The notes beneath the pieces were generated by a model. That model was not told the origin of the DNA. It saw only the letters and a program-made list of their open reading frames with translations, and did not search any database. The position numbers and the translations under genes are program-made. A stretch of DNA of 64,000 bases from Pseudobdellovibrionaceae bacterium. Lineage in GTDB: Bacteria > Bdellovibrionota > Bdellovibrionia > Bdellovibrionales > Bdellovibrionaceae. The stretch is taken from positions 62,001 to 126,000 of the forward strand of contig JAOASS010000006.1 of the NCBI GenBank assembly GCA_030158485.1, written 5' to 3'. The first letter of the stretch is position 1, and each line of letters opens with the position of its first letter. Shown here piece after piece: positions 1-64,000 of the stretch.

Positions 1-460
1 TTCCTGCCTTTGAATTGACTGGAGGCTTTTTGCTTTCTTCGAATGGTGGAAGAGTTGGAAACTGCACAAAAGAACTGACAGGATTATTTTGAGTTCTTGA
101 AACGAGTTCTTGAACGATCTGCCTTAATGCCGAGGCATCAAAAGGTTTTTCAATTCTTCGGTCTGCTCCGCAAAGACGCGCTTTTTGTTCATCAATTTCC
201 ATAAAACCTGACCACATCAAGACAACAGGTATTTGTGATGTTTCTTGGTCATTTTTTAAATCATGACAAACTTCATATCCACTTCGTTTAGCTAAAAGAA
301 CATCGGCTAAAACAACATCAGGTCGAAAAGTTTTAGCAACCGATAAAACATCAAGACCGACAGTAACAGACTTAACGTCAACGCCGAAGTCCTGAAGACT
401 CAGTTGAATGACTTTTTTAATTGTAGAGCTTTCATCTGCCAACAAGACGCGCAACGCCAT
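1..460 (-). CDS. Response regulator receiver-domain protein (partial, C-terminus off the window)
   Basis: The visible 153 residues start with a CheY-like receiver domain. The acidic pair is D9/E10, the predicted phospho-acceptor is D53 in a VLADVLL strand, and the switch residue is S84 followed by K105-P106. After about residue 120 the chain becomes a Pro/Ser-rich linker and runs off the window edge, so any output domain is unseen. It is likely to receive phosphate from an unlinked histidine kinase. The start is the ATG at 460, divergent from lptG with about 70 bases between them. The receiver assignment is secure; the pathway is unknown. Confidence 0.85.
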   Translation of the reverse strand, partial: MALRVLLADESSTIKKVIQLSLQDFGVDVKSVTVGLDVLSVAKTFRPDVVLADVLLAKRSGYEVCHDLKNDQETSQIPVVLMWSGFMEIDEQKARLCGADRRIEKPFDASALRQIVQELVSRTQNNPVSSFVQFPTLPPFEESKKPPVNSKAG

Positions 461-529
461 GAGATCAGTTAAGTGGTATTTTTCGGGCCAGTCAACTGTA
501 TAATCATAACTGCACGAGGGTAGAATTTT

Positions 530-1609
530 ATGAACCGAATTGACATCTATACAGCCAAAGTCTTTTTAGGTGCATTTTTAGGTGCACTTTTGGTGTTCGC
601 AACATTATTTTTAGCTGTTGATGCTTTAAGCACTCTTGTTAAATACTCGGGCACTCCTTTGGCTTCAGTTGTGACTTACTATCTTTTTTATTTGCCCGAA
701 GTCCTTTTAAAAATGATTCCAATGGCTTGTGTGATGGCGCTTGTTATCATGATGTCAGGGCTTAATAGAACAAGCGAAATGATTGCATTATTTGCCTCAG
801 GTATGAGCCTTTTTAGAATTGCAGCTCCTTCTTTTATTTGTATCTTCGTGATCAGTATTGGCAGTTTTTTAGTCGGAGATCAGGTCTTGCCCCAACTGAT
901 TAAAAGAAAAAACTTTGTTTACTATAATGAAATTGAAAAGAATCCTACAAAATTTCAGTTTGTGAGGACAGACCGAATTTGGTATCGGTCTCAAAATTCG
1001 ATATTTAATATTAAAACTCTTTCGACTGATGGTCACAAAGCCCAGGGTTTAACGATGTATTTCTTCAGTGATGACTGGCAACTTTTGCAAATGATGACGG
1101 CTCAAGATGTCGTTATTCAGGGCACCCAGTGGGAATTAAGTAAAGGAAGTGTGACTTTGTTTGATTCAGCTTCTAGTTTTCCGCTCGCCAGTGATTTTAA
1201 GAAAAAAACGATTTCAATGCAGGAAGAGTCCAAAGATTTACAAAGCACAGGGCAGACTTCCGATATGCTTTCTCAAGCCGAACTATCTCGATTTATAAGC
1301 AAAAATCGAGAAGCGGGTTTGGATACCACTCGCTATGAAATGGATTATCACGCTAAATTTAGTTTTGCGTGGGCTGGATTAGTGATGGCTTTACTGGGGC
1401 TTCCTTTTACGGCTCAAAGAGCTCGATCTGGTGGAGCCATGCTTGCGATGGGAATGTGTTTAGGGGTCGTCTTTTTGTTCTGGATTCTCTATAGTTCGGG
1501 ACAAGCTCTTGGAACTCATGGGGTTTTACCGCCCCTTGTCGCAGCTTGGACGCCCCATTTACTAATGATTTGTGGCTCTTTTTGGACGTTGAGAAGGCTA
1601 AGTCTTTAG
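530..1609 (+). CDS. lptG: LPS export permease, LptF/LptG (YjgP/YjgQ) family
   Basis: This 359-residue inner-membrane protein has the family layout: three hydrophobic segments at about residues 13-35, 50-75 and 95-115, a periplasmic beta-rich domain at about 130-255, and three C-terminal segments at about 270-355. LptF and LptG form the membrane core of the LptB2FG ABC extractor, which pulls lipopolysaccharide out of the inner membrane. The C-terminal PPLVAAW-P stretch looks more like LptG than LptF, but the two paralogues are hard to separate by eye. No second paralogue lies in the window. A GAGGG ribosome site precedes the ATG, and def follows 26 bases downstream, probably in the same operon. 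Confidence 0.85.
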   Translation: MNRIDIYTAKVFLGAFLGALLVFATLFLAVDALSTLVKYSGTPLASVVTYYLFYLPEVLLKMIPMACVMALVIMMSGLNRTSEMIALFASGMSLFRIAAPSFICIFVISIGSFLVGDQVLPQLIKRKNFVYYNEIEKNPTKFQFVRTDRIWYRSQNSIFNIKTLSTDGHKAQGLTMYFFSDDWQLLQMMTAQDVVIQGTQWELSKGSVTLFDSASSFPLASDFKKKTISMQEESKDLQSTGQTSDMLSQAELSRFISKNREAGLDTTRYEMDYHAKFSFAWAGLVMALLGLPFTAQRARSGGAMLAMGMCLGVVFLFWILYSSGQALGTHGVLPPLVAAWTPHLLMICGSFWTLRRLSL

Positions 1610-1635
1610 GATATAATCGAACCCGAGGTACTGTC

Positions 1636-2238
1636 ATGGCGCGTCTTAAAATTCTTACTTTTCCTGATCCACGATTGAAAGAAGTTTCTTTGCCTGTTGA
1701 AAAATTTGGCGCTGAAATGGAGCTCCTCGCAAACGATATGCTTGAAACAATGTATGACGCCCATGGTATTGGTCTAGCGGCTCCGCAAGTTGGACATCTT
1801 AAAAGGTTTTTAGTGATTGATACTCGTCCAAAAGATGATCAAGGCCGAAGATATAAATATGATGAAATGACAGATCTCGAACAACAAGTTCAACAACCTC
1901 TTTTCGTAGCGAATCCACGAATTGTAAAGGGCGAAGGAAAACAAAATTTCGATGAAGGTTGTCTTTCAGTACCTGGTTTTTATGAAACGGTTGAAAGATT
2001 TAATTATATTGAACTAGAAGCTGAAGATGTAAACGGTCAAACATTCACTATTAAGACAGACGGACTTTTGGCAGTTTGTCTTCAGCACGAAATGGATCAT
2101 TTGGATGGAAAGCTCTTTATTGACCGAATTAGTTTTGTGAAATCAAACAAAATTAAAGGCCAAATTAAAAAGCATGGTTATCCAACTCAAGAAGAACTTT
2201 TAAAAGAAAAATCAGATCGCGAGAAAGTTGAAGCGTGA
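1636..2238 (+). CDS. def: Peptide deformylase
   Basis: Removes the formyl group from the N-terminal methionine of new proteins. All three family motifs are present: GIGLAAPQ, EGCLSVP (the Cys is a metal ligand) and HEMDH (two His ligands plus the catalytic Glu). The ATG at 1636 gives 200 residues beginning MARLKILTFPDPRL, follows a CGAGGT ribosome site, and aligns with family N-termini. A longer in-frame start inside lptG adds an unrelated stretch and was rejected. It overlaps fmt by 4 bases (GTGA), the classic def-fmt pairing in which one enzyme removes the formyl group whose addition the other catalyses. Confidence 0.97.
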   Translation: MARLKILTFPDPRLKEVSLPVEKFGAEMELLANDMLETMYDAHGIGLAAPQVGHLKRFLVIDTRPKDDQGRRYKYDEMTDLEQQVQQPLFVANPRIVKGEGKQNFDEGCLSVPGFYETVERFNYIELEAEDVNGQTFTIKTDGLLAVCLQHEMDHLDGKLFIDRISFVKSNKIKGQIKKHGYPTQEELLKEKSDREKVEA

Positions 2239-3179
2239 GCGAAATCAGAGTTTGCTTCCTTGGCACGCCTGAATTTGCTGCTGTTTCATTGCAACGTCTT
2301 TTATCAGATGAGCATTACAAAATCGTAGGAGTTGTTTCGCAACCGGATCGTCCTGCAGGGCGAAAACTACAATTAACTCCTAGCCCAGTTAAAAAATTAG
2401 CTTTTGAAAATAAAATACCTACTATAACACCCCAAAATTTAAGAAAAGATCCAGCTGCTTTTGAAATGATTCGATCTTGGAAAGCGGAAGTAGCTGTTGT
2501 CGTCGCCTTTGGTCAAATACTTGACCAAGATTTTTTAAATCTATTTCCATTTGGATGTGTGAATGTGCACTCATCTTTACTACCGCGCTGGCGGGGCGCA
2601 GCTCCTATCCAAAGAGCTCTTGAGGCCGGCGACAATCAAACTGGAGTTTGTTTACAAAAAGTTGTGTTGAAGTTAGATGCTGGTGATATTATTGGAAAGC
2701 GAATCCTTGATCTTGATGGTGAAATAAACTCTCTGGAATTGCATGATAAATTAGCGGTTTTAGGTGGTGATTTATTGCACGTGGATTTAATGGACTATAT
2801 CAGGGGAAATTTAGCAGCCCTTCCGCAAGATGAGTCTCAAGTCACTTACGCTAAAAAAATTGATAAGATTGAAAGTGAGATAAAATTAAATGATTCTGCT
2901 CGACTCATTCACAACAAAGTCAGAGCCTTTACTTGGGGACCTGGGACATTCACATTGTTTGAAGGTAAAAGACTCAAAGTTCATAAAACTCGAATATTTG
3001 ATGAGACCTCAACAGGGATTCCTGGAAAAATAATCGAAATTAAAAAAGAGTCTTTCTTAGTTCAAACGGGGGTTGGTGTTTTAGAAGTTCTGGAAGTTCA
3101 GCCTGAAAGTAAATCAAATATGAGTGCGAAAGATTTTATAAAGGGTTTTAAAATCGAAAAAGGAGTCCAACTTGGCTAA
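2235..3179 (+). CDS. fmt: Methionyl-tRNA formyltransferase
   Basis: Formylates initiator Met-tRNA using 10-formyltetrahydrofolate. The 314-residue length is normal. The N-terminal half has the formyltransferase signatures: FLGTPEFA near residue 9, the NVHSSLLPRWRGAAPIQRA block (catalytic Asn and His) around 110-130, and a downstream LDAGDI motif. The C-terminal 110 residues form the OB-like tRNA-binding domain. Translation begins at a GTG that overlaps the def stop codon, indicating translational coupling. Its 3' end overlaps the start of rpe by 8 bases. Confidence 0.97.
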   Translation: MSEIRVCFLGTPEFAAVSLQRLLSDEHYKIVGVVSQPDRPAGRKLQLTPSPVKKLAFENKIPTITPQNLRKDPAAFEMIRSWKAEVAVVVAFGQILDQDFLNLFPFGCVNVHSSLLPRWRGAAPIQRALEAGDNQTGVCLQKVVLKLDAGDIIGKRILDLDGEINSLELHDKLAVLGGDLLHVDLMDYIRGNLAALPQDESQVTYAKKIDKIESEIKLNDSARLIHNKVRAFTWGPGTFTLFEGKRLKVHKTRIFDETSTGIPGKIIEIKKESFLVQTGVGVLEVLEVQPESKSNMSAKDFIKGFKIEKGVQLG

Positions 3180-3810
3180 GTTGATTGCACCGTCTATTCT
3201 TTCGGCGGACTTTGCAAATTTAGAAAATGAAGTTAAAGCGATTGCGGCAGCAGGCGCTGATTGGGTCCATGTTGACGTGATGGACGGACACTTCGTTCCT
3301 AATTTAACGATTGGAATTCCTGTTGTTGCTGCATTAAAGAAAGTTTCAACTTTACCTCTTGATGTACATTTGATGATCGAAAAGCCAGAAAGATACATTG
3401 AACAATTTATTAAGGCTGGAAGTGATTACTTAACAATTCACGTGGAATCCTCAAATGATCCGGCAGCGTGTTTATATGAAATAAAAAAATGGGGAGCAAA
3501 GGCTGGAATTACTCTCAGGCCAAAAACTCCCCTTTCTGAAATTGAATCTTTACTGAAGATTTGTGATCTTGTGCTTGTAATGACAGTAGAGCCTGGATTT
3601 GGTGGGCAAGCTTTTATGAAAGATCAAGTTGATAAAATAGACAAGCTTGTTGAATTAAGAAAATTGCAGAGCCATAAGTTTTTGATCGAAGTTGATGGTG
3701 GAGTTTCTGATCAGACAGTCAGTTTTCTTGGAAATGCCGATGTTTTAGTTGCAGGAAATTACATCTTCAGAAATAACTATAAAACAGCTATCCAAAATTT
3801 AAAAAAGTAA
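3172..3810 (+). CDS. rpe: Ribulose-phosphate 3-epimerase
   Basis: Interconverts ribulose 5-phosphate and xylulose 5-phosphate in the pentose phosphate pathway. The 212-residue TIM barrel shows the SILSADFANL N-terminus, the HVDVMDGHFVPN metal/catalytic motif (His-Asp), DVHLMI, the MTVEPGFGGQ phosphate-binding loop and the second catalytic Asp in EVDGG. The start is a TTG preceded by AGGAG at ideal spacing inside the end of fmt. It is the last gene of the lptG-def-fmt-rpe run and converges on recQ with six bases between the stops. Confidence 0.96.
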   Translation: MAKLIAPSILSADFANLENEVKAIAAAGADWVHVDVMDGHFVPNLTIGIPVVAALKKVSTLPLDVHLMIEKPERYIEQFIKAGSDYLTIHVESSNDPAACLYEIKKWGAKAGITLRPKTPLSEIESLLKICDLVLVMTVEPGFGGQAFMKDQVDKIDKLVELRKLQSHKFLIEVDGGVSDQTVSFLGNADVLVAGNYIFRNNYKTAIQNLKK

Positions 3811-3816
3811 AATTAT

Positions 3817-5352
3817 TTACTTACCGAGTTCGGCTAGAACATCCCATCCAAACTTTTCAATTTTAGTTTCACCAAATCCATAGATGCTCTTGAGCTCTTC
3901 AAGAGAACTTGGGTTTTTAACACATAAATCTCGAAGTGATTTGTCACTAAAGATAACAAAAGCAGGAAGGTCTAATTCGGTTGCTTTTTTAAGGCGCCAA
4001 TCTTTGAGTGATTGAAATCTTTCTTGCTGGTCGTGGTTTAAAACAATTTCCACAGTTGTCGAATCGGATTTTTTGCGTCGTACTTTTGTTGCAACTTTTG
4101 TGAGTAGCGTTTTTTTTGGCTTCTTAATTTTTCGAATTGAAGACGGCGCACAAGAATCACAGTGTCCGCAGGATGTAATACGTTGAGCATCTTTATAATA
4201 GGCTAAAATTTCAGCGTGACGACATTCTCCACCCTCTGCGTAGCTGACAAGGGCTTCTAAGTTTCTCCAGCGAGTATCTTTAATTTTTTGTGGTGCATTT
4301 GAGCTGATAATAAAATAATTTTGAAGTCCTTTATCGGCTTTTGTGTAAAGTAGCAGACATGTTGAGTGCAAGCCATCGCGCCCGGCTCGCCCCATTTCTT
4401 GATAAAGGGAGTCAATATTGGCCGGCAGTTGGTAGTGAATAACAAGTCTGACATCGGGTTGGTCGATTCCCATTCCAAAAGCATTTGTAGCGACTAGAAT
4501 TCTGAGCTCGCCTTGTACATATTCGGTTTGAATTCGATTTCTTTCATCACTTTTAAGTCCGGCATGATAATAACCAACATTTTCAAATTGACGTTGTAAT
4601 GTCGCGGAGACTTCTTCCGTTTGTTTCCGAGTTCCACAATAAATTAAAATACGTCCTTGGGGGTTACTTTCAAGAGCGTGAAGAATGTAAGAGATTTTGT
4701 CATCTTCATCTTGGCAAGTTTCAACTTGATAATAGAGATTATCGCGGTAAAAGCCGTGGACTCTTCTTTCGGGACTTTTTAGTTTTAAACTTTTTGCAAT
4801 ATCATCTAGGACTAATGGGGTAGCCGAAGCGGTGAGTGCTAAAATCGGAACATCGGGCCGCAAGCTTTTAAGAGCATAAAGTTCTTTGTATTCTTCCCTG
4901 AAATCATGACCCCATTGTGAAACACAGTGGGCTTCATCTATTGCAAAAAGTGTTACAGATTGTTTTTGAATCCAGGACTTAAATCCTTCTTTATGGGCTC
5001 GCTCTGGTGAAAGATAAAGGACATAAGCCCCACCTTTTTGGATCTCTTTAAAAACTTCGATTTTATCAGCATCTGTTTGCCCCGAATGAAGACAGCCGGC
5101 ACGAAGTCCTAGTTTTTTAAGTCCCATGACTTGATCTTTCATCAAAGCAATAAGTGGTGAAATAACGACAACTAATTTTTCAGTTACAATCGCTGGCAAT
5201 TGATAACACAGAGATTTTCCACCGCCAGTTGGTAGCACGGCGAGAACATCTTTTTTATTCAGAATGGAAGAAATGATTTCTTTTTGTCCAATGCGGAATG
5301 AAGTCAGAGAAAAATATTTTTTAAGAGGTGCTTGCAAGTCTAATTCAGTCAT
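3817..5352 (-). CDS. recQ: RecQ-family ATP-dependent DNA helicase, short form
   Basis: A 3'-5' superfamily 2 helicase for recombination and repair. Visible parts are the Walker A TGGGKS at 42-47, DEAH at 139-142 with the RecQ aromatic-rich loop behind it, motif VI QEMGRAGRDG near 318-327, and the zinc cluster C377, C395, C398, C401. A lysine-rich linker of about 40 residues follows, then an HRDC-like domain at about 441-511. At 511 residues it is about 100 shorter than Escherichia coli RecQ. The winged-helix part of the RQC region appears to be missing between the zinc cluster and HRDC. The start is the ATG at 5352. Confidence 0.93.
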   Translation of the reverse strand: MTELDLQAPLKKYFSLTSFRIGQKEIISSILNKKDVLAVLPTGGGKSLCYQLPAIVTEKLVVVISPLIALMKDQVMGLKKLGLRAGCLHSGQTDADKIEVFKEIQKGGAYVLYLSPERAHKEGFKSWIQKQSVTLFAIDEAHCVSQWGHDFREEYKELYALKSLRPDVPILALTASATPLVLDDIAKSLKLKSPERRVHGFYRDNLYYQVETCQDEDDKISYILHALESNPQGRILIYCGTRKQTEEVSATLQRQFENVGYYHAGLKSDERNRIQTEYVQGELRILVATNAFGMGIDQPDVRLVIHYQLPANIDSLYQEMGRAGRDGLHSTCLLLYTKADKGLQNYFIISSNAPQKIKDTRWRNLEALVSYAEGGECRHAEILAYYKDAQRITSCGHCDSCAPSSIRKIKKPKKTLLTKVATKVRRKKSDSTTVEIVLNHDQQERFQSLKDWRLKKATELDLPAFVIFSDKSLRDLCVKNPSSLEELKSIYGFGETKIEKFGWDVLAELGK

Positions 5353-5691
5353 GAAATTTGAAGCTACAAGTAACCATTTTGCGAGTCAAAGAATGCGCTT
5401 AACCGAGTCATTTTTCTATCTGTCATCTTAACGCAAAACGATTTTCGGACCTTGCTGATCACGGGTTCGGATCAATATTTTTTTGCGGGACGTTAGAAAG
5501 TTGAAAATCTTCATAAGAACTTGCTTTTGTATTTTTTTAAGAACGCAAAAATCTGATTCGAATTATTTCATTAGAGCTTAAGCACCTCGTGCATTCGCTC
5601 TAAATAAGAACAGAATTAATTGCTCTATAAAATAATCTTGAAACATTTTTTATTTTTTATCATGTTGAATTCGAAAGTTTGAGGGCCCTAG
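5353..5691. other. Intergenic region between recQ and aceB, with a hairpin
   Basis: This 339-base AT-rich gap separates the divergent recQ and aceB genes. No credible ORF or tRNA fold is present. It holds an interrupted palindrome with outer arms TTAGAGC (5571-5577) and GCTCTAA (5597-5603) around inner arms GCAC and GTGC with a CTC loop. About 20 bases further on lies an AT-rich TATAAAATAAT stretch that could be a -10 element. A weaker TGATC/GATCA stem followed by a T-run lies near 5455-5488. The aceB ribosome site is GAGGG just before the start. Its regulatory role is inferred only from position. Confidence 0.5.
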
Positions 5692-7248
5692 ATGATAAAA
5701 ATATCAAAAGATAATTTGAGCTCAACTCAATTTGAAACATTACTTCCTACTCATTTACAAAATCTTTTAGAAGAGCTTCATTTTGAATTTGAAGGGGATC
5801 GTCAACAGCTTTTGTCAGAAAGAAGAGACCGTCAAAATGGATTCGATCTAGGAGTTATTCCTCAATTTAGTTACGAACACATTGCAAAACTTTTTGATTG
5901 GAAAGTAGCTCCAATTCCAAAAGATCTACTTGATCGCCGAGTTGAAATAACAGGGCCAGTTAACAGCGCTAAAATGGTTATAAACATGCTGTCAGCAAAT
6001 TCTGAAGGTGAATTAGCCAATACAGCGATGCTTGATTTTGAAGATTCAATGGCTCCCAATTGGGAAAATGTGATAGCTGGAATTCAAAATATGATCGGAG
6101 TTGCCAACAAAACTTTGCGGTTTGAGCAAGATTCAAAAGTTTACAAGTTAGATCCTGATAAAATGGCTCATCCGATGGTTCGAGTTCGCGGTCTTCACAT
6201 GGAAGAAAAAAATGTTCAAATCAATGGACAATCTATTTCAGCAGGACTTTTTGATCTCACTTGTACAGTCTTTCATACAGCCAAAGTTTTTTTGAAAGAT
6301 GGAAAGACTCCAAAATTCTATGTTCCAAAATGTGAGCACTATTTAGAAGCACGTTGGTGGAACAAGATTTTTACAGCTCTGGAAAAAAGTTTGGAAATTC
6401 CTAACGGATCAATTCGAGTGACATTTTTAATTGAAACTTTGCCTGCAGCTTTTCAAATGGAAGAAATCTTATACGAGATCAGAAGTCGAGCTTGTGGTTT
6501 AAATGGTGGCAGATGGGATAAGATTTTTTCTGATATTAAAACTTTGCGAATGCATCCTCAACGAGTTATGGCGAATCGCTCAAGTATTGATATGACAAAG
6601 CCCTGGATGGATAATTATGCTCAACTTCTTATACGGACTTGTCATAAACACGGGGCCTTTGCGATGGGTGGTATGGCCGCTTTTACGCCTGGTCAGGATG
6701 AAGAAACTCGAAAAATTCAAGTTGCTAAAGTGACAGCAGATAAAAAACGAGAAGCTCAAATTGGTCACGATGGCTGTTGGGTTTCTCACCCCTTTTTTAT
6801 AAGAGCAGCCAGAGCTCAGTTCGAACGTCCCAACCAGCTTGATGTGATACCGAATGATTTGCCAAATGAACCTCAACTTTTACCTCAGTCTTCTGGACCC
6901 AAGACTCTAGAAGGACTGAGACAAAACATTAGAGTTGGAATCGCTTATCAAGAGGGCTGGAGTCGTGGACAAGGTTGTATTGCTTTTGAAAACCTGATGG
7001 AAGATTTAGCAACTTTGGAAATCAGCCGGGCTCAAGTTTGGCAGTGGCTGCACCATAAAGTCAGGTTGGATGATGAAACACCTGTGACTCGTGACTTAGT
7101 GAATCGTCTTTTCGATGAAGAGTGTGACCAAATTATTCGGAATCTGGAAATCACATCAGATAGCCAGAAGAAGTCTTTTGAAAATGCAAAACAAAATATA
7201 AGACAAGTTTTTTTAAAAGAAAATTTATCTGATTTTTTTACACAATGA
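5692..7248 (+). CDS. aceB: Malate synthase A
   Basis: Condenses glyoxylate with acetyl-CoA to make malate, the second step of the glyoxylate shunt. The 518-residue length matches malate synthase A rather than the roughly 720-residue G form. Recognisable family blocks are DFEDSMAPNWEN, RVRGLH (catalytic Arg region), TFLIETLPAAFQMEEI, GRWDKIF and the AMGGMAAFTP segment near residue 325. It is followed 24 bases later by aceA, so the complete shunt is probably one operon. This fits growth on acetate, fatty acids or amino acids. The preceding hairpin is the only visible candidate control site. Confidence 0.97.
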   Translation: MIKISKDNLSSTQFETLLPTHLQNLLEELHFEFEGDRQQLLSERRDRQNGFDLGVIPQFSYEHIAKLFDWKVAPIPKDLLDRRVEITGPVNSAKMVINMLSANSEGELANTAMLDFEDSMAPNWENVIAGIQNMIGVANKTLRFEQDSKVYKLDPDKMAHPMVRVRGLHMEEKNVQINGQSISAGLFDLTCTVFHTAKVFLKDGKTPKFYVPKCEHYLEARWWNKIFTALEKSLEIPNGSIRVTFLIETLPAAFQMEEILYEIRSRACGLNGGRWDKIFSDIKTLRMHPQRVMANRSSIDMTKPWMDNYAQLLIRTCHKHGAFAMGGMAAFTPGQDEETRKIQVAKVTADKKREAQIGHDGCWVSHPFFIRAARAQFERPNQLDVIPNDLPNEPQLLPQSSGPKTLEGLRQNIRVGIAYQEGWSRGQGCIAFENLMEDLATLEISRAQVWQWLHHKVRLDDETPVTRDLVNRLFDEECDQIIRNLEITSDSQKKSFENAKQNIRQVFLKENLSDFFTQ

Positions 7249-7272
7249 CCAATTTAAACAAGGGAGAGATTG

Positions 7273-8580
7273 ATGATTTCAGCTCAAGCATTGGCTGCGA
7301 AGTGGGAAGAGCCCCGGTGGCGTGGAATTAAACGTGATTATTCAGCAACTGATGTTGTTCGTTTAGCAGGTTCACTTAAAATTGAACAAACATTAGCAAA
7401 AAAAGGAGCCGAGAAACTCTGGAAACTATTGCATGAACCTCAAGCTGTTAGGGCTTTGGGGGCCATGACTGGCAATCAAGCTATGCAGCAAGTGAAAGCG
7501 GGTCTTAAAGCAATTTATCTTTCAGGTTGGCAAGTGGCAGCAGATGCGAATTTATCAGGTCAAATGTATCCTGATCAAAGTCTTTATCCAGCGAATTCCG
7601 TGCCAGCAGTTGTAAAAAAAATTAATCAAACTTTTCAGCGAGCTGATCAAGTGACTCACGCTGAAGGTAAAACGGATATCGATTGGTTTGCTCCGATTGT
7701 AGCGGATGCAGAAGCTGGTTTTGGTGGGGCTTTAAATGTTTTCGAACTTATGAAAAGCATGATAGAGGCTGGAGCCGCCGGCGTTCATTACGAAGATCAA
7801 TTAGCTTCCGAAAAAAAATGTGGTCATTTGGGTGGAAAAGTTTTAGTTCCTACAAAACAATTTGTGAGAACATTAAATGCTGCAAGATTAGCAGCAGATG
7901 TGATGGATGTTCCAACTTTATTAGTGGCGCGAACGGATGCGGATGCTGCCAGACTTATGACAAGCGATGTGGATCATTATGATCATCCTTTTCTAACCGG
8001 ACAGCGGACTTCTGAAGGATTCTTTCAAATCACTGGTGGGCTTGAGATGGCTATCTCAAGAGGTATCGCTTATGCACCTTACGCAGATTTAGTTTGGTGC
8101 GAAACTTCAACCCCAGATCTTCATGAAGCGAAGCTTTTTGCAGAGGGAGTTCGGAAATATTACCCGAATAAGTTATTAGCTTATAATTGTTCTCCTTCTT
8201 TTAATTGGAGTAAAAAGTTGGATGCGCACGCGATTGCTCAATTTCAAACTGAGCTCAATGCGATGGGTTATAAATTTCAGTTTGTGACGTTGGCAGGCTT
8301 TCATGCATTGAATTATTCGATGTTTAATTTGGCAACAGGTTACCGTGAATCAGGCATGACAGCTTACTCGGCGCTTCAAAACGAAGAGTTTGCAGCTGAA
8401 GCCTCTGGTTATACCGCAACTAAACATCAGCGCGAAGTCGGAACTGGATATTTTGATCAAGTGAGCACAGTGATTAATCAAGGAAACTCTTCAACTTTGG
8501 CTATGACGGGTTCGACAGAAGAAGCTCAGTTCGAAAAAACGCTCAGAGCTCCAAGTTTTGCAAGCACTCCTTTGATATAA
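7273..8580 (+). CDS. aceA: Isocitrate lyase
   Basis: Splits isocitrate to glyoxylate and succinate, committing carbon to the glyoxylate shunt. The 435-residue length is typical of the bacterial short form. The catalytic KKCGH loop ([11 protein letters not shown]) lies near residues 178-183, preceded by DAEAGFGG (metal and substrate binding) and followed by ARTDADAA and the SPSFNW block. The ATG at 7273 follows AGGGAG at good spacing; an adjacent upstream TTG is less likely. It is the second gene of aceBA and is followed by a strong hairpin that probably ends or stabilises the transcript. Confidence 0.97.
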
Positions 8581-8593
8581 AAAGACTAGAAAA

Positions 8594-8647
8594 ATTCACT
8601 GGAAACCGGTACAAAGCGACTGTTTCCAGTGAATTGAACACTTTTTT
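8594..8647 (+). terminator. Hairpin and T-run after aceA
   Basis: A perfect 13-bp inverted repeat, ATTCACTGGAAAC (8594-8606) with its complement at 8622-8634 around a 15-base loop. Seven bases later comes a run of six T (8642-8647). The position just behind aceA suits an intrinsic terminator or a 3' stabilising stem. The T-run is slightly further from the stem than ideal, so some read-through into ilvE is possible. Confidence 0.65.
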
Positions 8648-8671
8648 ATAAATATTAAAGCGGGCCCAATT

Positions 8672-9739
8672 TTGATTGAAAAAGAACTGACTTCGCGATT
8701 CAAAACTTTACCACCTTCAACCGACTTAGGTTTTGGGAAACATTTTTCAGACCACTGGTTCTATAGCAAGTACTCGACGGCTCAAGGCTGGTTTGAATCT
8801 AAAATTATTCCTTATGGTCCAATGATGATTGATCCAGCGGCCTCAGTTCTTCATTATGGCCAAGCTCTTTTTGAAGGGATGAAAGCTTTTAGGCAACCAG
8901 ACGGAAGCATTTCTATTTTTCGTCCCCATTTTAACTGGCAAAGGATGGCGGAAGGCGCTTCTCGTCTTTGTTTAGAGCCTCCACCAGAAGAGCTTTTTAT
9001 GAAGGGACTTAAAGAACTTCTAACAGTCGATTCTAGGTGGGTTCCAAGTGAAGAAAATTGTGCTCTCTATGTTCGTCCTACTTTGATTGGGACTGAAGGT
9101 TTTCTGGGGGTTCGTCCTTCACAAGAAATGTTATTTTATATTTTATTATCACCTGTGGGATCTTATTACGCTAAAGGCGGATCAAAGCCTGTCCGCATTT
9201 GGGTTGAAGATAAAGCAATTCGCGCGGCTCCAGGGGGATTAGGCGCAACCAAAGCCGGTGCTAATTATGCGGCCAGTTTAAAGTCAGCTTTGGAAGCCAA
9301 GCAAAAAGGTTTTGATCAAGTTCTTTGGCTTGATTCAAAATATGAAGGTATTGAAGAAGTTGGAACAATGAACGTCTTCTTTATTTTTAAAAATGAAATC
9401 GTAACTCCTGAATTAAATGGAAGCATTTTGGCTGGCGGAGTTCGGGACTCTGTTATTCAATTATTGAAGTCCCAAGGGCGAAAAATAATAGAACGTCAAA
9501 TCACGATTTCTGAGCTTGTGGAAAGACACGATCAAGGTGATCTTCTGGAAGCTTTTGGTACCGGAACTGCGGCTGTCATCACAGCAATCGGTGAGTTTCA
9601 ATATAAAGGTCAAAGTATTCTGATCAATCAAAATCAAGTAGGTCCTTTGAGCCAAGAGCTTTTGAAAACAATTTCAGGAATTCAACGCGGTTTAAGCCCC
9701 GATCTTTTTAGTTGGATGAAACCAGTTCAAGATCTTTAA
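8672..9739 (+). CDS. ilvE: Branched-chain amino-acid aminotransferase
   Basis: A fold-type IV PLP enzyme that transfers amino groups between glutamate and the branched-chain 2-oxo acids. The 355 residues carry the hallmarks of the longer eukaryote/Bacillus-type BCAT. These are a GGLGATKAGANYA segment containing the PLP lysine, EEVGTMNVFF after it, and the LAGGVRDS block. The start is uncertain: TTG at 8672 (MIEKELTSRF) is the best upstream option, with a weak GGGCCC site and no suitable ATG nearby. Its stop overlaps the stop of the convergent downstream gene by 4 bases. Confidence 0.95.
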   Translation: MIEKELTSRFKTLPPSTDLGFGKHFSDHWFYSKYSTAQGWFESKIIPYGPMMIDPAASVLHYGQALFEGMKAFRQPDGSISIFRPHFNWQRMAEGASRLCLEPPPEELFMKGLKELLTVDSRWVPSEENCALYVRPTLIGTEGFLGVRPSQEMLFYILLSPVGSYYAKGGSKPVRIWVEDKAIRAAPGGLGATKAGANYAASLKSALEAKQKGFDQVLWLDSKYEGIEEVGTMNVFFIFKNEIVTPELNGSILAGGVRDSVIQLLKSQGRKIIERQITISELVERHDQGDLLEAFGTGTAAVITAIGEFQYKGQSILINQNQVGPLSQELLKTISGIQRGLSPDLFSWMKPVQDL

Positions 9740-10173
9740 ATTGGTTTTTTAAAAGCTTTGTTCACAAGTTCTTCAGAAAGTTTTTTCATTTCTGCTTCAG
9801 TTGGGTAAAGTTCGCGAATTTTTTGTAATTCATTGTAATCAAGCCAGATGCCTGCACTGACTGGGCAAGTGTCGACTATTAAAGCTCCGTTAGCGCCTTT
9901 TGGGCCGTAGGGGTGCTGTTGCATAATAGCTTCTGGATTTTTAGGACTTCGACGACTTTTTAAAATTTCTGGAGCTTTTGGGTTTTTGGGTAATAATGCT
10001 AAAAGACTTATAAGAGGCTCGTGAGCTTCATCAAATTTTTTGAGCTCAAATCGATCAAACCAAATGCCACCCGACAACGGACAAACATCAATTTCGATTC
10101 CATTCACTGATTGAGATTGAAGAAAAATATTTTTCTCAATCGGGTAGGCTGGGCTTCTCAATTTTTGGCTCAT
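9736..10173 (-). CDS. Two-repeat zf-TFIIB-like protein lacking most zinc ligands
   Basis: This 145-residue cytoplasmic protein contains two copies of a motif resembling the small TFIIB-type zinc finger family (CPxC...CPxCgGiWxDxxEL). The second halves read VCPLSGGIWFDRFEL and TCPVSAGIWLDYNEL, so the GIW-D-EL core is intact. In both copies the expected CPxC knuckle is replaced by SP-x-x-P, and the second knuckle keeps only its first Cys. The protein has only two cysteines, so zinc binding in the usual way is impossible for either repeat. Function unknown. Convergent with ilvE. The family link is by motif only. Confidence 0.7.
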   Translation of the reverse strand: MSQKLRSPAYPIEKNIFLQSQSVNGIEIDVCPLSGGIWFDRFELKKFDEAHEPLISLLALLPKNPKAPEILKSRRSPKNPEAIMQQHPYGPKGANGALIVDTCPVSAGIWLDYNELQKIRELYPTEAEMKKLSEELVNKAFKKPI

Positions 10174-10247
10174 GTCAGGCTCGTTAGTGAGGGGTTAGAT
10201 GAAATAAAAAATATAAAAAGTGTTTTCATACTTCAATTGCAGCTGCT

Positions 10248-10736
10248 ATGAGTAAAAAGGTCAAGTTTCCAATATCACATTTGAGGTCTAGGATGAAAGC
10301 TGAATTGTCATGGAACGAAAAAATGAATTTTCTTGTTCAGGTTGCGGGATTTGAAGTCCAGATGGATGCTCCGCCACCTTTCGGAGAAGCTAAACATCCA
10401 AGTCCTAAGCAACTTTTACTTTCAAGCATGGCCGGCTGTACCGCTATGGATGTAATTTCACTTCTTAAAAAATATAAGCAAGCTTTGACTTCATTTAAAA
10501 TGGAAGTTGAGGCGGAAGCTGTAACGACTCAGCCTCAAATTTTTACTCATACGGTTATGAATTATTTTGTTGAAGGTGAAGTGGAGTCTGCAAAGCTGAT
10601 AGAAGCTATTCACTTATCGCTTTCGAAATTTTGTTCTGTGAATGCGATGGTCTCACGAGTTGTTGAAATTCGATGGCAAGCTTATCTTAACGGAATCATA
10701 GCCGGTCAGGGAAAAGCGGAGTTTAATTTAGAATGA
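10248..10736 (+). CDS. OsmC/Ohr-family protein
   Basis: 162 residues of OsmC-like fold, a family that reduces organic hydroperoxides through a pair of reactive cysteines. The two expected Cys positions are present: one in MAGCTAMDVISLL at the start of the long central helix, near residue 63, and one in KFCSVNAMVSR, near residue 126. The preceding SPKQLLLSS segment is also typical. It is closer to the general OsmC branch (YhfA-like) than to Ohr, so peroxidase activity is likely but its substrate is not known. It overlaps the next gene by 4 bases (ATGA). Confidence 0.88.
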   Translation: MSKKVKFPISHLRSRMKAELSWNEKMNFLVQVAGFEVQMDAPPPFGEAKHPSPKQLLLSSMAGCTAMDVISLLKKYKQALTSFKMEVEAEAVTTQPQIFTHTVMNYFVEGEVESAKLIEAIHLSLSKFCSVNAMVSRVVEIRWQAYLNGIIAGQGKAEFNLE

Positions 10737-11200
10737 ACCAGAATTGGGTTTTATTGGTCAAAGTTCCAGATCTTATTATCCGTGGGGCACTCATTCATAA
10801 GCTGGGTGAGCATAGCATTGAAGCTTATGCCCCTGATCGTGATGCTATTATCAATTTGAGCTCTTCCCCAAATCTTTCATTAGAAGGTTACTCTGCATTG
10901 TTTGATGGTTATTCTGTTTATGTGCCGCGATTAAAAATTGAAGAATCAAAACAAATTTTAATAGAAATTGAACGTCAGCGTGATTCACTTCATGAAAATG
11001 AAGTAGATCACACCAAAAAATTCTATTTTGCATCAGTGATGAGCTTTTTTGTTCCAGGTGTTTTGCACTTGGCAGCTGGGTATCATATTTTCCAAGCGAT
11101 TCAAAAAAAACAAAAGTTCAAGCCAACAAAAACAATATTTTCATTTCTTGTTTTAGCCTGTTCAGCGGTAGTTCTCTGGACTGCAATCAGCCACATTTGA
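10733..11200 (+). CDS. DUF2007-like protein with two C-terminal membrane segments
   Basis: A 155-residue protein. The N-terminal 75 residues resemble the small DUF2007 'putative signal-transducing' fold (VLLVKVPDLIIRGALIHKLGEHSIEAY... then YSVYVPRLKIEESKQIL). They are followed by a charged linker and two hydrophobic stretches at about 98-124 and 133-155. It is therefore probably membrane-anchored with the small domain in the cytoplasm. It is translationally coupled to the OsmC-like gene, which hints at a shared stress role. The domain assignment is tentative and no function can be claimed. Confidence 0.6.
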   Translation: MNQNWVLLVKVPDLIIRGALIHKLGEHSIEAYAPDRDAIINLSSSPNLSLEGYSALFDGYSVYVPRLKIEESKQILIEIERQRDSLHENEVDHTKKFYFASVMSFFVPGVLHLAAGYHIFQAIQKKQKFKPTKTIFSFLVLACSAVVLWTAISHI

Positions 11201-11254
11201 CGCGTCGTCACGCCTAATGTACCTGTCACATTTTGTTGTTAGAGTCTGTGCCCT

Positions 11255-12787
11255 ATGGAAATTAATGGATTAGATTTGACGATTGATGATGTGTTTCAAG
11301 TAGCTCATTTTCCTGATGTAAAAGTTGAGTTGGGGTTACAAGCACAGCAGAAAATGAAAGCATCGCGGGACTATATTGAAAAGCGCATTCATGCGGGCGA
11401 AGTGATGTACGGTGTTAACACGGGCTTTGGATCATTTAGTTCGGTTCGTATTTCTGATTCTGAAATTGAACAACTGCAAAAAAATCTGATTCGGTCCCAT
11501 TCTGTTGGAATTGGGACACCTTTTACGATTGAACAAACTCGGGCTATGATGTTACTCCGGGCTAATGCTTTAGCACGTGGTCACAGTGGAATTAGAGTTC
11601 ACGTTGTCGATAAAATTTTAGAATTTTTAAATGCCGGATTGATTCCTGTTATTCCGTGTCAAGGAAGCGTAGGCGCCAGCGGAGATCTTGCTCCGCTTTC
11701 CCATTTAGCTTTAGCTCTCATTGGTGAAGGTGAAGCTTGGGCAGAAGATGGAACGATTCAAACTGTTTCAAAATTAATTCAAAATAAAAATATCAAACCT
11801 TTAGAATTGAAAGCCAAAGAAGGTTTAAGTTTAATCAATGGTTGCCAGGTCATGACAGCTATTGGCTTACTTGAGCTTGAAAAGGGTCGCAGGCTGATTA
11901 AACTTGCAGATATTGCAGGTGCCATGTCATTGGAAGCTATGCGTGGATCACGAAGTGCTTTTGATCCTCTCATAGCACCTACAAGGCCTCACTTGGGTGA
12001 ATCCAAAACAGCTTCAAATTTAAGAAAAATTTTAGGCGAAAAATCAGAGATTTCTCAAAGTCATTTGGCTTGTTCAAAAGTCCAAGATGCCTATAGCTTA
12101 CGTTGCATGCCTGCGGTTCATGGTGCAGTCAAAGATACTTGGAATTACATTTATCAAGTTTTACAAACAGAAGCTAATTCAAGCACTGATAATCCGCTTG
12201 TTTTCGCTGCAGAAAATAAAATATTATCTTGTGGAAATTTTCATGGAATGCCCGTTGCTTTCGCTATGGATTTTGCGGGAATTGTTTTTACATCTTTAGG
12301 TAGTATTAGTGAATGTCGAGTCGCAAAATTAATTAATCCTGCCATGAGCGACTTACCTGCGTTTTTAACCAATCAAGGGGGCTTAAATTCAGGTCATATG
12401 ATTGTGCAAGTGGCGGCCGCTTCATTAGTAAGCGAAAATAAAGTTTTAGCTCATCCGGCAAGTGTGGATTCAATTCCTACTTCTGCGGAAAAAGAAGACC
12501 ACGTCAGTATGGGGACAATTGCAGCTCGAAAATTCTCTCAAATTTTAGAAAATACAACGAATGTGATTTCGCTTGAATTACTTTCTGCGACTCAAGGCCT
12601 TGATCTTTTGCGACCACTTAAGCCAGCAGCCGGAGTTCAAAAAGCTTATGAAGTTATTCGTTCGCAAGTTCAGTTTGCTGAAAATGACCGTGTATTTTCT
12701 CATGATCAAAGAAAAATCCGTGAATTAATTCGAAACCATCAGCTTTTGACAGAAGTCGAAAATGAAATTGGAGGACTGCTTATATGA
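11255..12787 (+). CDS. hutH: Histidine ammonia-lyase (histidase)
   Basis: Deaminates histidine to urocanate, the first step of histidine catabolism. The 510-residue length is normal. The Ala-Ser-Gly triad that cyclises into the MIO electrophile is seen in [14 protein letters not shown] near residues 141-153. The N-terminal YGVNTGFG loop and the central SSTDNPL and GGLNSGHM blocks are also present. The ATG at 11255 gives an N-terminus matching the family, although its ribosome site is weak. It overlaps hutU by 4 bases (ATGA), so the two enzymes are made together. Confidence 0.98.
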
Positions 12788-14430
12788 GAACTATTAAAGC
12801 GCCAATAGGAACAAAACTTCATTGTAAGGGTTGGTTGCAAGAAGCCGCTTACCGTATGATTCAAAATAATTTAGATCCTGCAGTTGCTGAACATCCAGAC
12901 CAACTCATAGTTTATGGAGGAATTGGAAAAGCGGCTCGCAATTGGGAAAGTTTTGATAAAATACTAAAAGCTCTTGAAACATTAGAAAATAACGAAACAC
13001 TTTTAGTTCAGTCTGGAAAACCAATTGGTATACTTCGCACTCATGAAGATGCGCCACGAGTATTAATTGCTAATTCAAATCTTGTCCCAAAGTGGGCGAC
13101 TTGGGATCATTTTCATGAACTGGATAAAAAAGGTTTGATGATGTACGGTCAAATGACAGCCGGTTCCTGGATTTATATCGGGACTCAAGGTATTGTTCAG
13201 GGAACATACGAAACTTTTGTTGAAGCAGGTCGTCAGCATTTCAACGGAGACTTGGGCGGCCGTGTAATTTTAACTGCAGGCTTAGGTGGAATGGGTGGAG
13301 CCCAGCCATTAGCCGGAGTTTTTGCGGGCGCTGTGGTTTTAGCTGTGGAAGTTGATCAAGCTTCTATCGAAAAACGCTTGAAGACAAAATACGTCGATGA
13401 AGTCGCGGATAGTTTAGATGATGCAATCAAGCGCGTTCGTCATTACCAAGAAACGAAGCAAGCAAAATCAATTGCATTACTTGGTAATATGGCGACGCTC
13501 ATTCACGAAATGCTTCAGAAAAATTTTATTCCTGATATTTTAACTGACCAAACTTCTGCCCATGATCCACTGATTGGCTATATTCCAGAAGGTTATTCAG
13601 TCAGCCAGGCTGAAGTTTTTAGAAAAGAAAATGAAAAACTTTATCTTGAAAAAACGTTTGATAGTATGGCAAAGCATGTGCGCGGAATGCTTGAAATGAA
13701 AAAACGTGGAGCCATCACTTTTGACTACGGAAATAATCTTCGAGCCCAAGCTTTTGAGCACGGAGTGCAAAACGCTTTTGATTTTCCAGGTTTTGTTCCC
13801 ACGTATATTCGTCCTCTTTTTTGTCGTGGTAGTGGCCCTTTTCGATGGGTGGCCCTCAGCGGAGATCCTCAAGATATTCAAGTTACTGACGATGCCTTAC
13901 GCCAATTATTTCCTCATAAAAAAGCACTTCTTAAATGGCTTGATATGGCAGAAGAACGTATTGCTTTTCAGGGATTGCCGGCTCGGATCTGTTGGCTTGA
14001 ATACGGTGAACGGGCTCAAGCTGGACTTTTGTTCAACGAACTTGTGCGAACAGGAAAAGTGAAAGCTCCGCTTGTGATTGGCCGAGATCATTTAGATTGC
14101 GGATCTGTGGCAAGTCCAAACCGGGAAACTGAAGCGATGAAAGATGGATCAGATGCGGTCAGTGATTGGCCACTCTTAAATGCACTTGTGAATACGGCTT
14201 GTGGCGCTACCTGGGTCAGTCTTCATCATGGAGGCGGCGTTGGAATGGGATACAGTCAGCATTCGGGTCAAGTTATTGTTGCAGATGGAACAGCGGCCGC
14301 TGCAAAAAGACTCGATAGAGTTTTAAATGCTGATCCTGCTATGGGAGTTTTTCGTCATGTTGATGCTGGCTACGAAGATGCAAAAGAAATAGCACGAGAA
14401 CGGAACGTGAAAAGCCTTTGGTTGGAATAA
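12784..14430 (+). CDS. hutU: Urocanate hydratase (urocanase)
   Basis: Adds water to urocanate to give imidazolonepropionate using tightly bound NAD as an electrophile. The 548 residues carry the family's conserved blocks: [33 protein letters not shown], the [14 protein letters not shown] dinucleotide-binding loop, [15 protein letters not shown] with the active-site Cys near residue 349, and [16 protein letters not shown]. It follows hutH with an ATGA overlap. The next pathway gene, hutI, lies 11 kb away. No formiminoglutamate hydrolase gene lies in the window, so the last step must be encoded elsewhere. Confidence 0.98.
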
Positions 14431-14480
14431 TGAATATCAAGAAATGGACTACTTACGGCTTAATTCTAGATTATTATTTC

Positions 14481-14825
14481 TCAATTTTTTTTCTGTGATC
14501 GACAATTGAGATAAGCACCCGAAGAGTAAATCGCTAATTGAGTGGTATCGGGTACTTTCATTACAATGGGAGAAGAAACAATCTTTCGATCGTGAAAAAT
14601 AGAAATCAACAATCGATTTAGATCAAACTGATTCAGCTCGACAGATATTCCATAGTCTAAATCAACAGATATTTTTGGTTTTGTGGGTTCGACGTAGGCA
14701 AATCGATAAAGTGTCATAGAGTCGTTCGCTATTGTACAGGAAAATGCGAAGCTAGTTTCGTTGGATTTTGCGAAGCCCAGTGACGCTAAGAAGAAACTCA
14801 GTGCTGTTGTTTTTAAATGTTTCAT
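14481..14825 (-). CDS. Small exported protein of unknown function
   Basis: 114 residues starting with a signal-peptide-like segment (MKHLKTTALSFFLASLGFA, cleavage probably near FAKS). The mature part is short and beta-prone, with one Cys near its start (FSCTIAND) and one near the end (YLNCRSQ), which could form a disulfide in the periplasm. No family is recognised. A similarly built protein is encoded at 61261-61632. Convergent with hutU; 96 bases separate its start from the stop of the gene behind it. Confidence 0.6.
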   Translation of the reverse strand: MKHLKTTALSFFLASLGFAKSNETSFAFSCTIANDSMTLYRFAYVEPTKPKISVDLDYGISVELNQFDLNRLLISIFHDRKIVSSPIVMKVPDTTQLAIYSSGAYLNCRSQKKN

Positions 14826-14921
14826 GACTTAAACTATTGCTAAGATTGTACCAATGGGGGCTGGCTTTAATCACACTTCAAGGTCGTTGAACTGTATAAA
14901 AGTTTGGCGTTATGGAATTTT

Positions 14922-15602
14922 TTATAAACATTGGCAGGAATCTTCAAGGCAGGAAAGCGTTTTTGTGGGTCCAAATATTTGAAATTCTCGGATCACGTCA
15001 TTTTCGAAAGTCACAATAAAAGTCGAGCCATTTCCAAGTAGCCAACGTTCTTTTGACTGATGAAGAAAGATTTGGCCTTCTGCTTTTAAATTATTGATAA
15101 GTTGATCAGCGTTCAGGCTCCGTTGTTCAGAACTAAGGCTAATCGGGATCGGAAGACCTTCCTGATCAAGAGAAAAGTATCGAATTTGTTTTTTATCGGG
15201 ACCTTCAGATGTGATATGAATTCGACGTTCTTCGCCACCAATATTTCTAATATGAAAATTTTCAATATCTGTATTTTTGCTTTTTACTCCGTAAGTTTTT
15301 TCTAAATCCTTTGCTAAATTTTCAGCACTTGTCCAATTTCCCCCTAAACACTCTTCCGCTGCACTTTTAAAGTCGATCAGCTTCTGTGTGGGTCTTGGGA
15401 TTAGCGGTGATTGAGCGGCAGGGGACGGCAAGGAATTTTCAATCTGAGGTTGTCCTTCTAGTGCTTCTAAAACTTCTTGATTCACATTTTTTAAGTAGGC
15501 TTCTTTTTTAATCGGAAAAAGATAATGTAAAAAAAATTGATCAATCATTAAAACTATAAAAATTGAAGCAATGATGGCAAATACTTTTTGTTTTAAACTC
15601 AT
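14922..15602 (-). CDS. Membrane-anchored protein of unknown function
   Basis: 226 residues with a single N-terminal membrane segment at about 7-30 and a Pro-rich linker (SLPSPAAQSPLIPRP) around 60-75. A C-terminal periplasmic domain contains Cys at about 89 in an AAEECLGGNW stretch and three near the end (LSCLEDSCQCL). The AAEECLGGNW start followed by the conserved-looking tail suggests a compact disulfide-bonded domain. No known family is recognised. The start ATG at 15602 is the only one that keeps the membrane segment. Confidence 0.6.
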   Translation of the reverse strand: MSLKQKVFAIIASIFIVLMIDQFFLHYLFPIKKEAYLKNVNQEVLEALEGQPQIENSLPSPAAQSPLIPRPTQKLIDFKSAAEECLGGNWTSAENLAKDLEKTYGVKSKNTDIENFHIRNIGGEERRIHITSEGPDKKQIRYFSLDQEGLPIPISLSSEQRSLNADQLINNLKAEGQIFLHQSKERWLLGNGSTFIVTFENDVIREFQIFGPTKTLSCLEDSCQCL

Positions 15603-15879
15603 CTCTATCCTGGTTTATATGCAAAAGTCTGAAGACGCCTTATTAAATTCTAATTTGTGGCGCCATCTTGTTATAAATTCTAAGCTGAACAAGGACGATT
15701 CGTCCACATATTGTGCAGCCCTTTTGACCAGAGAGACTAGACTTTACTCGAGAGGGCTTAATTAATGCAGGTTCTTTGTCTGGTAATTTACAATTAAAAT
15801 AAATACAGAAAGAAATGAAATGACCAGTTGTTAGTTATCAACTTGAGAGACTCTTCGTTTTGACCGACCTGTTTATCAG
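15603..15879. other. Divergent intergenic region
   Basis: 277 bases between the divergent genes at 15602 and 15880. I see no ORF, tRNA-like fold or convincing terminator, only AT-rich sequence that presumably carries both promoters. No promoter hexamers strong enough to call were found. Confidence 0.5.
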
Positions 15880-17379
15880 ATGAAGTTTAAAATTTTGTTT
15901 CTGATTTCAGTTCTTTCGGTCGTTTTGATCGCAATTCTATTGTCACAGGAATCTCGATTTAAATCAGGCTTATCTGATGTTCGAAAACCTTCTGGATTTT
16001 TTGATTTTATTTTTAAAAAAAATGAGATCGAAAATATTACTTTAATGAAATGTGCAAACTGTAAAAATCCCTATTCTGAACCAGGAACAGTTCAGCTTGA
16101 AAGTAAAACATCTTGTTCTTCTGATCGATTATATTATCAAAATAACTTTGAAAAAATATCAGACGTATTCAAGTTAAAAAGAAATAATTTTGTCGAAGCT
16201 CATTTCGCAGATGCTTGTGTTGTCCATATCATGAGAAGCGCGGGTGCTTATGACTCACCGAGCTCTTCCATCACTCAATGTGAAAGTGAAGATTCGGCGC
16301 CAATTAAAGTTCTTTCCAAAAAAGCTGAATGTGAAGACTCATCAAAAAATCAGTCAAATGAATGCAAAAAAGTAAAGGGCCATAAGCTAGCTTGTGTCAC
16401 TTCAGAATACGCATATTCGACTTATAACGCATTCGTCGATGTGATGGATTGTTTGGCTATTCCGCAAAGAGAACTCTTGCCTAAAATTTGGAATGAAAGT
16501 CAATTTCATGTGAACATATATGGAAAAGGTGATGATGCAGGAATCGGGCAGTTAACCGGTGATGCAATTCAAGAAGTCACAAAACCAAAATACGCCGATC
16601 GTGATTTGCTTGAAATTGAGTATTACAAAAAAGAAATGGAAAAAGCAGATAAGCCATCTTGTAATCGAATTCTAGCAGAAAAATCTGCTTGGAAAATCGT
16701 AGGCTCCAGTCCTTCTGTTCGATGTGGTCTTTTGACTCCTGAATCAAATCCTTTAAGAAATATTTTATACACGGGAATTTTTTATCGAGTCATTACCAGT
16801 CGTATAACAGGAATTTATTATAGGGCAGGTAAGGAATTTATTCGAACACCTGGCGGATATATTGAACGAAGAGAAAGTGAAAACACACCTCTGATGGGAA
16901 GCATAAATGAACTTCATATTATTGAAAAAATGCAGACTGCGGGTATTGAAAACCCCAATATGGATTACTTAAAACAAGTTTTAGTCAGCTTAGCTTTTAA
17001 TGCAGGTTCTAGTCAGGCGATGAAACTTTTTGATAATTTTTTAAAATCAAAAATAGCACATAACCTCACAATCAAAGAAGAAGATTTAGATTTCATCAAT
17101 GCAAATAGCTTAAGAGATATGGCATTGCTCACGGCTCCAGATGGCGAAACCGAAGAAAGTAAAGTGGCTCGACTGGCACAGTTGGAAGAAGTTAGAAATG
17201 TTGCTTATGAAAGAAATCTTCCTCAGTTTTTACGACTTATGCAAAGTGGTGGTGCCCCAGGCTATGTCAGTAAAATTGCTTATCGAACAACAATGCTTAA
17301 TCGCGAAATAGGAGACGGAATATGTACCCAGCCATCTTTCTTGCAGCACTCATTAGTTCAAGCGTCAGCGCAAGAGTGA
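15880..17379 (+). CDS. Exported SLT-like (lysozyme-fold) protein
   Basis: 499 residues with an N-terminal hydrophobic anchor or signal at about 3-23. The first 180 residues are Cys-rich and unrecognised. A lytic-transglycosylase-like core begins near residue 195: IWNESQFHVN gives a candidate catalytic Glu at 206, GIGQLTGDA corresponds to the family's GLMQ block, and SLAFNAGSS near 365 corresponds to the AYNAG motif. The core is expanded by inserts compared with standard SLT domains. It probably acts on murein in the periplasm. The 3' end overlaps the next secreted-protein gene by 58 bases. Confidence 0.72.
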   Translation: MKFKILFLISVLSVVLIAILLSQESRFKSGLSDVRKPSGFFDFIFKKNEIENITLMKCANCKNPYSEPGTVQLESKTSCSSDRLYYQNNFEKISDVFKLKRNNFVEAHFADACVVHIMRSAGAYDSPSSSITQCESEDSAPIKVLSKKAECEDSSKNQSNECKKVKGHKLACVTSEYAYSTYNAFVDVMDCLAIPQRELLPKIWNESQFHVNIYGKGDDAGIGQLTGDAIQEVTKPKYADRDLLEIEYYKKEMEKADKPSCNRILAEKSAWKIVGSSPSVRCGLLTPESNPLRNILYTGIFYRVITSRITGIYYRAGKEFIRTPGGYIERRESENTPLMGSINELHIIEKMQTAGIENPNMDYLKQVLVSLAFNAGSSQAMKLFDNFLKSKIAHNLTIKEEDLDFINANSLRDMALLTAPDGETEESKVARLAQLEEVRNVAYERNLPQFLRLMQSGGAPGYVSKIAYRTTMLNREIGDGICTQPSFLQHSLVQASAQE

Positions 17380-17786
17380 GTCTTAGTATCGGTCAGGAAT
17401 TTGCTCATGGCTCTGGATATCGATTTCAATTAGTTGAAGATTCTGAAATTAGAAAAGTAGTTCAAAGCGCTGTGTATTCAATTGATAAAATTGCAAGAGC
17501 GCCTTGGAAAGCAGAACAAAAACTGACGGCAATTCATCAGATTTATGAAAAAGTAAAAAATTACCGGGCCCGCTCTTGGTCGAGGTCGCCATCAACTGAA
17601 CTTAAATTAGATTTATTAATCGGGCCTTACGAAAGTTTTCCGATGGCTTCGAGTTTTCGTAAACAAAACTGTCAGAATTATTATAGCACTCTTAAAATTG
17701 ACTGGGAGCCCACTGCGATCGCTGAACCCAGTTTAAAAGGTGTTAAACGTGCATGGGATAACTTAAAAATAATCTGTCACTCCTAA
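17322..17786 (+). CDS. Small exported protein overlapping the SLT-like gene
   Basis: 154 residues with a short signal peptide (MYPAIFLAALISSSVSA, cleavage after ASA-like SVSA). The mature domain has two cysteines (KQNCQNYY and the C-terminal IICHS) and no recognised family. It starts at an ATG with GGAG six bases upstream, 58 bases inside the SLT-like gene, implying co-translation and a possible partner role such as an inhibitor or cofactor of that enzyme. Its stop lies only 4 bases from the left end of the insertion sequence. Confidence 0.65.
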   Translation: MYPAIFLAALISSSVSARVSLSIGQEFAHGSGYRFQLVEDSEIRKVVQSAVYSIDKIARAPWKAEQKLTAIHQIYEKVKNYRARSWSRSPSTELKLDLLIGPYESFPMASSFRKQNCQNYYSTLKIDWEPTAIAEPSLKGVKRAWDNLKIICHS

Positions 17787-17790
17787 AAAA

Positions 17791-17851
17791 TAGAAACTGC
17801 CCCACATGAGTGGGCCCGAAGTGTCCTATTCGGTCGTGTTGATAATTTTGC
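17791..17851 (+). repeat. Left terminal inverted repeat of the insertion sequence
   Basis: Starts TAGAAACTGCCCCACATG and ends GATAATTTTGC. It pairs with 19034-19094 with two mismatches, at repeat positions 19 and 23. Confidence 0.92.
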
Positions 17852-18054
17852 TCACAAGAGGTTTAATTTTTCTGCGTGGTTATTTTTTTTGCAATTTCTG
17901 AAAAAAATATTATTCAATAAAATCGGAATGCTGAAGGTACGACTCAGCGTGCGCTAGTCATGATTTATTCAATTCGATTAAGGATTAAATAATAGTCGAA
18001 TCATCTCGTTAAGCCAGAATCTAAAATTCTGACACAAAAGATCAAAACATCTGG

Positions 18055-18933
18055 TTATATCAGGTGGTATTTATTGTTATCGGCAATATAAAGATAGATA
18101 TGCTTTTCTAAATTCTCTTTTATTTTTGTCGTACACCAGGATCTTCTAGTCAGTCTTTTAATATGATCCCGAAACTTGGCCATTCTTTGATTGAGGGCAA
18201 AAATGGGATCATACACTTTCTTCTCAGAATTCAGGTACTTCATCTCTCGTCGTTTTTCTTTATTCACACTTGCAACATGAACTTCGTGAGTGTTGTGAGG
18301 GAAAACTTGTCTCACGACATTTTTATAACTGGGTTTTGAGTCTGACTTAATTAAAATACTCTGTCCTTTTGGGTGTACTTTTATGCTCTTGAGTAAATCT
18401 TTTACAATTTTTCGAGACTCATCGTTTCGGGGTCCATATTTCTTTCTCGAGATTTCGCTTAAAAAACCTTTTGCAGGAATTGTTCCTACTCTAACGCCGA
18501 GTATTTCGTATTCGTCACTCACTGCCAGTGCGATCGTTAACGGTTTTAGTTTTGTATGTTCAATTGATTCCATCTCATCAATTTGAAGTTCATTGATATA
18601 AAAATTTTGAGATAAGTGTAATGTTTGTGCTCTTGCGGATAACCAAAGAAATTTCCGGTAAACTGTGTGATAGTTGCATTTGAGTTTTTTTGCCGTTCTA
18701 CGCAGAGAGACTCCAGAAGTGAGATAATTAAAAACTTGGAGATTCAGGTCCGGCCTTTTTTGTCGATAGGTTTTTGAAAGAGTTCGAGTAGAAAAATACT
18801 TTTTGCAAATCTTGCAGAAGTATCTTGGGATATAAGTCTTAGAAATTTTTCGATAGTAGAAACCCTTTTTTTTGAATTGTTTTTTGCAACAATGGGGGCA
18901 ACTGTAGATTCTTGAAGCGTCTTTTAAAGTCAT
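18055..18933 (-). CDS. IS1-like zinc-ribbon DDE transposase
   Basis: From the ATG at 18933 the product is 292 residues. An N-terminal zinc ribbon (CPHCCKKQF ... CKICKKYF) is followed by a helix-turn-helix stretch (SGVSLRRTAKKLKCNYHTVYR). A DDE nuclease region follows, with candidate acidic residues in LQIDEMES and IKSDSKPSY. The C-terminal RDHIKRLTRRSW block resembles the equivalent block of the IS1 InsB protein. Unlike IS1 there is one ORF and no frameshift site. An in-frame TTG start at 19029 would add 32 residues of unlikely sequence. The exact IS family is not assigned. Confidence 0.85.
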   Translation of the reverse strand: MTLKDASRIYSCPHCCKKQFKKKGFYYRKISKTYIPRYFCKICKKYFSTRTLSKTYRQKRPDLNLQVFNYLTSGVSLRRTAKKLKCNYHTVYRKFLWLSARAQTLHLSQNFYINELQIDEMESIEHTKLKPLTIALAVSDEYEILGVRVGTIPAKGFLSEISRKKYGPRNDESRKIVKDLLKSIKVHPKGQSILIKSDSKPSYKNVVRQVFPHNTHEVHVASVNKEKRREMKYLNSEKKVYDPIFALNQRMAKFRDHIKRLTRRSWCTTKIKENLEKHIYLYIADNNKYHLI

Positions 18934-19033
18934 AAGAAAAAATTGAGGCGCAAATTTTAAGCCGACTTGAGCTTTCGTTTTAGTGGATAGAAACCCAAGA
19001 ATGAGCTGAAATCCGGATAAAATTATCAAAACC

Positions 19034-19094
19034 GCAAAATTATCAACACGACCGAATAGGACACTTCGGGCTCACGCATGTGGGGCAGTTTCTA
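19034..19094 (-). repeat. Right terminal inverted repeat of the insertion sequence
   Basis: Reverse complement of the left repeat at 17791-17851 with 59 of 61 matches. Its last three bases read CTA on the plus strand, which is TAG in the lpdA reading direction. Confidence 0.92.
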
Positions 19095-20501
19095 CATTTG
19101 TCTTTGGCGTTTTTCGACAGCTAATGCTGCTTCGCGGATGGCCTCTGATAATGTGGGGTGAGAATGAAAAGATCTGCCCAAGTCTTCGCTTGAAGCTAAA
19201 AATTCCATTGAAACAATAATTTCACCTAGCAGCTCAGATGCTTTTGGTCCGACAATATGTCCACCTATAATTCGATCTGTTTTTTTATCAGCTATAATTT
19301 TAACAAAGCCATCAGTTTGACCAATCGCACGTGCTCGACCATTAGCTGAGAATGGGAATTTTCCAACATTGTATTCAAGCCCTTGAATTTTACATTGTTC
19401 TTCTGTTAGTCCAACTGAAGCTACTTCTGGATGAGTATAAATAACGGAGGGAACTGTGTCGTAGTTAACATGTGCATGATGGCCTGCTAAAAATTCTGCA
19501 CAAGCGACCCCTTCTTCTTCAGCTTTGTGGGCGAGCATAGGACCTTTGATAACGTCGCCAATAGCGTAAATTCCTGGAATATTTGTTTGAAAATGTGGAT
19601 TGGTTTCAATGACGCCACGATTGTCTTTTTTCACTCCAATCTCATCAAGACCCAAGCCTTCCGTAAAGGCTTTTCTTCCAGTTGCAACAAGCACAACATC
19701 TGTTTTCAAAGTGGATGTCGTCTTGCTTTTCAGATCTTCATATTGAAGCTCAACACCTTCAGCCGTGATTTTTGATCCGGTTACTTTTGTTGACGTCATA
19801 AATTTAACACCTTCGCGAGCCATGACTCGAACTAAGGCGGTTATCGTTTCTTGATCCATCATGGAACAAATTTGATCGGCGAATTCAATTACTGTGACTT
19901 TTGATCCAAGACGTGACCAAACAGAACCCATTTCAAGTCCAATCACCCCACCACCAACGACGGCCATTTGGGCTGGAACTTCTTTTAAGGAAAGTGCACC
20001 AGTCGAAGAAACAATTTTTTTCTCGTCATATTTTAGAAATGGAAGTTCCACTGGAATAGATCCCGTTGCAATCATAATGTTTTTTGTGGGATAGATTTGG
20101 GTTGACCCATCGACTGCTTTAACTTCCACATGGTGAAGGCCGGATTGAGCCGGTTTAATTTTTCCATAACCTTTCAGCCAATCGATTTTATTTTTTTTCA
20201 TTAAAAATTCGATGCCTTTAGTATTATCTAGAACAACTTTTTCTTTTCGATTCATCATGGTGCTTAAATCAAGTGCGACTTGACCGACTTTAATTCCATG
20301 CTTTTCCATGTCGTGAAGGATAGATTGATAATGTTCACTTGATTCAAGTAAAGCTTTTGAAGGTATACAGCCCACATTAAGGCAGGTTCCACCCAATGTT
20401 TTATCTTTTTCAACAATCGCCGTTTTAAGGCCAAGTTGTGCCGCGCGGATTGCTCCAACATATCCACCAGGACCGCTGCCAATTATAATAAGGTCGTACA
20501 T
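19092..20501 (-). CDS. lpdA: Dihydrolipoamide dehydrogenase (E3)
   Basis: A FAD/NAD disulfide oxidoreductase that re-oxidises the lipoyl arms of 2-oxoacid dehydrogenase complexes. The 469 residues include the GSGPGGYVGA FAD loop, the redox pair in GGTCLNVGCIPSK, the NAD-binding GGGVIGLE, the second FAD motif AIGDV and the active-site HSHPTLSE. The ATG at 20501 has GGAGA eight bases upstream. It is the last gene of sucA-sucB-lpdA. The stop codon TAG is formed by the edge of the insertion sequence, so the original C-terminus may have been slightly different. Confidence 0.97.
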   Translation of the reverse strand: MYDLIIIGSGPGGYVGAIRAAQLGLKTAIVEKDKTLGGTCLNVGCIPSKALLESSEHYQSILHDMEKHGIKVGQVALDLSTMMNRKEKVVLDNTKGIEFLMKKNKIDWLKGYGKIKPAQSGLHHVEVKAVDGSTQIYPTKNIMIATGSIPVELPFLKYDEKKIVSSTGALSLKEVPAQMAVVGGGVIGLEMGSVWSRLGSKVTVIEFADQICSMMDQETITALVRVMAREGVKFMTSTKVTGSKITAEGVELQYEDLKSKTTSTLKTDVVLVATGRKAFTEGLGLDEIGVKKDNRGVIETNPHFQTNIPGIYAIGDVIKGPMLAHKAEEEGVACAEFLAGHHAHVNYDTVPSVIYTHPEVASVGLTEEQCKIQGLEYNVGKFPFSANGRARAIGQTDGFVKIIADKKTDRIIGGHIVGPKASELLGEIIVSMEFLASSEDLGRSFHSHPTLSEAIREAALAVEKRQRQM

Positions 20502-20571
20502 TTTCAATCTCCGCTGTTTGAATCTCGAGTCTAAAAGTAGAGAGTCCGATAGGGCGAACTCTCTTTCGGTA

Positions 20572-21816
20572 TCAAATTTCTAGTAATAATCTTTCTGGAT
20601 CTTCAACGCCTTCTTTGATTTTTACGAGTAAGCTGACGGCTTCTTTTCCATCTAACATTCTGTGATCGTAGCTTAAAGCCACGTACATCATAGGACGAAC
20701 TTGAATTTCTTTACCTTTTGCTGTGGTGACAACTACAGCTCGGTCTTCAATTTTGTGCATACCTAAAATAGCACTTTGTGGTGCATTTAAAATAGGAGTC
20801 GACATCAAAGAACCAAAGACTCCGCCGTTAGTGATAGTAAAAGTACCGTTCTGCATATCATCTACAGAAATTTTTCCATCTCGTGCTTTTAATGCAAAAT
20901 CACGAATTGATAATTCAATTTGTGAAATACTCATTTGGTCAGCGTCTTTGATCACGGGAACCATCAATCCTTTTTCAGTGCTGACGGCAATACCGATATT
21001 ATAGTAGTTGTGATATTCGATATTATCGCCTTGCAAATAAGCATTGGCTGTTGGAAAAGCTTTTAACGCTTCTATGCTAGCTTTTGCGAAAATTCCCATA
21101 AAGCCCAAACCCACGCCGTACTTTTCTTTGAAAGTATCTTTGTACTTGGCTCTGAGTTCGTTTAGCTTTGTCATGTCAATTTCGTTAAAGGTTGTGAGCA
21201 TCGCAGCATTATGCTGAGCTTGAACTAAGCGTTCTGCAATTTTTTTTCGGATTGTGGTCATTGGGACTAATTTTTTATCACCTTGTTTTGAAAGACCAGC
21301 GGGAACGTAAACGGGTGCTGGAGCTTTTGCCTGAGGTGATGCTGGGATAACAGACGAGGACGAGGTTGCATTCATCACATCTGCTTTTGTGAATCGACCA
21401 TCTTTTCCTGTGCTTTGAATTTTTGAAGTATCAATATTATTTTCTGCGACAATTCTTTGAACAGCAGGTCCAGAAGCACTGAGACCCATAAGCGCAGACG
21501 AAGCCGAAGCAACTGCTTCTAGAACGGGCGTTGGAGTTTCTGTTTTCTTTGCTGGTGACATTATTGTTGCAGTGGCTTTTAAATCTGAATCTAATGTTGC
21601 GACAGTAGCACCAATTTTAACAGTGCTTCCTGCTTCAGCTTGAATTGTTAAAACACCGTCATTTTCTGCAACAACTTCAACACTCGCTTTATCTGTTTCA
21701 AGGAGCATCAAGACATCATTGCGCTTAACGGATTCTCCTGATTTTTTCATCCAAGCGCCAATTGTGGCTTCTGTGATACTTTCCCCAACGGCAGGGACTT
21801 TGACTTCAGTTTTCAT
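20572..21816 (-). CDS. sucB: Dihydrolipoyl succinyltransferase (E2 of 2-oxoglutarate dehydrogenase)
   Basis: The core acyltransferase of the 2-oxoglutarate dehydrogenase complex. An N-terminal lipoyl domain carries the modified lysine in LLETDKASVEV (about residue 43). An Ala/Pro/Ser-rich linker, the peripheral E3-binding domain (SGPAVQRIVAENNID ... GRFTKADV, about 115-150) and a second linker follow, then the catalytic domain ending with the HRMLDG active site. At 414 residues it is normal length with one lipoyl domain. It lies 9 bases after sucA and 70 bases before lpdA. The KVPAVGESITEATIG start is typical of E2o. Confidence 0.97.
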   Translation of the reverse strand: MKTEVKVPAVGESITEATIGAWMKKSGESVKRNDVLMLLETDKASVEVVAENDGVLTIQAEAGSTVKIGATVATLDSDLKATATIMSPAKKTETPTPVLEAVASASSALMGLSASGPAVQRIVAENNIDTSKIQSTGKDGRFTKADVMNATSSSSVIPASPQAKAPAPVYVPAGLSKQGDKKLVPMTTIRKKIAERLVQAQHNAAMLTTFNEIDMTKLNELRAKYKDTFKEKYGVGLGFMGIFAKASIEALKAFPTANAYLQGDNIEYHNYYNIGIAVSTEKGLMVPVIKDADQMSISQIELSIRDFALKARDGKISVDDMQNGTFTITNGGVFGSLMSTPILNAPQSAILGMHKIEDRAVVVTTAKGKEIQVRPMMYVALSYDHRMLDGKEAVSLLVKIKEGVEDPERLLLEI

Positions 21817-21825
21817 GGTGTTCTC

Positions 21826-24546
21826 CTATTTATAACTTTCGAAAGCATTTTTAATAAATTCAGCTTGTTCTACTTTGTGCCGATAAATACTACCTGCAGC
21901 AGGGGAAGATCTTTCGGGTCGGCCGATATATTCCAAATCAAATTTCAATTTTTCAGTTTTAAAAAGTTCTTTAAATTTGAAGTAGACATGTTGGAAGGCT
22001 CCCATGTTCTGAGGTTCTTCTTGAGCCCAGATCACATTTTTAAGGCCCGAATAAGTTTTTATAACGTCAATCACTTGCTGAGTTGCAAATGGGTAAATTT
22101 GTTCCATGCGAACCAAAGCAGTTGTTTCATCTTGACGTTTTTCACGCTCTTCTAAAAGTTCATAATAAAGTTTACCGGAAACAAAAATCACGTTCTTTAC
22201 TTTTTTTGTGTCTTTTAGCAATGCATCTGGGATTATTTCCATAAACTGACCATGTGCTAACTCTTCAAGAGTAGACACAGCACGTGGGTGTCTAAGCAAG
22301 GATTTAGGCGACATAATAATCAATGGTTTTCTGAAATCACGTTTCATTTGTCTACGAAGTGAGTGATAAATTTGTGCTGGTGTCGTAAGGTTTGCGACTT
22401 GAATATTATTTTGAGCTGCTAATTGTAAAAATCTTTCCAAACGTGCGCTTGAATGTTCAGGACCCTGTCCTTCATAACCATGTGGCAATAAAAGAACCAG
22501 ACCTGACATTTGCATCCATTTAGCTTCGCCAGTTGATAAGAATTGATCAATGATGATTTGTGCCCCATTTGCGAAGTCACCAAACTGAGCTTCCCATAAA
22601 GTTAAAAAAGTGGGGTCGCAAGTCGCATTTCCATATTCAAAACCGAGGACTCCGTACTCTGAAAGAATAGAATCATAAACACAAAATTCCACGTGATCAC
22701 CGTTGATTTGATCAAGCGCAAAATAAGCTTCACCGGTTTTAGCATCATAAAGTGCAGCGTGCCTGTGAGTAAACGTTCCACGAACGCAGTCTTGCCCTGT
22801 CAATCGGACAGATGTTCCTTCAGAAAGCAAAGTTCCATAAGAAAGTAATTCCGCAGTTCCCCAATCAAGTGCTTCTTTTCCTTGAGACATGGATTTACGA
22901 GTTTCTAAAAGTTTAATAAGCTTTGGGTGCGGAGTAAATCCGGAAGGAACTTCCCCCATTTTAAAACAAATTTCTTTTAATTTATTCAAATTAAAACGAG
23001 TATCAACAGGCTTATTTTCAAAATCAGAAGGTTTTGCTTTTCTTAAGCCATTCCAAAATCCTTCAAATTTAAAAGGTTTAATTTTAGGAGATGCTTTTTT
23101 AGTTTCTTCATAAATTTTTTGCAGGTTGTCCATTTTTTCTTGATAAAAACTGTCGTAGAAAGTTTGATCGATTGATCCTTCGCGTACTAATTGTTTGCCA
23201 TAAATTTCACGAAGAGTCGGATGCTTTTTGATTAATTCGTACATGAGAGGTTGGGTGTAAGCGGGTTCGTCACCTTCATTGTGGCCGAATCTGCGGTAGC
23301 AGACAATTGTGATAACAATATCGCGGCCCCATTCTTGGCGGTAGCGAATGGCCATATCCATTGCTCGAACACAAGATTCAGCGTCATCACCGTTCACATG
23401 TAAAACTGGAGTATGAAGAACTTTTGCGACATCAGAAGAGTAATGTGATGATCGACCGTTTTCAGGAGAAGTGGTAAAGCCCACTTGATTGTCGATGACG
23501 ATGTGAACAGTACCGCCCACGGTGTAGCCTTTGACATGTGCCATTTGGAAAGTTTCAAGACCTACGCCTTGGCTTGCAAAAGCAGCATCACCGTGAATTA
23601 AGACAGGAACCACTTTTTTTCGATTCGCAGTATCTTTTTTCCTACGTTGTGCGGCTCTGACCATACCTAAGACAACAGGATTGACCGCTTCGAGGTGAGA
23701 AGGGTTGTAAGCTAGGCTTACTTGCACAGGGCCGTTCGGAGTTTCTTTTGTTGAAGTGTAACCTAAGTGATATTTTACATCGCCATCGTAATCTTCAAGT
23801 GGTTCTAACAGCTCTGTGGGGCCGTTGAAATCGGCAAATATGTATTCCAATGCTTTTCCCATAAAATTAGCGAGTACGTTGACTCGGCCTCGGTGAGCCA
23901 TACCTAAAATAAATTCTTCAACTTGTAAGCTGGCACCTTTTTGGACCATAAATTCGAGCATGGGAAGAAGGGCATCTCCGCCTTCGATGGAAAATCTTTT
24001 TGTTCCGACGTAGCGAGTATGAATAAATTTTTCGAGAGATTCAGCTCGGGCGACAGATTCGTAAGCTGATTTTTTTTGTGATGCCGAGAGTTTAAAGTGA
24101 GCATTTTCTTTTTCAAATTCTTTTATAAACCAATTTCTGACTTCAGGTAATGCTTCCGCACATTGAACGGTTAATTTTCCACAGTAACAATTTCGAACAT
24201 GCTGAATTATTTCGCGTAAAGTGGCATTTGGCTTTCCGATCATGGAACCGATTTGAAACTTTTGATCTAGATCCGAATCTTTCAAATGAAAACGCGTTAA
24301 AGCAAGCTGGTCTGAGGGGGAAGCTGTATTTGTCAAAGGATCCAACTGTGCTTCAAAGTGACCATAATTTCTATAAGCTGTGATCAGATTATAAACATCT
24401 AATTCTTTTTCGCTGAGCCCCATGGAACCATCAGCAGCAAACTCAAAGCCTTCAAAAAATTTTTTCCAATCAGTTGTGACACTTTCAGGATTTGATTTAT
24501 ACTGCAAGTAAAGGCCTTCGATGTATTCCAAATTAGAACGGTTCAT
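21826..24546 (-). CDS. sucA: 2-oxoglutarate dehydrogenase E1 component
   Basis: A thiamine-diphosphate enzyme that decarboxylates 2-oxoglutarate and passes succinyl to SucB. From the ATG at 24546 (MNRSNLEYIEGLYLQYK) it has 906 residues, normal for the family, after an AGAGG ribosome site. A longer in-frame start adds 21 residues absent from relatives. Visible blocks are FILGMAHRGRVNVLAN, HGDAAFASQGVGLE and the ThDP-binding GDDAE region, then the C-terminal transketolase-like half with LPHGYEGQGPEHSSAR. It has no fused acyltransferase domain of the actinobacterial KGD type. First gene of the sucAB-lpdA operon. Confidence 0.98.
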   Translation of the reverse strand: MNRSNLEYIEGLYLQYKSNPESVTTDWKKFFEGFEFAADGSMGLSEKELDVYNLITAYRNYGHFEAQLDPLTNTASPSDQLALTRFHLKDSDLDQKFQIGSMIGKPNATLREIIQHVRNCYCGKLTVQCAEALPEVRNWFIKEFEKENAHFKLSASQKKSAYESVARAESLEKFIHTRYVGTKRFSIEGGDALLPMLEFMVQKGASLQVEEFILGMAHRGRVNVLANFMGKALEYIFADFNGPTELLEPLEDYDGDVKYHLGYTSTKETPNGPVQVSLAYNPSHLEAVNPVVLGMVRAAQRRKKDTANRKKVVPVLIHGDAAFASQGVGLETFQMAHVKGYTVGGTVHIVIDNQVGFTTSPENGRSSHYSSDVAKVLHTPVLHVNGDDAESCVRAMDMAIRYRQEWGRDIVITIVCYRRFGHNEGDEPAYTQPLMYELIKKHPTLREIYGKQLVREGSIDQTFYDSFYQEKMDNLQKIYEETKKASPKIKPFKFEGFWNGLRKAKPSDFENKPVDTRFNLNKLKEICFKMGEVPSGFTPHPKLIKLLETRKSMSQGKEALDWGTAELLSYGTLLSEGTSVRLTGQDCVRGTFTHRHAALYDAKTGEAYFALDQINGDHVEFCVYDSILSEYGVLGFEYGNATCDPTFLTLWEAQFGDFANGAQIIIDQFLSTGEAKWMQMSGLVLLLPHGYEGQGPEHSSARLERFLQLAAQNNIQVANLTTPAQIYHSLRRQMKRDFRKPLIIMSPKSLLRHPRAVSTLEELAHGQFMEIIPDALLKDTKKVKNVIFVSGKLYYELLEEREKRQDETTALVRMEQIYPFATQQVIDVIKTYSGLKNVIWAQEEPQNMGAFQHVYFKFKELFKTEKLKFDLEYIGRPERSSPAAGSIYRHKVEQAEFIKNAFESYK

Positions 24547-24795
24547 AGTGTTTTTCCTCTCGAATATCTTCAGTAGCTGCAATTTTTCAAAATGCTTACC
24601 AATCGTCACGACTTAATGCATGCGATCATTCAATTGTGACTTTGCAGACACTTGGGTCCCAGTTTATGTTAGAACGGACCTTGTGACTTGGGCAGGATTT
24701 AAGACTCTGGAGTACAAACTCAAGCCTTGGGTCGTTGGCCTAAAAGCACAGTCTAGGAATATTCTGCCTAGTTGAAATTCAAAAGGAGAACTCGA

Positions 24796-25542
24796 ATGCC
24801 TCAGCTTGTCGTCATTCGCCACGGTGAAAGTCTTTGGAACCAAGAAAATCGTTTTACAGGTTGGGTGGATATTGATCTAGCTGAAAAAGGCATACAAGAA
24901 GCCATTCAAGGAGGGCGGGCATTAAAAGAGCAAAAGCTCCAATTCGATATCGTTTTCACTAGCGTTTTAAAGCGAGCTATTAAAAGCCTGAATTTAGTTT
25001 TGAATGAATTGGATCAACATTGGCTTCCTGTTATCAAAAGTTGGAGATTAAACGAACGTCATTACGGTGAATTGCAAGGACTCAATAAATCTGAAATGGC
25101 AGAAATGCATGGGGAAGAACAAGTAAAAGTTTGGCGTCGAAGTTTTGATACGCCACCTCCTTTTTTAAAAAAAGAAGATCCAAGACATCCAAGTCATGAT
25201 CCTCGTTATAAAAACGTTGATCCCAGCGAACTTCCTGCGGGCGAATCATTAAAGTTGACGGCATCTCGGTTCCAGCCTTTTTGGGAAGCAGAAATTGTGC
25301 CCAAACTAAGGGCAGGTCAGAATGTTTTGATTGTTGCTCATGGAAATAGTTTGCGCGCTTTGATGATGATTCTAGAAAAATTAAGTCCAGAACAAATTAT
25401 GGAAGTGAATATGCCAACTGGCATTCCACTTCTTTATGATCTTGATGCTAACTTAAAAATCCAAGATAAAAAATTTATTGGGGACGAGGCGACTGTGCAA
25501 AAAGCAATAGCATCTGTCGAAGCTCAAGGGAAAAAGAAGTAA
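24796..25542 (+). CDS. gpmA: 2,3-bisphosphoglycerate-dependent phosphoglycerate mutase
   Basis: Interconverts 3- and 2-phosphoglycerate in glycolysis and gluconeogenesis through a phosphohistidine. The catalytic RHGES motif lies near residues 8-12, the family NRFTGWVDIDL follows, the general acid lies in the ERHYGELQG block, RRSFDTPPP binds substrate, and the second histidine is in AHGNSLRAL. The ATG at 24796, right after AGGAGA, gives 248 residues; earlier in-frame starts lack a ribosome site. It lies 21 bases upstream of hutI, an unusual partner, and probably shares its transcript. Confidence 0.97.
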   Translation: MPQLVVIRHGESLWNQENRFTGWVDIDLAEKGIQEAIQGGRALKEQKLQFDIVFTSVLKRAIKSLNLVLNELDQHWLPVIKSWRLNERHYGELQGLNKSEMAEMHGEEQVKVWRRSFDTPPPFLKKEDPRHPSHDPRYKNVDPSELPAGESLKLTASRFQPFWEAEIVPKLRAGQNVLIVAHGNSLRALMMILEKLSPEQIMEVNMPTGIPLLYDLDANLKIQDKKFIGDEATVQKAIASVEAQGKKK

Positions 25543-25563
25543 GTAAGGTTCAACTTTTAATTT

Positions 25564-26718
25564 ATGAAAACATTATTTCGAAATGCACGGTTGTACCGAC
25601 AAAAAAAATCTATTAACTTTTTAGTATTTGAAGGCCGAATTAAAGAAATTTCAAATGGAATTAATTTCGCGAATATTGAAAATGAAATTGATTTAGAAAA
25701 TGCATTAGTTCTTCCGGGTTTTGTCGAATGTCATACGCATACAGTTTTTGCGGGTAACCGTGGCCTTGAAATGGAAATGAAATTTCAGGGACGAAGTTAT
25801 CAAGAAATAGCACAAGCTGGCGGAGGCATCCTATCAACAGTTCAGGCAACTCGTGAAGCCAGTCTTCATGATTTGATGGTACTCACAGAAAAACGAATTC
25901 AAAACTTTATAGATCAAGGTGTGACAACTCTTGAGATCAAGTCCGGTTATGGGCTTGATCTTGATACTGAAATAAAAATGCTTCGAGCAATTCCCAAGAA
26001 CTCTCGAATTGAAATTGTTCGAACTTTTTTAGGTGCTCATGCAAAACCTTCTGAATACAAAACGCATCCCGAATACTTAAATGACTTGGCTGAAAAGTAT
26101 TTACCTGAAATAAAAAAACAAAATTTAGCAAGTCGGGTCGATATTTTTATTGAAAAAGGATTTTTTGAAAAAGAAGAATCAAAACGATATTTGCTTAAAG
26201 CTCAAAGTCTTGGTTTCGAATTAACGATCCATGCGGACCAACTGAGTTTATCTGGCGGAACGGAATTAGGTTGTGAATTAAAAGCTCGATCAACTGATCA
26301 TTGTATTCAAGTGAGTGATTCTGAAATTCAAAAACTTTCTGAATCTCAAACTGTAGCAGTTCTTTTGCCGGCGGCGGATCTTTATTTAAAATGTGCTTAC
26401 CCGCCCGCGCGAAAAATGATCGATGCCGGAGTCAAAGTTGCACTTGCGACTGATTTTAATCCTGGAACCAGTCCAACGCAGGATCTGGGGCTTGTTGGGA
26501 TGCTGGCTCGCCGTGAAATGAAGATGACATTGGACGAAGTTGTGCAAGCATATACACTTCATTCTGCTCAAGCGTTGGGTCTGCAAAATGAAATTGGATC
26601 AATTGAAATTGGAAAAAAAGCTGATTTCACAGTTTGGAATTGTGATGAAGAGGAACTATTTCTTCAAGTGGGCGGGATGAAACCGTATCAAGTTTATAAA
26701 ATGGGATTGAAAATTTAA
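25564..26718 (+). CDS. hutI: Imidazolonepropionase
   Basis: Hydrolyses 4-imidazolone-5-propionate to N-formimino-glutamate, step three of histidine degradation. The 384-residue amidohydrolase shows the metal-binding HTHTVFAGNR, a later metal ligand in HADQLS, DHCIQVSD, and ATDFNPGTSPT near residues 297-307 with the metal-binding Asp. It completes the set begun by hutHU at 11.2-14.4 kb. Here it follows gpmA instead, so the hut genes are split and presumably separately expressed. Confidence 0.97.
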   Translation: MKTLFRNARLYRQKKSINFLVFEGRIKEISNGINFANIENEIDLENALVLPGFVECHTHTVFAGNRGLEMEMKFQGRSYQEIAQAGGGILSTVQATREASLHDLMVLTEKRIQNFIDQGVTTLEIKSGYGLDLDTEIKMLRAIPKNSRIEIVRTFLGAHAKPSEYKTHPEYLNDLAEKYLPEIKKQNLASRVDIFIEKGFFEKEESKRYLLKAQSLGFELTIHADQLSLSGGTELGCELKARSTDHCIQVSDSEIQKLSESQTVAVLLPAADLYLKCAYPPARKMIDAGVKVALATDFNPGTSPTQDLGLVGMLARREMKMTLDEVVQAYTLHSAQALGLQNEIGSIEIGKKADFTVWNCDEEELFLQVGGMKPYQVYKMGLKI

Positions 26719-26839
26719 ATTTGAGCACTCACCATTTCTTGATTTACGCGTGTCTTACGGAGTGTGGATCGGCAAGCCAAGATAACGCTAAGCGAAATCA
26801 AATGTAAGAATCTTAAAAAATGATTTGATTCGAGGGCTC

Positions 26840-26855
26840 TAGGCTGAATAGCCTA
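26840..26855 (+). other. Small perfect hairpin in the 26719-26894 gap
   Basis: TAGGCT, a GAAT tetraloop, then AGCCTA. It lies 40 bases before the next gene start. No T-run follows, so it is not a standard terminator. It may be part of a leader structure or chance. Confidence 0.35.
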
Positions 26856-26894
26856 AGGCCAACTGAGCTCTTATGCTTTGGGGGGATTCTGTAG

Positions 26895-27329
26895 ATGAAG
26901 TCATCTTATTCGCAACTTATGCAAACTCAATACTTTCATCCGGCGTTTAATTCGGCCATTTACGATGGGCCACTCCGACTTTATTTTGCACAATTTCATG
27001 AATCTTTGGCTTTGAAGCTTTACTTTATGGCTCAGAAAAAGCTTCATAACTTGTGGAGTGAAGCCAAAGACGTCTCACGTCAAACGGGATCAACAGTTCT
27101 TGTGCTTATTTATCCATCGGTCGAATTTTTTGACCATACTTTCGCGCAGGCAGAGCACCCTCATAAAAGATTTGCGATTGATCACTTCGAACAAGACCTT
27201 CTTCTAGGTGTCCGTGGTCCATTTGAAGATGATGAACTTGAACCTTTCTTGATCGTACTGGAAAATGAAATGAGAAAGTGGATTAGTTCTCATGACATCA
27301 AAACGGCCCAACCAGTTCAAATGGTCTAG
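26895..27329 (+). CDS. Conserved-looking small cytoplasmic protein of unknown function
   Basis: 144 residues, no signal peptide or membrane segment, rich in aromatic residues and His. The middle reads STVLVLIYPSVEFFDHTF, an amphipathic strand followed by an acidic stretch (GPFEDDELEPFLIVLENEM). No family is recognised. The gene is preceded by a G-rich ribosome site and overlaps the following prepilin-like gene by 38 bases. This suggests translational coupling and possibly a role with the pilin-like protein. Confidence 0.6.
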   Translation: MKSSYSQLMQTQYFHPAFNSAIYDGPLRLYFAQFHESLALKLYFMAQKKLHNLWSEAKDVSRQTGSTVLVLIYPSVEFFDHTFAQAEHPHKRFAIDHFEQDLLLGVRGPFEDDELEPFLIVLENEMRKWISSHDIKTAQPVQMV

Positions 27330-27516
27330 TCAGTCGATCAGAAATAGATCCGGCCAAGTCGTTATTGAATACATTTTGCTTTTGGTCATTGTGACTGGCT
27401 TAGGTGCTGTTATTATCAAAGGATTAGTTTCTCGTAATTCTGAAGAGCCTGGTCTTCTGGTCGCAAAGTGGCATAGCATTCTGAAGACGATTGCCGAAGA
27501 CAATCCGGAAGAGTAA
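27292..27516 (+). CDS. Flp-type (type IVb) prepilin-like protein
   Basis: 74 residues. A basic leader of 21 residues ends in Gly, followed by QVVIEY, which fits the class III/Flp processing pattern G-XXXXEY with Glu at +5 and Tyr at +6. A hydrophobic helix of about 20 residues (ILLLVIVTGLGAVIIKGLV) and a short hydrophilic tail follow. This is the size and plan of Flp pilins and TadE-like pseudopilins. No tad/pil assembly genes lie nearby, so its peptidase and secretion partners must be elsewhere. It overlaps the upstream gene by 38 bases and precedes msrA by 10. Confidence 0.65.
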   Translation: MTSKRPNQFKWSSQSIRNRSGQVVIEYILLLVIVTGLGAVIIKGLVSRNSEEPGLLVAKWHSILKTIAEDNPEE

Positions 27517-27526
27517 GAAAGATTCC

Positions 27527-28024
27527 ATGGAAAAAGAAATGATTGTTTTAGCGGGCGGATGTTTTTGGGGTGTTGAGGAATTGTTAAGAAAAATTCCCGG
27601 TGTGACCAACACAGATGTTGGCTATTCGGGTGGTGCCAGCGACGACACCACATATAATGAAGTCAAAACAGGAAAATCAGGACATGCGGAATCAGTTCGC
27701 ATTGAATTTGACCCCCATATTATTGGGCTCGATAAAATTCTAGAACATTTTTTTAAACTACACGACCCGACAACAGTGAATCAACAGGGGCATGATGTTG
27801 GATCACAATACCGTTCCGTTATTTTTTATAACAACGAAAAACAAAAAGAAGTTGCAGTGGCAATAATTAAAAAAGTTGATCAATCGGGAGCCTGGAAAAA
27901 GCCAGTTGTGACAGAAATTATTCCGCTCAAGAAATTTATTACAGCCGAAGACTATCACCAAGATTATTTACTTAAGAATCCTGCTGGCTACACTTGCCAT
28001 TACTACAGAAAAATTAATTTTTAA
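27527..28024 (+). CDS. msrA: Peptide-methionine (S)-S-oxide reductase
   Basis: Repairs methionine sulfoxide in proteins. The 165 residues carry the catalytic GCFWGVEE motif near residue 11, GYSGG, QGHDVGSQYRS and AEDYHQDYL, all MsrA signatures. The ATG at 27527 places the catalytic Cys at the usual distance from the N-terminus. A C-terminal Cys in GYTCHYY is a probable resolving residue. There is no fused MsrB domain and no signal peptide, so it acts in the cytoplasm. Confidence 0.96.
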   Translation: MEKEMIVLAGGCFWGVEELLRKIPGVTNTDVGYSGGASDDTTYNEVKTGKSGHAESVRIEFDPHIIGLDKILEHFFKLHDPTTVNQQGHDVGSQYRSVIFYNNEKQKEVAVAIIKKVDQSGAWKKPVVTEIIPLKKFITAEDYHQDYLLKNPAGYTCHYYRKINF

Positions 28025-28045
28025 AAAATCGACCGCATCTTTATG

Positions 28046-28792
28046 TCAGCGTTTTTTTAACTCTTCAACTAAATATTTCTGCATCAGTTCTTGAATATCA
28101 TCTGAGATCTCATGAACAAGCTCGTTGTCTGTGGCTGAAGAAGCTTTGTATGGAAGCTTAATAGGCTCTAAAAATTTAATTTTCCATTTAACGGGCAGCG
28201 GAATCACATTCAGTGGAAGAGGAAGAATTGGACCTCTTAGAAATCGCGTGAATTTTAATGTTTTTAAATTAAGACTGGACTCTTCTGCTCCAATAATTAA
28301 AGTCGGCACAATCCAAGCATTTGTTTGCAAAGCCATTCGAACAAAGCCACGCTTAAATTCCTGAAGCTGATACATTTTGGAAGAAGGTTTAAAATTTCCA
28401 TTTTCGCCTTCTGGAAAAAGGACAATCATGTTTTTTCTTTTTAAATACTTAATTCCGTTTTCATAAGTGGCTTCAATAAAGCCCATTTTTTGCGCAGGGA
28501 CAGATGTGGTTCGGGTTAGGAACCAAAGATGATGAGTCAAGATTCGGGGAATTCTACGGCCTTCTTTTATGAGAACATCGTTCAGAACAATCACATCAAA
28601 TCCACTAAAGCCAGAATGGTTGGGGGCAATAATAACGGCTCCTGATTTTGGAATATTTTCGCTACCTTCAACTTCAAGGCGGAAATACTTTCTTAAGATT
28701 TCGCTTAAGAAACGGGGAAACACCCTATACAACAAAGTATCGTAATCGAGTTGATGCAGATTAAATAATTTTTCAGTCACTTCTTTTAACAC
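28046..28792 (-). CDS. Lysophospholipid acyltransferase (PlsC/MGAT-like)
   Basis: A membrane-associated acyltransferase of 248 residues. The acceptor motif NHSGFSGFD has six residues between His and Asp, the pattern of bacterial MGAT-like members rather than the NHx4D of classical PlsC. The second block FPEGENGNFKPS matches the family's substrate-binding EG motif, and the VPTLIIGAEE stretch follows as expected. It probably acylates a lysolipid or glyceride; the exact acceptor is unknown. The start is a GTG at 28792 with no ATG suitably placed. It is divergent from glpK by 48 bases, and a shared glycerolipid theme is possible. Confidence 0.85.
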   Translation of the reverse strand: MLKEVTEKLFNLHQLDYDTLLYRVFPRFLSEILRKYFRLEVEGSENIPKSGAVIIAPNHSGFSGFDVIVLNDVLIKEGRRIPRILTHHLWFLTRTTSVPAQKMGFIEATYENGIKYLKRKNMIVLFPEGENGNFKPSSKMYQLQEFKRGFVRMALQTNAWIVPTLIIGAEESSLNLKTLKFTRFLRGPILPLPLNVIPLPVKWKIKFLEPIKLPYKASSATDNELVHEISDDIQELMQKYLVEELKKR

Positions 28793-28840
28793 GCCGTTAC
28801 GCCTATTGTACCTGTTCCCTTAAAACTCAAAGATAGAGGT

Positions 28841-30322
28841 ATGGAGTATATCCTTTCAATTGATCAAGGTACAACTAGTTCACGCGCGGCCCTGATAAGT
28901 CAAAAAGGCGAGTGGGTCGCAGAAGGTCAAAGACCTTTTCGGCAAATTTATCCAGAGCCTGGATGGGTTGAACATGATCCTCTTGAAATTTGGCAAACAG
29001 TTGTGGACTCGATTCGGGAATGTTTAAAAAAAGCCAATGTCAGTCAAGATGCAATAAAAACAATTGGCATTACTAATCAACGAGAAACTTTAGTGATGTG
29101 GGATCGAAAAACAGGTTTACCAATTCACAATGCTATTGTTTGGCAATGCAGACGTTCTCAAAAAATTTGCGAAACTTTAAAAAAACAAAAAAAAGAGAAG
29201 CTCTTTCAAAAAAAAACGGGTTTGATTTTAGATCCTTATTTTTCTGGTACAAAAATAAAATGGCTTTTGGATCGCGATAAGAGTCTTAAGGAAAAAGCCC
29301 GAAAAAGTGAAATTGCTGTTGGCACAATCGATACTTGGCTACTTTGGAAACTGACTGGCGGCAAATCTTATAAAACAGACGTAAGCAATGCTTCACGTAC
29401 TCTTTTGATGAATTTAAAAACACTCAATTGGGATTCTGAACTTTGTAAAATTCTTAACGTTCCGATTTCAATGCTACCAAGCATTCAGGCAAGTAATCAT
29501 CGATTTGGAGTAACTCAAAATGTTCCAGGTTTACCAAATGGAATTCCGATCCACTCGATGATCGGCGATCAGCAGTCAGCTCTATTTGGACAAAATTGTT
29601 TTAAAGTAGGTGAAGCAAAGTGTACTTTTGGCACAGGAAGTTTCTTACTTTTGAATACGGGCTCGAATCCTCAAAAATCAAAGTACGGAAGTTTGACCAC
29701 TGTCGCATGGCAAATCGAAGGACAAAAACCGACCTATGCACTAGAAGGAGGCGCTTTTATTTGTGGCGCAGCGGTGCAGTGGCTTCGAGATGGATTAGGA
29801 ATTTTTTCGAATAGTTCTGATGTTGAATCTTTAGCCTCTTCTGTGAGCTCATCTGAAGGCGTTGAATTTGTACCTGCGCTGACCGGTTTAGGCGCACCCC
29901 ATTGGAAGCCAGAAGCTCGAGGAGTTATTTCGGGACTGACTCGAGGAACAACAAAAGCCCACCTAGCAAGAGCTACTTTAGAAGCGATGGCTTTACAAAA
30001 TGTTGATTTACTTGAAGCGATGAAAAAAGATTTGAAAAAACCACTGAAGAAGCTTCGAGTTGACGGCGGAGCTTCAAAAAATAATCTTTTAATGCAAATG
30101 CAATCAGATTACTCGTCACTTCAAGTTGAAAGACCTCGAATTTTTGAAACGACAGCCCTTGGTGCCGCTTTGATGGCAGGGCTTGGAGTCGGTTTGTTTC
30201 CGAACCTACAAGCAATTGAAAAGATTTGGCAAAAAGATGCCGAATTTTTACCCAAGATGAGTTTAAAAAATAAAAAAGAGCGAATTAAAAAGTGGCTTTC
30301 TGCCGTCAGGAAAGCTTCATGA
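28841..30322 (+). CDS. glpK: Glycerol kinase
   Basis: Phosphorylates glycerol to glycerol 3-phosphate. The 493-residue FGGY-family kinase has the SIDQGTTSSRAAL phosphate loop, the GITNQRET and VWQCRRS substrate block, GTIDTWLLWKLT, MIGDQQSALFGQ, and the ATP-site GGASKNN. No facilitator (glpF) or glycerol-phosphate dehydrogenase gene is adjacent. The 3' end overlaps a PilZ-domain gene with an ATGA junction, so c-di-GMP signalling is translationally linked to glycerol use here. Confidence 0.97.
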   Translation: MEYILSIDQGTTSSRAALISQKGEWVAEGQRPFRQIYPEPGWVEHDPLEIWQTVVDSIRECLKKANVSQDAIKTIGITNQRETLVMWDRKTGLPIHNAIVWQCRRSQKICETLKKQKKEKLFQKKTGLILDPYFSGTKIKWLLDRDKSLKEKARKSEIAVGTIDTWLLWKLTGGKSYKTDVSNASRTLLMNLKTLNWDSELCKILNVPISMLPSIQASNHRFGVTQNVPGLPNGIPIHSMIGDQQSALFGQNCFKVGEAKCTFGTGSFLLLNTGSNPQKSKYGSLTTVAWQIEGQKPTYALEGGAFICGAAVQWLRDGLGIFSNSSDVESLASSVSSSEGVEFVPALTGLGAPHWKPEARGVISGLTRGTTKAHLARATLEAMALQNVDLLEAMKKDLKKPLKKLRVDGGASKNNLLMQMQSDYSSLQVERPRIFETTALGAALMAGLGVGLFPNLQAIEKIWQKDAEFLPKMSLKNKKERIKKWLSAVRKAS

Positions 30323-30999
30323 GAGACATCTTTCGCAAAGTCCCAATCAGCGAAAAAAAAGCGCTCTTCAAAATTGGAAGTGAATCAAAAATGGCTTTTT
30401 ATGCCAAAGGTGAAACTGAGGACTTAGTTAAATTAGTGTTAGATGAATTCGTCGATACAAAAGTTTTGATTTTTAATTATGCGATTCAGTCCCCTCAGCT
30501 TTTGACAAATCAAAATGTTGTTCTCAATTTTTCGCACGGTGAAGATCGATATTTTATGCACGCAATTGCAGAAGTTTATGAAAATCGAGTTCATATTTCA
30601 GCCCAGTCTGATGTCTATATTCTACAAAGGCGAAAAACTCCGCGTCTTGATATTCCAGACGCCTACCCATCGGGTCTGAATATCATTGCTTATCAAAATA
30701 AAATGGTCATGTACCAGTGTTCTTTAATAGATTTTAGCAGCGGCGGTTGTCGAGTCCAATACCCGGCTCACTTACCGCTTTTTAAACAAGGTGATCTTGT
30801 TAGAGGGGTCGTGCATTTGAATCATCGCAAGCCTCTTGAGCTTGACTGCGTGATAAAACATCACGTGATGGATTCTGTTAATGGAATTCAGACATTTGGT
30901 CTTCAATTTAAATTAGGCACGACCATCATGGAAAATAAATTACTTGTTGTTTTTATGGATTTACAACGAGAACTATTTGTCAAATGGAGCAGTTTCTAA
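30319..30999 (+). CDS. PilZ-domain c-di-GMP receptor protein
   Basis: 226 residues from the ATG at 30319, which overlaps the glpK stop. The PilZ c-di-GMP motifs are present: RRKTPR around 104-109, then DFSSGG about 35 residues later. The N-terminal 100 residues resemble a YcgR-N-like flavour of beta domain by position only. It has no membrane segment. Such proteins bind c-di-GMP and alter motility, pili or enzyme activity. The target cannot be read from sequence. It overlaps the convergent cyclic-nucleotide-binding gene by 4 bases at the stops. Confidence 0.85.
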   Translation: MRDIFRKVPISEKKALFKIGSESKMAFYAKGETEDLVKLVLDEFVDTKVLIFNYAIQSPQLLTNQNVVLNFSHGEDRYFMHAIAEVYENRVHISAQSDVYILQRRKTPRLDIPDAYPSGLNIIAYQNKMVMYQCSLIDFSSGGCRVQYPAHLPLFKQGDLVRGVVHLNHRKPLELDCVIKHHVMDSVNGIQTFGLQFKLGTTIMENKLLVVFMDLQRELFVKWSSF

Positions 31000-31394
31000 T
31001 TATCTTGTTTGATTTTTATAAATTGATCTTGAGTTTTAAGAATCGTGTTCATGTTTTTAAGTCGAATGATAAATGACTTTAGCATGCTAGAAGCCCAAGT
31101 TGGAATTTCAGATAGAAGTTTTTCGTATCCTTCGGCAGATACTTTAACGAGGACCACATCAGTTAGAGCTTTTGCCGAAGCAGATCTAGGAGCTTTATCT
31201 AAAAGTGCGAATTCACCAAAGGATTCTCCTTCAGTCATTTCGCAAATGTTGACTCTTTCCCCATCTGGTTTTTTCGTAAAAATTTGTACGCGTCCTTGTT
31301 CAATAATATAAAAATGAGACTCTTGATCACCTTCAAGAAATATGAAGTCACCTGTTTTATAAGCTACTTTTTGAATATCACTTGGTGTGGGCAT
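30996..31394 (-). CDS. Single-domain cyclic-nucleotide-binding protein
   Basis: 132 residues consisting essentially of one cNMP-binding (CAP_ED) domain. The phosphate-binding cassette reads GESFGEFALLDKAPRSASA, close to the consensus with the Glu and Arg that grip cyclic nucleotide phosphate and ribose. There is no helix-turn-helix, so it is not a CRP-type regulator but a receptor or regulatory subunit. The ATG at 31394 follows AAGGAAG. A start 39 bases upstream lacks a ribosome site. It lies 29 bases downstream of radA on the same strand. Confidence 0.85.
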   Translation of the reverse strand: MPTPSDIQKVAYKTGDFIFLEGDQESHFYIIEQGRVQIFTKKPDGERVNICEMTEGESFGEFALLDKAPRSASAKALTDVVLVKVSAEGYEKLLSEIPTWASSMLKSFIIRLKNMNTILKTQDQFIKIKQDN

Positions 31395-31423
31395 CAAAAC
31401 TTCCTTGTCACAAGTTGATCTTT

Positions 31424-32812
31424 TTATATCCAATTTTGCAGATCTTGAATATTTTGGATAAAGACAATTTGAGAATCGCTTGAAAGTTTCACGTCCTTCA
31501 AGTGTTTTTTATTTGCAGTCGGGACCATAAAGGTTTTAAAACCCAATTTTTCCCCTTCTTTGACGCGAAGATCAGCGAAGGGGACGCCTCGGACTTCGCC
31601 AGTTAAGCCAACTTCTCCAAAAAAAACGCTCGACCTATCCAAAGGTCTATTCTTAAAAGAGCTCATGAGGCTTGCAACGACGGTTAGATCACAAGCTGTT
31701 TCAACTAACTTCAGTCCACCTACGACATTGATAAAAATATCCTGAAAAGCCAATTTCATATCAAGATGACGATCTAAAACAGCAGCCAGCATGTGAAGTC
31801 TGTTTGCATCAATACCAAGTGTTGTTCTTCTGGGGTTTGCTTGATTTGTGGATAAGGTCAAAGCTTGAATTTCACAGAGGAGAGGTCTTGTCCCTTCCAT
31901 CGATGCAAAAATCGAAGAGCCTACCAAAACTTTTCCGCGTTCTTGTAAAAAAAGTTCGGAAGGGTTTTTAACTTCCTCAAGACCCACACCGCTCATTTGG
32001 AATACGCCTAACTCATTGGCAGGACCAAATCGATTTTTAACACTTCTTAAAAGTCGATATTGGTAAGAGTTATCGCCTTCAAATGAAAGTACGCAGTCAA
32101 CCATATGTTCTAAAACTTTGGGTCCTGCGATAGAGCCTTCTTTGTTAATATGACCCACTAAAATAATGGCAATGTGATTCTTTTTTGCAACTTGCATAAG
32201 TTGATTGGCGCATTCACGAACTTGAGTGACAGACCCTGGAGCTGATTCTAAATCAGGCAGATAAACAGTTTGAATCGAGTCAATAACGACGATTTTAGGT
32301 TTCCGCGAATCGATCATATCAAGAATTTCAGGAAGGGAATTTGAGCTGGCCACTTCAACAAAAGCTGACTTAAGTCCTAAACGCTGAGCCCGTGAAGCTG
32401 TTTGAACGACGCTTTCTTCACCTGATACATAAAGCAGTTTGTGCTCATTTTGAGCAAGTCCAGCGGCCATTTGGAGCAATATTGTTGATTTTCCAATACC
32501 AGGTGCTCCGCCTAAGAGGACAAAACTTCCTTCTACTAACCCGCCACCTAAAACGCGATCAAATTCTTCTAAACGTGTTGAATGTCGAACCAATCTTTGT
32601 TCATCAGGACTATGATCGAGGGAGACCACAGAAGTCATTGAGCTTGTGGGGCTTTCATTTCGAACCCAACCCCTTCCAGCGGCAGGTTGGACGTCGCGTT
32701 CTTCATTAAGAGAATTCCACGCACCGCAGTCAGAACACTTTCCTTCCCACCGGTGTTTTTTCGCTCCGCACTCTGAACACACATAGATCGTTTTCAGCTT
32801 AGATTTTACCAT
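31424..32812 (-). CDS. radA: DNA repair protein RadA
   Basis: A RecA-like ATPase and helicase for branch migration in recombination. The 462-residue product has the C4 zinc finger at the N-terminus (CSECG ... CSDCG), the Walker A GGAPGIGKST near residue 103, the RadA-specific KNRFG motif, and a Lon-protease-like C-terminal domain with SSVFFGEVGLTGEVR. The ATG at 32812 (MVKSKLKTIYVC) gives the usual short leader before the finger; a start 15 bases upstream is possible. It probably shares an operon with the cNMP-binding gene. Confidence 0.97.
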   Translation of the reverse strand: MVKSKLKTIYVCSECGAKKHRWEGKCSDCGAWNSLNEERDVQPAAGRGWVRNESPTSSMTSVVSLDHSPDEQRLVRHSTRLEEFDRVLGGGLVEGSFVLLGGAPGIGKSTILLQMAAGLAQNEHKLLYVSGEESVVQTASRAQRLGLKSAFVEVASSNSLPEILDMIDSRKPKIVVIDSIQTVYLPDLESAPGSVTQVRECANQLMQVAKKNHIAIILVGHINKEGSIAGPKVLEHMVDCVLSFEGDNSYQYRLLRSVKNRFGPANELGVFQMSGVGLEEVKNPSELFLQERGKVLVGSSIFASMEGTRPLLCEIQALTLSTNQANPRRTTLGIDANRLHMLAAVLDRHLDMKLAFQDIFINVVGGLKLVETACDLTVVASLMSSFKNRPLDRSSVFFGEVGLTGEVRGVPFADLRVKEGEKLGFKTFMVPTANKKHLKDVKLSSDSQIVFIQNIQDLQNWI

Positions 32813-32892
32813 GATTCTCGCTATCATGATCCAGACCAGCTTACAATGTAAAAGCTGACACTTTGTGATCCTTGTAGTGGAGTTAAATTCTG

Positions 32893-35190
32893 ATGTGGAA
32901 ATGTATTATTATTTTTTTATTTTTGATCGGATTACGGACGGAAGCGGCGCCTGAAGTTGAAACAGAAGTCAGCTTATTTCAAAAAGGTTACGAAAAATTT
33001 AAAGATCAATCTTATGAAGATGCGATTGAATATTTCAATCAAGCTTTGAAGCAACCTGAAACACTCAGAGACTATCTTTATTTTTACCGAGCTCAGTCTT
33101 TTGTTTTTTCTTTGAAGTGGAAAGAAGCTCAAAAAGACTTGCTCGAGATCTCTTCTCAGGGATCCCATTTTAAATTATTTTTAGATTCACGTCTTTTATT
33201 GGCGCAAGTCTACTTTGAGCTTAAGCAGCCTGAACAAGTAAAACCTCTTTTCGCAAAACTTTTAAGAAGAATCAAAGTCACAGAAGACGAACCTAAAGTT
33301 CTTTTTATTTTAGCTAAATCTGATCGTTTAAGTGGCAAAGGAAAAGGCTGCCAATATTTGATAGAACTCTACAAAAAATTTCCAGATTACTCACAAGTTA
33401 AACATTGGGATGCAGATCTTGATAAGAATGAGTTTTTAGGTTCCCCCACAGAATGTCGATACGATATCGATGATTTTCAAAGTCGGATGAGAGCTTTACT
33501 TTGGGCGGGTCTTGATAAAAAAGCGTTCTCTGAAATGATATTAGTATCCGGTCGCATTCATCAGACGCAGCCCGTTTTATCAGCGGTTATTCGATCTCAA
33601 TTTGATTTACAGGAAGGGGATACAGGAAAAGCTTATGCTCTTTTGAAGCCTCATCTAGCGACCGAAATCAACAATCCAGAATTTCTGATTAACTTTGCTT
33701 CAACTGCTTCGCGAGCTGGTGATAGTTTGATCGGATCAGGTGCCTACTGGTACGTTGCGCGCCGATTTCCACTCACAAAGCAAGGACAGCGTGCACACTT
33801 CTTATCTGCCATCATGAGTTATCAATTTCAGGATTATGATGGCGCGGAGTATCGCTTTAAAGAATTTGTCAGACTTTATCCAAAAAGTTCTCTGGCAAAA
33901 GATGCGGCATGGCACTTAGCGTGGTTGGACTACCTTCGCGGTCAATATGATTTATCAATTCATCGATTTAAAAATTTAATAAGTAAAAACAAAAAAAATC
34001 GTAGTCAACTAGCTAAGTATCAGTACTGGCTTGCGATGAGTTATTTAAGGACAGATAAGCTTGAAAAGGCACACGGTCTTTTTCAAAAAATAGCACAAGA
34101 TCCTCTTCGTAATTATTATGCACTGGCAGCCCAATCAAGACTTGAAAGTATGCCGGCGAAATCAAAACGTCCCTTTTCATTTTTATATTCTCGAATGTCA
34201 TCTTTTCAGAATATGAGCCCTGATATGGACGTGCCAGTTAGTTTAAGCGAAGAAATCGATTTGGAAGAAGTCGAAACATCTTTTGTTATCTCTGAAGAAG
34301 AACGTGAAGAAATTGAAGAAACAAATGTGAATCAAGTGGCTGCTCTTGAAGAAGAAACAAAACTTGAAACAATTGAAGTGACAGAATTTAAGTCGCCGAT
34401 ATTGGCAAAAAGATTTGAAAGAGCACAAATTCTTTCTTCGCTGGGTCTCAACGAATGGGCAAAGTGGGAAAATTATGAAATTGAAAAGAAAACCAGAAAC
34501 AAAGATTATTTAAAAAATTTGATTCAAGATTATCAAAAGTTAGAGCAGTTTCATCGCTCTTCACAGATTGCCCATTTATCTTTTAGTTCAGAGAGAAGTA
34601 AAAATGGATATTCAGCTAAAAATCTATGGGAAGCAGCTTATCCCAAGGCTTATAAAAAACTTGTTGAAAAATGGGCTGATAAAGAAAGTATTCCTGAAGA
34701 ATTGGCATGGGCCATTATGAAGCAAGAATCGCAATTTAAAAAAGAGGCGTTGTCTCCGGTCGGAGCCTTAGGTTTAATGCAAGTGATGCCGATGACAGGG
34801 TATAAAATGAGCCAGTTACGTGGTGATTCTGATTTTACCCCGGCACAGTTGTTGTCACCACCGAAAGCAATCGAAATTGGTTCGGCTTATCTTCGAAGAC
34901 TTTCTAAAAAAATGAATCAGAATTATGGTTTGATCGCAGCTGCGTATAATGCCGGACCACACAGAGCCGATATTTGGAGCAAGTCTTTTGGTCATTTAGA
35001 CGCCGACGAGTTTATCGAACATATTCCGTTTGCAGAAACTCGAAACTATGTCAAAAAAGTTTTAACTAATATGCAAATTTATCAAGAGCTTTATAAAGGT
35101 AAAAAAGATTTGGTGACGAAGCTTTATAAAAAATTTGATTATGAAATAAAAGGTCCCCTCATTTTCAAAGAAGATTGGGAGTCCGATTGA
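32893..35190 (+). CDS. slt: Soluble lytic murein transglycosylase (Slt70-like)
   Basis: A 765-residue periplasmic enzyme that cleaves murein glycan strands. After a signal peptide (about residues 1-18) come many TPR/alpha-superhelix repeats (about 25-430). An acidic, Glu-rich spacer follows (about 440-500), then the SLT domain at about 585-730. The catalytic Glu is E612 in KQESQFK, followed by GALGLMQVMP and AAYNAGPHR. It overlaps the next permease gene by 4 bases (TTGA). The operon links murein cleavage with peptide import, consistent with recovering released muropeptides. Confidence 0.93.
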   Translation: MWKCIIIFLFLIGLRTEAAPEVETEVSLFQKGYEKFKDQSYEDAIEYFNQALKQPETLRDYLYFYRAQSFVFSLKWKEAQKDLLEISSQGSHFKLFLDSRLLLAQVYFELKQPEQVKPLFAKLLRRIKVTEDEPKVLFILAKSDRLSGKGKGCQYLIELYKKFPDYSQVKHWDADLDKNEFLGSPTECRYDIDDFQSRMRALLWAGLDKKAFSEMILVSGRIHQTQPVLSAVIRSQFDLQEGDTGKAYALLKPHLATEINNPEFLINFASTASRAGDSLIGSGAYWYVARRFPLTKQGQRAHFLSAIMSYQFQDYDGAEYRFKEFVRLYPKSSLAKDAAWHLAWLDYLRGQYDLSIHRFKNLISKNKKNRSQLAKYQYWLAMSYLRTDKLEKAHGLFQKIAQDPLRNYYALAAQSRLESMPAKSKRPFSFLYSRMSSFQNMSPDMDVPVSLSEEIDLEEVETSFVISEEEREEIEETNVNQVAALEEETKLETIEVTEFKSPILAKRFERAQILSSLGLNEWAKWENYEIEKKTRNKDYLKNLIQDYQKLEQFHRSSQIAHLSFSSERSKNGYSAKNLWEAAYPKAYKKLVEKWADKESIPEELAWAIMKQESQFKKEALSPVGALGLMQVMPMTGYKMSQLRGDSDFTPAQLLSPPKAIEIGSAYLRRLSKKMNQNYGLIAAAYNAGPHRADIWSKSFGHLDADEFIEHIPFAETRNYVKKVLTNMQIYQELYKGKKDLVTKLYKKFDYEIKGPLIFKEDWESD

Positions 35191-36014
35191 ACAAAGCTCT
35201 GATTTTGATCGGAACATTTCTTCTTTCTGTTGGGATCTCGCTTTGTTTAATTCTGTCTTTACCTGGACATTATCATCAGGATGAGTTTCAAGTTCAGTCA
35301 TCTGAAGTAGGTCTTGATTGGACTCGGTCTTGGGATAATCCTGATCAATCAGCTGTTGCTTTGATTGGCCAGAATTTTAAATTCACAATGATCTTGCAGC
35401 TCGTTTCTTTTTTGATAGTTTTATTTTTTTCATTCATTTTAAGTTTTGTCGCACTTAATTGGGAACGGCTTATTATTCCTCTGGAAAAAACAGTCGCAAT
35501 TGGAATTTCGGCACCGACTCTGTTTTGGATTCCACTTTTGGTATCAACTTTAAGTCTCAAATTTGATTTTTTTCCACTTCGTTTTGAGCCGACGTTAAGA
35601 GGCTGGATTCTTCCCTTGGTGGCACTCAGTTTACGCCCACTTTGTATCGGCACTGAAATTTTGCTCAAGGAATGGAAAAAAGTTGAATTTAAAAGCTACT
35701 TTTTAGTCGCAAGGTCTAAAGGATTATCTCGAATTCAAGTTTTCTATCGACATGGATTGAAAAATGCTCTGATTCCTTTTAGTTCTCAAATGGGAAATTT
35801 CTTAGTTCAATCATTAATGGGTTCTGTATTAGTTGAAAGTCTATTTTCCTTTCCTGGTATTGGAAATTTATTTGTTCAAAGTTTGCAAAATAGGGACTTG
35901 CCAATTGTGTTATATCTGACGCTTCTGTTTACATTTCTGATGATGATAGTTCATGCAACAATTGAGATTATTCAAAAATTTTTAGAGCCTCGAGGAGAAA
36001 GCTCAAGGACATGA
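35187..36014 (+). CDS. ABC peptide transporter permease, DppB/OppB type
   Basis: 275 residues with an N-terminal membrane segment, a short periplasmic loop, and five further segments. The EAA loop of the family is clear (ARSKGLSRIQVFYRHGLKNA), the contact site for the ATPase. The best start is a TTG at 35187 preceded by GGGAG and overlapping the slt stop. The TTG 12 bases upstream falls on the ribosome site. It pairs with the following DppC-type gene. No substrate-binding or ATPase genes are adjacent. Confidence 0.9.
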   Translation: MNKALILIGTFLLSVGISLCLILSLPGHYHQDEFQVQSSEVGLDWTRSWDNPDQSAVALIGQNFKFTMILQLVSFLIVLFFSFILSFVALNWERLIIPLEKTVAIGISAPTLFWIPLLVSTLSLKFDFFPLRFEPTLRGWILPLVALSLRPLCIGTEILLKEWKKVEFKSYFLVARSKGLSRIQVFYRHGLKNALIPFSSQMGNFLVQSLMGSVLVESLFSFPGIGNLFVQSLQNRDLPIVLYLTLLFTFLMMIVHATIEIIQKFLEPRGESSRT

Positions 36015-36823
36015 AAATATCATCAGCCCTTTTTATTTTCGCTCTGATTATTTTAATTTTGATTGCGACATTTAAGTTTCCAGATTCATTTGTCGAAGTC
36101 GAGTCAAGCCAAGCTTTGCAATCATTTTCAGAAAAACACTGGCTTGGAACAGACTCCTTAGGACGAGATTATTTTTGGCGATTAGTGCTCGCGCTTCGGA
36201 CTAGTTTTCTGATAGCTTTTGGAAGTACATTTGTTTCATTTTTTATCGGTGTAGGATTGGGAAGTTGGTCTGCTTGGTCAAAAACTGATTCAAGCTACAC
36301 TTTGAACCGCTTTTTTGATGTGATTCAAGGTTTACCGAGCTTCTTATTTTTGGCCGTCATGATGCAATTTTATATTTCAAAGTCAACTTTGGTTTCTACG
36401 ATTGCATTGGCACTCTTTTGTGGTTTTTTTCATTGGCCTCAATTGGCAAGATTGACCAGGTCTCAAATATTTAAAACGATGCAAGAGCCATTTGTCGAAG
36501 CTGCTATTTCACTTGGAGCTACGCCGTATCATATTTTTAGAAGACACCTTTGGCCTTCAGTCTACGGTATCTGGCTGACTTGGTTTTGTTTTCAGATACC
36601 AGCGGAAATTATGTTTGAAAGTACTCTTAGTTTTTTAGGATTCGGAATCCAACCGCCACAAACAAGTTTGGGTCTTTTGATTCAAGAAGGGTGGAAATAC
36701 TTAGATGATCAACCCATCTTTTTGTTTGCTCCAGCTCTTTTAAGTTTTTTAGTTGTGATAAGTTTTAGAATGCTATTATCAAATTTAAGGAAGGATTTCG
36801 ATGAGCAAAAAATCATGGTGTGA
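36011..36823 (+). CDS. ABC peptide transporter permease, DppC/OppC type
   Basis: 270 residues. A first membrane segment precedes the OppC-like periplasmic motif HWLGTDSLGRDYFWR, followed by five segments and an EAA loop (VEAAISLGATPYHIFRRHLWP). It starts at an ATG overlapping the previous stop (ATGA), and its own 3' end overlaps the next gene by 23 bases. Together with the DppB-type gene it forms a heterodimeric channel for peptides, possibly murein peptides given the slt partner. That substrate is inferred. Confidence 0.92.
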   Translation: MKISSALFIFALIILILIATFKFPDSFVEVESSQALQSFSEKHWLGTDSLGRDYFWRLVLALRTSFLIAFGSTFVSFFIGVGLGSWSAWSKTDSSYTLNRFFDVIQGLPSFLFLAVMMQFYISKSTLVSTIALALFCGFFHWPQLARLTRSQIFKTMQEPFVEAAISLGATPYHIFRRHLWPSVYGIWLTWFCFQIPAEIMFESTLSFLGFGIQPPQTSLGLLIQEGWKYLDDQPIFLFAPALLSFLVVISFRMLLSNLRKDFDEQKIMV

Positions 36824-37319
36824 GATTCGAATTTCTGGAAAAAGTGTTAAGATAGATCGCGAAGATCTAAAAAAAGTAGAACAGAAAACATGGAGAATTA
36901 CAAAAGGCACAACGGGTCGCCCCCGTGTTGTCACTTCTATTCGGACTCCGGAAGGGGTTCGTTCTGTTACTTTGGGCAAGTTTTTAATGAATCCAGCGAA
37001 AAATAAACAGGTTTATTGTCAGCGGTTTAATGAAGGCTTGGATTACAGAAAAGAAAACTTAATAGTTTGTACATTAAAAGAAAGGCAAAGATTATTGCCT
37101 AAGCGGCGCGCAGAATCTTCATCTCAGTATCGAGGAGTATCCAAGCAAACTTTGAGTGGTAAGTGGCGGGCTGGTATTGAAGTTGAGGGCTCGCAGATTA
37201 ATTTAGGTGAGTTCGCAAAAGAAGCTGATGCAGCCTTAGCCTATAATAAAGCAGCTAAAAAATATTTTGGATCAAAAGCCTACCAGAACTCAGTTGGTCG
37301 AAAAAAAAATCCACGGTAA
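36801..37319 (+). CDS. AP2-domain protein with decayed HNH-like region
   Basis: 172 residues. The C-terminal 60 residues form an AP2/ERF DNA-binding domain (SSQYRGVSKQ, W-R-A-GIEV, LGEFAKEADAALAYN, AAKKYFG). The middle resembles the HNH fold of phage HNH-AP2 homing endonucleases, including a GLDYRKENLIVCT segment. The expected catalytic D/H-H-N positions read C-Q-R-F, so nuclease activity looks lost. It probably binds DNA. The ribosome site AAGGA lies inside the DppC-type gene, which it overlaps by 23 bases. It may be a domesticated mobile gene. Confidence 0.78.
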   Translation: MSKKSWCEIRISGKSVKIDREDLKKVEQKTWRITKGTTGRPRVVTSIRTPEGVRSVTLGKFLMNPAKNKQVYCQRFNEGLDYRKENLIVCTLKERQRLLPKRRAESSSQYRGVSKQTLSGKWRAGIEVEGSQINLGEFAKEADAALAYNKAAKKYFGSKAYQNSVGRKKNPR

Positions 37320-37366
37320 TTTGTTTGCTAAAAGATATTGAATAAGGACTTGAATTATATTTCACA

Positions 37367-38476
37367 TCAACCAATCGAAGGCAAGGGTCTGAACATGTCT
37401 TTCAGTTCTGGTTTCTGTAAAGGTTGAGCTTCAAAAGTCGAAATCCAGGTTTCAGGAGTTTCCATGCAAAGAAAAATCTTCCACCTATCTGAATTATTTT
37501 TAAAGAGATTATAAACAAACTTGAACATTTCATTTCGAAGACTGGCATCATAACGAAGTTTGGCCCCTTCCGAAGGAAACATTTCAGCTTGAGTCACAAG
37601 CGAATTTAAACCAAATCGTTTTTTCATCATGTGTCGTTGCTCAGGTTGAAACCTGAGTGTTCCTAAAGAAATAACATTAACTTGTTCAGGTAAAAATTGA
37701 GTTGTGATTCGAGAAACAAGCTCTGTGTAGTTTTCTTGCCAGTTTGTGTGGTAGATGAGTGGGTCTAAATGAAATGCCACACTAAAACCAGCTTGGATAC
37801 ACTTCAGAGCTGCGCCCAAGCGATCATTGAGTGAAGCTGTTCCATGTTCTTCTTTTTGAATAACATAATCGGCATTTAAGGACCAGCTGACAACTGTATT
37901 TTGAGAAGGTCCAAGATCTAAAAATTGATCAACTTGGTCTGACTTTGTTTTAAATTCCAAAGTCCATTTTGGGTACTGAGTAAAAAACGAGATCAATTTT
38001 CGCGAATAAAGAGTCAATGGATCTAAAGCTAAAGAGTCAATAATTTCTCCGGTTCCGACTCGAAAAGGCAAATGAGAATTCGTATCAGCCATCATTTTAA
38101 GCTCTGATAAAGCTTGATCAATATTTGTGAATATTTTTGAAACTGGTGAGTTGAGATAACTTTGGAGATAACAATAGCTACAATTCATGGGGCACTGTGA
38201 ACCTAAATTTAAAACATGATAATTGCAGCAGTTTAAGACTTTTTTTTGTGTTGATCCAGGACAGCGCTTGAAAAACTGTCCATCAAAAGGTGTTAGGAAA
38301 ATATTTTTTTTTGATCGATCAAATTCTTCAGCAGTTAAATTTCTTTTAATTTCACTCCAGGGTTCATTTTCTACGATTTCAATTTTATTTTTTGGAAAAA
38401 TTTGGCGAGCTCTATCTGCAACTTCGGAATTAACAGATCTTTTATCTATAAAAATTTTTTCTAGATTATGAATCAT
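37367..38476 (-). CDS. Spore photoproduct lyase-like radical SAM protein
   Basis: 369 residues. The radical SAM cluster motif is C-PMN-C-SY-C in a block (GSQCPMNCSYCYLQSYLNS) very like SplB, and SLNADYVI matches SplB's SINADYVI. The rest follows the SplB TIM-barrel plan. SplB's hydrogen-donor cysteine position is occupied by a GTGE stretch, so classic spore thymine-dimer chemistry is doubtful. The ATG at 38476 overlaps the stop of the upstream gene (ATGA); an ATG 15 bases earlier is possible. Translational coupling marks the upstream protein as a likely partner. Confidence 0.85.
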   Translation of the reverse strand: MIHNLEKIFIDKRSVNSEVADRARQIFPKNKIEIVENEPWSEIKRNLTAEEFDRSKKNIFLTPFDGQFFKRCPGSTQKKVLNCCNYHVLNLGSQCPMNCSYCYLQSYLNSPVSKIFTNIDQALSELKMMADTNSHLPFRVGTGEIIDSLALDPLTLYSRKLISFFTQYPKWTLEFKTKSDQVDQFLDLGPSQNTVVSWSLNADYVIQKEEHGTASLNDRLGAALKCIQAGFSVAFHLDPLIYHTNWQENYTELVSRITTQFLPEQVNVISLGTLRFQPEQRHMMKKRFGLNSLVTQAEMFPSEGAKLRYDASLRNEMFKFVYNLFKNNSDRWKIFLCMETPETWISTFEAQPLQKPELKDMFRPLPSIG

Positions 38477-39237
38477 GCTTTCAAATTCCATTCTTGTGCT
38501 ACTTTTGTCAGATTTTGGGCTAATTTATTAAGTTCAACAGGGGTTCCTGCAAAAAACTGAATATCAAATCCAGCTTTGTCCCCTTGGCGTTTGAATTTTT
38601 TCTTAATTTGTGAAGACCATGGAAGTGACGTAGCACTTAAGGATTGGTCTCGAGATGTTGTGACAGGATGGCGTAATTGCAACAATTGATTTTGATTTAA
38701 ATCTTGAAGACATTCGGTTGTATTTTTCATTTGAATAAGGTCGCATAACAGTTCAATTCTTTTAACTGAGTCTTGCTTGCTTTCGTTGGCGTTGAGAACT
38801 TCTTGGGTTACAAAAATTCTGTTATCTTCATCTAACATAAGAAGAGGCACAAGTTCTTGGGGTCCTATTTTTTTAAAGCTGACGAAATTTTGAAAATCTG
38901 AATTGCAGTTAAAAAGAAGATTGAGAATTTCAGTCAATTCAGGAGAAGCATGATATTGATAAGCTTTTAATAAGGAATCGATTTCAAAATATTGACTGAA
39001 TACGGGTGACTTTATGAGCCGAGCCAATTCAGGTAGTGTGAGTTGGGGATAAATTGACTTTAAAAGAATGAGCGAATGGTCCTGGTTTTGGAAAGTATGT
39101 TCAAACACAGGGTGATGAGAGCTGAGGTTAAAACCGCAAATAAGTTGGTTACTTAAAGCCAAAGCGGGAACAGAAGCGGGCCATTCATTTGAGGGTTTAA
39201 AATCGAGGTCCATCAAAAAATCAGGTTTCAATTTCAT
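38473..39237 (-). CDS. Unknown protein coupled to the SPL-like radical SAM gene
   Basis: 254 residues, no signal peptide or membrane segment. The central part is helical (LTLPELARLIKSPVFSQYF), and the C-terminal 60 residues include a basic KKKFKRQG stretch and an FFAGTPVELNKLAQNL segment that could bind nucleic acid. No family is recognised with confidence. It overlaps the radical SAM gene by 4 bases and so is likely to act with it, for example as substrate-recognition subunit. Its start is only 21 bases from the divergent gene at 39259. Confidence 0.6.
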   Translation of the reverse strand: MKLKPDFLMDLDFKPSNEWPASVPALALSNQLICGFNLSSHHPVFEHTFQNQDHSLILLKSIYPQLTLPELARLIKSPVFSQYFEIDSLLKAYQYHASPELTEILNLLFNCNSDFQNFVSFKKIGPQELVPLLMLDEDNRIFVTQEVLNANESKQDSVKRIELLCDLIQMKNTTECLQDLNQNQLLQLRHPVTTSRDQSLSATSLPWSSQIKKKFKRQGDKAGFDIQFFAGTPVELNKLAQNLTKVAQEWNLKA

Positions 39238-39258
39238 AGAGAGGAGGTATCATAAATT

Positions 39259-40320
39259 ATGACGAATTGGCAACATTGGCAAAAGCGAGCTCAAATCAAA
39301 GGTGATGTTGCATTTTTTTCTTATACGACTCCTGGAGTTGAAAAGGAAGCCAGTCAAGTTTTTGTTTGGGATTTGGATAAAACTTATCTCGATACTTCAA
39401 TTGATAGCATGAGTGGTCTTTTGCAGACCATTCTTGAAAAAGCCATGAACAAAAAAAATGTTCCAGGCACGGGAGTTTTACTTCAAGCGCTTTCAAGGCG
39501 CACGCAAGTTGGACAAAAAGATCAAATTGGAAATTTTCCGATCTACTTTATAACAGCTTCTCCTCCGCAGATGGAAGAGCGTATTATTGAAAAGATGGCG
39601 CTTGATCAGCTTCGTCCATTAGGTTGTTTTTTTAAAGATAATTTAAAAAATTTAAAACCAAATCGTTGGTGGCGTCTGACAAAACAAGTGGGGTTTAAAT
39701 TACAAGCTTTATTAGAGCTTCGAACTCGACTCCGTGAAGATGTCAGGCAAATTTGTTGGGGTGATGATTCTGAATCTGATGCCATTATTTATAATCTTTA
39801 TTCGGATATTTGCGCCAGACGTCTTTCCACAAATGAAGCTCGGTATGTGCTAGAAGATTTAAAGTGCACAAGTGATCAAATTGATGAAATTTTACTCTTA
39901 CAATCTCAAATTCCTGATCGTGATCCAGTTGAAAAAATTTATATTAATTTGGCAAAAGACACAGACCCTGATTATTACCTCAAGTTTGGTCGCAGGACGT
40001 TGCCGACGATGAACACTTTTCAGGCGACTTTAGATCTTTATCAGTTTGGTTTTCTTGATCTAAAAGATGTTTACGAAGTCGCAAATAATATGACTTCTGA
40101 ATATGATTTTACAACAGAAGAGCTTATGATGTCTTTTCAAGAACTATTACGTCGCGGAGTCATTCAAGAAAAAACCTATCAGAAATTAAAACCTTTTTTC
40201 TGTGAAAAGGGTTTGTTACACAAATCTTTTGCTCCGGATATGCCACTGGTAAATGAGGAAACAGTGGTCCATGATCCGTGGATACCTGATCGGATCGATT
40301 ATCTTAATGATTTTCGTTAA
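39259..40320 (+). CDS. App1-like HAD-family phosphatase (DUF2183-like)
   Basis: 353 residues. The HAD nucleophile motif is VFVWDLDKTYLDT (DxDxT) near residues 38-44. An ITASPPQMEERI block resembles the second motif of App1-type phosphatidate phosphatases, and ICWGDDSESDAI supplies the acidic motif IV. The C-terminal 100 residues are helical and unrecognised. No signal peptide or membrane segment, so it is cytoplasmic. The substrate could be a lipid phosphate or something else. A GAGGAGGT ribosome site lies 10 bases upstream of the ATG. Confidence 0.72.
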   Translation: MTNWQHWQKRAQIKGDVAFFSYTTPGVEKEASQVFVWDLDKTYLDTSIDSMSGLLQTILEKAMNKKNVPGTGVLLQALSRRTQVGQKDQIGNFPIYFITASPPQMEERIIEKMALDQLRPLGCFFKDNLKNLKPNRWWRLTKQVGFKLQALLELRTRLREDVRQICWGDDSESDAIIYNLYSDICARRLSTNEARYVLEDLKCTSDQIDEILLLQSQIPDRDPVEKIYINLAKDTDPDYYLKFGRRTLPTMNTFQATLDLYQFGFLDLKDVYEVANNMTSEYDFTTEELMMSFQELLRRGVIQEKTYQKLKPFFCEKGLLHKSFAPDMPLVNEETVVHDPWIPDRIDYLNDFR

Positions 40321-40741
40321 GACTTGAAATGACGATGGGCACTGTAATCGCAATATCTTCACCTTCAAAAGATGGGAACTTAAGGCGGTAAGAAATTTCT
40401 TTTAAGCATTTTTCAGTTTCTGAATCAAAAAGTCCTTTATTAATCAGAGCAAAATCTTTTGTTTTACCAGAAGGTTCAATTCTTAAAAAAATTTGCCAAG
40501 TCAGTTGACCAGATGAAGTGTTAGTTGATGCAAGAGTATTTCCTCGAAGCCAGCAGCGTTGAAAGTATCTTCTTTGTTGTTGAAGACTGGCGATCAAAAC
40601 GGCGGTCATATCTTTTTTTTCAGATTTTTGAGTAACAACAGGAAAAGTTGAATTTTGTCTTAGCTGAAAGAGAACGGCGATCAGGACTAGTAAAACTCCG
40701 GATAAAATAATCAGAAGTTTGCTGACCAGTCCTTTGGACAT
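40304..40741 (-). CDS. Membrane-anchored AgmX/TonB-C-like protein
   Basis: 145 residues. One N-terminal membrane segment (about 8-27) is followed by a periplasmic domain. Its pattern is RYFQRCWLRG, LTWQIFLRIEPSGKTKDFALINKGLFDSETEKCLKEISYRLKFPSFEG split by short gaps. It matches the AgmX/PglI C-terminal domain of Myxococcus-type gliding proteins, related to TonB C-termini, including the paired cysteines. It is encoded 2 bases after secG on the same strand. Its 3' end overlaps that of the convergent HAD gene by 17 bases. Confidence 0.75.
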   Translation of the reverse strand: MSKGLVSKLLIILSGVLLVLIAVLFQLRQNSTFPVVTQKSEKKDMTAVLIASLQQQRRYFQRCWLRGNTLASTNTSSGQLTWQIFLRIEPSGKTKDFALINKGLFDSETEKCLKEISYRLKFPSFEGEDIAITVPIVISSLNENH

Positions 40742-40743
40742 CT

Positions 40744-41097
40744 TTATTTTTTTTCTGGAATCGCAGCGGGAGCCGTCGTTGAAGTGGGAGCTGTTTCAGT
40801 TGCGTTAGGTGTGGAAGGTACAGCTTCAACGGCAGTTGTGGGAAGGACTCCACTGACGACAGACTGAGTCTTTTTTGCTGTCCAAATTGAAAGTGAGATA
40901 CAAGTGACAGCAAAAAAAGCGGCAACCCATCGAGTTGCTTTTGCAGCTAAGGTTTGAGCACCACCAGCACCGAGGAGTGAGTTCGATGTGCTTCCACCGC
41001 CAATACCGAGTGCCCCGCCTTTAGAGTCTTGAATTAATACAAGACCAATTAACAAAACAGCAATTAATACGTGGATCAATGTCAGCAAAGTTTCCAT
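40744..41097 (-). CDS. secG: Preprotein translocase subunit SecG
   Basis: Small inner-membrane subunit that assists SecYEG protein export. The N-terminal segment LLTLIHVLIAVLLIGLVLIQ and the following SKGGALGIGGGSTSNSLLGA loop are classic SecG, then a second membrane segment at about 56-72. A Thr/Ala/Pro-rich tail of about 40 residues lengthens it to 117. secG and tpiA are often adjacent in bacteria, but here they are 7 kb apart. Confidence 0.93.
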   Translation of the reverse strand: METLLTLIHVLIAVLLIGLVLIQDSKGGALGIGGGSTSNSLLGAGGAQTLAAKATRWVAAFFAVTCISLSIWTAKKTQSVVSGVLPTTAVEAVPSTPNATETAPTSTTAPAAIPEKK

Positions 41098-41302
41098 GGG
41101 GCCTCTCTCATCAGTAGATCTTTAACAGATCGAGTTCAGTCCAAATTTATGTCAAACAAGATTATTATTCAAAAACTTAAACTTAAGCACCGGAATGTAG
41201 ATCAAACGAAGAGAGCTGACACTTGATAATGCAACGCATAATATTCAAAGCATTGAGCATCATACACTGACAAATCAAAACACCTATGGGATTTCCAACC
41301 AT

Positions 41303-41938
41303 ATGTATTTTCTAGCATTTGAAGGATTGGACGGTTCAGGCAAAAGTTCTTTAATGAAAAGCCTTGAAGCCGAGCTCAAGCAAAAAAATATTTCTTTTAT
41401 TCAAACCCGGGAACCCGGCGGAACGGTGCTGGGTGAAAAACTTCGTCATTTAATTCTTGAAAAATCAAATTCGGCCCCTTTGCCGAGGGCTGAACTCTTG
41501 ATGTACGAAGCTTCACGGGCTCAACTCGTAGATGAACTTGTAAAGCCAGCCTTAGCTCAAAAAAAGTGGGTTTTGACGGATCGATTTTCAGCTTCAAGTT
41601 TAGCTTTTCAAGGCCATGCCAGGGGAATTGGATGGGAAAAAGTTCATGCTTTAAATCAGTTTGCGACAGAAGGTCTGAAGCCTGATCTGACTATCTTACT
41701 GGATTTGACTGTCGAAGAATCTGAAAAAAGAAGATTCCATCGTGAAAAGAAGAATAATATACAAGCAGACCGGATTGAGTCTGAAAATCGTGAATTCCAC
41801 GAAAAAGTTCGACAAGGCTTTTTAAAAGCAGCAGCTGAAGAATCTACCCACTGGATTGTTTTGGATGCTGCTCAAACTCCTGAAATGCTTTTTAATATTC
41901 TTTTTAATGAATTGAAGAAAAGAAAATGGCTCAATTAA
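41303..41938 (+). CDS. tmk: Thymidylate kinase
   Basis: Phosphorylates dTMP to dTDP. 211 residues with the P-loop FEGLDGSGKSS near residues 6-16, the TREPGGT substrate block, and TDRFSASSLAFQG. The ATG at 41303 follows no strong ribosome site but fits the family N-terminus. It overlaps holB by 13 bases, the conserved tmk-holB arrangement. The 205-base gap before it separates it from the divergent secG and holds no visible gene. Confidence 0.96.
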   Translation: MYFLAFEGLDGSGKSSLMKSLEAELKQKNISFIQTREPGGTVLGEKLRHLILEKSNSAPLPRAELLMYEASRAQLVDELVKPALAQKKWVLTDRFSASSLAFQGHARGIGWEKVHALNQFATEGLKPDLTILLDLTVEESEKRRFHREKKNNIQADRIESENREFHEKVRQGFLKAAAEESTHWIVLDAAQTPEMLFNILFNELKKRKWLN

Positions 41939-42876
41939 AATCTGAAGTCATTGGACACAAAAGACTTTTTGATCAATGGACTCAGCTCTTACAAAGAAAG
42001 CAGCTAACGGGTAGTTTTTTATTTGTCGGCCCCTCTGGAGTGGGTAAAAAAAAATCGGCTTGGGCTTTTATTCAGCAAGTTTTATGTGAAAAACCAATCC
42101 AATTCCAAGCCTGTGGTGAATGTGGACCTTGTCGAAGAGTCCAACTTTATCAGCATGAAAGCGTACTTTTCATAGAGCCTGATGGAGCCCTTATTAAAGT
42201 AGAACAAGCGCAAAATATTCTTCAATTTTTACAATTAAGATCCTTAACTTCCCATCGTTTTGTGTTGATTGATGAAGCTCAAAAAATGAATGCATCAACA
42301 GCGAATTCACTTTTAAAAACTTTGGAAGAACCGAGTGAAAATACAACTTTGATTTTATTGGCACCGTCATTAACAAGCGTGCTGCCGACAATCCGATCAC
42401 GGCTCAGAGTTTTTCATTTTCAACCAGTTCCCCTTGAAGATATGAAGCAAAGTCATCACTTTCCTGATTGGGTACTTGAAGCAAGCTTAGGTCGCTTTGA
42501 TTTACTTGAGGTTTTGAATTCACCTTCTGAAAAACAGTTTCGAATGAGTTGGGCTGATCATTTTGTGAAATTTTTAATAAGTCCTGATGTTTTGACAGAT
42601 GATTCGTGGCGAGACGCCATTAAGAATAAAGAAGATCTTAAACAGGGACTTGATTTGTGGCTCAAAATGATTCGAGATAGTCTGTTTTTACAGCAAGGTG
42701 AAAACAAATCTCTTTTGACACGAGATCTTAGCGAACAACTCCAGAAAATAGCCGCATTATCATCGGAAGAACTGCAATTTGTTGGACAAAGTTTAGTTAA
42801 CTTGCAGAAGGAAATGAGTTTTAATAAAGATCCTCTTTTATCATTAGAAAGTCTTTACATTAGCTTAAAAGCTTAA
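41926..42876 (+). CDS. holB: DNA polymerase III subunit delta prime
   Basis: A clamp-loader subunit. 316 residues with the AAA+ P-loop FVGPSGVGKKKSAWAF, a four-Cys zinc module (CGECGPC plus an upstream Cys), the Walker-B-like LIDEAQKMNASTANSLLKTLEEP and the RSR sensor. The Walker A is GPSGVGKK, so it may retain nucleotide binding, unlike E. coli HolB. It overlaps tmk by 13 bases and is followed by an ABC exporter pair that separates it from tatD. Confidence 0.93.
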   Translation: MAQLKSEVIGHKRLFDQWTQLLQRKQLTGSFLFVGPSGVGKKKSAWAFIQQVLCEKPIQFQACGECGPCRRVQLYQHESVLFIEPDGALIKVEQAQNILQFLQLRSLTSHRFVLIDEAQKMNASTANSLLKTLEEPSENTTLILLAPSLTSVLPTIRSRLRVFHFQPVPLEDMKQSHHFPDWVLEASLGRFDLLEVLNSPSEKQFRMSWADHFVKFLISPDVLTDDSWRDAIKNKEDLKQGLDLWLKMIRDSLFLQQGENKSLLTRDLSEQLQKIAALSSEELQFVGQSLVNLQKEMSFNKDPLLSLESLYISLKA

Positions 42877-42887
42877 AGGTTGAATCA

Positions 42888-43760
42888 GTGGAAAAAATAC
42901 GGGCATTAGAAATCGACAACTTAAAAAAGACTTATAAGTCTCACAATGCCGTTTCAACAGAAGCTTTGAAAGGAATTAGTTTTGACGTCAAGCCAGGAGA
43001 AATCTTTGGTCTTTTAGGACCCAACGGAGCTGGTAAAACAACTTTGATATCAATTATCACAACTCTTGAAAAACCAACATCAGGTGATGTCAGAGTTTTT
43101 GGTGAATCTGTGCTCCAAAATCCACTGAAAACAAAAACTCAAATTGGAATTGTTCCCCAAGAAGTTGTGTCGAGCGGCTTTTTTAATTTAGAAGAAATCT
43201 TAAAATATCATTCAGGATACTACGGCATCAAAGATAATAGCGTCCGAATTAATCATTTACTAGATCGGCTTAAGTTAGCTGATCATAAACATAAAATGAT
43301 GCGGCAACTTTCTGGCGGAATGAAGCGACGGATGATGATTGCTAAAGCTTTAGTGCATTCTCCTCAAATACTTTTGTTAGACGAGCCTACGGCAGGAGTC
43401 GATGTTGAATTGAGAACACAACTTTGGCAATTTGTACGTGAACTGCAAAAAGAAGGAGTCAGCATTGTGTTGACAACTCATTACTTACAAGAAGCGGAAG
43501 CTTTGTGTGATCGAGTAGGAATCATTAATAAAGGCGAATTAAAGTATGTTGGCCATACAAAAGAAATTATTTCTCAACTGACTCAGAAAAAAGTAAGTAT
43601 TGTAACTAATGCGGGGGAAAAAATCAGTTTTTTCTTGAATAAAAATCAAGCTCTTGGTGAAGCTCTTAAAGAAAAAATGATCAATCTAGATTCTGTTTTC
43701 GATCTTAATATTTCGGAAGGGACTTTGGAGGAAGCTTTTGTGAAGGTGTTGAACACATGA
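42888..43760 (+). CDS. ABC-2 exporter ATP-binding protein
   Basis: 290 residues of the DrrA/NodI type. Walker A is GPNGAGKTT near residue 45, the signature is LSGGMKRRMMIA, Walker B is ILLLDEPTAGVD, and the H-loop is TTHYL. A C-terminal 70-residue extension is typical of ABC-2 exporters. The start is GTG at 42888 with a weak AGGTTG site. It overlaps its permease gene by 4 bases. Substrate unknown: drug, lipid or polysaccharide. Confidence 0.94.
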   Translation: MEKIRALEIDNLKKTYKSHNAVSTEALKGISFDVKPGEIFGLLGPNGAGKTTLISIITTLEKPTSGDVRVFGESVLQNPLKTKTQIGIVPQEVVSSGFFNLEEILKYHSGYYGIKDNSVRINHLLDRLKLADHKHKMMRQLSGGMKRRMMIAKALVHSPQILLLDEPTAGVDVELRTQLWQFVRELQKEGVSIVLTTHYLQEAEALCDRVGIINKGELKYVGHTKEIISQLTQKKVSIVTNAGEKISFFLNKNQALGEALKEKMINLDSVFDLNISEGTLEEAFVKVLNT

Positions 43761-44527
43761 CAAGTTTCTTATTTCTTTTTCGCAGAGAGTGCCATCGTTT
43801 CTGTAAAGTTCTAGTTCAAACTGTGTTAACCCCCGTGATCAGTGCTGGACTGTACTTGCTTATATTTGGAGTTTCTTTAGGTCAGCATATTGATTTAGCA
43901 GGAACTCGGTATTTGGCTTTTTTGATTCCAGGTTTGATGATGATGGGGCTGATGAACAATTCGTTTCAAAATTCTTCTTCTTCATTAGTTTCAAGTAAGT
44001 TCACCGGAGATATTGAAGACTTGGCTATCGTACCGTTGTCCCGAACAAATATCATATGGGCCATGAGCTTTGCTTCCGTTATTCGCGGTGCAATGGTTGC
44101 AACTATTACACTTTTTGTAGGTGAATTTTTTTATTATTTTCAGTACCAAGAACTTTTGATTCCGGCTCATCCATTTTGGCTTTTTTATTTTATTGTGATG
44201 GCGGGTCTTGTATTTGGACAGTTGGGTTTAATTGCTGCGTTCTGGGCTAAAACTTTTGATCAGCTCAGTGCGATTTCAACATTTATCATATTGCCTCTAA
44301 CCTATTTAGGAGGAGTTTTTATTCCTGTCAGTCAGCTAGATCCTGTATGGCAAATGGTTTCCATGGCGAACCCACTTCTTTATTTTATTAACGGTCTTCG
44401 ATACAGTATGATCGGGATGACGGACGTGAGCGTATCCCTGTCAGCGTTGTTAGTGTTTGTGGTGGGTTTGATTTTACACTTGGTTGCTCACCGAGTTTTA
44501 AGTCGAGTGAGCTTTACAAGATGGTAG
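43757..44527 (+). CDS. ABC-2 type exporter permease
   Basis: 256 residues with six predicted membrane helices and the ABC-2 family features, including the LIPGLMMMGLMNNSF segment and the C-terminal PLTYLGGVFIPVSQLDP and ANPLLYFINGLRY blocks. It starts at an ATG overlapping the ATPase stop. Together with the upstream ATPase it forms a complete exporter. Its position between holB and tatD interrupts a widely conserved cluster. Confidence 0.93.
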   Translation: MTSFLFLFRRECHRFCKVLVQTVLTPVISAGLYLLIFGVSLGQHIDLAGTRYLAFLIPGLMMMGLMNNSFQNSSSSLVSSKFTGDIEDLAIVPLSRTNIIWAMSFASVIRGAMVATITLFVGEFFYYFQYQELLIPAHPFWLFYFIVMAGLVFGQLGLIAAFWAKTFDQLSAISTFIILPLTYLGGVFIPVSQLDPVWQMVSMANPLLYFINGLRYSMIGMTDVSVSLSALLVFVVGLILHLVAHRVLSRVSFTRW

Positions 44528-44569
44528 CGCTGATTGCTTTTTAAACCAGAGCCTGTCATAACCTAATTC

Positions 44570-45346
44570 ATGAATCATTCATCGTGGATCGACATGCATG
44601 CCCACCTAGATCGCCTTGAGCACTCGGCAGAAGAAGCGATACGACTTGCTGCTGAACAAAATATTCATCGAATTATTACAATTGGTACTGAACCAAACGA
44701 TTTGGCCCTTGTTTTGTCGATTGCTGAAAAGTTCTATCCAAAAGTTTTTTGTACATTAGGAGTTCATCCTCACGAAGGTGTACTATACACAGATGAAGCT
44801 GAAAATTTTATTCGCCAAAATGCCAATCGAAAAGAAGTTGTAGCTGTAGGTGAAATCGGACTTGATTATTATTATGAGCATTCTCCGAAGGGACCTCAGC
44901 AAGAAGCTTTTAAAAAGCAACTTCAATTAGCTTCGGAACTTGATCTGCCAGTTGAAATTCACACTCGTGACGCAGAACAAGACACAGTCGATATTTTAAA
45001 TAAATTTCGGGGACAAGTGACCGGTCTTATACACTGTTTTACCGGCACGCAGTGGCTAGCGGAAAAAGCTCTTGATTTGGGATTTAATATTTCAATAAGC
45101 GGAGTTGTGACTTTTAAAAATGCAGAAGACTTAAGAAAAGTTGTCCAGTACATTCCGCTCGACCGAATTCATGTGGAAACAGATTCTCCATTTCTTGCCC
45201 CGATTCCCCATCGAGGTAAAAAAAACACTCCGGCATACGTTATTCATACGGCAAAAGTGGTTGCCGAATTAAAAGGAATTTCAGTTGAACAATTGGCGCA
45301 AGCGACTTCCGCAAATGCTTTTAAATTGATGAAGAAATTAGTTTAA
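44570..45346 (+). CDS. tatD: TatD-family metal-dependent DNase
   Basis: 258-residue TIM-barrel hydrolase. Metal ligands are visible in MHAHLDRLEH, GEIGLDYYY and EIHTRDA, then LIHCFTGT and VETDSPFLAP near the C-terminal half. Proteins of this family are 3'-5' DNases or hydrolases involved in DNA repair. It follows tmk-holB in many genomes; here the ABC exporter lies between. Confidence 0.94.
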   Translation: MNHSSWIDMHAHLDRLEHSAEEAIRLAAEQNIHRIITIGTEPNDLALVLSIAEKFYPKVFCTLGVHPHEGVLYTDEAENFIRQNANRKEVVAVGEIGLDYYYEHSPKGPQQEAFKKQLQLASELDLPVEIHTRDAEQDTVDILNKFRGQVTGLIHCFTGTQWLAEKALDLGFNISISGVVTFKNAEDLRKVVQYIPLDRIHVETDSPFLAPIPHRGKKNTPAYVIHTAKVVAELKGISVEQLAQATSANAFKLMKKLV

Positions 45347-45486
45347 GTTTTAGAAGCTCATTTTCTGGAGATCTAGTTGATGATTCTTGGAACGCCTAGT
45401 CAGCAAGCTTCTACTCAGGGCGAAGTTGCCACATTTAAAGCTTCGTGAGACAACTCAGGCCTTCAATCTCTTGGTGAGGAGTTTTT

Positions 45487-46491
45487 ATGGCAAAAGTGCG
45501 TGTTGGTATCAATGGTTTTGGTCGCATCGGTCGAGTGCTTTTTCGTGAAGGTTATCAAGATTTAGAAATTGTTGGAATTAATAATTTAGACTCTTTAAGT
45601 GGGGCGGCTCATTTATTGAAATATGATAGTTCTCATGGAATTTTTGATGCAGAAGTTTCCCATGATGAAAAAAATCTTATCGTGAATGGGAAAAAAATTT
45701 ATTACAGTTCAACGAAAAATCCAGCTGAAATTCCTTGGAAAGATTGGGGAGTTGATGTGGTTCTTGAATGTACAGGGGCCCTTAAGAATCGTGAAGATTA
45801 TCAGAAGCATATTACAGCTGGTGCTAAAAAAGTTTTTATATCGGCGCCTGCAGATGGTGTCGATATAACAGTTGTGTACGGAATTAACCACGAAAGTTAT
45901 AAGCCTGATCAACATACTTTTATTTCAAATGCCTCTTGTACAACGAACTGTTTAGCACCACTGGCAAAAGTGCTACATGAAAATTTTGGTATTGAAAATG
46001 GTATGATGATGACAATTCATTCCTACACAAATGATCAGAAGATTCTAGATGCTTCCCACAAAGATCTACGTCGAGCACGATCGGCAGCGGTTTCGATGAT
46101 TCCGACGACAACGGGTGCGGCGAAAGCCGTGGGACTTGTTTTGCCACATTTAAAAGGTAAAATTGATGGCATGTCAGTTCGTGTGCCAACGCCAAATGTT
46201 TCACTAGTTGATTTTACATTTCGTTCAGAAAAAGACATGACAGTTGATTCCATCAACCAAGCTTTTATTAAAGCTTCAAACGAAAATTTAAAAGGTATTT
46301 TGCAGGCAGAAAAAGCGGAACTTGTTTCTGTTGATTTTAACGGAAACCCACATAGCTCCATTGTGGATTTAAAGTCGACAATGACCGTTGGCAGTCGAAT
46401 GGCTAAAGTTCTTTCTTGGTACGATAACGAAACAGGGTTTAGCAACCGCATGGTCGATATCATTCAATTCATGGCTCAAAAGGGAATTTAA
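45487..46491 (+). CDS. gap: Glyceraldehyde-3-phosphate dehydrogenase
   Basis: 334 residues with the NAD-binding GINGFGRIGR start, the catalytic ASCTTNCLAP (Cys near residue 151), the phosphate loop RRARSAAVSMIPTTTGAAKAVG and the C-terminal SWYDNETGFSNR. A GGTGAGGAG ribosome site precedes the ATG. It is the first gene of gap-pgk-tpiA, which make up the triose section of glycolysis. The 140-base region before it probably carries the promoter but I cannot place it. Confidence 0.98.
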   Translation: MAKVRVGINGFGRIGRVLFREGYQDLEIVGINNLDSLSGAAHLLKYDSSHGIFDAEVSHDEKNLIVNGKKIYYSSTKNPAEIPWKDWGVDVVLECTGALKNREDYQKHITAGAKKVFISAPADGVDITVVYGINHESYKPDQHTFISNASCTTNCLAPLAKVLHENFGIENGMMMTIHSYTNDQKILDASHKDLRRARSAAVSMIPTTTGAAKAVGLVLPHLKGKIDGMSVRVPTPNVSLVDFTFRSEKDMTVDSINQAFIKASNENLKGILQAEKAELVSVDFNGNPHSSIVDLKSTMTVGSRMAKVLSWYDNETGFSNRMVDIIQFMAQKGI

Positions 46492-46496
46492 TTATC

Positions 46497-47702
46497 ATGC
46501 ATGGTTTGAAAAACATTAAGACTTTGAAAGAATTTGAATTCCAAGATAAAACTGTTTTCTTGCGTTTGGATTTAAACGTGCCCATGGAAAATGGGCAAAT
46601 TTCAGACGAAACTCGTCTTTTGGCGGCATTGCCGACCATTGAATTTCTACGACAAAAAGGTGCTAAAATTGTAATGGCTTCCCACTTAGGTCGTCCGAAG
46701 TCGGCAGAGGACAAAGAATTTTCTTTAGAACCTGTCGCGCAAAAACTTTCAGAATATTTAAAAGCTGAAGTTTTATTACTTGATGAACCTGAAGGTCACA
46801 CTTTGAAGCATCTCTTGATGACTCTTCGTAAAAATCAATTTCTATTACTGGAAAATGTCAGGTTTATTCCTGGTGAAACAAAAGATTCACAAGAATTTGC
46901 AGAAGAGCTCGCTCCGTATTTTGACTTCTATGTGAATGATGCATTCGGAGCTTCCCACAGGGCCCATGCGACGATTCATGCATTGCCTAAACTGATGAAA
47001 AATCGTTGCATTGGTCTTTTAATTGAAAAAGAAATTAAATTTCTCGATCAACTTTTAGATAACCCGAAGCGTCCTTACTGGGCCATTTTGGGTGGAGCAA
47101 AAGTTTCTGATAAAATTGCTGTCATCGAAAAGCTTTTGGATCTAGTCGACGGATTCGTAATTGGTGGTGCCATGGCATATACTTTTTTAAAAGCGATGGG
47201 TCACAATGTCGGTAACTCTTTAGTCGAAAATGATAAGCTTCGCTATGCCAATGAAATGGTTGAAAGAATTAAAGCTCGTAATAAATCATTGTTATTACCA
47301 GTGGATCACTTGATCACAAAAAGCCTTAAAGACACTTCGAATCTTAAAACAACAAGTGATGTGAATATTCCTGAAGGTTATCTCGGAGTCGACATAGGAC
47401 CAAAAACAATTTCTCAATTTCAGTCAGCACTTCTTTCTGCTGAAACAATTTTTTGGAATGGGCCAATGGGAGTTTTTGAAAATCCAGAAATGTCGAAAGG
47501 AACTTTTGCTATTGCTAAAATTTTAGCAGAATCAAAAGGTCTTAAAATTGTGGGTGGGGGCGACAGTGCAGCAGCTGCTGAAGCTTCTGGGTATGCTGAT
47601 CAAATGACCCATATTTCGACAGGTGGAGGCGCTAGCCTTGAGTACTTACAAGGCGAACCTTTGCCGGGTTTAGAAGTGCTTCGTTATAAACATGGACGTT
47701 AG
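46497..47702 (+). CDS. pgk: Phosphoglycerate kinase
   Basis: 401 residues. The N-terminal domain shows VFLRLDLNVPMENGQI and SHLGRPK substrate sites. The C-terminal ATP domain shows GGAKVSDKI, WNGPMGVFE and the GGGDSAAA loop. The length is normal for a single-domain-pair enzyme with no fused triosephosphate isomerase. It starts 5 bases after gap and ends 8 bases before tpiA. Confidence 0.98.
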   Translation: MHGLKNIKTLKEFEFQDKTVFLRLDLNVPMENGQISDETRLLAALPTIEFLRQKGAKIVMASHLGRPKSAEDKEFSLEPVAQKLSEYLKAEVLLLDEPEGHTLKHLLMTLRKNQFLLLENVRFIPGETKDSQEFAEELAPYFDFYVNDAFGASHRAHATIHALPKLMKNRCIGLLIEKEIKFLDQLLDNPKRPYWAILGGAKVSDKIAVIEKLLDLVDGFVIGGAMAYTFLKAMGHNVGNSLVENDKLRYANEMVERIKARNKSLLLPVDHLITKSLKDTSNLKTTSDVNIPEGYLGVDIGPKTISQFQSALLSAETIFWNGPMGVFENPEMSKGTFAIAKILAESKGLKIVGGGDSAAAAEASGYADQMTHISTGGGASLEYLQGEPLPGLEVLRYKHGR

Positions 47703-47710
47703 GATCTTCA

Positions 47711-48427
47711 ATGAAACATAAAATTTTTGCTGCCAACTGGAAAATGTATAAAAACCCGCAAGCGACTCGGGATTTTTTCAAAAAAATGATTTCTTTTGAT
47801 TTGAAAGCTGAAATGATTTTTTTTCCTTCTGCTTTGTGTGTAGAAGCGGCGATAGAAGCAACGAAAAGTTCTAATATCCAAATCGGAATGCAAAATACCT
47901 ATCCTCAAAATGAAGGTGCTTTTACCGGTGAAAATAGCAGCGCAACTGCAAAATCCATGGGCTGTACGTCGGTTTTAGTAGGACATTCCGAAAGAAGATC
48001 TTTGTTTCATGAAAATGAAATATTGGCAGATAAAGTTCAGTTTGTTCAGTCAATTGGAATGAAAGCTGTTTTTTGCTTGGGCGAAACCCTAGAACAAAGG
48101 GAAACCAATCAAACTGAAAAAGTGCTCAGCCACCAACTGGAAACTGGTCTATCAAAAGCCAATAGTGAAAATTTAATGATAGCTTACGAACCGGTGTGGG
48201 CGATTGGTACTGGAAAAACTGCTTCGGCGGCACAAGCAGAAGCCGCCCATCAATTTATTTCTCAGTGGTTGGAAAAAAAGAATTTTAAAAAAACTCCTCT
48301 TTTATATGGCGGTAGTGTTAAACCAGAAAATGCAGCAGAACTTATTTCCCAGCCTCACATAAGTGGTTTTCTTGTCGGTGGGGCGTCTCTTGACCCAGAA
48401 TCTTTTAAGAAGATTTGCTCTGTTTAA
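47711..48427 (+). CDS. tpiA: Triosephosphate isomerase
   Basis: 238 residues, a little shorter than the usual 250. Active-site residues are in FAANWKMYK (Asn and Lys), VLVGHSERR (His), and the Glu of IAYEPVWAIGTGKTAS, with the phosphate loop LYGGSVKPENA. It is the last gene of the triose operon. No intrinsic terminator is obvious in the 36 bases before the convergent gene. Confidence 0.97.
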   Translation: MKHKIFAANWKMYKNPQATRDFFKKMISFDLKAEMIFFPSALCVEAAIEATKSSNIQIGMQNTYPQNEGAFTGENSSATAKSMGCTSVLVGHSERRSLFHENEILADKVQFVQSIGMKAVFCLGETLEQRETNQTEKVLSHQLETGLSKANSENLMIAYEPVWAIGTGKTASAAQAEAAHQFISQWLEKKNFKKTPLLYGGSVKPENAAELISQPHISGFLVGGASLDPESFKKICSV

Positions 48428-48463
48428 AAAATGAGAAAATGACGATTATTGTTACCAGCTCCT

Positions 48464-49438
48464 TTACGGTTCATTTGATTTTTTGTTTGTCGTCAAATTT
48501 TTTTCTCCATCTATATTGTTTTTCATATGTGCTGAAACAACTTTCATTTTTTCTAAAGCCCAGTTGCAAGTGGTTTTAATATCACGCCGAATGACATTTG
48601 CAGGAACGTTGCGTTTTTTTCCATTTTTTAATTCGGCAAAGGGATTATTTTGAATTCTATCATCATCACATAAGTTTGCGAAATCTTGAACGAAGCTATC
48701 ATACTGCGCAGGGTTTAATTCAGAGTTTATTTCAGCAGCTATTTGAGTTTCGCGAACACTCGAGAGCTTAGAACAAGCTTCTGTTGGCCATGCACCTTTA
48801 GACACGCAAAGTGGTTTTGCTACGTTTTCGCAGCCTTTTAGTTTTTCACATTTTTTTGGTAATTTAAGGCCAAATAAAATGGGATTGCACATTGTTTGGT
48901 TTTTTAAGCAAATCATTTGAGAAGAATCAACGCCTAGAATTTTAAAGTTTTCAGGAAATTTTTGTTGAGCTTGGCAGGGATCACTTTTTATGACCCAACC
49001 TGAATACATACATCTAAAGTAGGCGGTATCAGCAGAAGCAACAGGTTTTGAGCTTGGTTTGATAGATGCTGAAGAAGCTACTGAAGAAACTGTTTTTTGA
49101 AGATTCACATCATGAACATCCGTGAATGTGCTTGAATCCTGATTCATTTTTTTTCCAGTTTTAAGTGCGACTAATTTTTGAATATCTAGACTCGTCAAGG
49201 TCGTTGGTTTGATAACTGAAGCTGGACTACGTGACGATGTTGAAGTTTCGTCTTCTGAAGCCATATACAAACTTTGTTTGGCCATAGCTGCAAAAATTTT
49301 TTGAATTGATTTTAAATACTCAGCTTGTCGTTGTCGATTTAAGGATTTGAACTCTTGTGAGTTTAAAAGATAAGAGTCTGTGTTACCCAACGCCCTTAAG
49401 CTTCCAATAAGTATCAAAAGTAGGGTTAAAAATTTCAT
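48464..49438 (-). CDS. Exported Cys-rich protein coupled to the LAS-type peptidase gene
   Basis: 324 residues from the ATG at 49438, which overlaps the stop of the upstream peptidase gene (ATGA). A signal peptide (MKFLTLLLILIGSLRALG) is followed by a Ser-rich low-complexity region to about residue 120. A Cys-rich domain comes next, with short pairs such as FRCMYSG, MICLKNQTMCNPILFG, KCEKLKGCEN and LCVSKG. It is probably disulfide-bonded in the periplasm. I do not recognise the family. Co-translation with the peptidase suggests a common task on the cell wall. Confidence 0.65.
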   Translation of the reverse strand: MKFLTLLLILIGSLRALGNTDSYLLNSQEFKSLNRQRQAEYLKSIQKIFAAMAKQSLYMASEDETSTSSRSPASVIKPTTLTSLDIQKLVALKTGKKMNQDSSTFTDVHDVNLQKTVSSVASSASIKPSSKPVASADTAYFRCMYSGWVIKSDPCQAQQKFPENFKILGVDSSQMICLKNQTMCNPILFGLKLPKKCEKLKGCENVAKPLCVSKGAWPTEACSKLSSVRETQIAAEINSELNPAQYDSFVQDFANLCDDDRIQNNPFAELKNGKKRNVPANVIRRDIKTTCNWALEKMKVVSAHMKNNIDGEKNLTTNKKSNEP

Positions 49439-50931
49439 AGACTCACTCCATTTTCGCAAGATTCTTTAAGCTTTGGATTAATCACTGAATTTTCTTTGGA
49501 ACCTGTATTACTAGGAAAACAAATATGCAGATGAGTATCATGCACACCCGTTTTATCGTAACTACATCCACCTTGTCCGGTAATTTGACTTTCCATAGTC
49601 AGACAATTTGATTGTCCTAGTTTTTTAAGCATTCTCATCATCGGGCCCAACTTGCTATCAGCCATTCGCGAAGTATTAATATCAAGACATTCTCCATTTG
49701 TATGGGAAACATGCGGCCATGGACTGTTTTTTTTACCAGTGCGAACTTTATTTTTATGGTATGCATGACTGGCGTCTCCGAATTCGATTAAACAATCATC
49801 TTGCCCCTGACAAGCTTGATTCCATGACTTTAAAAATTGCATAAATCCGCATGCGACATCTGGTTTCAAGTAAGCATCGGCATTTCCTGGTTCTGCTCCG
49901 TAATGAAGTGAATTAAAAGGGCCTATTCTTTTTTGACCTTCACCCGTAAGTGGTATTTGAACGAATCCTCTCGAATCAACAAAGTTAATTTGAGATAAGG
50001 AAGAAGTTTTTTTAAGGTCACTGGCTTCTGCTGGAAGACCTAATGCTGGGAAGGATAAAATATGACGAATTGGGTTCAGAATAGATTCTTCAAGGGGCAC
50101 TAAAGATTTAAAAACATTATTTTGGCAAACAAAACAATTGGCATCAACGGGAAGATCAATTTGTTCACCTTTTTTATCGGCGACATTCATTAATTGAAAA
50201 ATAGGATAGTTTGTACATCGATCGGTTCCTTTTAAGCAGCATTGATTGACTTCATAACCATCAGGCCCTTGGTTTAATTTTAAGGCTAAAGGCAATAACG
50301 ATTTATAGTTATTATTTTTTAAATAATGATTCAGTTTTGTGAAAAGCTCAGAGTCTTGTTTGACAACAAAAATAAAGTCTTTTTGTTTATCAACTTTTTC
50401 TAAATCTGCAATTTTTAAAAAACCAGTACTTCCAACTTCTGCTTGCTGAATATTCGAAGATCCCACTGCTTTTGCGACTTCTTTTGTTTTTTTTAAATGA
50501 GCTTCCTGTAGTTTTTTATTTTCCGGTGGTAAGGAAATAACTTTTATAGGCACCCACTCTTGACCTTGAGACTTTGAAAACGTTCCTGTTTTTTCAATCA
50601 AATCACGGTATTGATCTGAAACTAAAACAAGAGATCTCTTAGGAACAATAAAAGGTTTTCCATCGGGCTTGTTTTTTTCATCCAGAGTTGTTTGGCCTTG
50701 GTAGTAGTTGGCATATTTATTTTCACGGCCTCTTTCAACAGCGTCTTGATCTGATTTTGCATCGTAACCCGTCGGAACAACAAAAACGGGTGGAGTTTTA
50801 ACAAAAGCTTGATTGCATTCTGTTTCAAGCTCCGCGGCCTTCAAACTTTGAGGTTTCAACACAAAGATTAAGACAGTATGAAGACTAAGAAAAATAGAAA
50901 TTAATTTTATCATCACAAGTAGGTTTCTCAT
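49435..50931 (-). CDS. Exported LAS-type metallopeptidase-like protein
   Basis: 498 residues with an N-terminal hydrophobic signal (about 7-27). The last 150 residues carry the zinc-site pattern of LAS enzymes (MepA/VanY/hedgehog fold): HTNGECLD (His, then Asp seven residues on) at about 405, and HDTHLHICF (Asp-x-His-x-His) at about 463. Such enzymes cut peptide bonds in murein. The 350 residues before it are unrecognised and contain four Cys (QCCLKG ... CFVCQN). Start ATG 50931; an internal ATG at 50913 is an alternative. Confidence 0.72.
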   Translation of the reverse strand: MRNLLVMIKLISIFLSLHTVLIFVLKPQSLKAAELETECNQAFVKTPPVFVVPTGYDAKSDQDAVERGRENKYANYYQGQTTLDEKNKPDGKPFIVPKRSLVLVSDQYRDLIEKTGTFSKSQGQEWVPIKVISLPPENKKLQEAHLKKTKEVAKAVGSSNIQQAEVGSTGFLKIADLEKVDKQKDFIFVVKQDSELFTKLNHYLKNNNYKSLLPLALKLNQGPDGYEVNQCCLKGTDRCTNYPIFQLMNVADKKGEQIDLPVDANCFVCQNNVFKSLVPLEESILNPIRHILSFPALGLPAEASDLKKTSSLSQINFVDSRGFVQIPLTGEGQKRIGPFNSLHYGAEPGNADAYLKPDVACGFMQFLKSWNQACQGQDDCLIEFGDASHAYHKNKVRTGKKNSPWPHVSHTNGECLDINTSRMADSKLGPMMRMLKKLGQSNCLTMESQITGQGGCSYDKTGVHDTHLHICFPSNTGSKENSVINPKLKESCENGVSL

Positions 50932-51207
50932 CGGTTCTTTTAATATGATGTCTTAAAGAAAGATGCTTTTTGCAAAAGTGGAAAAAAGACGACATAACGC
51001 GTAAAGTCATTAGTCAGTACAAAGCTTCTTAAGTTGAATCAAGGCGGGAATGAGACGCCTCATTTTTTGCATACTGAATTTGATAACGATAAACTAGACC
51101 TTAAGCCAGTGAGATATTCGGGCATATCGCATCGGTCGATGAAATTTGTGTGTGGGGAGAATAAACCCAATCTCTTAAGTTAGGGTCGTGAATTCAGGAT
51201 GGTCATC
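50932..51207. other. Intergenic region with overlapping alternative hairpins
   Basis: The 276 bases between divergent genes contain no ORF of note. Within it AGGCG (51042-51046) can pair with CGCCT (51056-51060), or AATGAG (51049-51054) can pair with CTCATT (51059-51064); both cannot form together. A T-run ends at 51068. This looks like a plus-strand terminator or attenuator although no plus-strand gene lies upstream. Confidence 0.45.
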
Positions 51208-51495
51208 ATGTTTTCTTCGACGAGCCGACGTCTTCATTTGAGACGTTGTCATAATTGTCATCACGTTAACGAATGTGAACAAGGGTTGATTCAATCTTGT
51301 TCTCATTGCCGAAAGACACTTGCACCCTTCTATTACTTCGATGAAAGTAAAGCCATGGGGCTTAAGTCAGAAGCAGAATCTTTGAGTGAATATAAAAGTT
51401 CAGCTCTGCCGTGGCGAGAATACCCACCCGTATTGGGTTTGACAGCCTACTGGGAAAATTTTGATGATCCAATTCCGAAGAGGTATTCGAAGTGA
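51208..51495 (+). CDS. Small zinc-ribbon protein
   Basis: 95 residues. Two CxxC-type knuckles (CHNCHHVNEC and CSHCRKTL) form a probable zinc ribbon in the first half. The second half ends with a Trp/Tyr-rich SALPWREYPPVLGLTAYW segment. The ATG at 51208 is chosen because AGGA lies 8 bases upstream; the ATG at 51199 overlaps that site. Its stop overlaps the ilvA start (GTGA), implying coupling. Function unknown. Confidence 0.72.
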   Translation: MFSSTSRRLHLRRCHNCHHVNECEQGLIQSCSHCRKTLAPFYYFDESKAMGLKSEAESLSEYKSSALPWREYPPVLGLTAYWENFDDPIPKRYSK

Positions 51496-52745
51496 GTGAA
51501 AGTGATAAGCGTGTGGAAAATAAAGTTCTAAGTCAAAAAATGTGTGTGACATTGGAAGATATCCGAAAGGCACGATCAAGACTAGCTTCGATTATTTTAC
51601 CAACAGCTGTTGACTTGAGCACGAGCGCTTCAAAACTGGTAGGTTCTGATATTTTTTTTAAATTTGAAAATACTCAAAAAACTGGAAGCTTTAAAATCCG
51701 CGGAGCTTATAATAAAATTGCACAGTTGACTGAAGCTGAAAAAAAAAGAGGCGTGATTTGCAGTTCAGCTGGAAATCATGCACAAGGAGTCGCACTTTCT
51801 GCGACACTAGCCAAAGTTAAATCGATTGTCGTGATGCCAATCACGGCACCACTTGCGAAAGTGGCGGCGACTCGTGGGTACGGAGCAGAAGTCATTCTTC
51901 ATGGTGAAATATACGATGAAGCTTTTGAAAAAGCGCAAGAACTTGCGAAAGAAAAAGATCTTATTTTTATTCATCCTTACGAAGATGAGAAAATTATCGC
52001 GGGCCAGGGTACGATCGGGCTAGAGCTTTATGAACAAATACCAAATCTTGATACAATTGTTGTTCCTATCGGAGGTGGTGGTTTGATCAGTGGTGTTGCA
52101 ATCGCCGCAAAGTCTTTAAATCCTAAAATAAAAATCATTGGAGTTCAAAGTTCACAAGCAGCAGGCATGTATGAACTTTTTCATCACAAAGCTTTGTCGG
52201 CACCACCTAGAAGAATTGCGACAATTGCCGATGGGATTGCAATTAAAAAACCTTCGGTCGCGATGTTAGAAAATTTTATTTCTCAGTTTGTTGATGAAGT
52301 TGTGACGGTGACCGATGATGAAATCGCAGAAGCCATTGTCTTTCTTCTTGAAAGAGCAAAAACTGTGACCGAAGGTTCTGGTGCTGCTGGTTGGGCCGCT
52401 GTTATGAATCGAACTTTGAACTTAGGCCGTAAAACATGCGTGCTCTTATGCGGAGGAAACATTGATCTCAATATTGTTGCAAAAATTATTGAAAAAGGTC
52501 AAATCAGGCGTGGGCGTTTGGTTCAGCTTTCTGTTATCGTAGAAGATATTCCCGGACGTTTAAATCAACTGACTGAAATCATCGCAAAAACCAGAGCTAA
52601 TATTTTACAAGTGCACCACGATCGACTCTCCCAAGGTCTGTTTCTTCGTGAAACTCGAATTGATTTTGAACTGGAAACAACAAGTCTTGATCATATTGAA
52701 TTAATAAAAGAGGCCGTTATTAAAATGGGTGGGCGCTTAGTCTAG
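51492..52745 (+). CDS. ilvA: Threonine ammonia-lyase (threonine dehydratase)
   Basis: A PLP enzyme making 2-oxobutyrate from threonine. The PLP lysine is in KTGSFKIRGA near residue 66. The SAGNHAQGVA and PIGGGGLISG phosphate loops follow, and CGGNIDLN closes the catalytic domain. A single C-terminal ACT domain (about 340-417) allows amino-acid feedback. At 417 residues it resembles the shorter TdcB-plus-ACT form rather than the 510-residue biosynthetic enzyme, so its role could be isoleucine synthesis or threonine breakdown. GTG start coupled to the zinc-ribbon gene. Confidence 0.94.
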   Translation: MSESDKRVENKVLSQKMCVTLEDIRKARSRLASIILPTAVDLSTSASKLVGSDIFFKFENTQKTGSFKIRGAYNKIAQLTEAEKKRGVICSSAGNHAQGVALSATLAKVKSIVVMPITAPLAKVAATRGYGAEVILHGEIYDEAFEKAQELAKEKDLIFIHPYEDEKIIAGQGTIGLELYEQIPNLDTIVVPIGGGGLISGVAIAAKSLNPKIKIIGVQSSQAAGMYELFHHKALSAPPRRIATIADGIAIKKPSVAMLENFISQFVDEVVTVTDDEIAEAIVFLLERAKTVTEGSGAAGWAAVMNRTLNLGRKTCVLLCGGNIDLNIVAKIIEKGQIRRGRLVQLSVIVEDIPGRLNQLTEIIAKTRANILQVHHDRLSQGLFLRETRIDFELETTSLDHIELIKEAVIKMGGRLV

Positions 52746-52773
52746 TTAGATAAAAAATGACAAGTTTCTGCGC

Positions 52774-52812
52774 ATCCAACTTAAGGCAAGCTTTTAAAAA
52801 GATCCAACTTAA
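52774..52812 (+). repeat. 11-bp direct repeat upstream of a lipoprotein gene
   Basis: ATCCAACTTAA occurs at 52774-52784 and again at 52802-52812, 28 bases apart, in the 154-base gap between ilvA and the lipoprotein gene. It could be a regulator binding pair, or chance. Confidence 0.4.
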
Positions 52813-52899
52813 AACTAAATAAAAAACGACTAAAGTCTCTTGAATTGCAGGACTCAAAGCCCGATAGGTCTTTCGAGAGTTTATTAATTTGGAGACTTT

Positions 52900-54138
52900 A
52901 TGAAACCCACATTTTTTGTGATTTCAGTGTTAATCGGGTTTAATTTTTTAACCATCACGGGTTGTTCTGGTGGTGGCAGCACAGCGGATCCTGCGGCAGC
53001 TCCAATCACGAATGATAATACCGGTTTTGATAGCGCAGAATTTTTTGTTGGAGTTGGTAATTCAGATAAAATTACTTCCCACACAAGAACAGACGCGTCG
53101 TTTTCAACGAGTTGTTCTATTCCTGCTAATACCACTAGCGAAGATATGACTTGTATTATTGATGTTCCAGAAGCAGATCTTCACTATCATGGATTAGAAA
53201 TTAGTTACAATGTACCAGAATCCATGTGTCGATATTTATCTCGTGAAACTTATTGGTTCTATAATCAAGAAGTTGGATATGGACCGACGGCAGTTCGAAT
53301 CAACAAAACTGTGAACGACGCCGGAGATGTTCTGTCATTTCAATGTTCTGTGAATGGTGGAGCCGTTGGGGCTTGTTCGGGACTCACTGAAATTGATGTG
53401 GACTCAAGTGATTCGACTGTGACTTGTAAGTATGATCGTACACAAATTGAATTAGCTAATTGTTGTTTTGGTGAATACACATTGACTCAGCAAACAACAA
53501 ATACAGATACCGCTGAAGTTTCAACAGAAACAAGTGAGAACAAATGGGGCGGTGACTGGAAGTCTTGTATTGGTGGTGCTGGGAAAACAAACTGGAGTTG
53601 GTTTTCCAGAAGTAATTTTCCTGTCAGCGTGGTCGAAGACGCTGAAGATGGGCTTGCTGAAGAGTACAAAATCACTTCGCCCTTAAATGCAACAACTGAT
53701 ACATGGAATTTATCGACTGCAAATTATTATACTCCGGCAACGCACACCCATGATGGATATATTGATGCTCGGTCAACGAATTTACCTTATTTTATAGATC
53801 CAGTCGATGATCGCGATGGTACTTTAATACCTGTAGCGAACCCAGCTTATACTTTTTCTTGTTTAGATGAATCTTATGAAATTCAAAACCGAATAAGTGT
53901 TTACGTCAGAGAATGGGACGTATACACAGATTATTTGGCATATATTGCAAGCGCAGGGGTCACTTCTGATCCAGATCGTCCAGGAGAAACAGAGCCTGCC
54001 GATTGCGATGGCGTTGATGGAAATTGTAATGATAAGTGGGATCTGGATGATTTTATAAATGAATATTTAACGGGTCCTTATGAAACAGCGACGGCAGCGT
54101 TAAGAAGACTTAATTTTCCAGAACAAATTTATGAATAG
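52900..54138 (+). CDS. Lipoprotein of unknown function
   Basis: 412 residues. A signal peptide ends in the lipobox TITGC, with Cys about residue 22, followed by SGGGSTADPAAAP, a typical lipoprotein spacer. The mature protein is Asp/Thr/Ser-rich with about a dozen Cys, including CCFGEY, CSVNGGAVGAC and a late DCDGVDGNCNDKWDLDDF acidic stretch that might bind calcium. No known family is recognised. An outer-membrane or surface location is likely. ATG at 52900 with a GGAG site. Confidence 0.7.
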   Translation: MKPTFFVISVLIGFNFLTITGCSGGGSTADPAAAPITNDNTGFDSAEFFVGVGNSDKITSHTRTDASFSTSCSIPANTTSEDMTCIIDVPEADLHYHGLEISYNVPESMCRYLSRETYWFYNQEVGYGPTAVRINKTVNDAGDVLSFQCSVNGGAVGACSGLTEIDVDSSDSTVTCKYDRTQIELANCCFGEYTLTQQTTNTDTAEVSTETSENKWGGDWKSCIGGAGKTNWSWFSRSNFPVSVVEDAEDGLAEEYKITSPLNATTDTWNLSTANYYTPATHTHDGYIDARSTNLPYFIDPVDDRDGTLIPVANPAYTFSCLDESYEIQNRISVYVREWDVYTDYLAYIASAGVTSDPDRPGETEPADCDGVDGNCNDKWDLDDFINEYLTGPYETATAALRRLNFPEQIYE

Positions 54139-54166
54139 AAATGAAACACTTACGTGGATCTTATTT

Positions 54167-55306
54167 TTATAAAAGTGACAACTGAAACTGAGCGCCAGGC
54201 TTAAGATTGTGCATTTCAATTTCACCAGATTCAACGCGAAACATTTTGCAATCTTCAGAAATTTCAAAAACTAAAGAATTTTCTTCAGTCCGCAAAAGTT
54301 TGAGACCCTTTTCGTTTTGGCCCCAATTTTTTTGTAAGGAATCTGTTGTGATCGGAGGCTGGTCTAGAAATTGAAGTTGCATCCAGCCATCGACGGAGCA
54401 TTTCCAATTTTGGACTGGAAACTTCATTTTGAGTAAAAGCTGCTTGAGATGAGATTCTAAAAACGGAAAACTTAGAAATTGAACTTGTGCTGGGATTAAG
54501 GGTTCGCGAATACTCAGCCAGCTGGAACGTGGTTTTATAATTTGAAAAAATTTTTCAGTGCCGCTGTTGTAATAAGATTTGCACTGCAAGGCCTGGACGC
54601 ATGCATAAGTCACTAATGATTCGGTCATTGATTCGGTCAGGCCTAATTGCACGCTGTTCGTACTTCCTGATAAATCAACTGCAAAGAAATCTTGATTAAT
54701 CGTAACTTGAGACGACAAAACTTCTCCACTTTTAGTTTTCGATTTATGAACAGCTTCAGTCCAAGGCGTGTCACTGAGCTTTTGAGTTAAGTTTTTTCGT
54801 GAATTTTCAAAGTATTTTTTAAATGATAAACTTGTTAAATCATTTTCTTTCCAAGAAATAAAAAGACAAAGTTTTTCAAATTCTTGAGCGATCTTTTTTT
54901 CAAAAGGAAGAACTTTATCTAAAAAAAGCGAAGGAACTTGAGGATTCAGTTGTCCTTTTACTTTGTAGGGTAGTGGTGGAATTCGAAGACCAAAAGATTC
55001 CCATTTACCAGTTGTATTCCAAGGTCCTTGATTTTCAACACGAACAGACCAAATAAGATGATCAATTCGTCCGACAAAACTAATTCCAAAGGGATCATAA
55101 CCGCCGCTTTGTGGATCATTGACGGCAACCCAATCGCGATTATCTAGTGGGAAGTACTGAAGAACAAAGCGTGCTGTTTGTATCGTTGATAAAAATTCCG
55201 AACCATTTTTTGATTCAACTAAAAGAAGTTCACCTTCAACAGTTAAAAACGAAAATGAAGAGCAAGTCTGACTGAAAGCGGTTCTTAAAAATTCTAATTC
55301 TATCAT
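54167..55306 (-). CDS. Reduced HyuB-like (hydantoinase B/oxoprolinase) protein
   Basis: 379 residues. The part around VAVNDPQSGGYDPFGISFVGRIDHLIWSV resembles HyuB's NDPYRGGTHLPDI... block, and SFGLRIPPLPYKVKG resembles EGLRIPPVKL... The order and spacing fit an N-terminal HyuB core. The chain is about 200 residues shorter than normal HyuB (about 550-600), and the mid and C-terminal parts are very divergent. No signal peptide. It overlaps the HyuA-like gene by 4 bases. Likely cofactor-free ATP-coupled amidohydrolase relative; substrate unknown. Confidence 0.62.
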   Translation of the reverse strand: MIELEFLRTAFSQTCSSFSFLTVEGELLLVESKNGSEFLSTIQTARFVLQYFPLDNRDWVAVNDPQSGGYDPFGISFVGRIDHLIWSVRVENQGPWNTTGKWESFGLRIPPLPYKVKGQLNPQVPSLFLDKVLPFEKKIAQEFEKLCLFISWKENDLTSLSFKKYFENSRKNLTQKLSDTPWTEAVHKSKTKSGEVLSSQVTINQDFFAVDLSGSTNSVQLGLTESMTESLVTYACVQALQCKSYYNSGTEKFFQIIKPRSSWLSIREPLIPAQVQFLSFPFLESHLKQLLLKMKFPVQNWKCSVDGWMQLQFLDQPPITTDSLQKNWGQNEKGLKLLRTEENSLVFEISEDCKMFRVESGEIEMHNLKPGAQFQLSLL

Positions 55307-56595
55307 GTGGATTTTTCTATGAAGGGAGAAAGCTCGGCAAGAGTGGGGAGAGTATCCGAGTATTGTATTTTGATATTTTTTAAATTCTTAAATTCAGGTT
55401 TAAGCAAGTGACTTAAGGGGCCTAAAATGAGCCAGTTTTGAGAGGTCGAGAGTTCGAGCATGTTTTGAGACCACTCTTTTAAGGCGTCATTTGAAATACG
55501 ATTTTTGAATGCTCGAACTTGATCCAAATTTTTTGATCCAGTCAAAGAAGATAAAAGTCTTTCCGTTCTTTCTTCGAAATCACTTTTAACTTCAAATTGT
55601 TTTTGTAAACTTTCACGACTTATTAAAACATCTAATACCGTGGGTTTGAGTCCTCTGCCTAAGAAAACGGGACCTGGTTCGTAAGTATCAGTTCGGCCGA
55701 GCCAGCTCCATGAACCAAAAAGATCTTGTCCCAGAGTTGTTGTCGGTTGAGTTTTGAAAAGTTTGACGTTTGGAAGTGGTGGATGTGCAGCAATCCAACC
55801 CCACGGAGTCCACCGTTGGTTTTGTTTTGGCCCAATATGAAAGCAACCGTCCCAATCTAAAACAAAAATATCACAATCAGATTTTTGTTTATTTTGAGAC
55901 CAGCGAGATATTAAGTGAGTCCAAACTGAAGTCAGTCCGTATCGATTTTGGGAAGAAGTTTTTATTTTTAAATCTTCATCAATCCAGTGAATCGGTACTT
56001 CCATTTTAAGATTAAGAGCAACGGCTTGGATCTCTTCAGTTAATTCTAAAATAGAACCCGAGCAAGAGGAGTTCAAAAGATTTCGTCTCCAATTTAGAAG
56101 CATTTCAGACTGCAAGGTTTCAGTTACGAAATTTTCAAAACCAGCATCTCGAAAACGACTTAAAACTTCCTCTGGGACAGAAACTTGCCATGCAATACGC
56201 TTGATGGTCTCTTTTTGTAGAGTGGTCAGAGTTTGCAAAATCCATTCTTCGTTCCAAGTTTCAGGTTCTGTAAAAACCATGGATTCGGAGTGAATCGGAG
56301 AACTTTGAGTTTTTTGTGTTACTTTCTCGAGACCTCGAGGAAAGACTGCCGCTACGGACCCTCCCAAGCGTAAACCAGATAGTCGATCAGCAAATTCATC
56401 CAAAAGAATGATCTCTTTGATTTGAGAAGCCCAGTCTTTTAAAAAAACTTCGATTTGGGAGCGGAATCTGTGTTTTGAATAAAGCCAGCGATTGCTTGCG
56501 CAATCTTGGCCTGTGTCATCAATCACACTGACATCGCAAAAAGAAAGTCCTCGGTGTAAAAAAAATTTCATCTGTTGAACCGCAAAGACCTCCAT
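55303..56595 (-). CDS. Reduced HyuA-like (hydantoinase A/oxoprolinase) protein
   Basis: 430 residues. The start FFLHRGLSFCDVSV resembles HyuA's nucleotide-site GGTFTDV motif, and IFVLDWDGCFHIGP near residue 245 occupies the place of DMGGTSTDV, so the two-lobed ASKHA-like layout is suggested. The family is normally about 650-700 residues. Downstream the HyuB-like gene is coupled by an ATGA-type overlap, as in hyuAB operons. The conserved nucleotide-site glycines are only partly kept. The start could be ATG 56595 or 56571. It is divergent from hisC. Confidence 0.58.
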   Translation of the reverse strand: MEVFAVQQMKFFLHRGLSFCDVSVIDDTGQDCASNRWLYSKHRFRSQIEVFLKDWASQIKEIILLDEFADRLSGLRLGGSVAAVFPRGLEKVTQKTQSSPIHSESMVFTEPETWNEEWILQTLTTLQKETIKRIAWQVSVPEEVLSRFRDAGFENFVTETLQSEMLLNWRRNLLNSSCSGSILELTEEIQAVALNLKMEVPIHWIDEDLKIKTSSQNRYGLTSVWTHLISRWSQNKQKSDCDIFVLDWDGCFHIGPKQNQRWTPWGWIAAHPPLPNVKLFKTQPTTTLGQDLFGSWSWLGRTDTYEPGPVFLGRGLKPTVLDVLISRESLQKQFEVKSDFEERTERLLSSLTGSKNLDQVRAFKNRISNDALKEWSQNMLELSTSQNWLILGPLSHLLKPEFKNLKNIKIQYSDTLPTLAELSPFIEKST

Positions 56596-56638
56596 GCTAC
56601 CTCATTTTATACCAATCCCACAACCCAGGAAATTAGAC

Positions 56639-57733
56639 ATGAGAATTTCTCCAGAACTTAAGAATCTTGTTCCATACAAACCTGGCAAGCCTATTTCTGA
56701 AACTCAACGAGAATACGGTCTTTCAAAAGTTGTTAAATTAGCCAGTAATGAAAACCCATTAGGCACAAGCCCTTTGGCACTTCAAGCTGTCAAAGGGGCC
56801 TTAAATACCATGCATTTGTACCCTGATCCTGGGCATTATCAAATGATCCAAGCGGTGTCCAAAAAATGGAATATTCCTGAATCAAAACTGGCATTTGGCA
56901 ATGGATCCGATGAGCTTATTGATTTGTTGTGTCGGATTTATTGTGAACCCGGGCAAGCTGTTTTGACGATTCCCCATGCTTTTGCAGCTTATGAAGTCAG
57001 TGCCCACTCCAATCGGGCTCAAATTATCGTCGCAAAACCTGAAGAGCTTGTCAGCACTTATCAAAAGCAAAAAGATCAAATTCGAATTTTATTTATTCCG
57101 AATCCTAATAATCCAACAGGCAAATATCTAGATGGATCTTTTGTTAAAAATTTACTTGAATCTTTGAAAAGTGAAGAAGTTCTAGTTGTTTTTGACGAAG
57201 CTTATAATGAATTTGTCAGAGCAAAAGATTACGTATCAACGATGACGCTTTACAATCAATACCCAAATGTTGTGGTGTTGCGCACTTTTTCGAAAGCTTA
57301 TGGACTGGCTGGTTTTCGTGTTGGTGCGATGATTGCTCCGGAAGAAACGATTGTAGTTTTGAATCGAGTTCGCAAACCATTTAATGTCAATGAAATGGCT
57401 CAAGTCGCCCTTGTTGCCGCTCTGCAGGATGACGACTTTATGAGAAAAACACAAGAGATCACATGGAAAGGGCTTGATTACTTTTACAAGAAACTCCATG
57501 AATTAGAATTGTCGTTTAATAAGTCAGAAGGCAACTTTGTTCTTTTCGATACCGAAAGAGACTCGAGCTTGGTTTTTGAAGCCCTTTTGAGAAAAGGAAT
57601 TATTTTAAGACCTGTTAAAAATTATGGTTTGCCGACTCATCTCAGAATGAGTGTTGGCTTACCAGAAGAAAATGAAGCGGCTATTAAAGCGTTGGAAGAA
57701 GTTCTTCCAATGATTGAAAAAATAAAGAAATAA
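56639..57733 (+). CDS. hisC: Histidinol-phosphate/aromatic aminotransferase
   Basis: A fold-type I PLP enzyme. Blocks are KLASNENPLGTSP near residue 30, IPNPNNPTGKY, VVFDEAYNEF and the PLP-lysine FSKAYGLAGFRVG. From the ATG at 56639, 9 bases after AGGAAA, it has 364 residues. A start 45 bases upstream lacks a ribosome site. No other his genes are near. Its position before cmk matches the hisC-tyrA-aroA-cmk-rpsA supraoperon of other bacteria, where HisC-like enzymes also serve aromatic amino acids, so specificity is open. Confidence 0.93.
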   Translation: MRISPELKNLVPYKPGKPISETQREYGLSKVVKLASNENPLGTSPLALQAVKGALNTMHLYPDPGHYQMIQAVSKKWNIPESKLAFGNGSDELIDLLCRIYCEPGQAVLTIPHAFAAYEVSAHSNRAQIIVAKPEELVSTYQKQKDQIRILFIPNPNNPTGKYLDGSFVKNLLESLKSEEVLVVFDEAYNEFVRAKDYVSTMTLYNQYPNVVVLRTFSKAYGLAGFRVGAMIAPEETIVVLNRVRKPFNVNEMAQVALVAALQDDDFMRKTQEITWKGLDYFYKKLHELELSFNKSEGNFVLFDTERDSSLVFEALLRKGIILRPVKNYGLPTHLRMSVGLPEENEAAIKALEEVLPMIEKIKK

Positions 57734-57750
57734 GATGCATGGAAGTTGAT

Positions 57751-58410
57751 ATGGGTTGGGTTGTAACAATTGATGGGCCGGCAGCTTCAGGAAAGTCCAC
57801 TGTCAGCCGCGAATTAGCAAAACGCCTTGGGTGGCATTGGGTTTCAACTGGAGCTTTTTACCGAGGACTTGCTTACGTGGCTCTTCAGAAGAAAATACCA
57901 TTTGATGATATTCCAAAAATTATTGAACTTTGTTATTCAAAAGAATGGTCTGTTGAAATGACAGACTCAAAAACAAAAGTTTTATTCCAAGGAAATGATG
58001 TTTCAGAACTGATCGGTCGTGAAGACGTGGGGAATTATGCTTCACTCATCAGCCATCATTCTGAAATTCGGAAAGCTTTGCTTGATGGGCAGCGTTCTTG
58101 CTCGATGGGAAATGTGGGACTGATTGCTGAAGGCCGAGATTGTGGAACAATTGTTTTTCCGCAAGCACAGGCAAAAATTTATTTAACGGCTCATGAAACT
58201 CACCGGGCGGCGCGAAGAGCGGCTGAAGAAGGCCAAGCTCATGAAAGCATTTTAGCAGCTCAAAAAAACCGTGATGAACAAGACTCTAATCGCAAAACAG
58301 CACCGCTTCAGGTTCCAGAAAGTGCATATGTTCTTGATACGACTCATATGAGTCTTGATGACGTGGTCAAAAAAGTTGAATTTTTTGTTCGCGAGAAAAT
58401 ACCAGTTTAA
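57751..58410 (+). CDS. cmk: Cytidylate kinase
   Basis: Phosphorylates CMP and dCMP. 219 residues starting MGWVVTIDGPAASGKST, so the P-loop is at the N-terminus; GAFYRGLA, EGRDCGTIVFP and the DEQDSNRKTAPL block are diagnostic. The ATG at 57751 has GGAAG close upstream; an ATG 12 bases earlier is possible. It lies 17 bases after hisC and 3 bases before uup, which replaces the usual direct cmk-rpsA adjacency. Confidence 0.95.
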   Translation: MGWVVTIDGPAASGKSTVSRELAKRLGWHWVSTGAFYRGLAYVALQKKIPFDDIPKIIELCYSKEWSVEMTDSKTKVLFQGNDVSELIGREDVGNYASLISHHSEIRKALLDGQRSCSMGNVGLIAEGRDCGTIVFPQAQAKIYLTAHETHRAARRAAEEGQAHESILAAQKNRDEQDSNRKTAPLQVPESAYVLDTTHMSLDDVVKKVEFFVREKIPV

Positions 58411-58413
58411 TTT

Positions 58414-60270
58414 ATGGGTGTTATTTTAAGTGTTCATCAAGCGCAAAAAAGTATTGGGGCTCGGGTTTTATTCAAAGATCTTTCTTTCGGTTTAAACTCA
58501 GGTGATCGAGTCGGCCTTGTGGGACCCAATGGTTCGGGTAAGTCAACTTTGATGAAATGTTTAGCGGCGCTTGATCACATCGACAAAGGCCAAATAACTT
58601 GGGCGGGCTCTACAAAAGTGGCCTATGTTCCACAAAATCCAAGATTTTCAAATAACCAGACCATTCGCGAATTCTTAGCTTCAAGGGGACTTGAAACAAA
58701 GTCGTCTGCGGATTTGGACATGGATGAAGAAGTATTAGCATGGGAATTGTTTTCTAAGTTTGATGTTCCGGTCTATGATTTTGAACAAAAGTATTCTGAA
58801 TTTTCGGGTGGTGAACAAAAGAAGATTCAAATTATCCAAGCTTTTATTCAGAAGCCTGACATTCTTTTAATGGACGAACCGACGAATCACTTGGATGTCG
58901 AAAGTATCATGCAATTAGAAGAGTTTTTAGATTCAAAACGTGATCTTACATTTTTTATTATTTCCCATGATCGATTGTTTTTGCAAAATGTTGTCGGCGA
59001 AGTGATGGATTTGGATGCTCGATACAAAGATGGCTATTTAAGAATTAAAGGTGGCTACGCAGAGTACTTAGAAATTTCACGAGAAATGTTTCGTGTTCAA
59101 AACGTTCAACAAACAAAGCTTGAAAATGATTTGCGTTGGGAAACAGCCTGGCTCAGACGTGGTGCAAAAGCCAGGCAAACAAAACAAACAGCACGTAAAG
59201 AAGCTGCTTACGCTTTGGCTGAAGAAGTTGATCTGTTGAATGAATTGAATCGAAAAAAGAAAATCAATTTAGAACTTAAAAGCCATGATCATATGCCTCA
59301 AAAGCTACTTGAAATGGAAAGTTTAAGTTTAGGTCGGGGAGATCGAACTTTTTTTCAAGACCTGAACTTGATTATCAGCGGAAAAACTCGTTTAGGTCTT
59401 TTAGGAAGAAATGGAAGCGGTAAAAGTACTTTAATTAAAGCGTTGATGGGCGAAAATGAGGAAGTGATTCGAGGCGGAAAAATTAAACGCTATGAAGAAT
59501 TAAATGTTTCCTACTTCGAACAGCAACGGGCCTTACTTAATTTTAACGCCACTTTGTTAAATAATATTTGCCCAGATGGTGATTATGTTCATGTGCAGGG
59601 AACTCCGATTTACGGCCGAAGTTATTTGGATCGTTTCCGATTTAGGCGTGATCAACATGATCTAAAAGTAAAAGAATTGTCAGGTGGTGAGCAGAATCGT
59701 TTACTCATTGCGATATTAATGACTCGAAAAGCGCAATTGATGATTCTAGATGAACCCACAAATGATTTAGATTTTGAGACACTTGAAGTTTTGAAGCAAA
59801 GTTTGATCAATTATGACGGTGCTGTTTTATTAGTAACTCATGATCGCACTTTTCTTGATGAAGTTTGTGATGATATTCTTTATTTTCCAGAAGAAGCTTC
59901 GGGACACAAAGAATTAATTCGATTTGCTTCATTTTTGCAGTGGCAAGATTGGAAAAAACAGCCAGACTCAGTTAAGCTGACTCCCTTGGTGAAAAGCACT
60001 GTCGCCTCGGGTACATCGAACTTAAACGTGGCTCTAGTCAAGGGATCAAAGCTGAATTTTAATGAACAAAGAGAATATGAATCAATCGAAGCAGTTGTTT
60101 TAGAAAAAGAAAACCAGTTAACTGCATTACAAAAAGAAGTTGAAAGCCCAGAAGTTGCAAGCGATTCGTCTCAGCTTTTAAATTTATCAAAATCTATTCA
60201 AGTGCTTGAAAGTGAAATTGAAAAGCTCTATGTGCGTTGGCAAGAGCTTGAAGCTCGATCTCGGCAGTAA
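58414..60270 (+). CDS. uup: ABC-F ATPase, Uup-type
   Basis: 618 residues with two ABC cassettes and no membrane segments. First: GPNGSGKST, FSGGEQKKIQI, LLMDEPTNHLD. Second: GRNGSGKST near residue 330, LSGGEQNR, LMILDEPTNDLD. Between them is the ABC-F linker. A C-terminal coiled coil at about 550-618, of the kind that binds DNA in Uup, closes the protein. Uup-type ABC-F proteins act on ribosomes and limit transposon excision. Co-transcribed with cmk. It is followed by two minus-strand genes. Confidence 0.92.
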   Translation: MGVILSVHQAQKSIGARVLFKDLSFGLNSGDRVGLVGPNGSGKSTLMKCLAALDHIDKGQITWAGSTKVAYVPQNPRFSNNQTIREFLASRGLETKSSADLDMDEEVLAWELFSKFDVPVYDFEQKYSEFSGGEQKKIQIIQAFIQKPDILLMDEPTNHLDVESIMQLEEFLDSKRDLTFFIISHDRLFLQNVVGEVMDLDARYKDGYLRIKGGYAEYLEISREMFRVQNVQQTKLENDLRWETAWLRRGAKARQTKQTARKEAAYALAEEVDLLNELNRKKKINLELKSHDHMPQKLLEMESLSLGRGDRTFFQDLNLIISGKTRLGLLGRNGSGKSTLIKALMGENEEVIRGGKIKRYEELNVSYFEQQRALLNFNATLLNNICPDGDYVHVQGTPIYGRSYLDRFRFRRDQHDLKVKELSGGEQNRLLIAILMTRKAQLMILDEPTNDLDFETLEVLKQSLINYDGAVLLVTHDRTFLDEVCDDILYFPEEASGHKELIRFASFLQWQDWKKQPDSVKLTPLVKSTVASGTSNLNVALVKGSKLNFNEQREYESIEAVVLEKENQLTALQKEVESPEVASDSSQLLNLSKSIQVLESEIEKLYVRWQELEARSRQ

Positions 60271-60287
60271 AATCTAAAAAATTGAGA

Positions 60288-61154
60288 CTATTTTTTATTT
60301 AAGTCTTTATCAATTTTTTGATTTGAATTGCGTTGGAAGTTTTGAGAATCCGAAATGATAAGTTGAAACTCATCGCGGATACAGTCAAAAATAGCAGCAT
60401 ATTTCTTTTGTGCTGTCGAATGGGCTTTTGTTTTTTGTCTATCAGTGAGTTTTTGATCGTTTTGTTTCAAGCAAGATTCGGTTGCAGTTTTCATTTTTTC
60501 ATTTAAAGGCTTTGAATAAGATCGATGAATACAATTTATCTTTTCCACATTCAGCTTGAAATTATCACACAATTCAAGGGCCAGGTAGGGTTGGCTAGGT
60601 GGGGCATCTTCTAATTTCAACAAAGCGGTTTGGTAACAGTCGGCTAATTCCTCTACTTCATTTTGGTTCGTGTACAGGATCGCGTGACTCTTTCCACAAG
60701 TGTTTTCGACGATTTGAATGGCGACTTCACCTTTTTCCAATAAAGTTGAACGAGTGTCTGCTTTCGACTCGGCATTTTTTGTTTTTAAACAACTCAAAGT
60801 TTCAAGTGATTTTTCTAGAAGATTTGTTTTTGAGCTGGCACAGCTATTAAATATTTTATAAATTTCTGGGTCTCTCGCTTCGTCTTTGTAGCGGTTCAGG
60901 CAAATATACTGATTGATATCATCTTGAAAAGCGCTACAAATGTGAAAAGCCATTTGAAAAGGTTTTAAGCGTTTTCGATGGAATTCATGAATTCCTTTTT
61001 GATAACAAGCGGCCAGTTCGTCAACTTGATAAGCTTGAACCTCATTTGACAGAACTTGATTTCCACAACCGATTGCAATCGCTTTAATGAGATTGTTATT
61101 TGTATCTGCGTGGGCCATGTACAGCCAAAAAGTTGTCATGAAAAGAATTAGCAT
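60288..61154 (-). CDS. Exported protein with an internally duplicated 12-Cys pattern
   Basis: 288 residues, with a signal peptide ending near MAHA. Residues about 26-125 and 149-260 are two diverged copies of one unit. Cysteines fall at 30, 50, 73, 85, 105, 122 and 153, 173, 196, 208, 228, 258, so the first five have identical spacing (20, 23, 12, 20). Shared motifs are VDELAACYQ/VEELADCYQ and ICLNRY/INCIHRSY. The lack of odd cysteines suggests six disulfides in the periplasm. No known family is recognised. Convergent with uup. Confidence 0.68.
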   Translation of the reverse strand: MLILFMTTFWLYMAHADTNNNLIKAIAIGCGNQVLSNEVQAYQVDELAACYQKGIHEFHRKRLKPFQMAFHICSAFQDDINQYICLNRYKDEARDPEIYKIFNSCASSKTNLLEKSLETLSCLKTKNAESKADTRSTLLEKGEVAIQIVENTCGKSHAILYTNQNEVEELADCYQTALLKLEDAPPSQPYLALELCDNFKLNVEKINCIHRSYSKPLNEKMKTATESCLKQNDQKLTDRQKTKAHSTAQKKYAAIFDCIRDEFQLIISDSQNFQRNSNQKIDKDLNKK

Positions 61155-61260
61155 TTCAGTACCTCATTCAAGTTCTTAGAATAAAGTGCAGGTAGGTGAT
61201 CTAGAAAGTCTAGTTTTGCTGTTGATAAATCAAAGACATTCTCAAATCCTGCAGGTCTGG

Positions 61261-61632
61261 CTAATTTTTGTTAAAAAAACATTCAATCGAGATATTTTTT
61301 CCATCAAAAGGCCCTTTGTAAATCAAGCTAGCGAAGCCGTCGTTTGACAGAAACGTCATCAGCTGGAAGCGGCTTCGGGAGTTTTGAACTTGAATACTGA
61401 CAACATCTGAAAGTGCTGCTTCACCGGGAATCAGGCTTGTTTCAACAACTAAACCATTTACGAGATGTCGGTTGTAGGCTGATTTGTGGCTGTGACTGCT
61501 TAAAGCAAAAGCCCAGCGGTTTTTCTGTGTCAATCCTGTTGTGACAGCGCAGTCACTCGCGAAAAGGGCAGCTGAAGCTGAATGCGAGATTCCTAGGAAT
61601 ATTATAAGGGTCAAAACAGATTGAAGTTTCAT
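61261..61632 (-). CDS. Small exported protein of unknown function
   Basis: 123 residues from the ATG at 61632. A signal peptide (MKLQSVLTLIIFLGISHSASA) is followed by a beta-prone mature part with one Cys near the start (ASDCAV) and one at the end (IECFFNKN). The layout matches the protein at 14481-14825. A start 66 bases upstream adds a charged stretch before the signal and is unlikely. A candidate promoter (61670-61698) points into it. No family recognised. Confidence 0.65.
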   Translation of the reverse strand: MKLQSVLTLIIFLGISHSASAALFASDCAVTTGLTQKNRWAFALSSHSHKSAYNRHLVNGLVVETSLIPGEAALSDVVSIQVQNSRSRFQLMTFLSNDGFASLIYKGPFDGKNISIECFFNKN

Positions 61633-61669
61633 GTCAAATTCTACCTTTGAAAAGGGGCTGATGATTCTC

Positions 61670-61698
61670 TTTCTATTCTGCTTACACGACGACTTCAA
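61670..61698 (-). promoter_or_regulatory. Candidate promoter for the minus-strand exported-protein gene
   Basis: On the minus strand TTGAAG (61698-61693), a 17-base spacer, then TAGAAA (61675-61670), close to the sigma-70 pattern. It points at the gene starting at 61632, giving a leader of about 30 bases. Confidence 0.4.
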
Positions 61699-61732
61699 GA
61701 GACTCTTGCCGAGTTGTAAAAGCTATTGGGGC

Positions 61733-61769
61733 AAAAAAGGAGTGTATCACAGTGAGACACTCCTTTTTT
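61733..61769. terminator. Bidirectional intrinsic terminator between divergent promoters
   Basis: A perfect 13-bp stem, A6-GGAGTGT (61733-61745) and its complement ACACTCC-T6 (61757-61769), with an 11-base loop. A-run and T-run flank it, so it works on either strand. It lies in a gap with diverging genes, where no transcript should need terminating. It is probably a stranded terminator of the hisC-cmk-uup operon or an insulator. Confidence 0.75.
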
Positions 61770-61824
61770 GGGTCGCAATATAAGCTTCCTGAGGCTCTCG
61801 ATTGAAGGTTGTGAGCCTTTTCCT

Positions 61825-61853
61825 TTGACAGGACTTTGCTCAACCCTTAAAAC
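61825..61853 (+). promoter_or_regulatory. Sigma-70-like promoter of rpsA
   Basis: TTGACA (61825-61830, a perfect -35), 17 bases, then TAAAAC (61848-61853, four of six -10 matches). Transcription would begin near 61860, leaving a leader of about 85 bases before the rpsA start. Confidence 0.65.
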
Positions 61854-61944
61854 CGACAGACTAATAACGAAAAACGAGTCCAATAAGAGTCTCATAACCC
61901 AGCCCTTATTTTACGAGGCTTGTTTTTCCCAGGAGGTATATATT

Positions 61945-63747
61945 TTGACTATGGGTAAAACTCTCAACAAATCCAAAGCTGAAAAAGCGGCGGTACTCGC
62001 GTTCTTGGATGCCGAGGATTCAAAAATCCCGAACAACCCAGGACTCATGAACGAAAAAACGAAGGAAGACTTCAGTGCTCTCTTCGACTCAACTCTGGAT
62101 GGCCAAAGCTTCCGAGTGGGTGATGTTGTCAGCGGAACAGTTGTCGAAGTTCAATCTGACTACGTTCTTGTTGATATCAACTATAAGTCCGAAGGACTTA
62201 TCGATATCAACGAATTCCGTGTTGTAGACGGTGTTCGCCAAGTTAAAGCTGGCGATCAAGTTGAAGTCTTAATTGACCGCATCGAAACTGATAATGGAAT
62301 GATTGGTTTATCAAAAGATAAAGCCGACATGCTCAGAGCTTGGTCTGATATTTCGAAGGCAGCTGAAAATGAAGAAGTCATTGAAGGTGTCGTCGTAGCT
62401 AAAGTCAAAGGTGGCCTAAGCGTTGATATCGGTGTTAAAGCTTTCTTGCCTGGTTCACAAATTGATCTGCGTCCAGTTCGCAATATGGACGTTTACATTG
62501 GCAAGACATACAAGTTCAAAGTTATCAAATTCAATAAAAAACGTGGTAATATCGTACTCAGCCGACGAGCTCTTCTTGAAGAAGAACGCGAAAGCATGAA
62601 GACACAAACATTGGATGCAATGAAAGAAGGATCTATCGTAACGGGTCTTGTGAAAAATATCACAGACTACGGCGCTTTTATTGATTTAGGTGGCATGGAC
62701 GGTCTTCTTCACATTACAGACATGAGCTGGGGACGTATCAAGCACCCATCTGAAATCTTAAATGTGGGTGATGAAATTCAAGTTAAAATTTTGAAATATG
62801 ATCAGGAAAAAGAGCGCGTGTCTTTAGGCATGAAGCAACTTCAAACTGATCCTTGGGAAAATGTAAAAACTCTTTTCCCAATTGGTGCTAAGACAAAAGG
62901 TAAAGTCGTCAGTGTCACTGAATACGGTGCATTTGTTGAATTAGCTGAAGGTGTTGAAGGTCTAATCCACGTTTCTGAAATGAGCTGGACAAAGCGTGTG
63001 AAGCACGCGAACCAATTGATTCAACAAGGGGCAGAAGTTGATGTTCAAGTTCTTGAAATCGACGGCGAAAACCGACGTATTTCTTTGGGCATGAAGCAGC
63101 TCCAGCAAAATCCTTGGGTTGAATTAAAAGAATCCTATGCTCCAGGAACAATCATCGAAGGTGAAGTGAAGTCGATTACTGATTTCGGTATCTTCGTGGG
63201 TATTGAAGATGGTATTGACGGACTTGTTCACATTTCTGATTTTTCGTGGACAAAACGTGTTAACAATCCTGCTGAGATGTTCGCTAAAGGGCAAAAGATT
63301 CGTGCCGTTGTATTGGGCGTTGATGTTGAAAACGAAAGATTTTCTTTGGGTGTTAAACAACTCGAAAATGATCCTTGGTCAAACATCGAAAGCAAATACG
63401 CAATCGGAACTCAGCATGATGTGAAAGTCACAAAACTTGCAGACTTCGGTGCTTTCGTAGAACTTGAAAGCGATATTGAAGGTCTTATCCATATTTCAGA
63501 ACTCACAACTGATAAAATCAACCACCCGGAAGATTTCGTTAAAGTTGGTGGAACTGTTAAAGCGGAAGTGATCTCGATCGACAAAGAGGCTCGAAAAATT
63601 GGCTTATCATCTAAGCTCGTTAAGCTCAGAGAGCAAAAAGGTGACGTGGAAGATTACGCAAGAAAAGCAACGGCAACTTCTAAAACATCTTTAGGTGATC
63701 TTTTCGGAGACGCATTGAAGAATGTGAAGACGGATCCGAAAGGCTAA
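61945..63747 (+). CDS. rpsA: Ribosomal protein S1
   Basis: 600 residues with six S1 (OB-fold) domains. The first two are divergent (GDVVSGTVVEV..., EEVIEGVVVAK...), as in other S1 proteins, where they bind the ribosome. Four strong RNA-binding copies follow, starting near residues 230, 315, 400 and 490 with the ITDYGAFIDL-type motif. It binds mRNA and 30S subunits for initiation. A TTG at 61945 is chosen because AGGAGG (61931-61936) is 8 bases away; the ATG at 61951 is 14 bases away. A strong promoter lies upstream. Confidence 0.96.
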   Translation: MTMGKTLNKSKAEKAAVLAFLDAEDSKIPNNPGLMNEKTKEDFSALFDSTLDGQSFRVGDVVSGTVVEVQSDYVLVDINYKSEGLIDINEFRVVDGVRQVKAGDQVEVLIDRIETDNGMIGLSKDKADMLRAWSDISKAAENEEVIEGVVVAKVKGGLSVDIGVKAFLPGSQIDLRPVRNMDVYIGKTYKFKVIKFNKKRGNIVLSRRALLEEERESMKTQTLDAMKEGSIVTGLVKNITDYGAFIDLGGMDGLLHITDMSWGRIKHPSEILNVGDEIQVKILKYDQEKERVSLGMKQLQTDPWENVKTLFPIGAKTKGKVVSVTEYGAFVELAEGVEGLIHVSEMSWTKRVKHANQLIQQGAEVDVQVLEIDGENRRISLGMKQLQQNPWVELKESYAPGTIIEGEVKSITDFGIFVGIEDGIDGLVHISDFSWTKRVNNPAEMFAKGQKIRAVVLGVDVENERFSLGVKQLENDPWSNIESKYAIGTQHDVKVTKLADFGAFVELESDIEGLIHISELTTDKINHPEDFVKVGGTVKAEVISIDKEARKIGLSSKLVKLREQKGDVEDYARKATATSKTSLGDLFGDALKNVKTDPKG

Positions 63748-63809
63748 TTTTTGTTACCCTTGTAAGCAACTTCTTTTGAACAGTGTCTTCGGATAAGTTG
63801 AAAAGAAAC

Positions 63810-63841
63810 AATAAAGAGATTTCGGAAATGAGCTCTTTATT
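63810..63841 (+). terminator. First hairpin after rpsA
   Basis: AATAAAGAG (63810-63818) pairs with CTCTTTATT (63833-63841) around a 14-base loop containing a nested ATTT/AAAT stem. It is weak in G-C and is followed by a short T/A stretch, so it may be a secondary or processing stem. Confidence 0.45.
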
Positions 63842-63868
63842 TTAAAAATTGAACCATAAAAATTTTAA

Positions 63869-63900
63869 AACCCACATCAAAAAAAGATGTGGGTTTTTTT
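63869..63900 (+). terminator. Intrinsic terminator of rpsA
   Basis: AACCCACATC (63869-63878) and GATGTGGGTT (63886-63895) form a perfect 10-bp stem with a seven-A loop, followed by a T-run to 63900. This is a textbook rho-independent terminator about 120 bases after the rpsA stop. Confidence 0.85.
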
Positions 63901-64000
63901 ATTGGCGGATTTAAATTAATTGATTTTAGAAACGAAAGATCTGATTAAGATTCAATAAAAAACGAAGTCCTTGAATCTGGTAAAATGTAAAAATGACTTT

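Follow-up and report, generated by a model that had tools for sequence, protein, structure and literature searches.

In spore photoproduct lyase (SplB), residues C141 and Y99 return the radical, thereby allowing SAM to be regenerated (PMC3742179). Homologues of splB have been predicted to be under LexA regulation in non-sporulating proteobacteria (PMC3323433), and an earlier study linked SplB-like photolyases to SOS genes, ImuB-C among them (PMC3765255). MTA/SAH nucleosidases remove 5'-deoxyadenosine and thereby relieve its inhibition of radical SAM enzymes (PMC6079011). ParB, Noc and Spo0J are CTP-dependent DNA clamps. In the literature searched, no relevant paper was found that linked a ParB-type protein with a spore photoproduct lyase, and the main text of a 2025 survey of ParB-fold proteins (PMC12704722) makes no mention of either radical SAM or photoproduct. 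The enzyme family analysed here connects radical SAM chemistry with the ParB fold, a link for which we found no report in that literature.

The window, i.e. the whole stretch of 64,000 nucleotides that was analysed, belongs to a Pseudobdellovibrionaceae genome of 2.48 Mb (98% complete) carrying a single copy of the enzyme, whose nearest named relatives, judging by the enzyme protein, come from metagenomes and belong to Bdellovibrionales and Bdellovibrionaceae. The original prediction of two overlapping genes, one of them encoding a protein of 254 residues, agreed fully with the open reading frames, which lie on the minus strand (Table 1). Their overlap likely reflects translational coupling, and in most of 30 orthologous loci the two genes were separated by small gaps or shared short overlaps. 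Beside the pair, at window positions 36801-37319 (plus strand), is a gene for a 172-residue protein with a sub-threshold match to the AP2 DNA-binding domain (6.5e-6), located just downstream of a pair of genes resembling those of transporter permeases. Elsewhere in the window, long open reading frames having no Pfam match at 0.001 were seen at 15880-17379 (499 residues), 49435-50931 (498 residues) and 52900-54138 (412 residues).

Table 1. Positions in the window of the enzyme and partner genes and of their main sequence features.
Feature	Position	Strand	Support
SPL-fold radical SAM protein, predicted catalytic subunit, 374 aa	37367..38491	-	Pfam SPL 3.2e-33; AF2 pLDDT 91, pTM 0.91; SPL 4fhf Z 35.9 over 327 residues
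Invariant C342 in 'CME' motif, end of last core strand	37466..37468	-	112/112
GTGE motif, residues 146-149, with E149 at the SPL donor-Cys position	38045..38056	-	alignments to Gt SPL C140 and five Cys-bearing SPL proteins
CxxxCxxC [4Fe-4S] motif, C100-C107, with Y106 inside it and Y108 just after	38171..38194	-	C100/C104/C107/Y106 112/112
CPG...CC cysteine loop, C77, C88, C89	38225..38263	-	not in SplB; 30/30 Bdellovibrionales
Overlap of enzyme and partner genes, 19 nt	38473..38491	-	ORF coordinates
Degenerate ParB-family partner (putative adaptor), 254 aa	38473..39237	-	partner-family profile to Noc 7ng0 2.1e-10, ParB 4umk 8.2e-10; AF2 pLDDT 94
C-terminal domain (CTD) of partner, tracking the enzyme across phyla	38476..38826	-	iterated HMM
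ParB/Noc DNA-binding-domain-like region, partner residues 53-172	38722..39081	-	VIA-align to Noc DBD 6y93

Fold of the enzyme and its departures from SplB

The enzyme matched the Pfam SPL family (PF20903) with 115.5 bits against a cut-off of 27, and its AlphaFold2 model superimposed on Geobacillus SPL (4fhf) along most of the chain, with the next other family, represented by SuiB, reaching a Z score of only 14.8. It missed the cut-offs of both NCBIfam equivalog models, scoring 140 bits where TIGR04070 demands 400 and 59 bits where TIGR03886 demands 438. In a family alignment of 112 sequences from many phyla, the three cysteines of the CxxxCxxC motif were present throughout. The SplB scaffold with its CxxxCxxC motif, as originally predicted for this radical SAM protein, was thus borne out. 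By the features tested, with the fold taken from a predicted model, the enzyme is an SPL-fold protein and not a spore photoproduct lyase. Family members in non-sporulating bacteria probably go under the annotation 'DNA repair photolyase' or spore photoproduct lyase, a naming that the tested features show to be wrong.

The position of the donor cysteine was determined in several ways. In two alignments to the solved Geobacillus SPL, C140 of that enzyme (corresponding to C141 in Bacillus) was paired with E149 of an RxGTGE sequence, and direct alignment placed EASC of Bacillus velezensis SplB opposite the GTGE of the window enzyme, in agreement with four other Cys-bearing SPL proteins. Glutamate was kept at position 149 in all 30 Bdellovibrionales sequences and in 105 of the 112 family members, so that the loss of the SplB cysteine to GTGE, which had been noted from this one sequence, is real and not due to chance. 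As 'GGE' is the canonical SAM-binding motif of the radical SAM superfamily, the GTGE is probably a version of that motif and not the remnant of a donor site. A Bdellovibrionota clade with glutamine in place of the glutamate (HIGTGQ; L062, L197-L200, L203) formed a long branch of its own in the tree, having kept C342 and having no CTD partner upstream. The missing cysteine alone was rejected as the novelty of this family, since other annotated SPL-family proteins also lack it, including those of Deinococcus, Streptomyces and Roseomonas with glutamate at the same position. Separately, we noted tandem SPL-family genes on a Roseomonas plasmid (L219:180-2301), one having the donor cysteine and one a glutamate, right after the partition gene repB, as well as SPL-like proteins (25-28% identity) on two phage contigs of human faecal origin that carry no annotation (MT835514.1 and MT835770.1).

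Of the two tyrosines at the end of the cluster motif, one inside it and one just after it, both found in the window enzyme, Y106 (equivalent to Y97 of Bacillus SplB) was invariant and Y108 (equivalent to Y99) was found in only 61 of the 112 sequences. The loss of the donor cysteine together with this relaxed Y99 position suggests that enzymes of the family consume SAM. The hairpin segment of SplB near its C-terminus, KWGRYGIGK, was another point of departure: its WGRYGI part, where the Geobacillus hairpin has R304 and Y305, corresponded to a gap in the window enzyme, and none of the 112 family members had residues in more than two of the six YKWGRY columns. Benjdia et al. in 2012 reportedly found that these hairpin residues enter the DNA.

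The enzyme has cysteines of its own. C342, found in every family member, has no cysteine counterpart in the SPL references, with SplB having its terminal Thr there, and in the AlphaFold2 model it was placed after the last core strand, at a point where the SPL chain reaches its final residues in the superposition. A donor cysteine elsewhere in the barrel, the finding that the original prediction had named as speaking against it, was encountered in part, as a cysteine that is invariant and comes after the last core strand. C342 could be an alternative hydrogen donor and is, judged by its conservation, the best candidate for an active-site residue acting either in that manner or covalently. The residues of the cysteine loop were less strictly kept (C77 in 103, C88 in 92 and C89 in 103 of the 112 sequences), all three being lost in the clade with a nucleosidase-like partner described below. 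An auxiliary Fe-S cluster held by C77, C88, C89 and C342 was considered and not adopted, as that clade drops the first three cysteines and keeps C342.

Ancestry of the partner and its co-inheritance with the enzyme

The partner had originally been described as lacking any recognised family, and the window protein alone indeed gave no match in single-sequence Pfam or NCBIfam scans. That description had to be given up once its relatives were used: a profile built from 39 partners matched Noc and ParB chains of known structure, with E values from 2e-10 to 1e-5. The partner homologues that precede the enzyme gene in other phyla, of about 340 residues, matched models for nucleoid occlusion as well as HTH_ParB and ParB_N, the last at up to 8.9e-11. 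The structural evidence was weaker, with the partner model reaching a Z score of 6.0 over 112 residues against the Noc DNA-binding domain (6y93), which is below the level that would stand alone; ParB, Noc and KorB nonetheless made up most of the top structural neighbours, with Spo0J also among them, at modest scores (Foldseek E 0.13-0.7). The partner is thus, as judged by profile comparison, a degenerate ParB/Noc-derived protein. Many of its relatives retain versions of the ParB nucleotide boxes, in the form of G(F/Y)RR and ENLxxR, but the window partner has lost both GERR, at which it reads CGFNLSS, and ENxxR. Because of this loss, a DNA-clamp role that may be possible in distant relatives appears doubtful in the window lineage. 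In some genera only the C-terminal part of the partner is left. That domain, the CTD, had no convincing PDB or Pfam match when searched alone, the best row being a designed protein (2.5e-4).

The CTD followed the enzyme closely. Among 60 related genomes, 32 close orthologues of the enzyme were found, every one of them with the partner gene immediately upstream, and an iterated CTD profile matched almost exclusively reading frames adjoining the enzyme gene. Of the 56 loci that did not belong to the Bdellovibrionales set (L106-L161), the CTD was found just upstream in 43 and fused to the enzyme in seven. When 291 genomes of the window's phylum were sampled, the CTD was present in 134 of 156 genomes having the enzyme, compared to two of 135 without it (Fisher p 3e-56, a value that ignores shared ancestry), with one of these two exceptions being a marginal match. 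The remaining 22 of the 156 genomes encoded an SPL-fold relative with no CTD detected, several of them from the HIGTGQ clade. In the tree, the Bdellovibrionales forms, the nucleosidase forms and the fused forms required no more than one origin each. Co-occurrence together with fusion upheld the view that the two genes are coupled and excluded an absence of co-occurrence, the outcome that would have counted against it; the enzyme and its partner, as far as genomic distribution can tell, form a real functional pair.

Some genomes carried a solitary partner without the enzyme. An APP1_cat-type phosphatase gene (window 39259-40320, plus strand; Pfam 6.5e-7) is divergent from the pair, is kept beside it in 24 Bdellovibrionales loci and still adjoins the solitary partner in loci L067 and L068. 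In one genus of the window's family (g6), the genomes listed (G007, G025, G030, G033 and others), many of them single-contig, had neither enzyme nor CTD, as if the whole lineage had lost both.

Variant loci, proposed mechanism and alternatives

The seven fusions, in which the CTD is joined to the N-terminus of the enzyme, were all from Omnitrophota (L135, L150, L151, L155-L157, L160), and in five of them a GT2 glycosyltransferase gene lay directly upstream. In nine Bdellovibrionota loci forming one clade, the ParB part was replaced by an MTA/SAH-nucleosidase-like domain (matches up to 6.6e-15), with these proteins bearing the CTD or an equivalent C-terminal part and with DRE and SD motifs conserved in the eight sequences aligned. 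Having a nucleosidase on the same putative docking domain would fit an enzyme that releases 5'-deoxyadenosine, and it offers a direct, testable clue to the turnover of SAM to this product.

The identity of the module and of its partner being well supported, the reading that we favour, with somewhat better than even confidence, is that of a two-component system in which an SPL-fold radical SAM enzyme, consuming SAM and using C342 in catalysis, acts together with a ParB-derived docking adaptor. The catalytic subunit would bind SAM via its GTGE motif, whereupon the [4Fe-4S] cluster of the CxxxCxxC motif would reductively cleave it. Most likely, SAM would be consumed as a co-substrate with release of 5'-deoxyadenosine, as we infer from the Cys-Tyr route for SAM regeneration in SplB being gone. 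The CTD of the partner would, judging from the genetics, dock on the catalytic subunit, with the N-terminal part, a putative ParB DNA-binding clamp in many phyla, a nucleosidase-like domain in one clade and a degenerate ParB in the window, bringing the substrate or removing an inhibitory by-product. For the ParB-bearing versions DNA would be a plausible substrate. The neighbouring GT2, aldo/keto reductase and nucleosidase genes make a small-molecule or glycan substrate possible too, and we therefore make no commitment to DNA. More tentatively, the loci may represent a widespread class of two-component SPL-fold systems, using either a ParB adaptor derived from a CTP clamp or a nucleosidase-bearing adaptor, docked by a domain dedicated to this, for a new SAM-consuming radical modification of DNA or of a nucleotide-linked substrate, with C342 being catalytic; this extension we hold to be possible, though short of even confidence.

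A fairly unlikely alternative is that the substrate is a small molecule, nucleoside or glycan, with the GT2, aldo/keto reductase and nucleosidase proteins forming one pathway and the ParB-derived protein being only a scaffold or regulator. The recurrence of such neighbours speaks for it, as a closely related GT2 gene was found in 38 of 105 loci (in Omnitrophota, Binatia, deltaproteobacterial lineages, KSB1 and Bdellovibrionota), an aldo/keto reductase in nine and a nucleosidase domain, in an adjacent or separate gene, in 12. However, the window genome held no GT2 orthologue (best 2.2e-5), the Bdellovibrionales loci were likewise without GT2, and many enzyme loci sat in housekeeping clusters (engB, murI, secA), so that some of the linkage may be passive.

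Repair of DNA lesions, with the SPL-fold subunit reversing UV or other base damage, C342 acting as replacement donor and the ParB-like partner loading that subunit onto DNA, we consider improbable. It would agree with the SPL fold, with the ParB/Noc kinship of the partner and the HTH_ParB match of its relatives, with an invariant C342 that could stand in for C141, and with the LexA regulation predicted for splB homologues in non-sporulating proteobacteria (PMC3323433). Against it stand the family-wide lack of the WGRYGI hairpin segment and a ParB part that is degenerate in the window and replaced by a nucleosidase elsewhere, and also the genomic surroundings: a listing of the neighbouring genes, less thorough than an exhaustive domain search, showed neither recurring repair genes nor recognisable neighbours of the ImuB-C or SOS type. 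That an SPL-like gene merely sits by chance beside an unrelated gene in one lineage is extremely improbable, for although both genes are chromosomal and local synteny alone could suffice within Bdellovibrionales, where the APP1-like neighbour is equally conserved, the association recurs across phyla in differing contexts and includes the CTD-enzyme fusions of Omnitrophota.

Comparison with known systems

With SplB of Bacillus and Geobacillus (TIGR04070; PDB 4fhc-4fhg) the enzyme shares the whole-chain fold, the CxxxCxxC motif, the Y97 position, the SLNADYVI region and membership in PF20903, but it has glutamate in place of C140/C141, does not conserve Y99 family-wide and is without the WGRYGI segment, having instead the added C77/C88/C89 loop, the invariant C342 with a C-terminal extension, and a ParB-derived partner. 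The SPL-family proteins of Deinococcus, Streptomyces and Roseomonas resemble the enzyme in their glutamate at the donor position, theirs being found in DLGEN, but have neither C342 nor the CPG/CC loop, and in the tree they fell on a long branch together with the Cys-type SPL references.

The partner shares the family profile with ParB, Noc and Spo0J and resembles them, at modest scores, in the fold of the DNA-binding region, with its full-length relatives also having the ParB_N and HTH_ParB matches. It differs from them in that the GERR of Box II reads G(F/Y)RR in many relatives, with both boxes lost in the window, in that its CTD matches no Pfam family and in being encoded together with a radical SAM enzyme. 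The MTAN/Pfs nucleosidases, acting on MTA, SAH or 5'-deoxyadenosine, correspond to the N-terminal domain that the partner has in a single clade of Bdellovibrionota, where catalytic-type motifs are kept and the activity is putative; in contrast to MTAN/Pfs, the domain is joined there to the CTD, and its gene immediately precedes that of the SPL-fold enzyme. Set against SplB itself, the enzyme family provides a natural comparison for understanding why SplB needs its cysteine.
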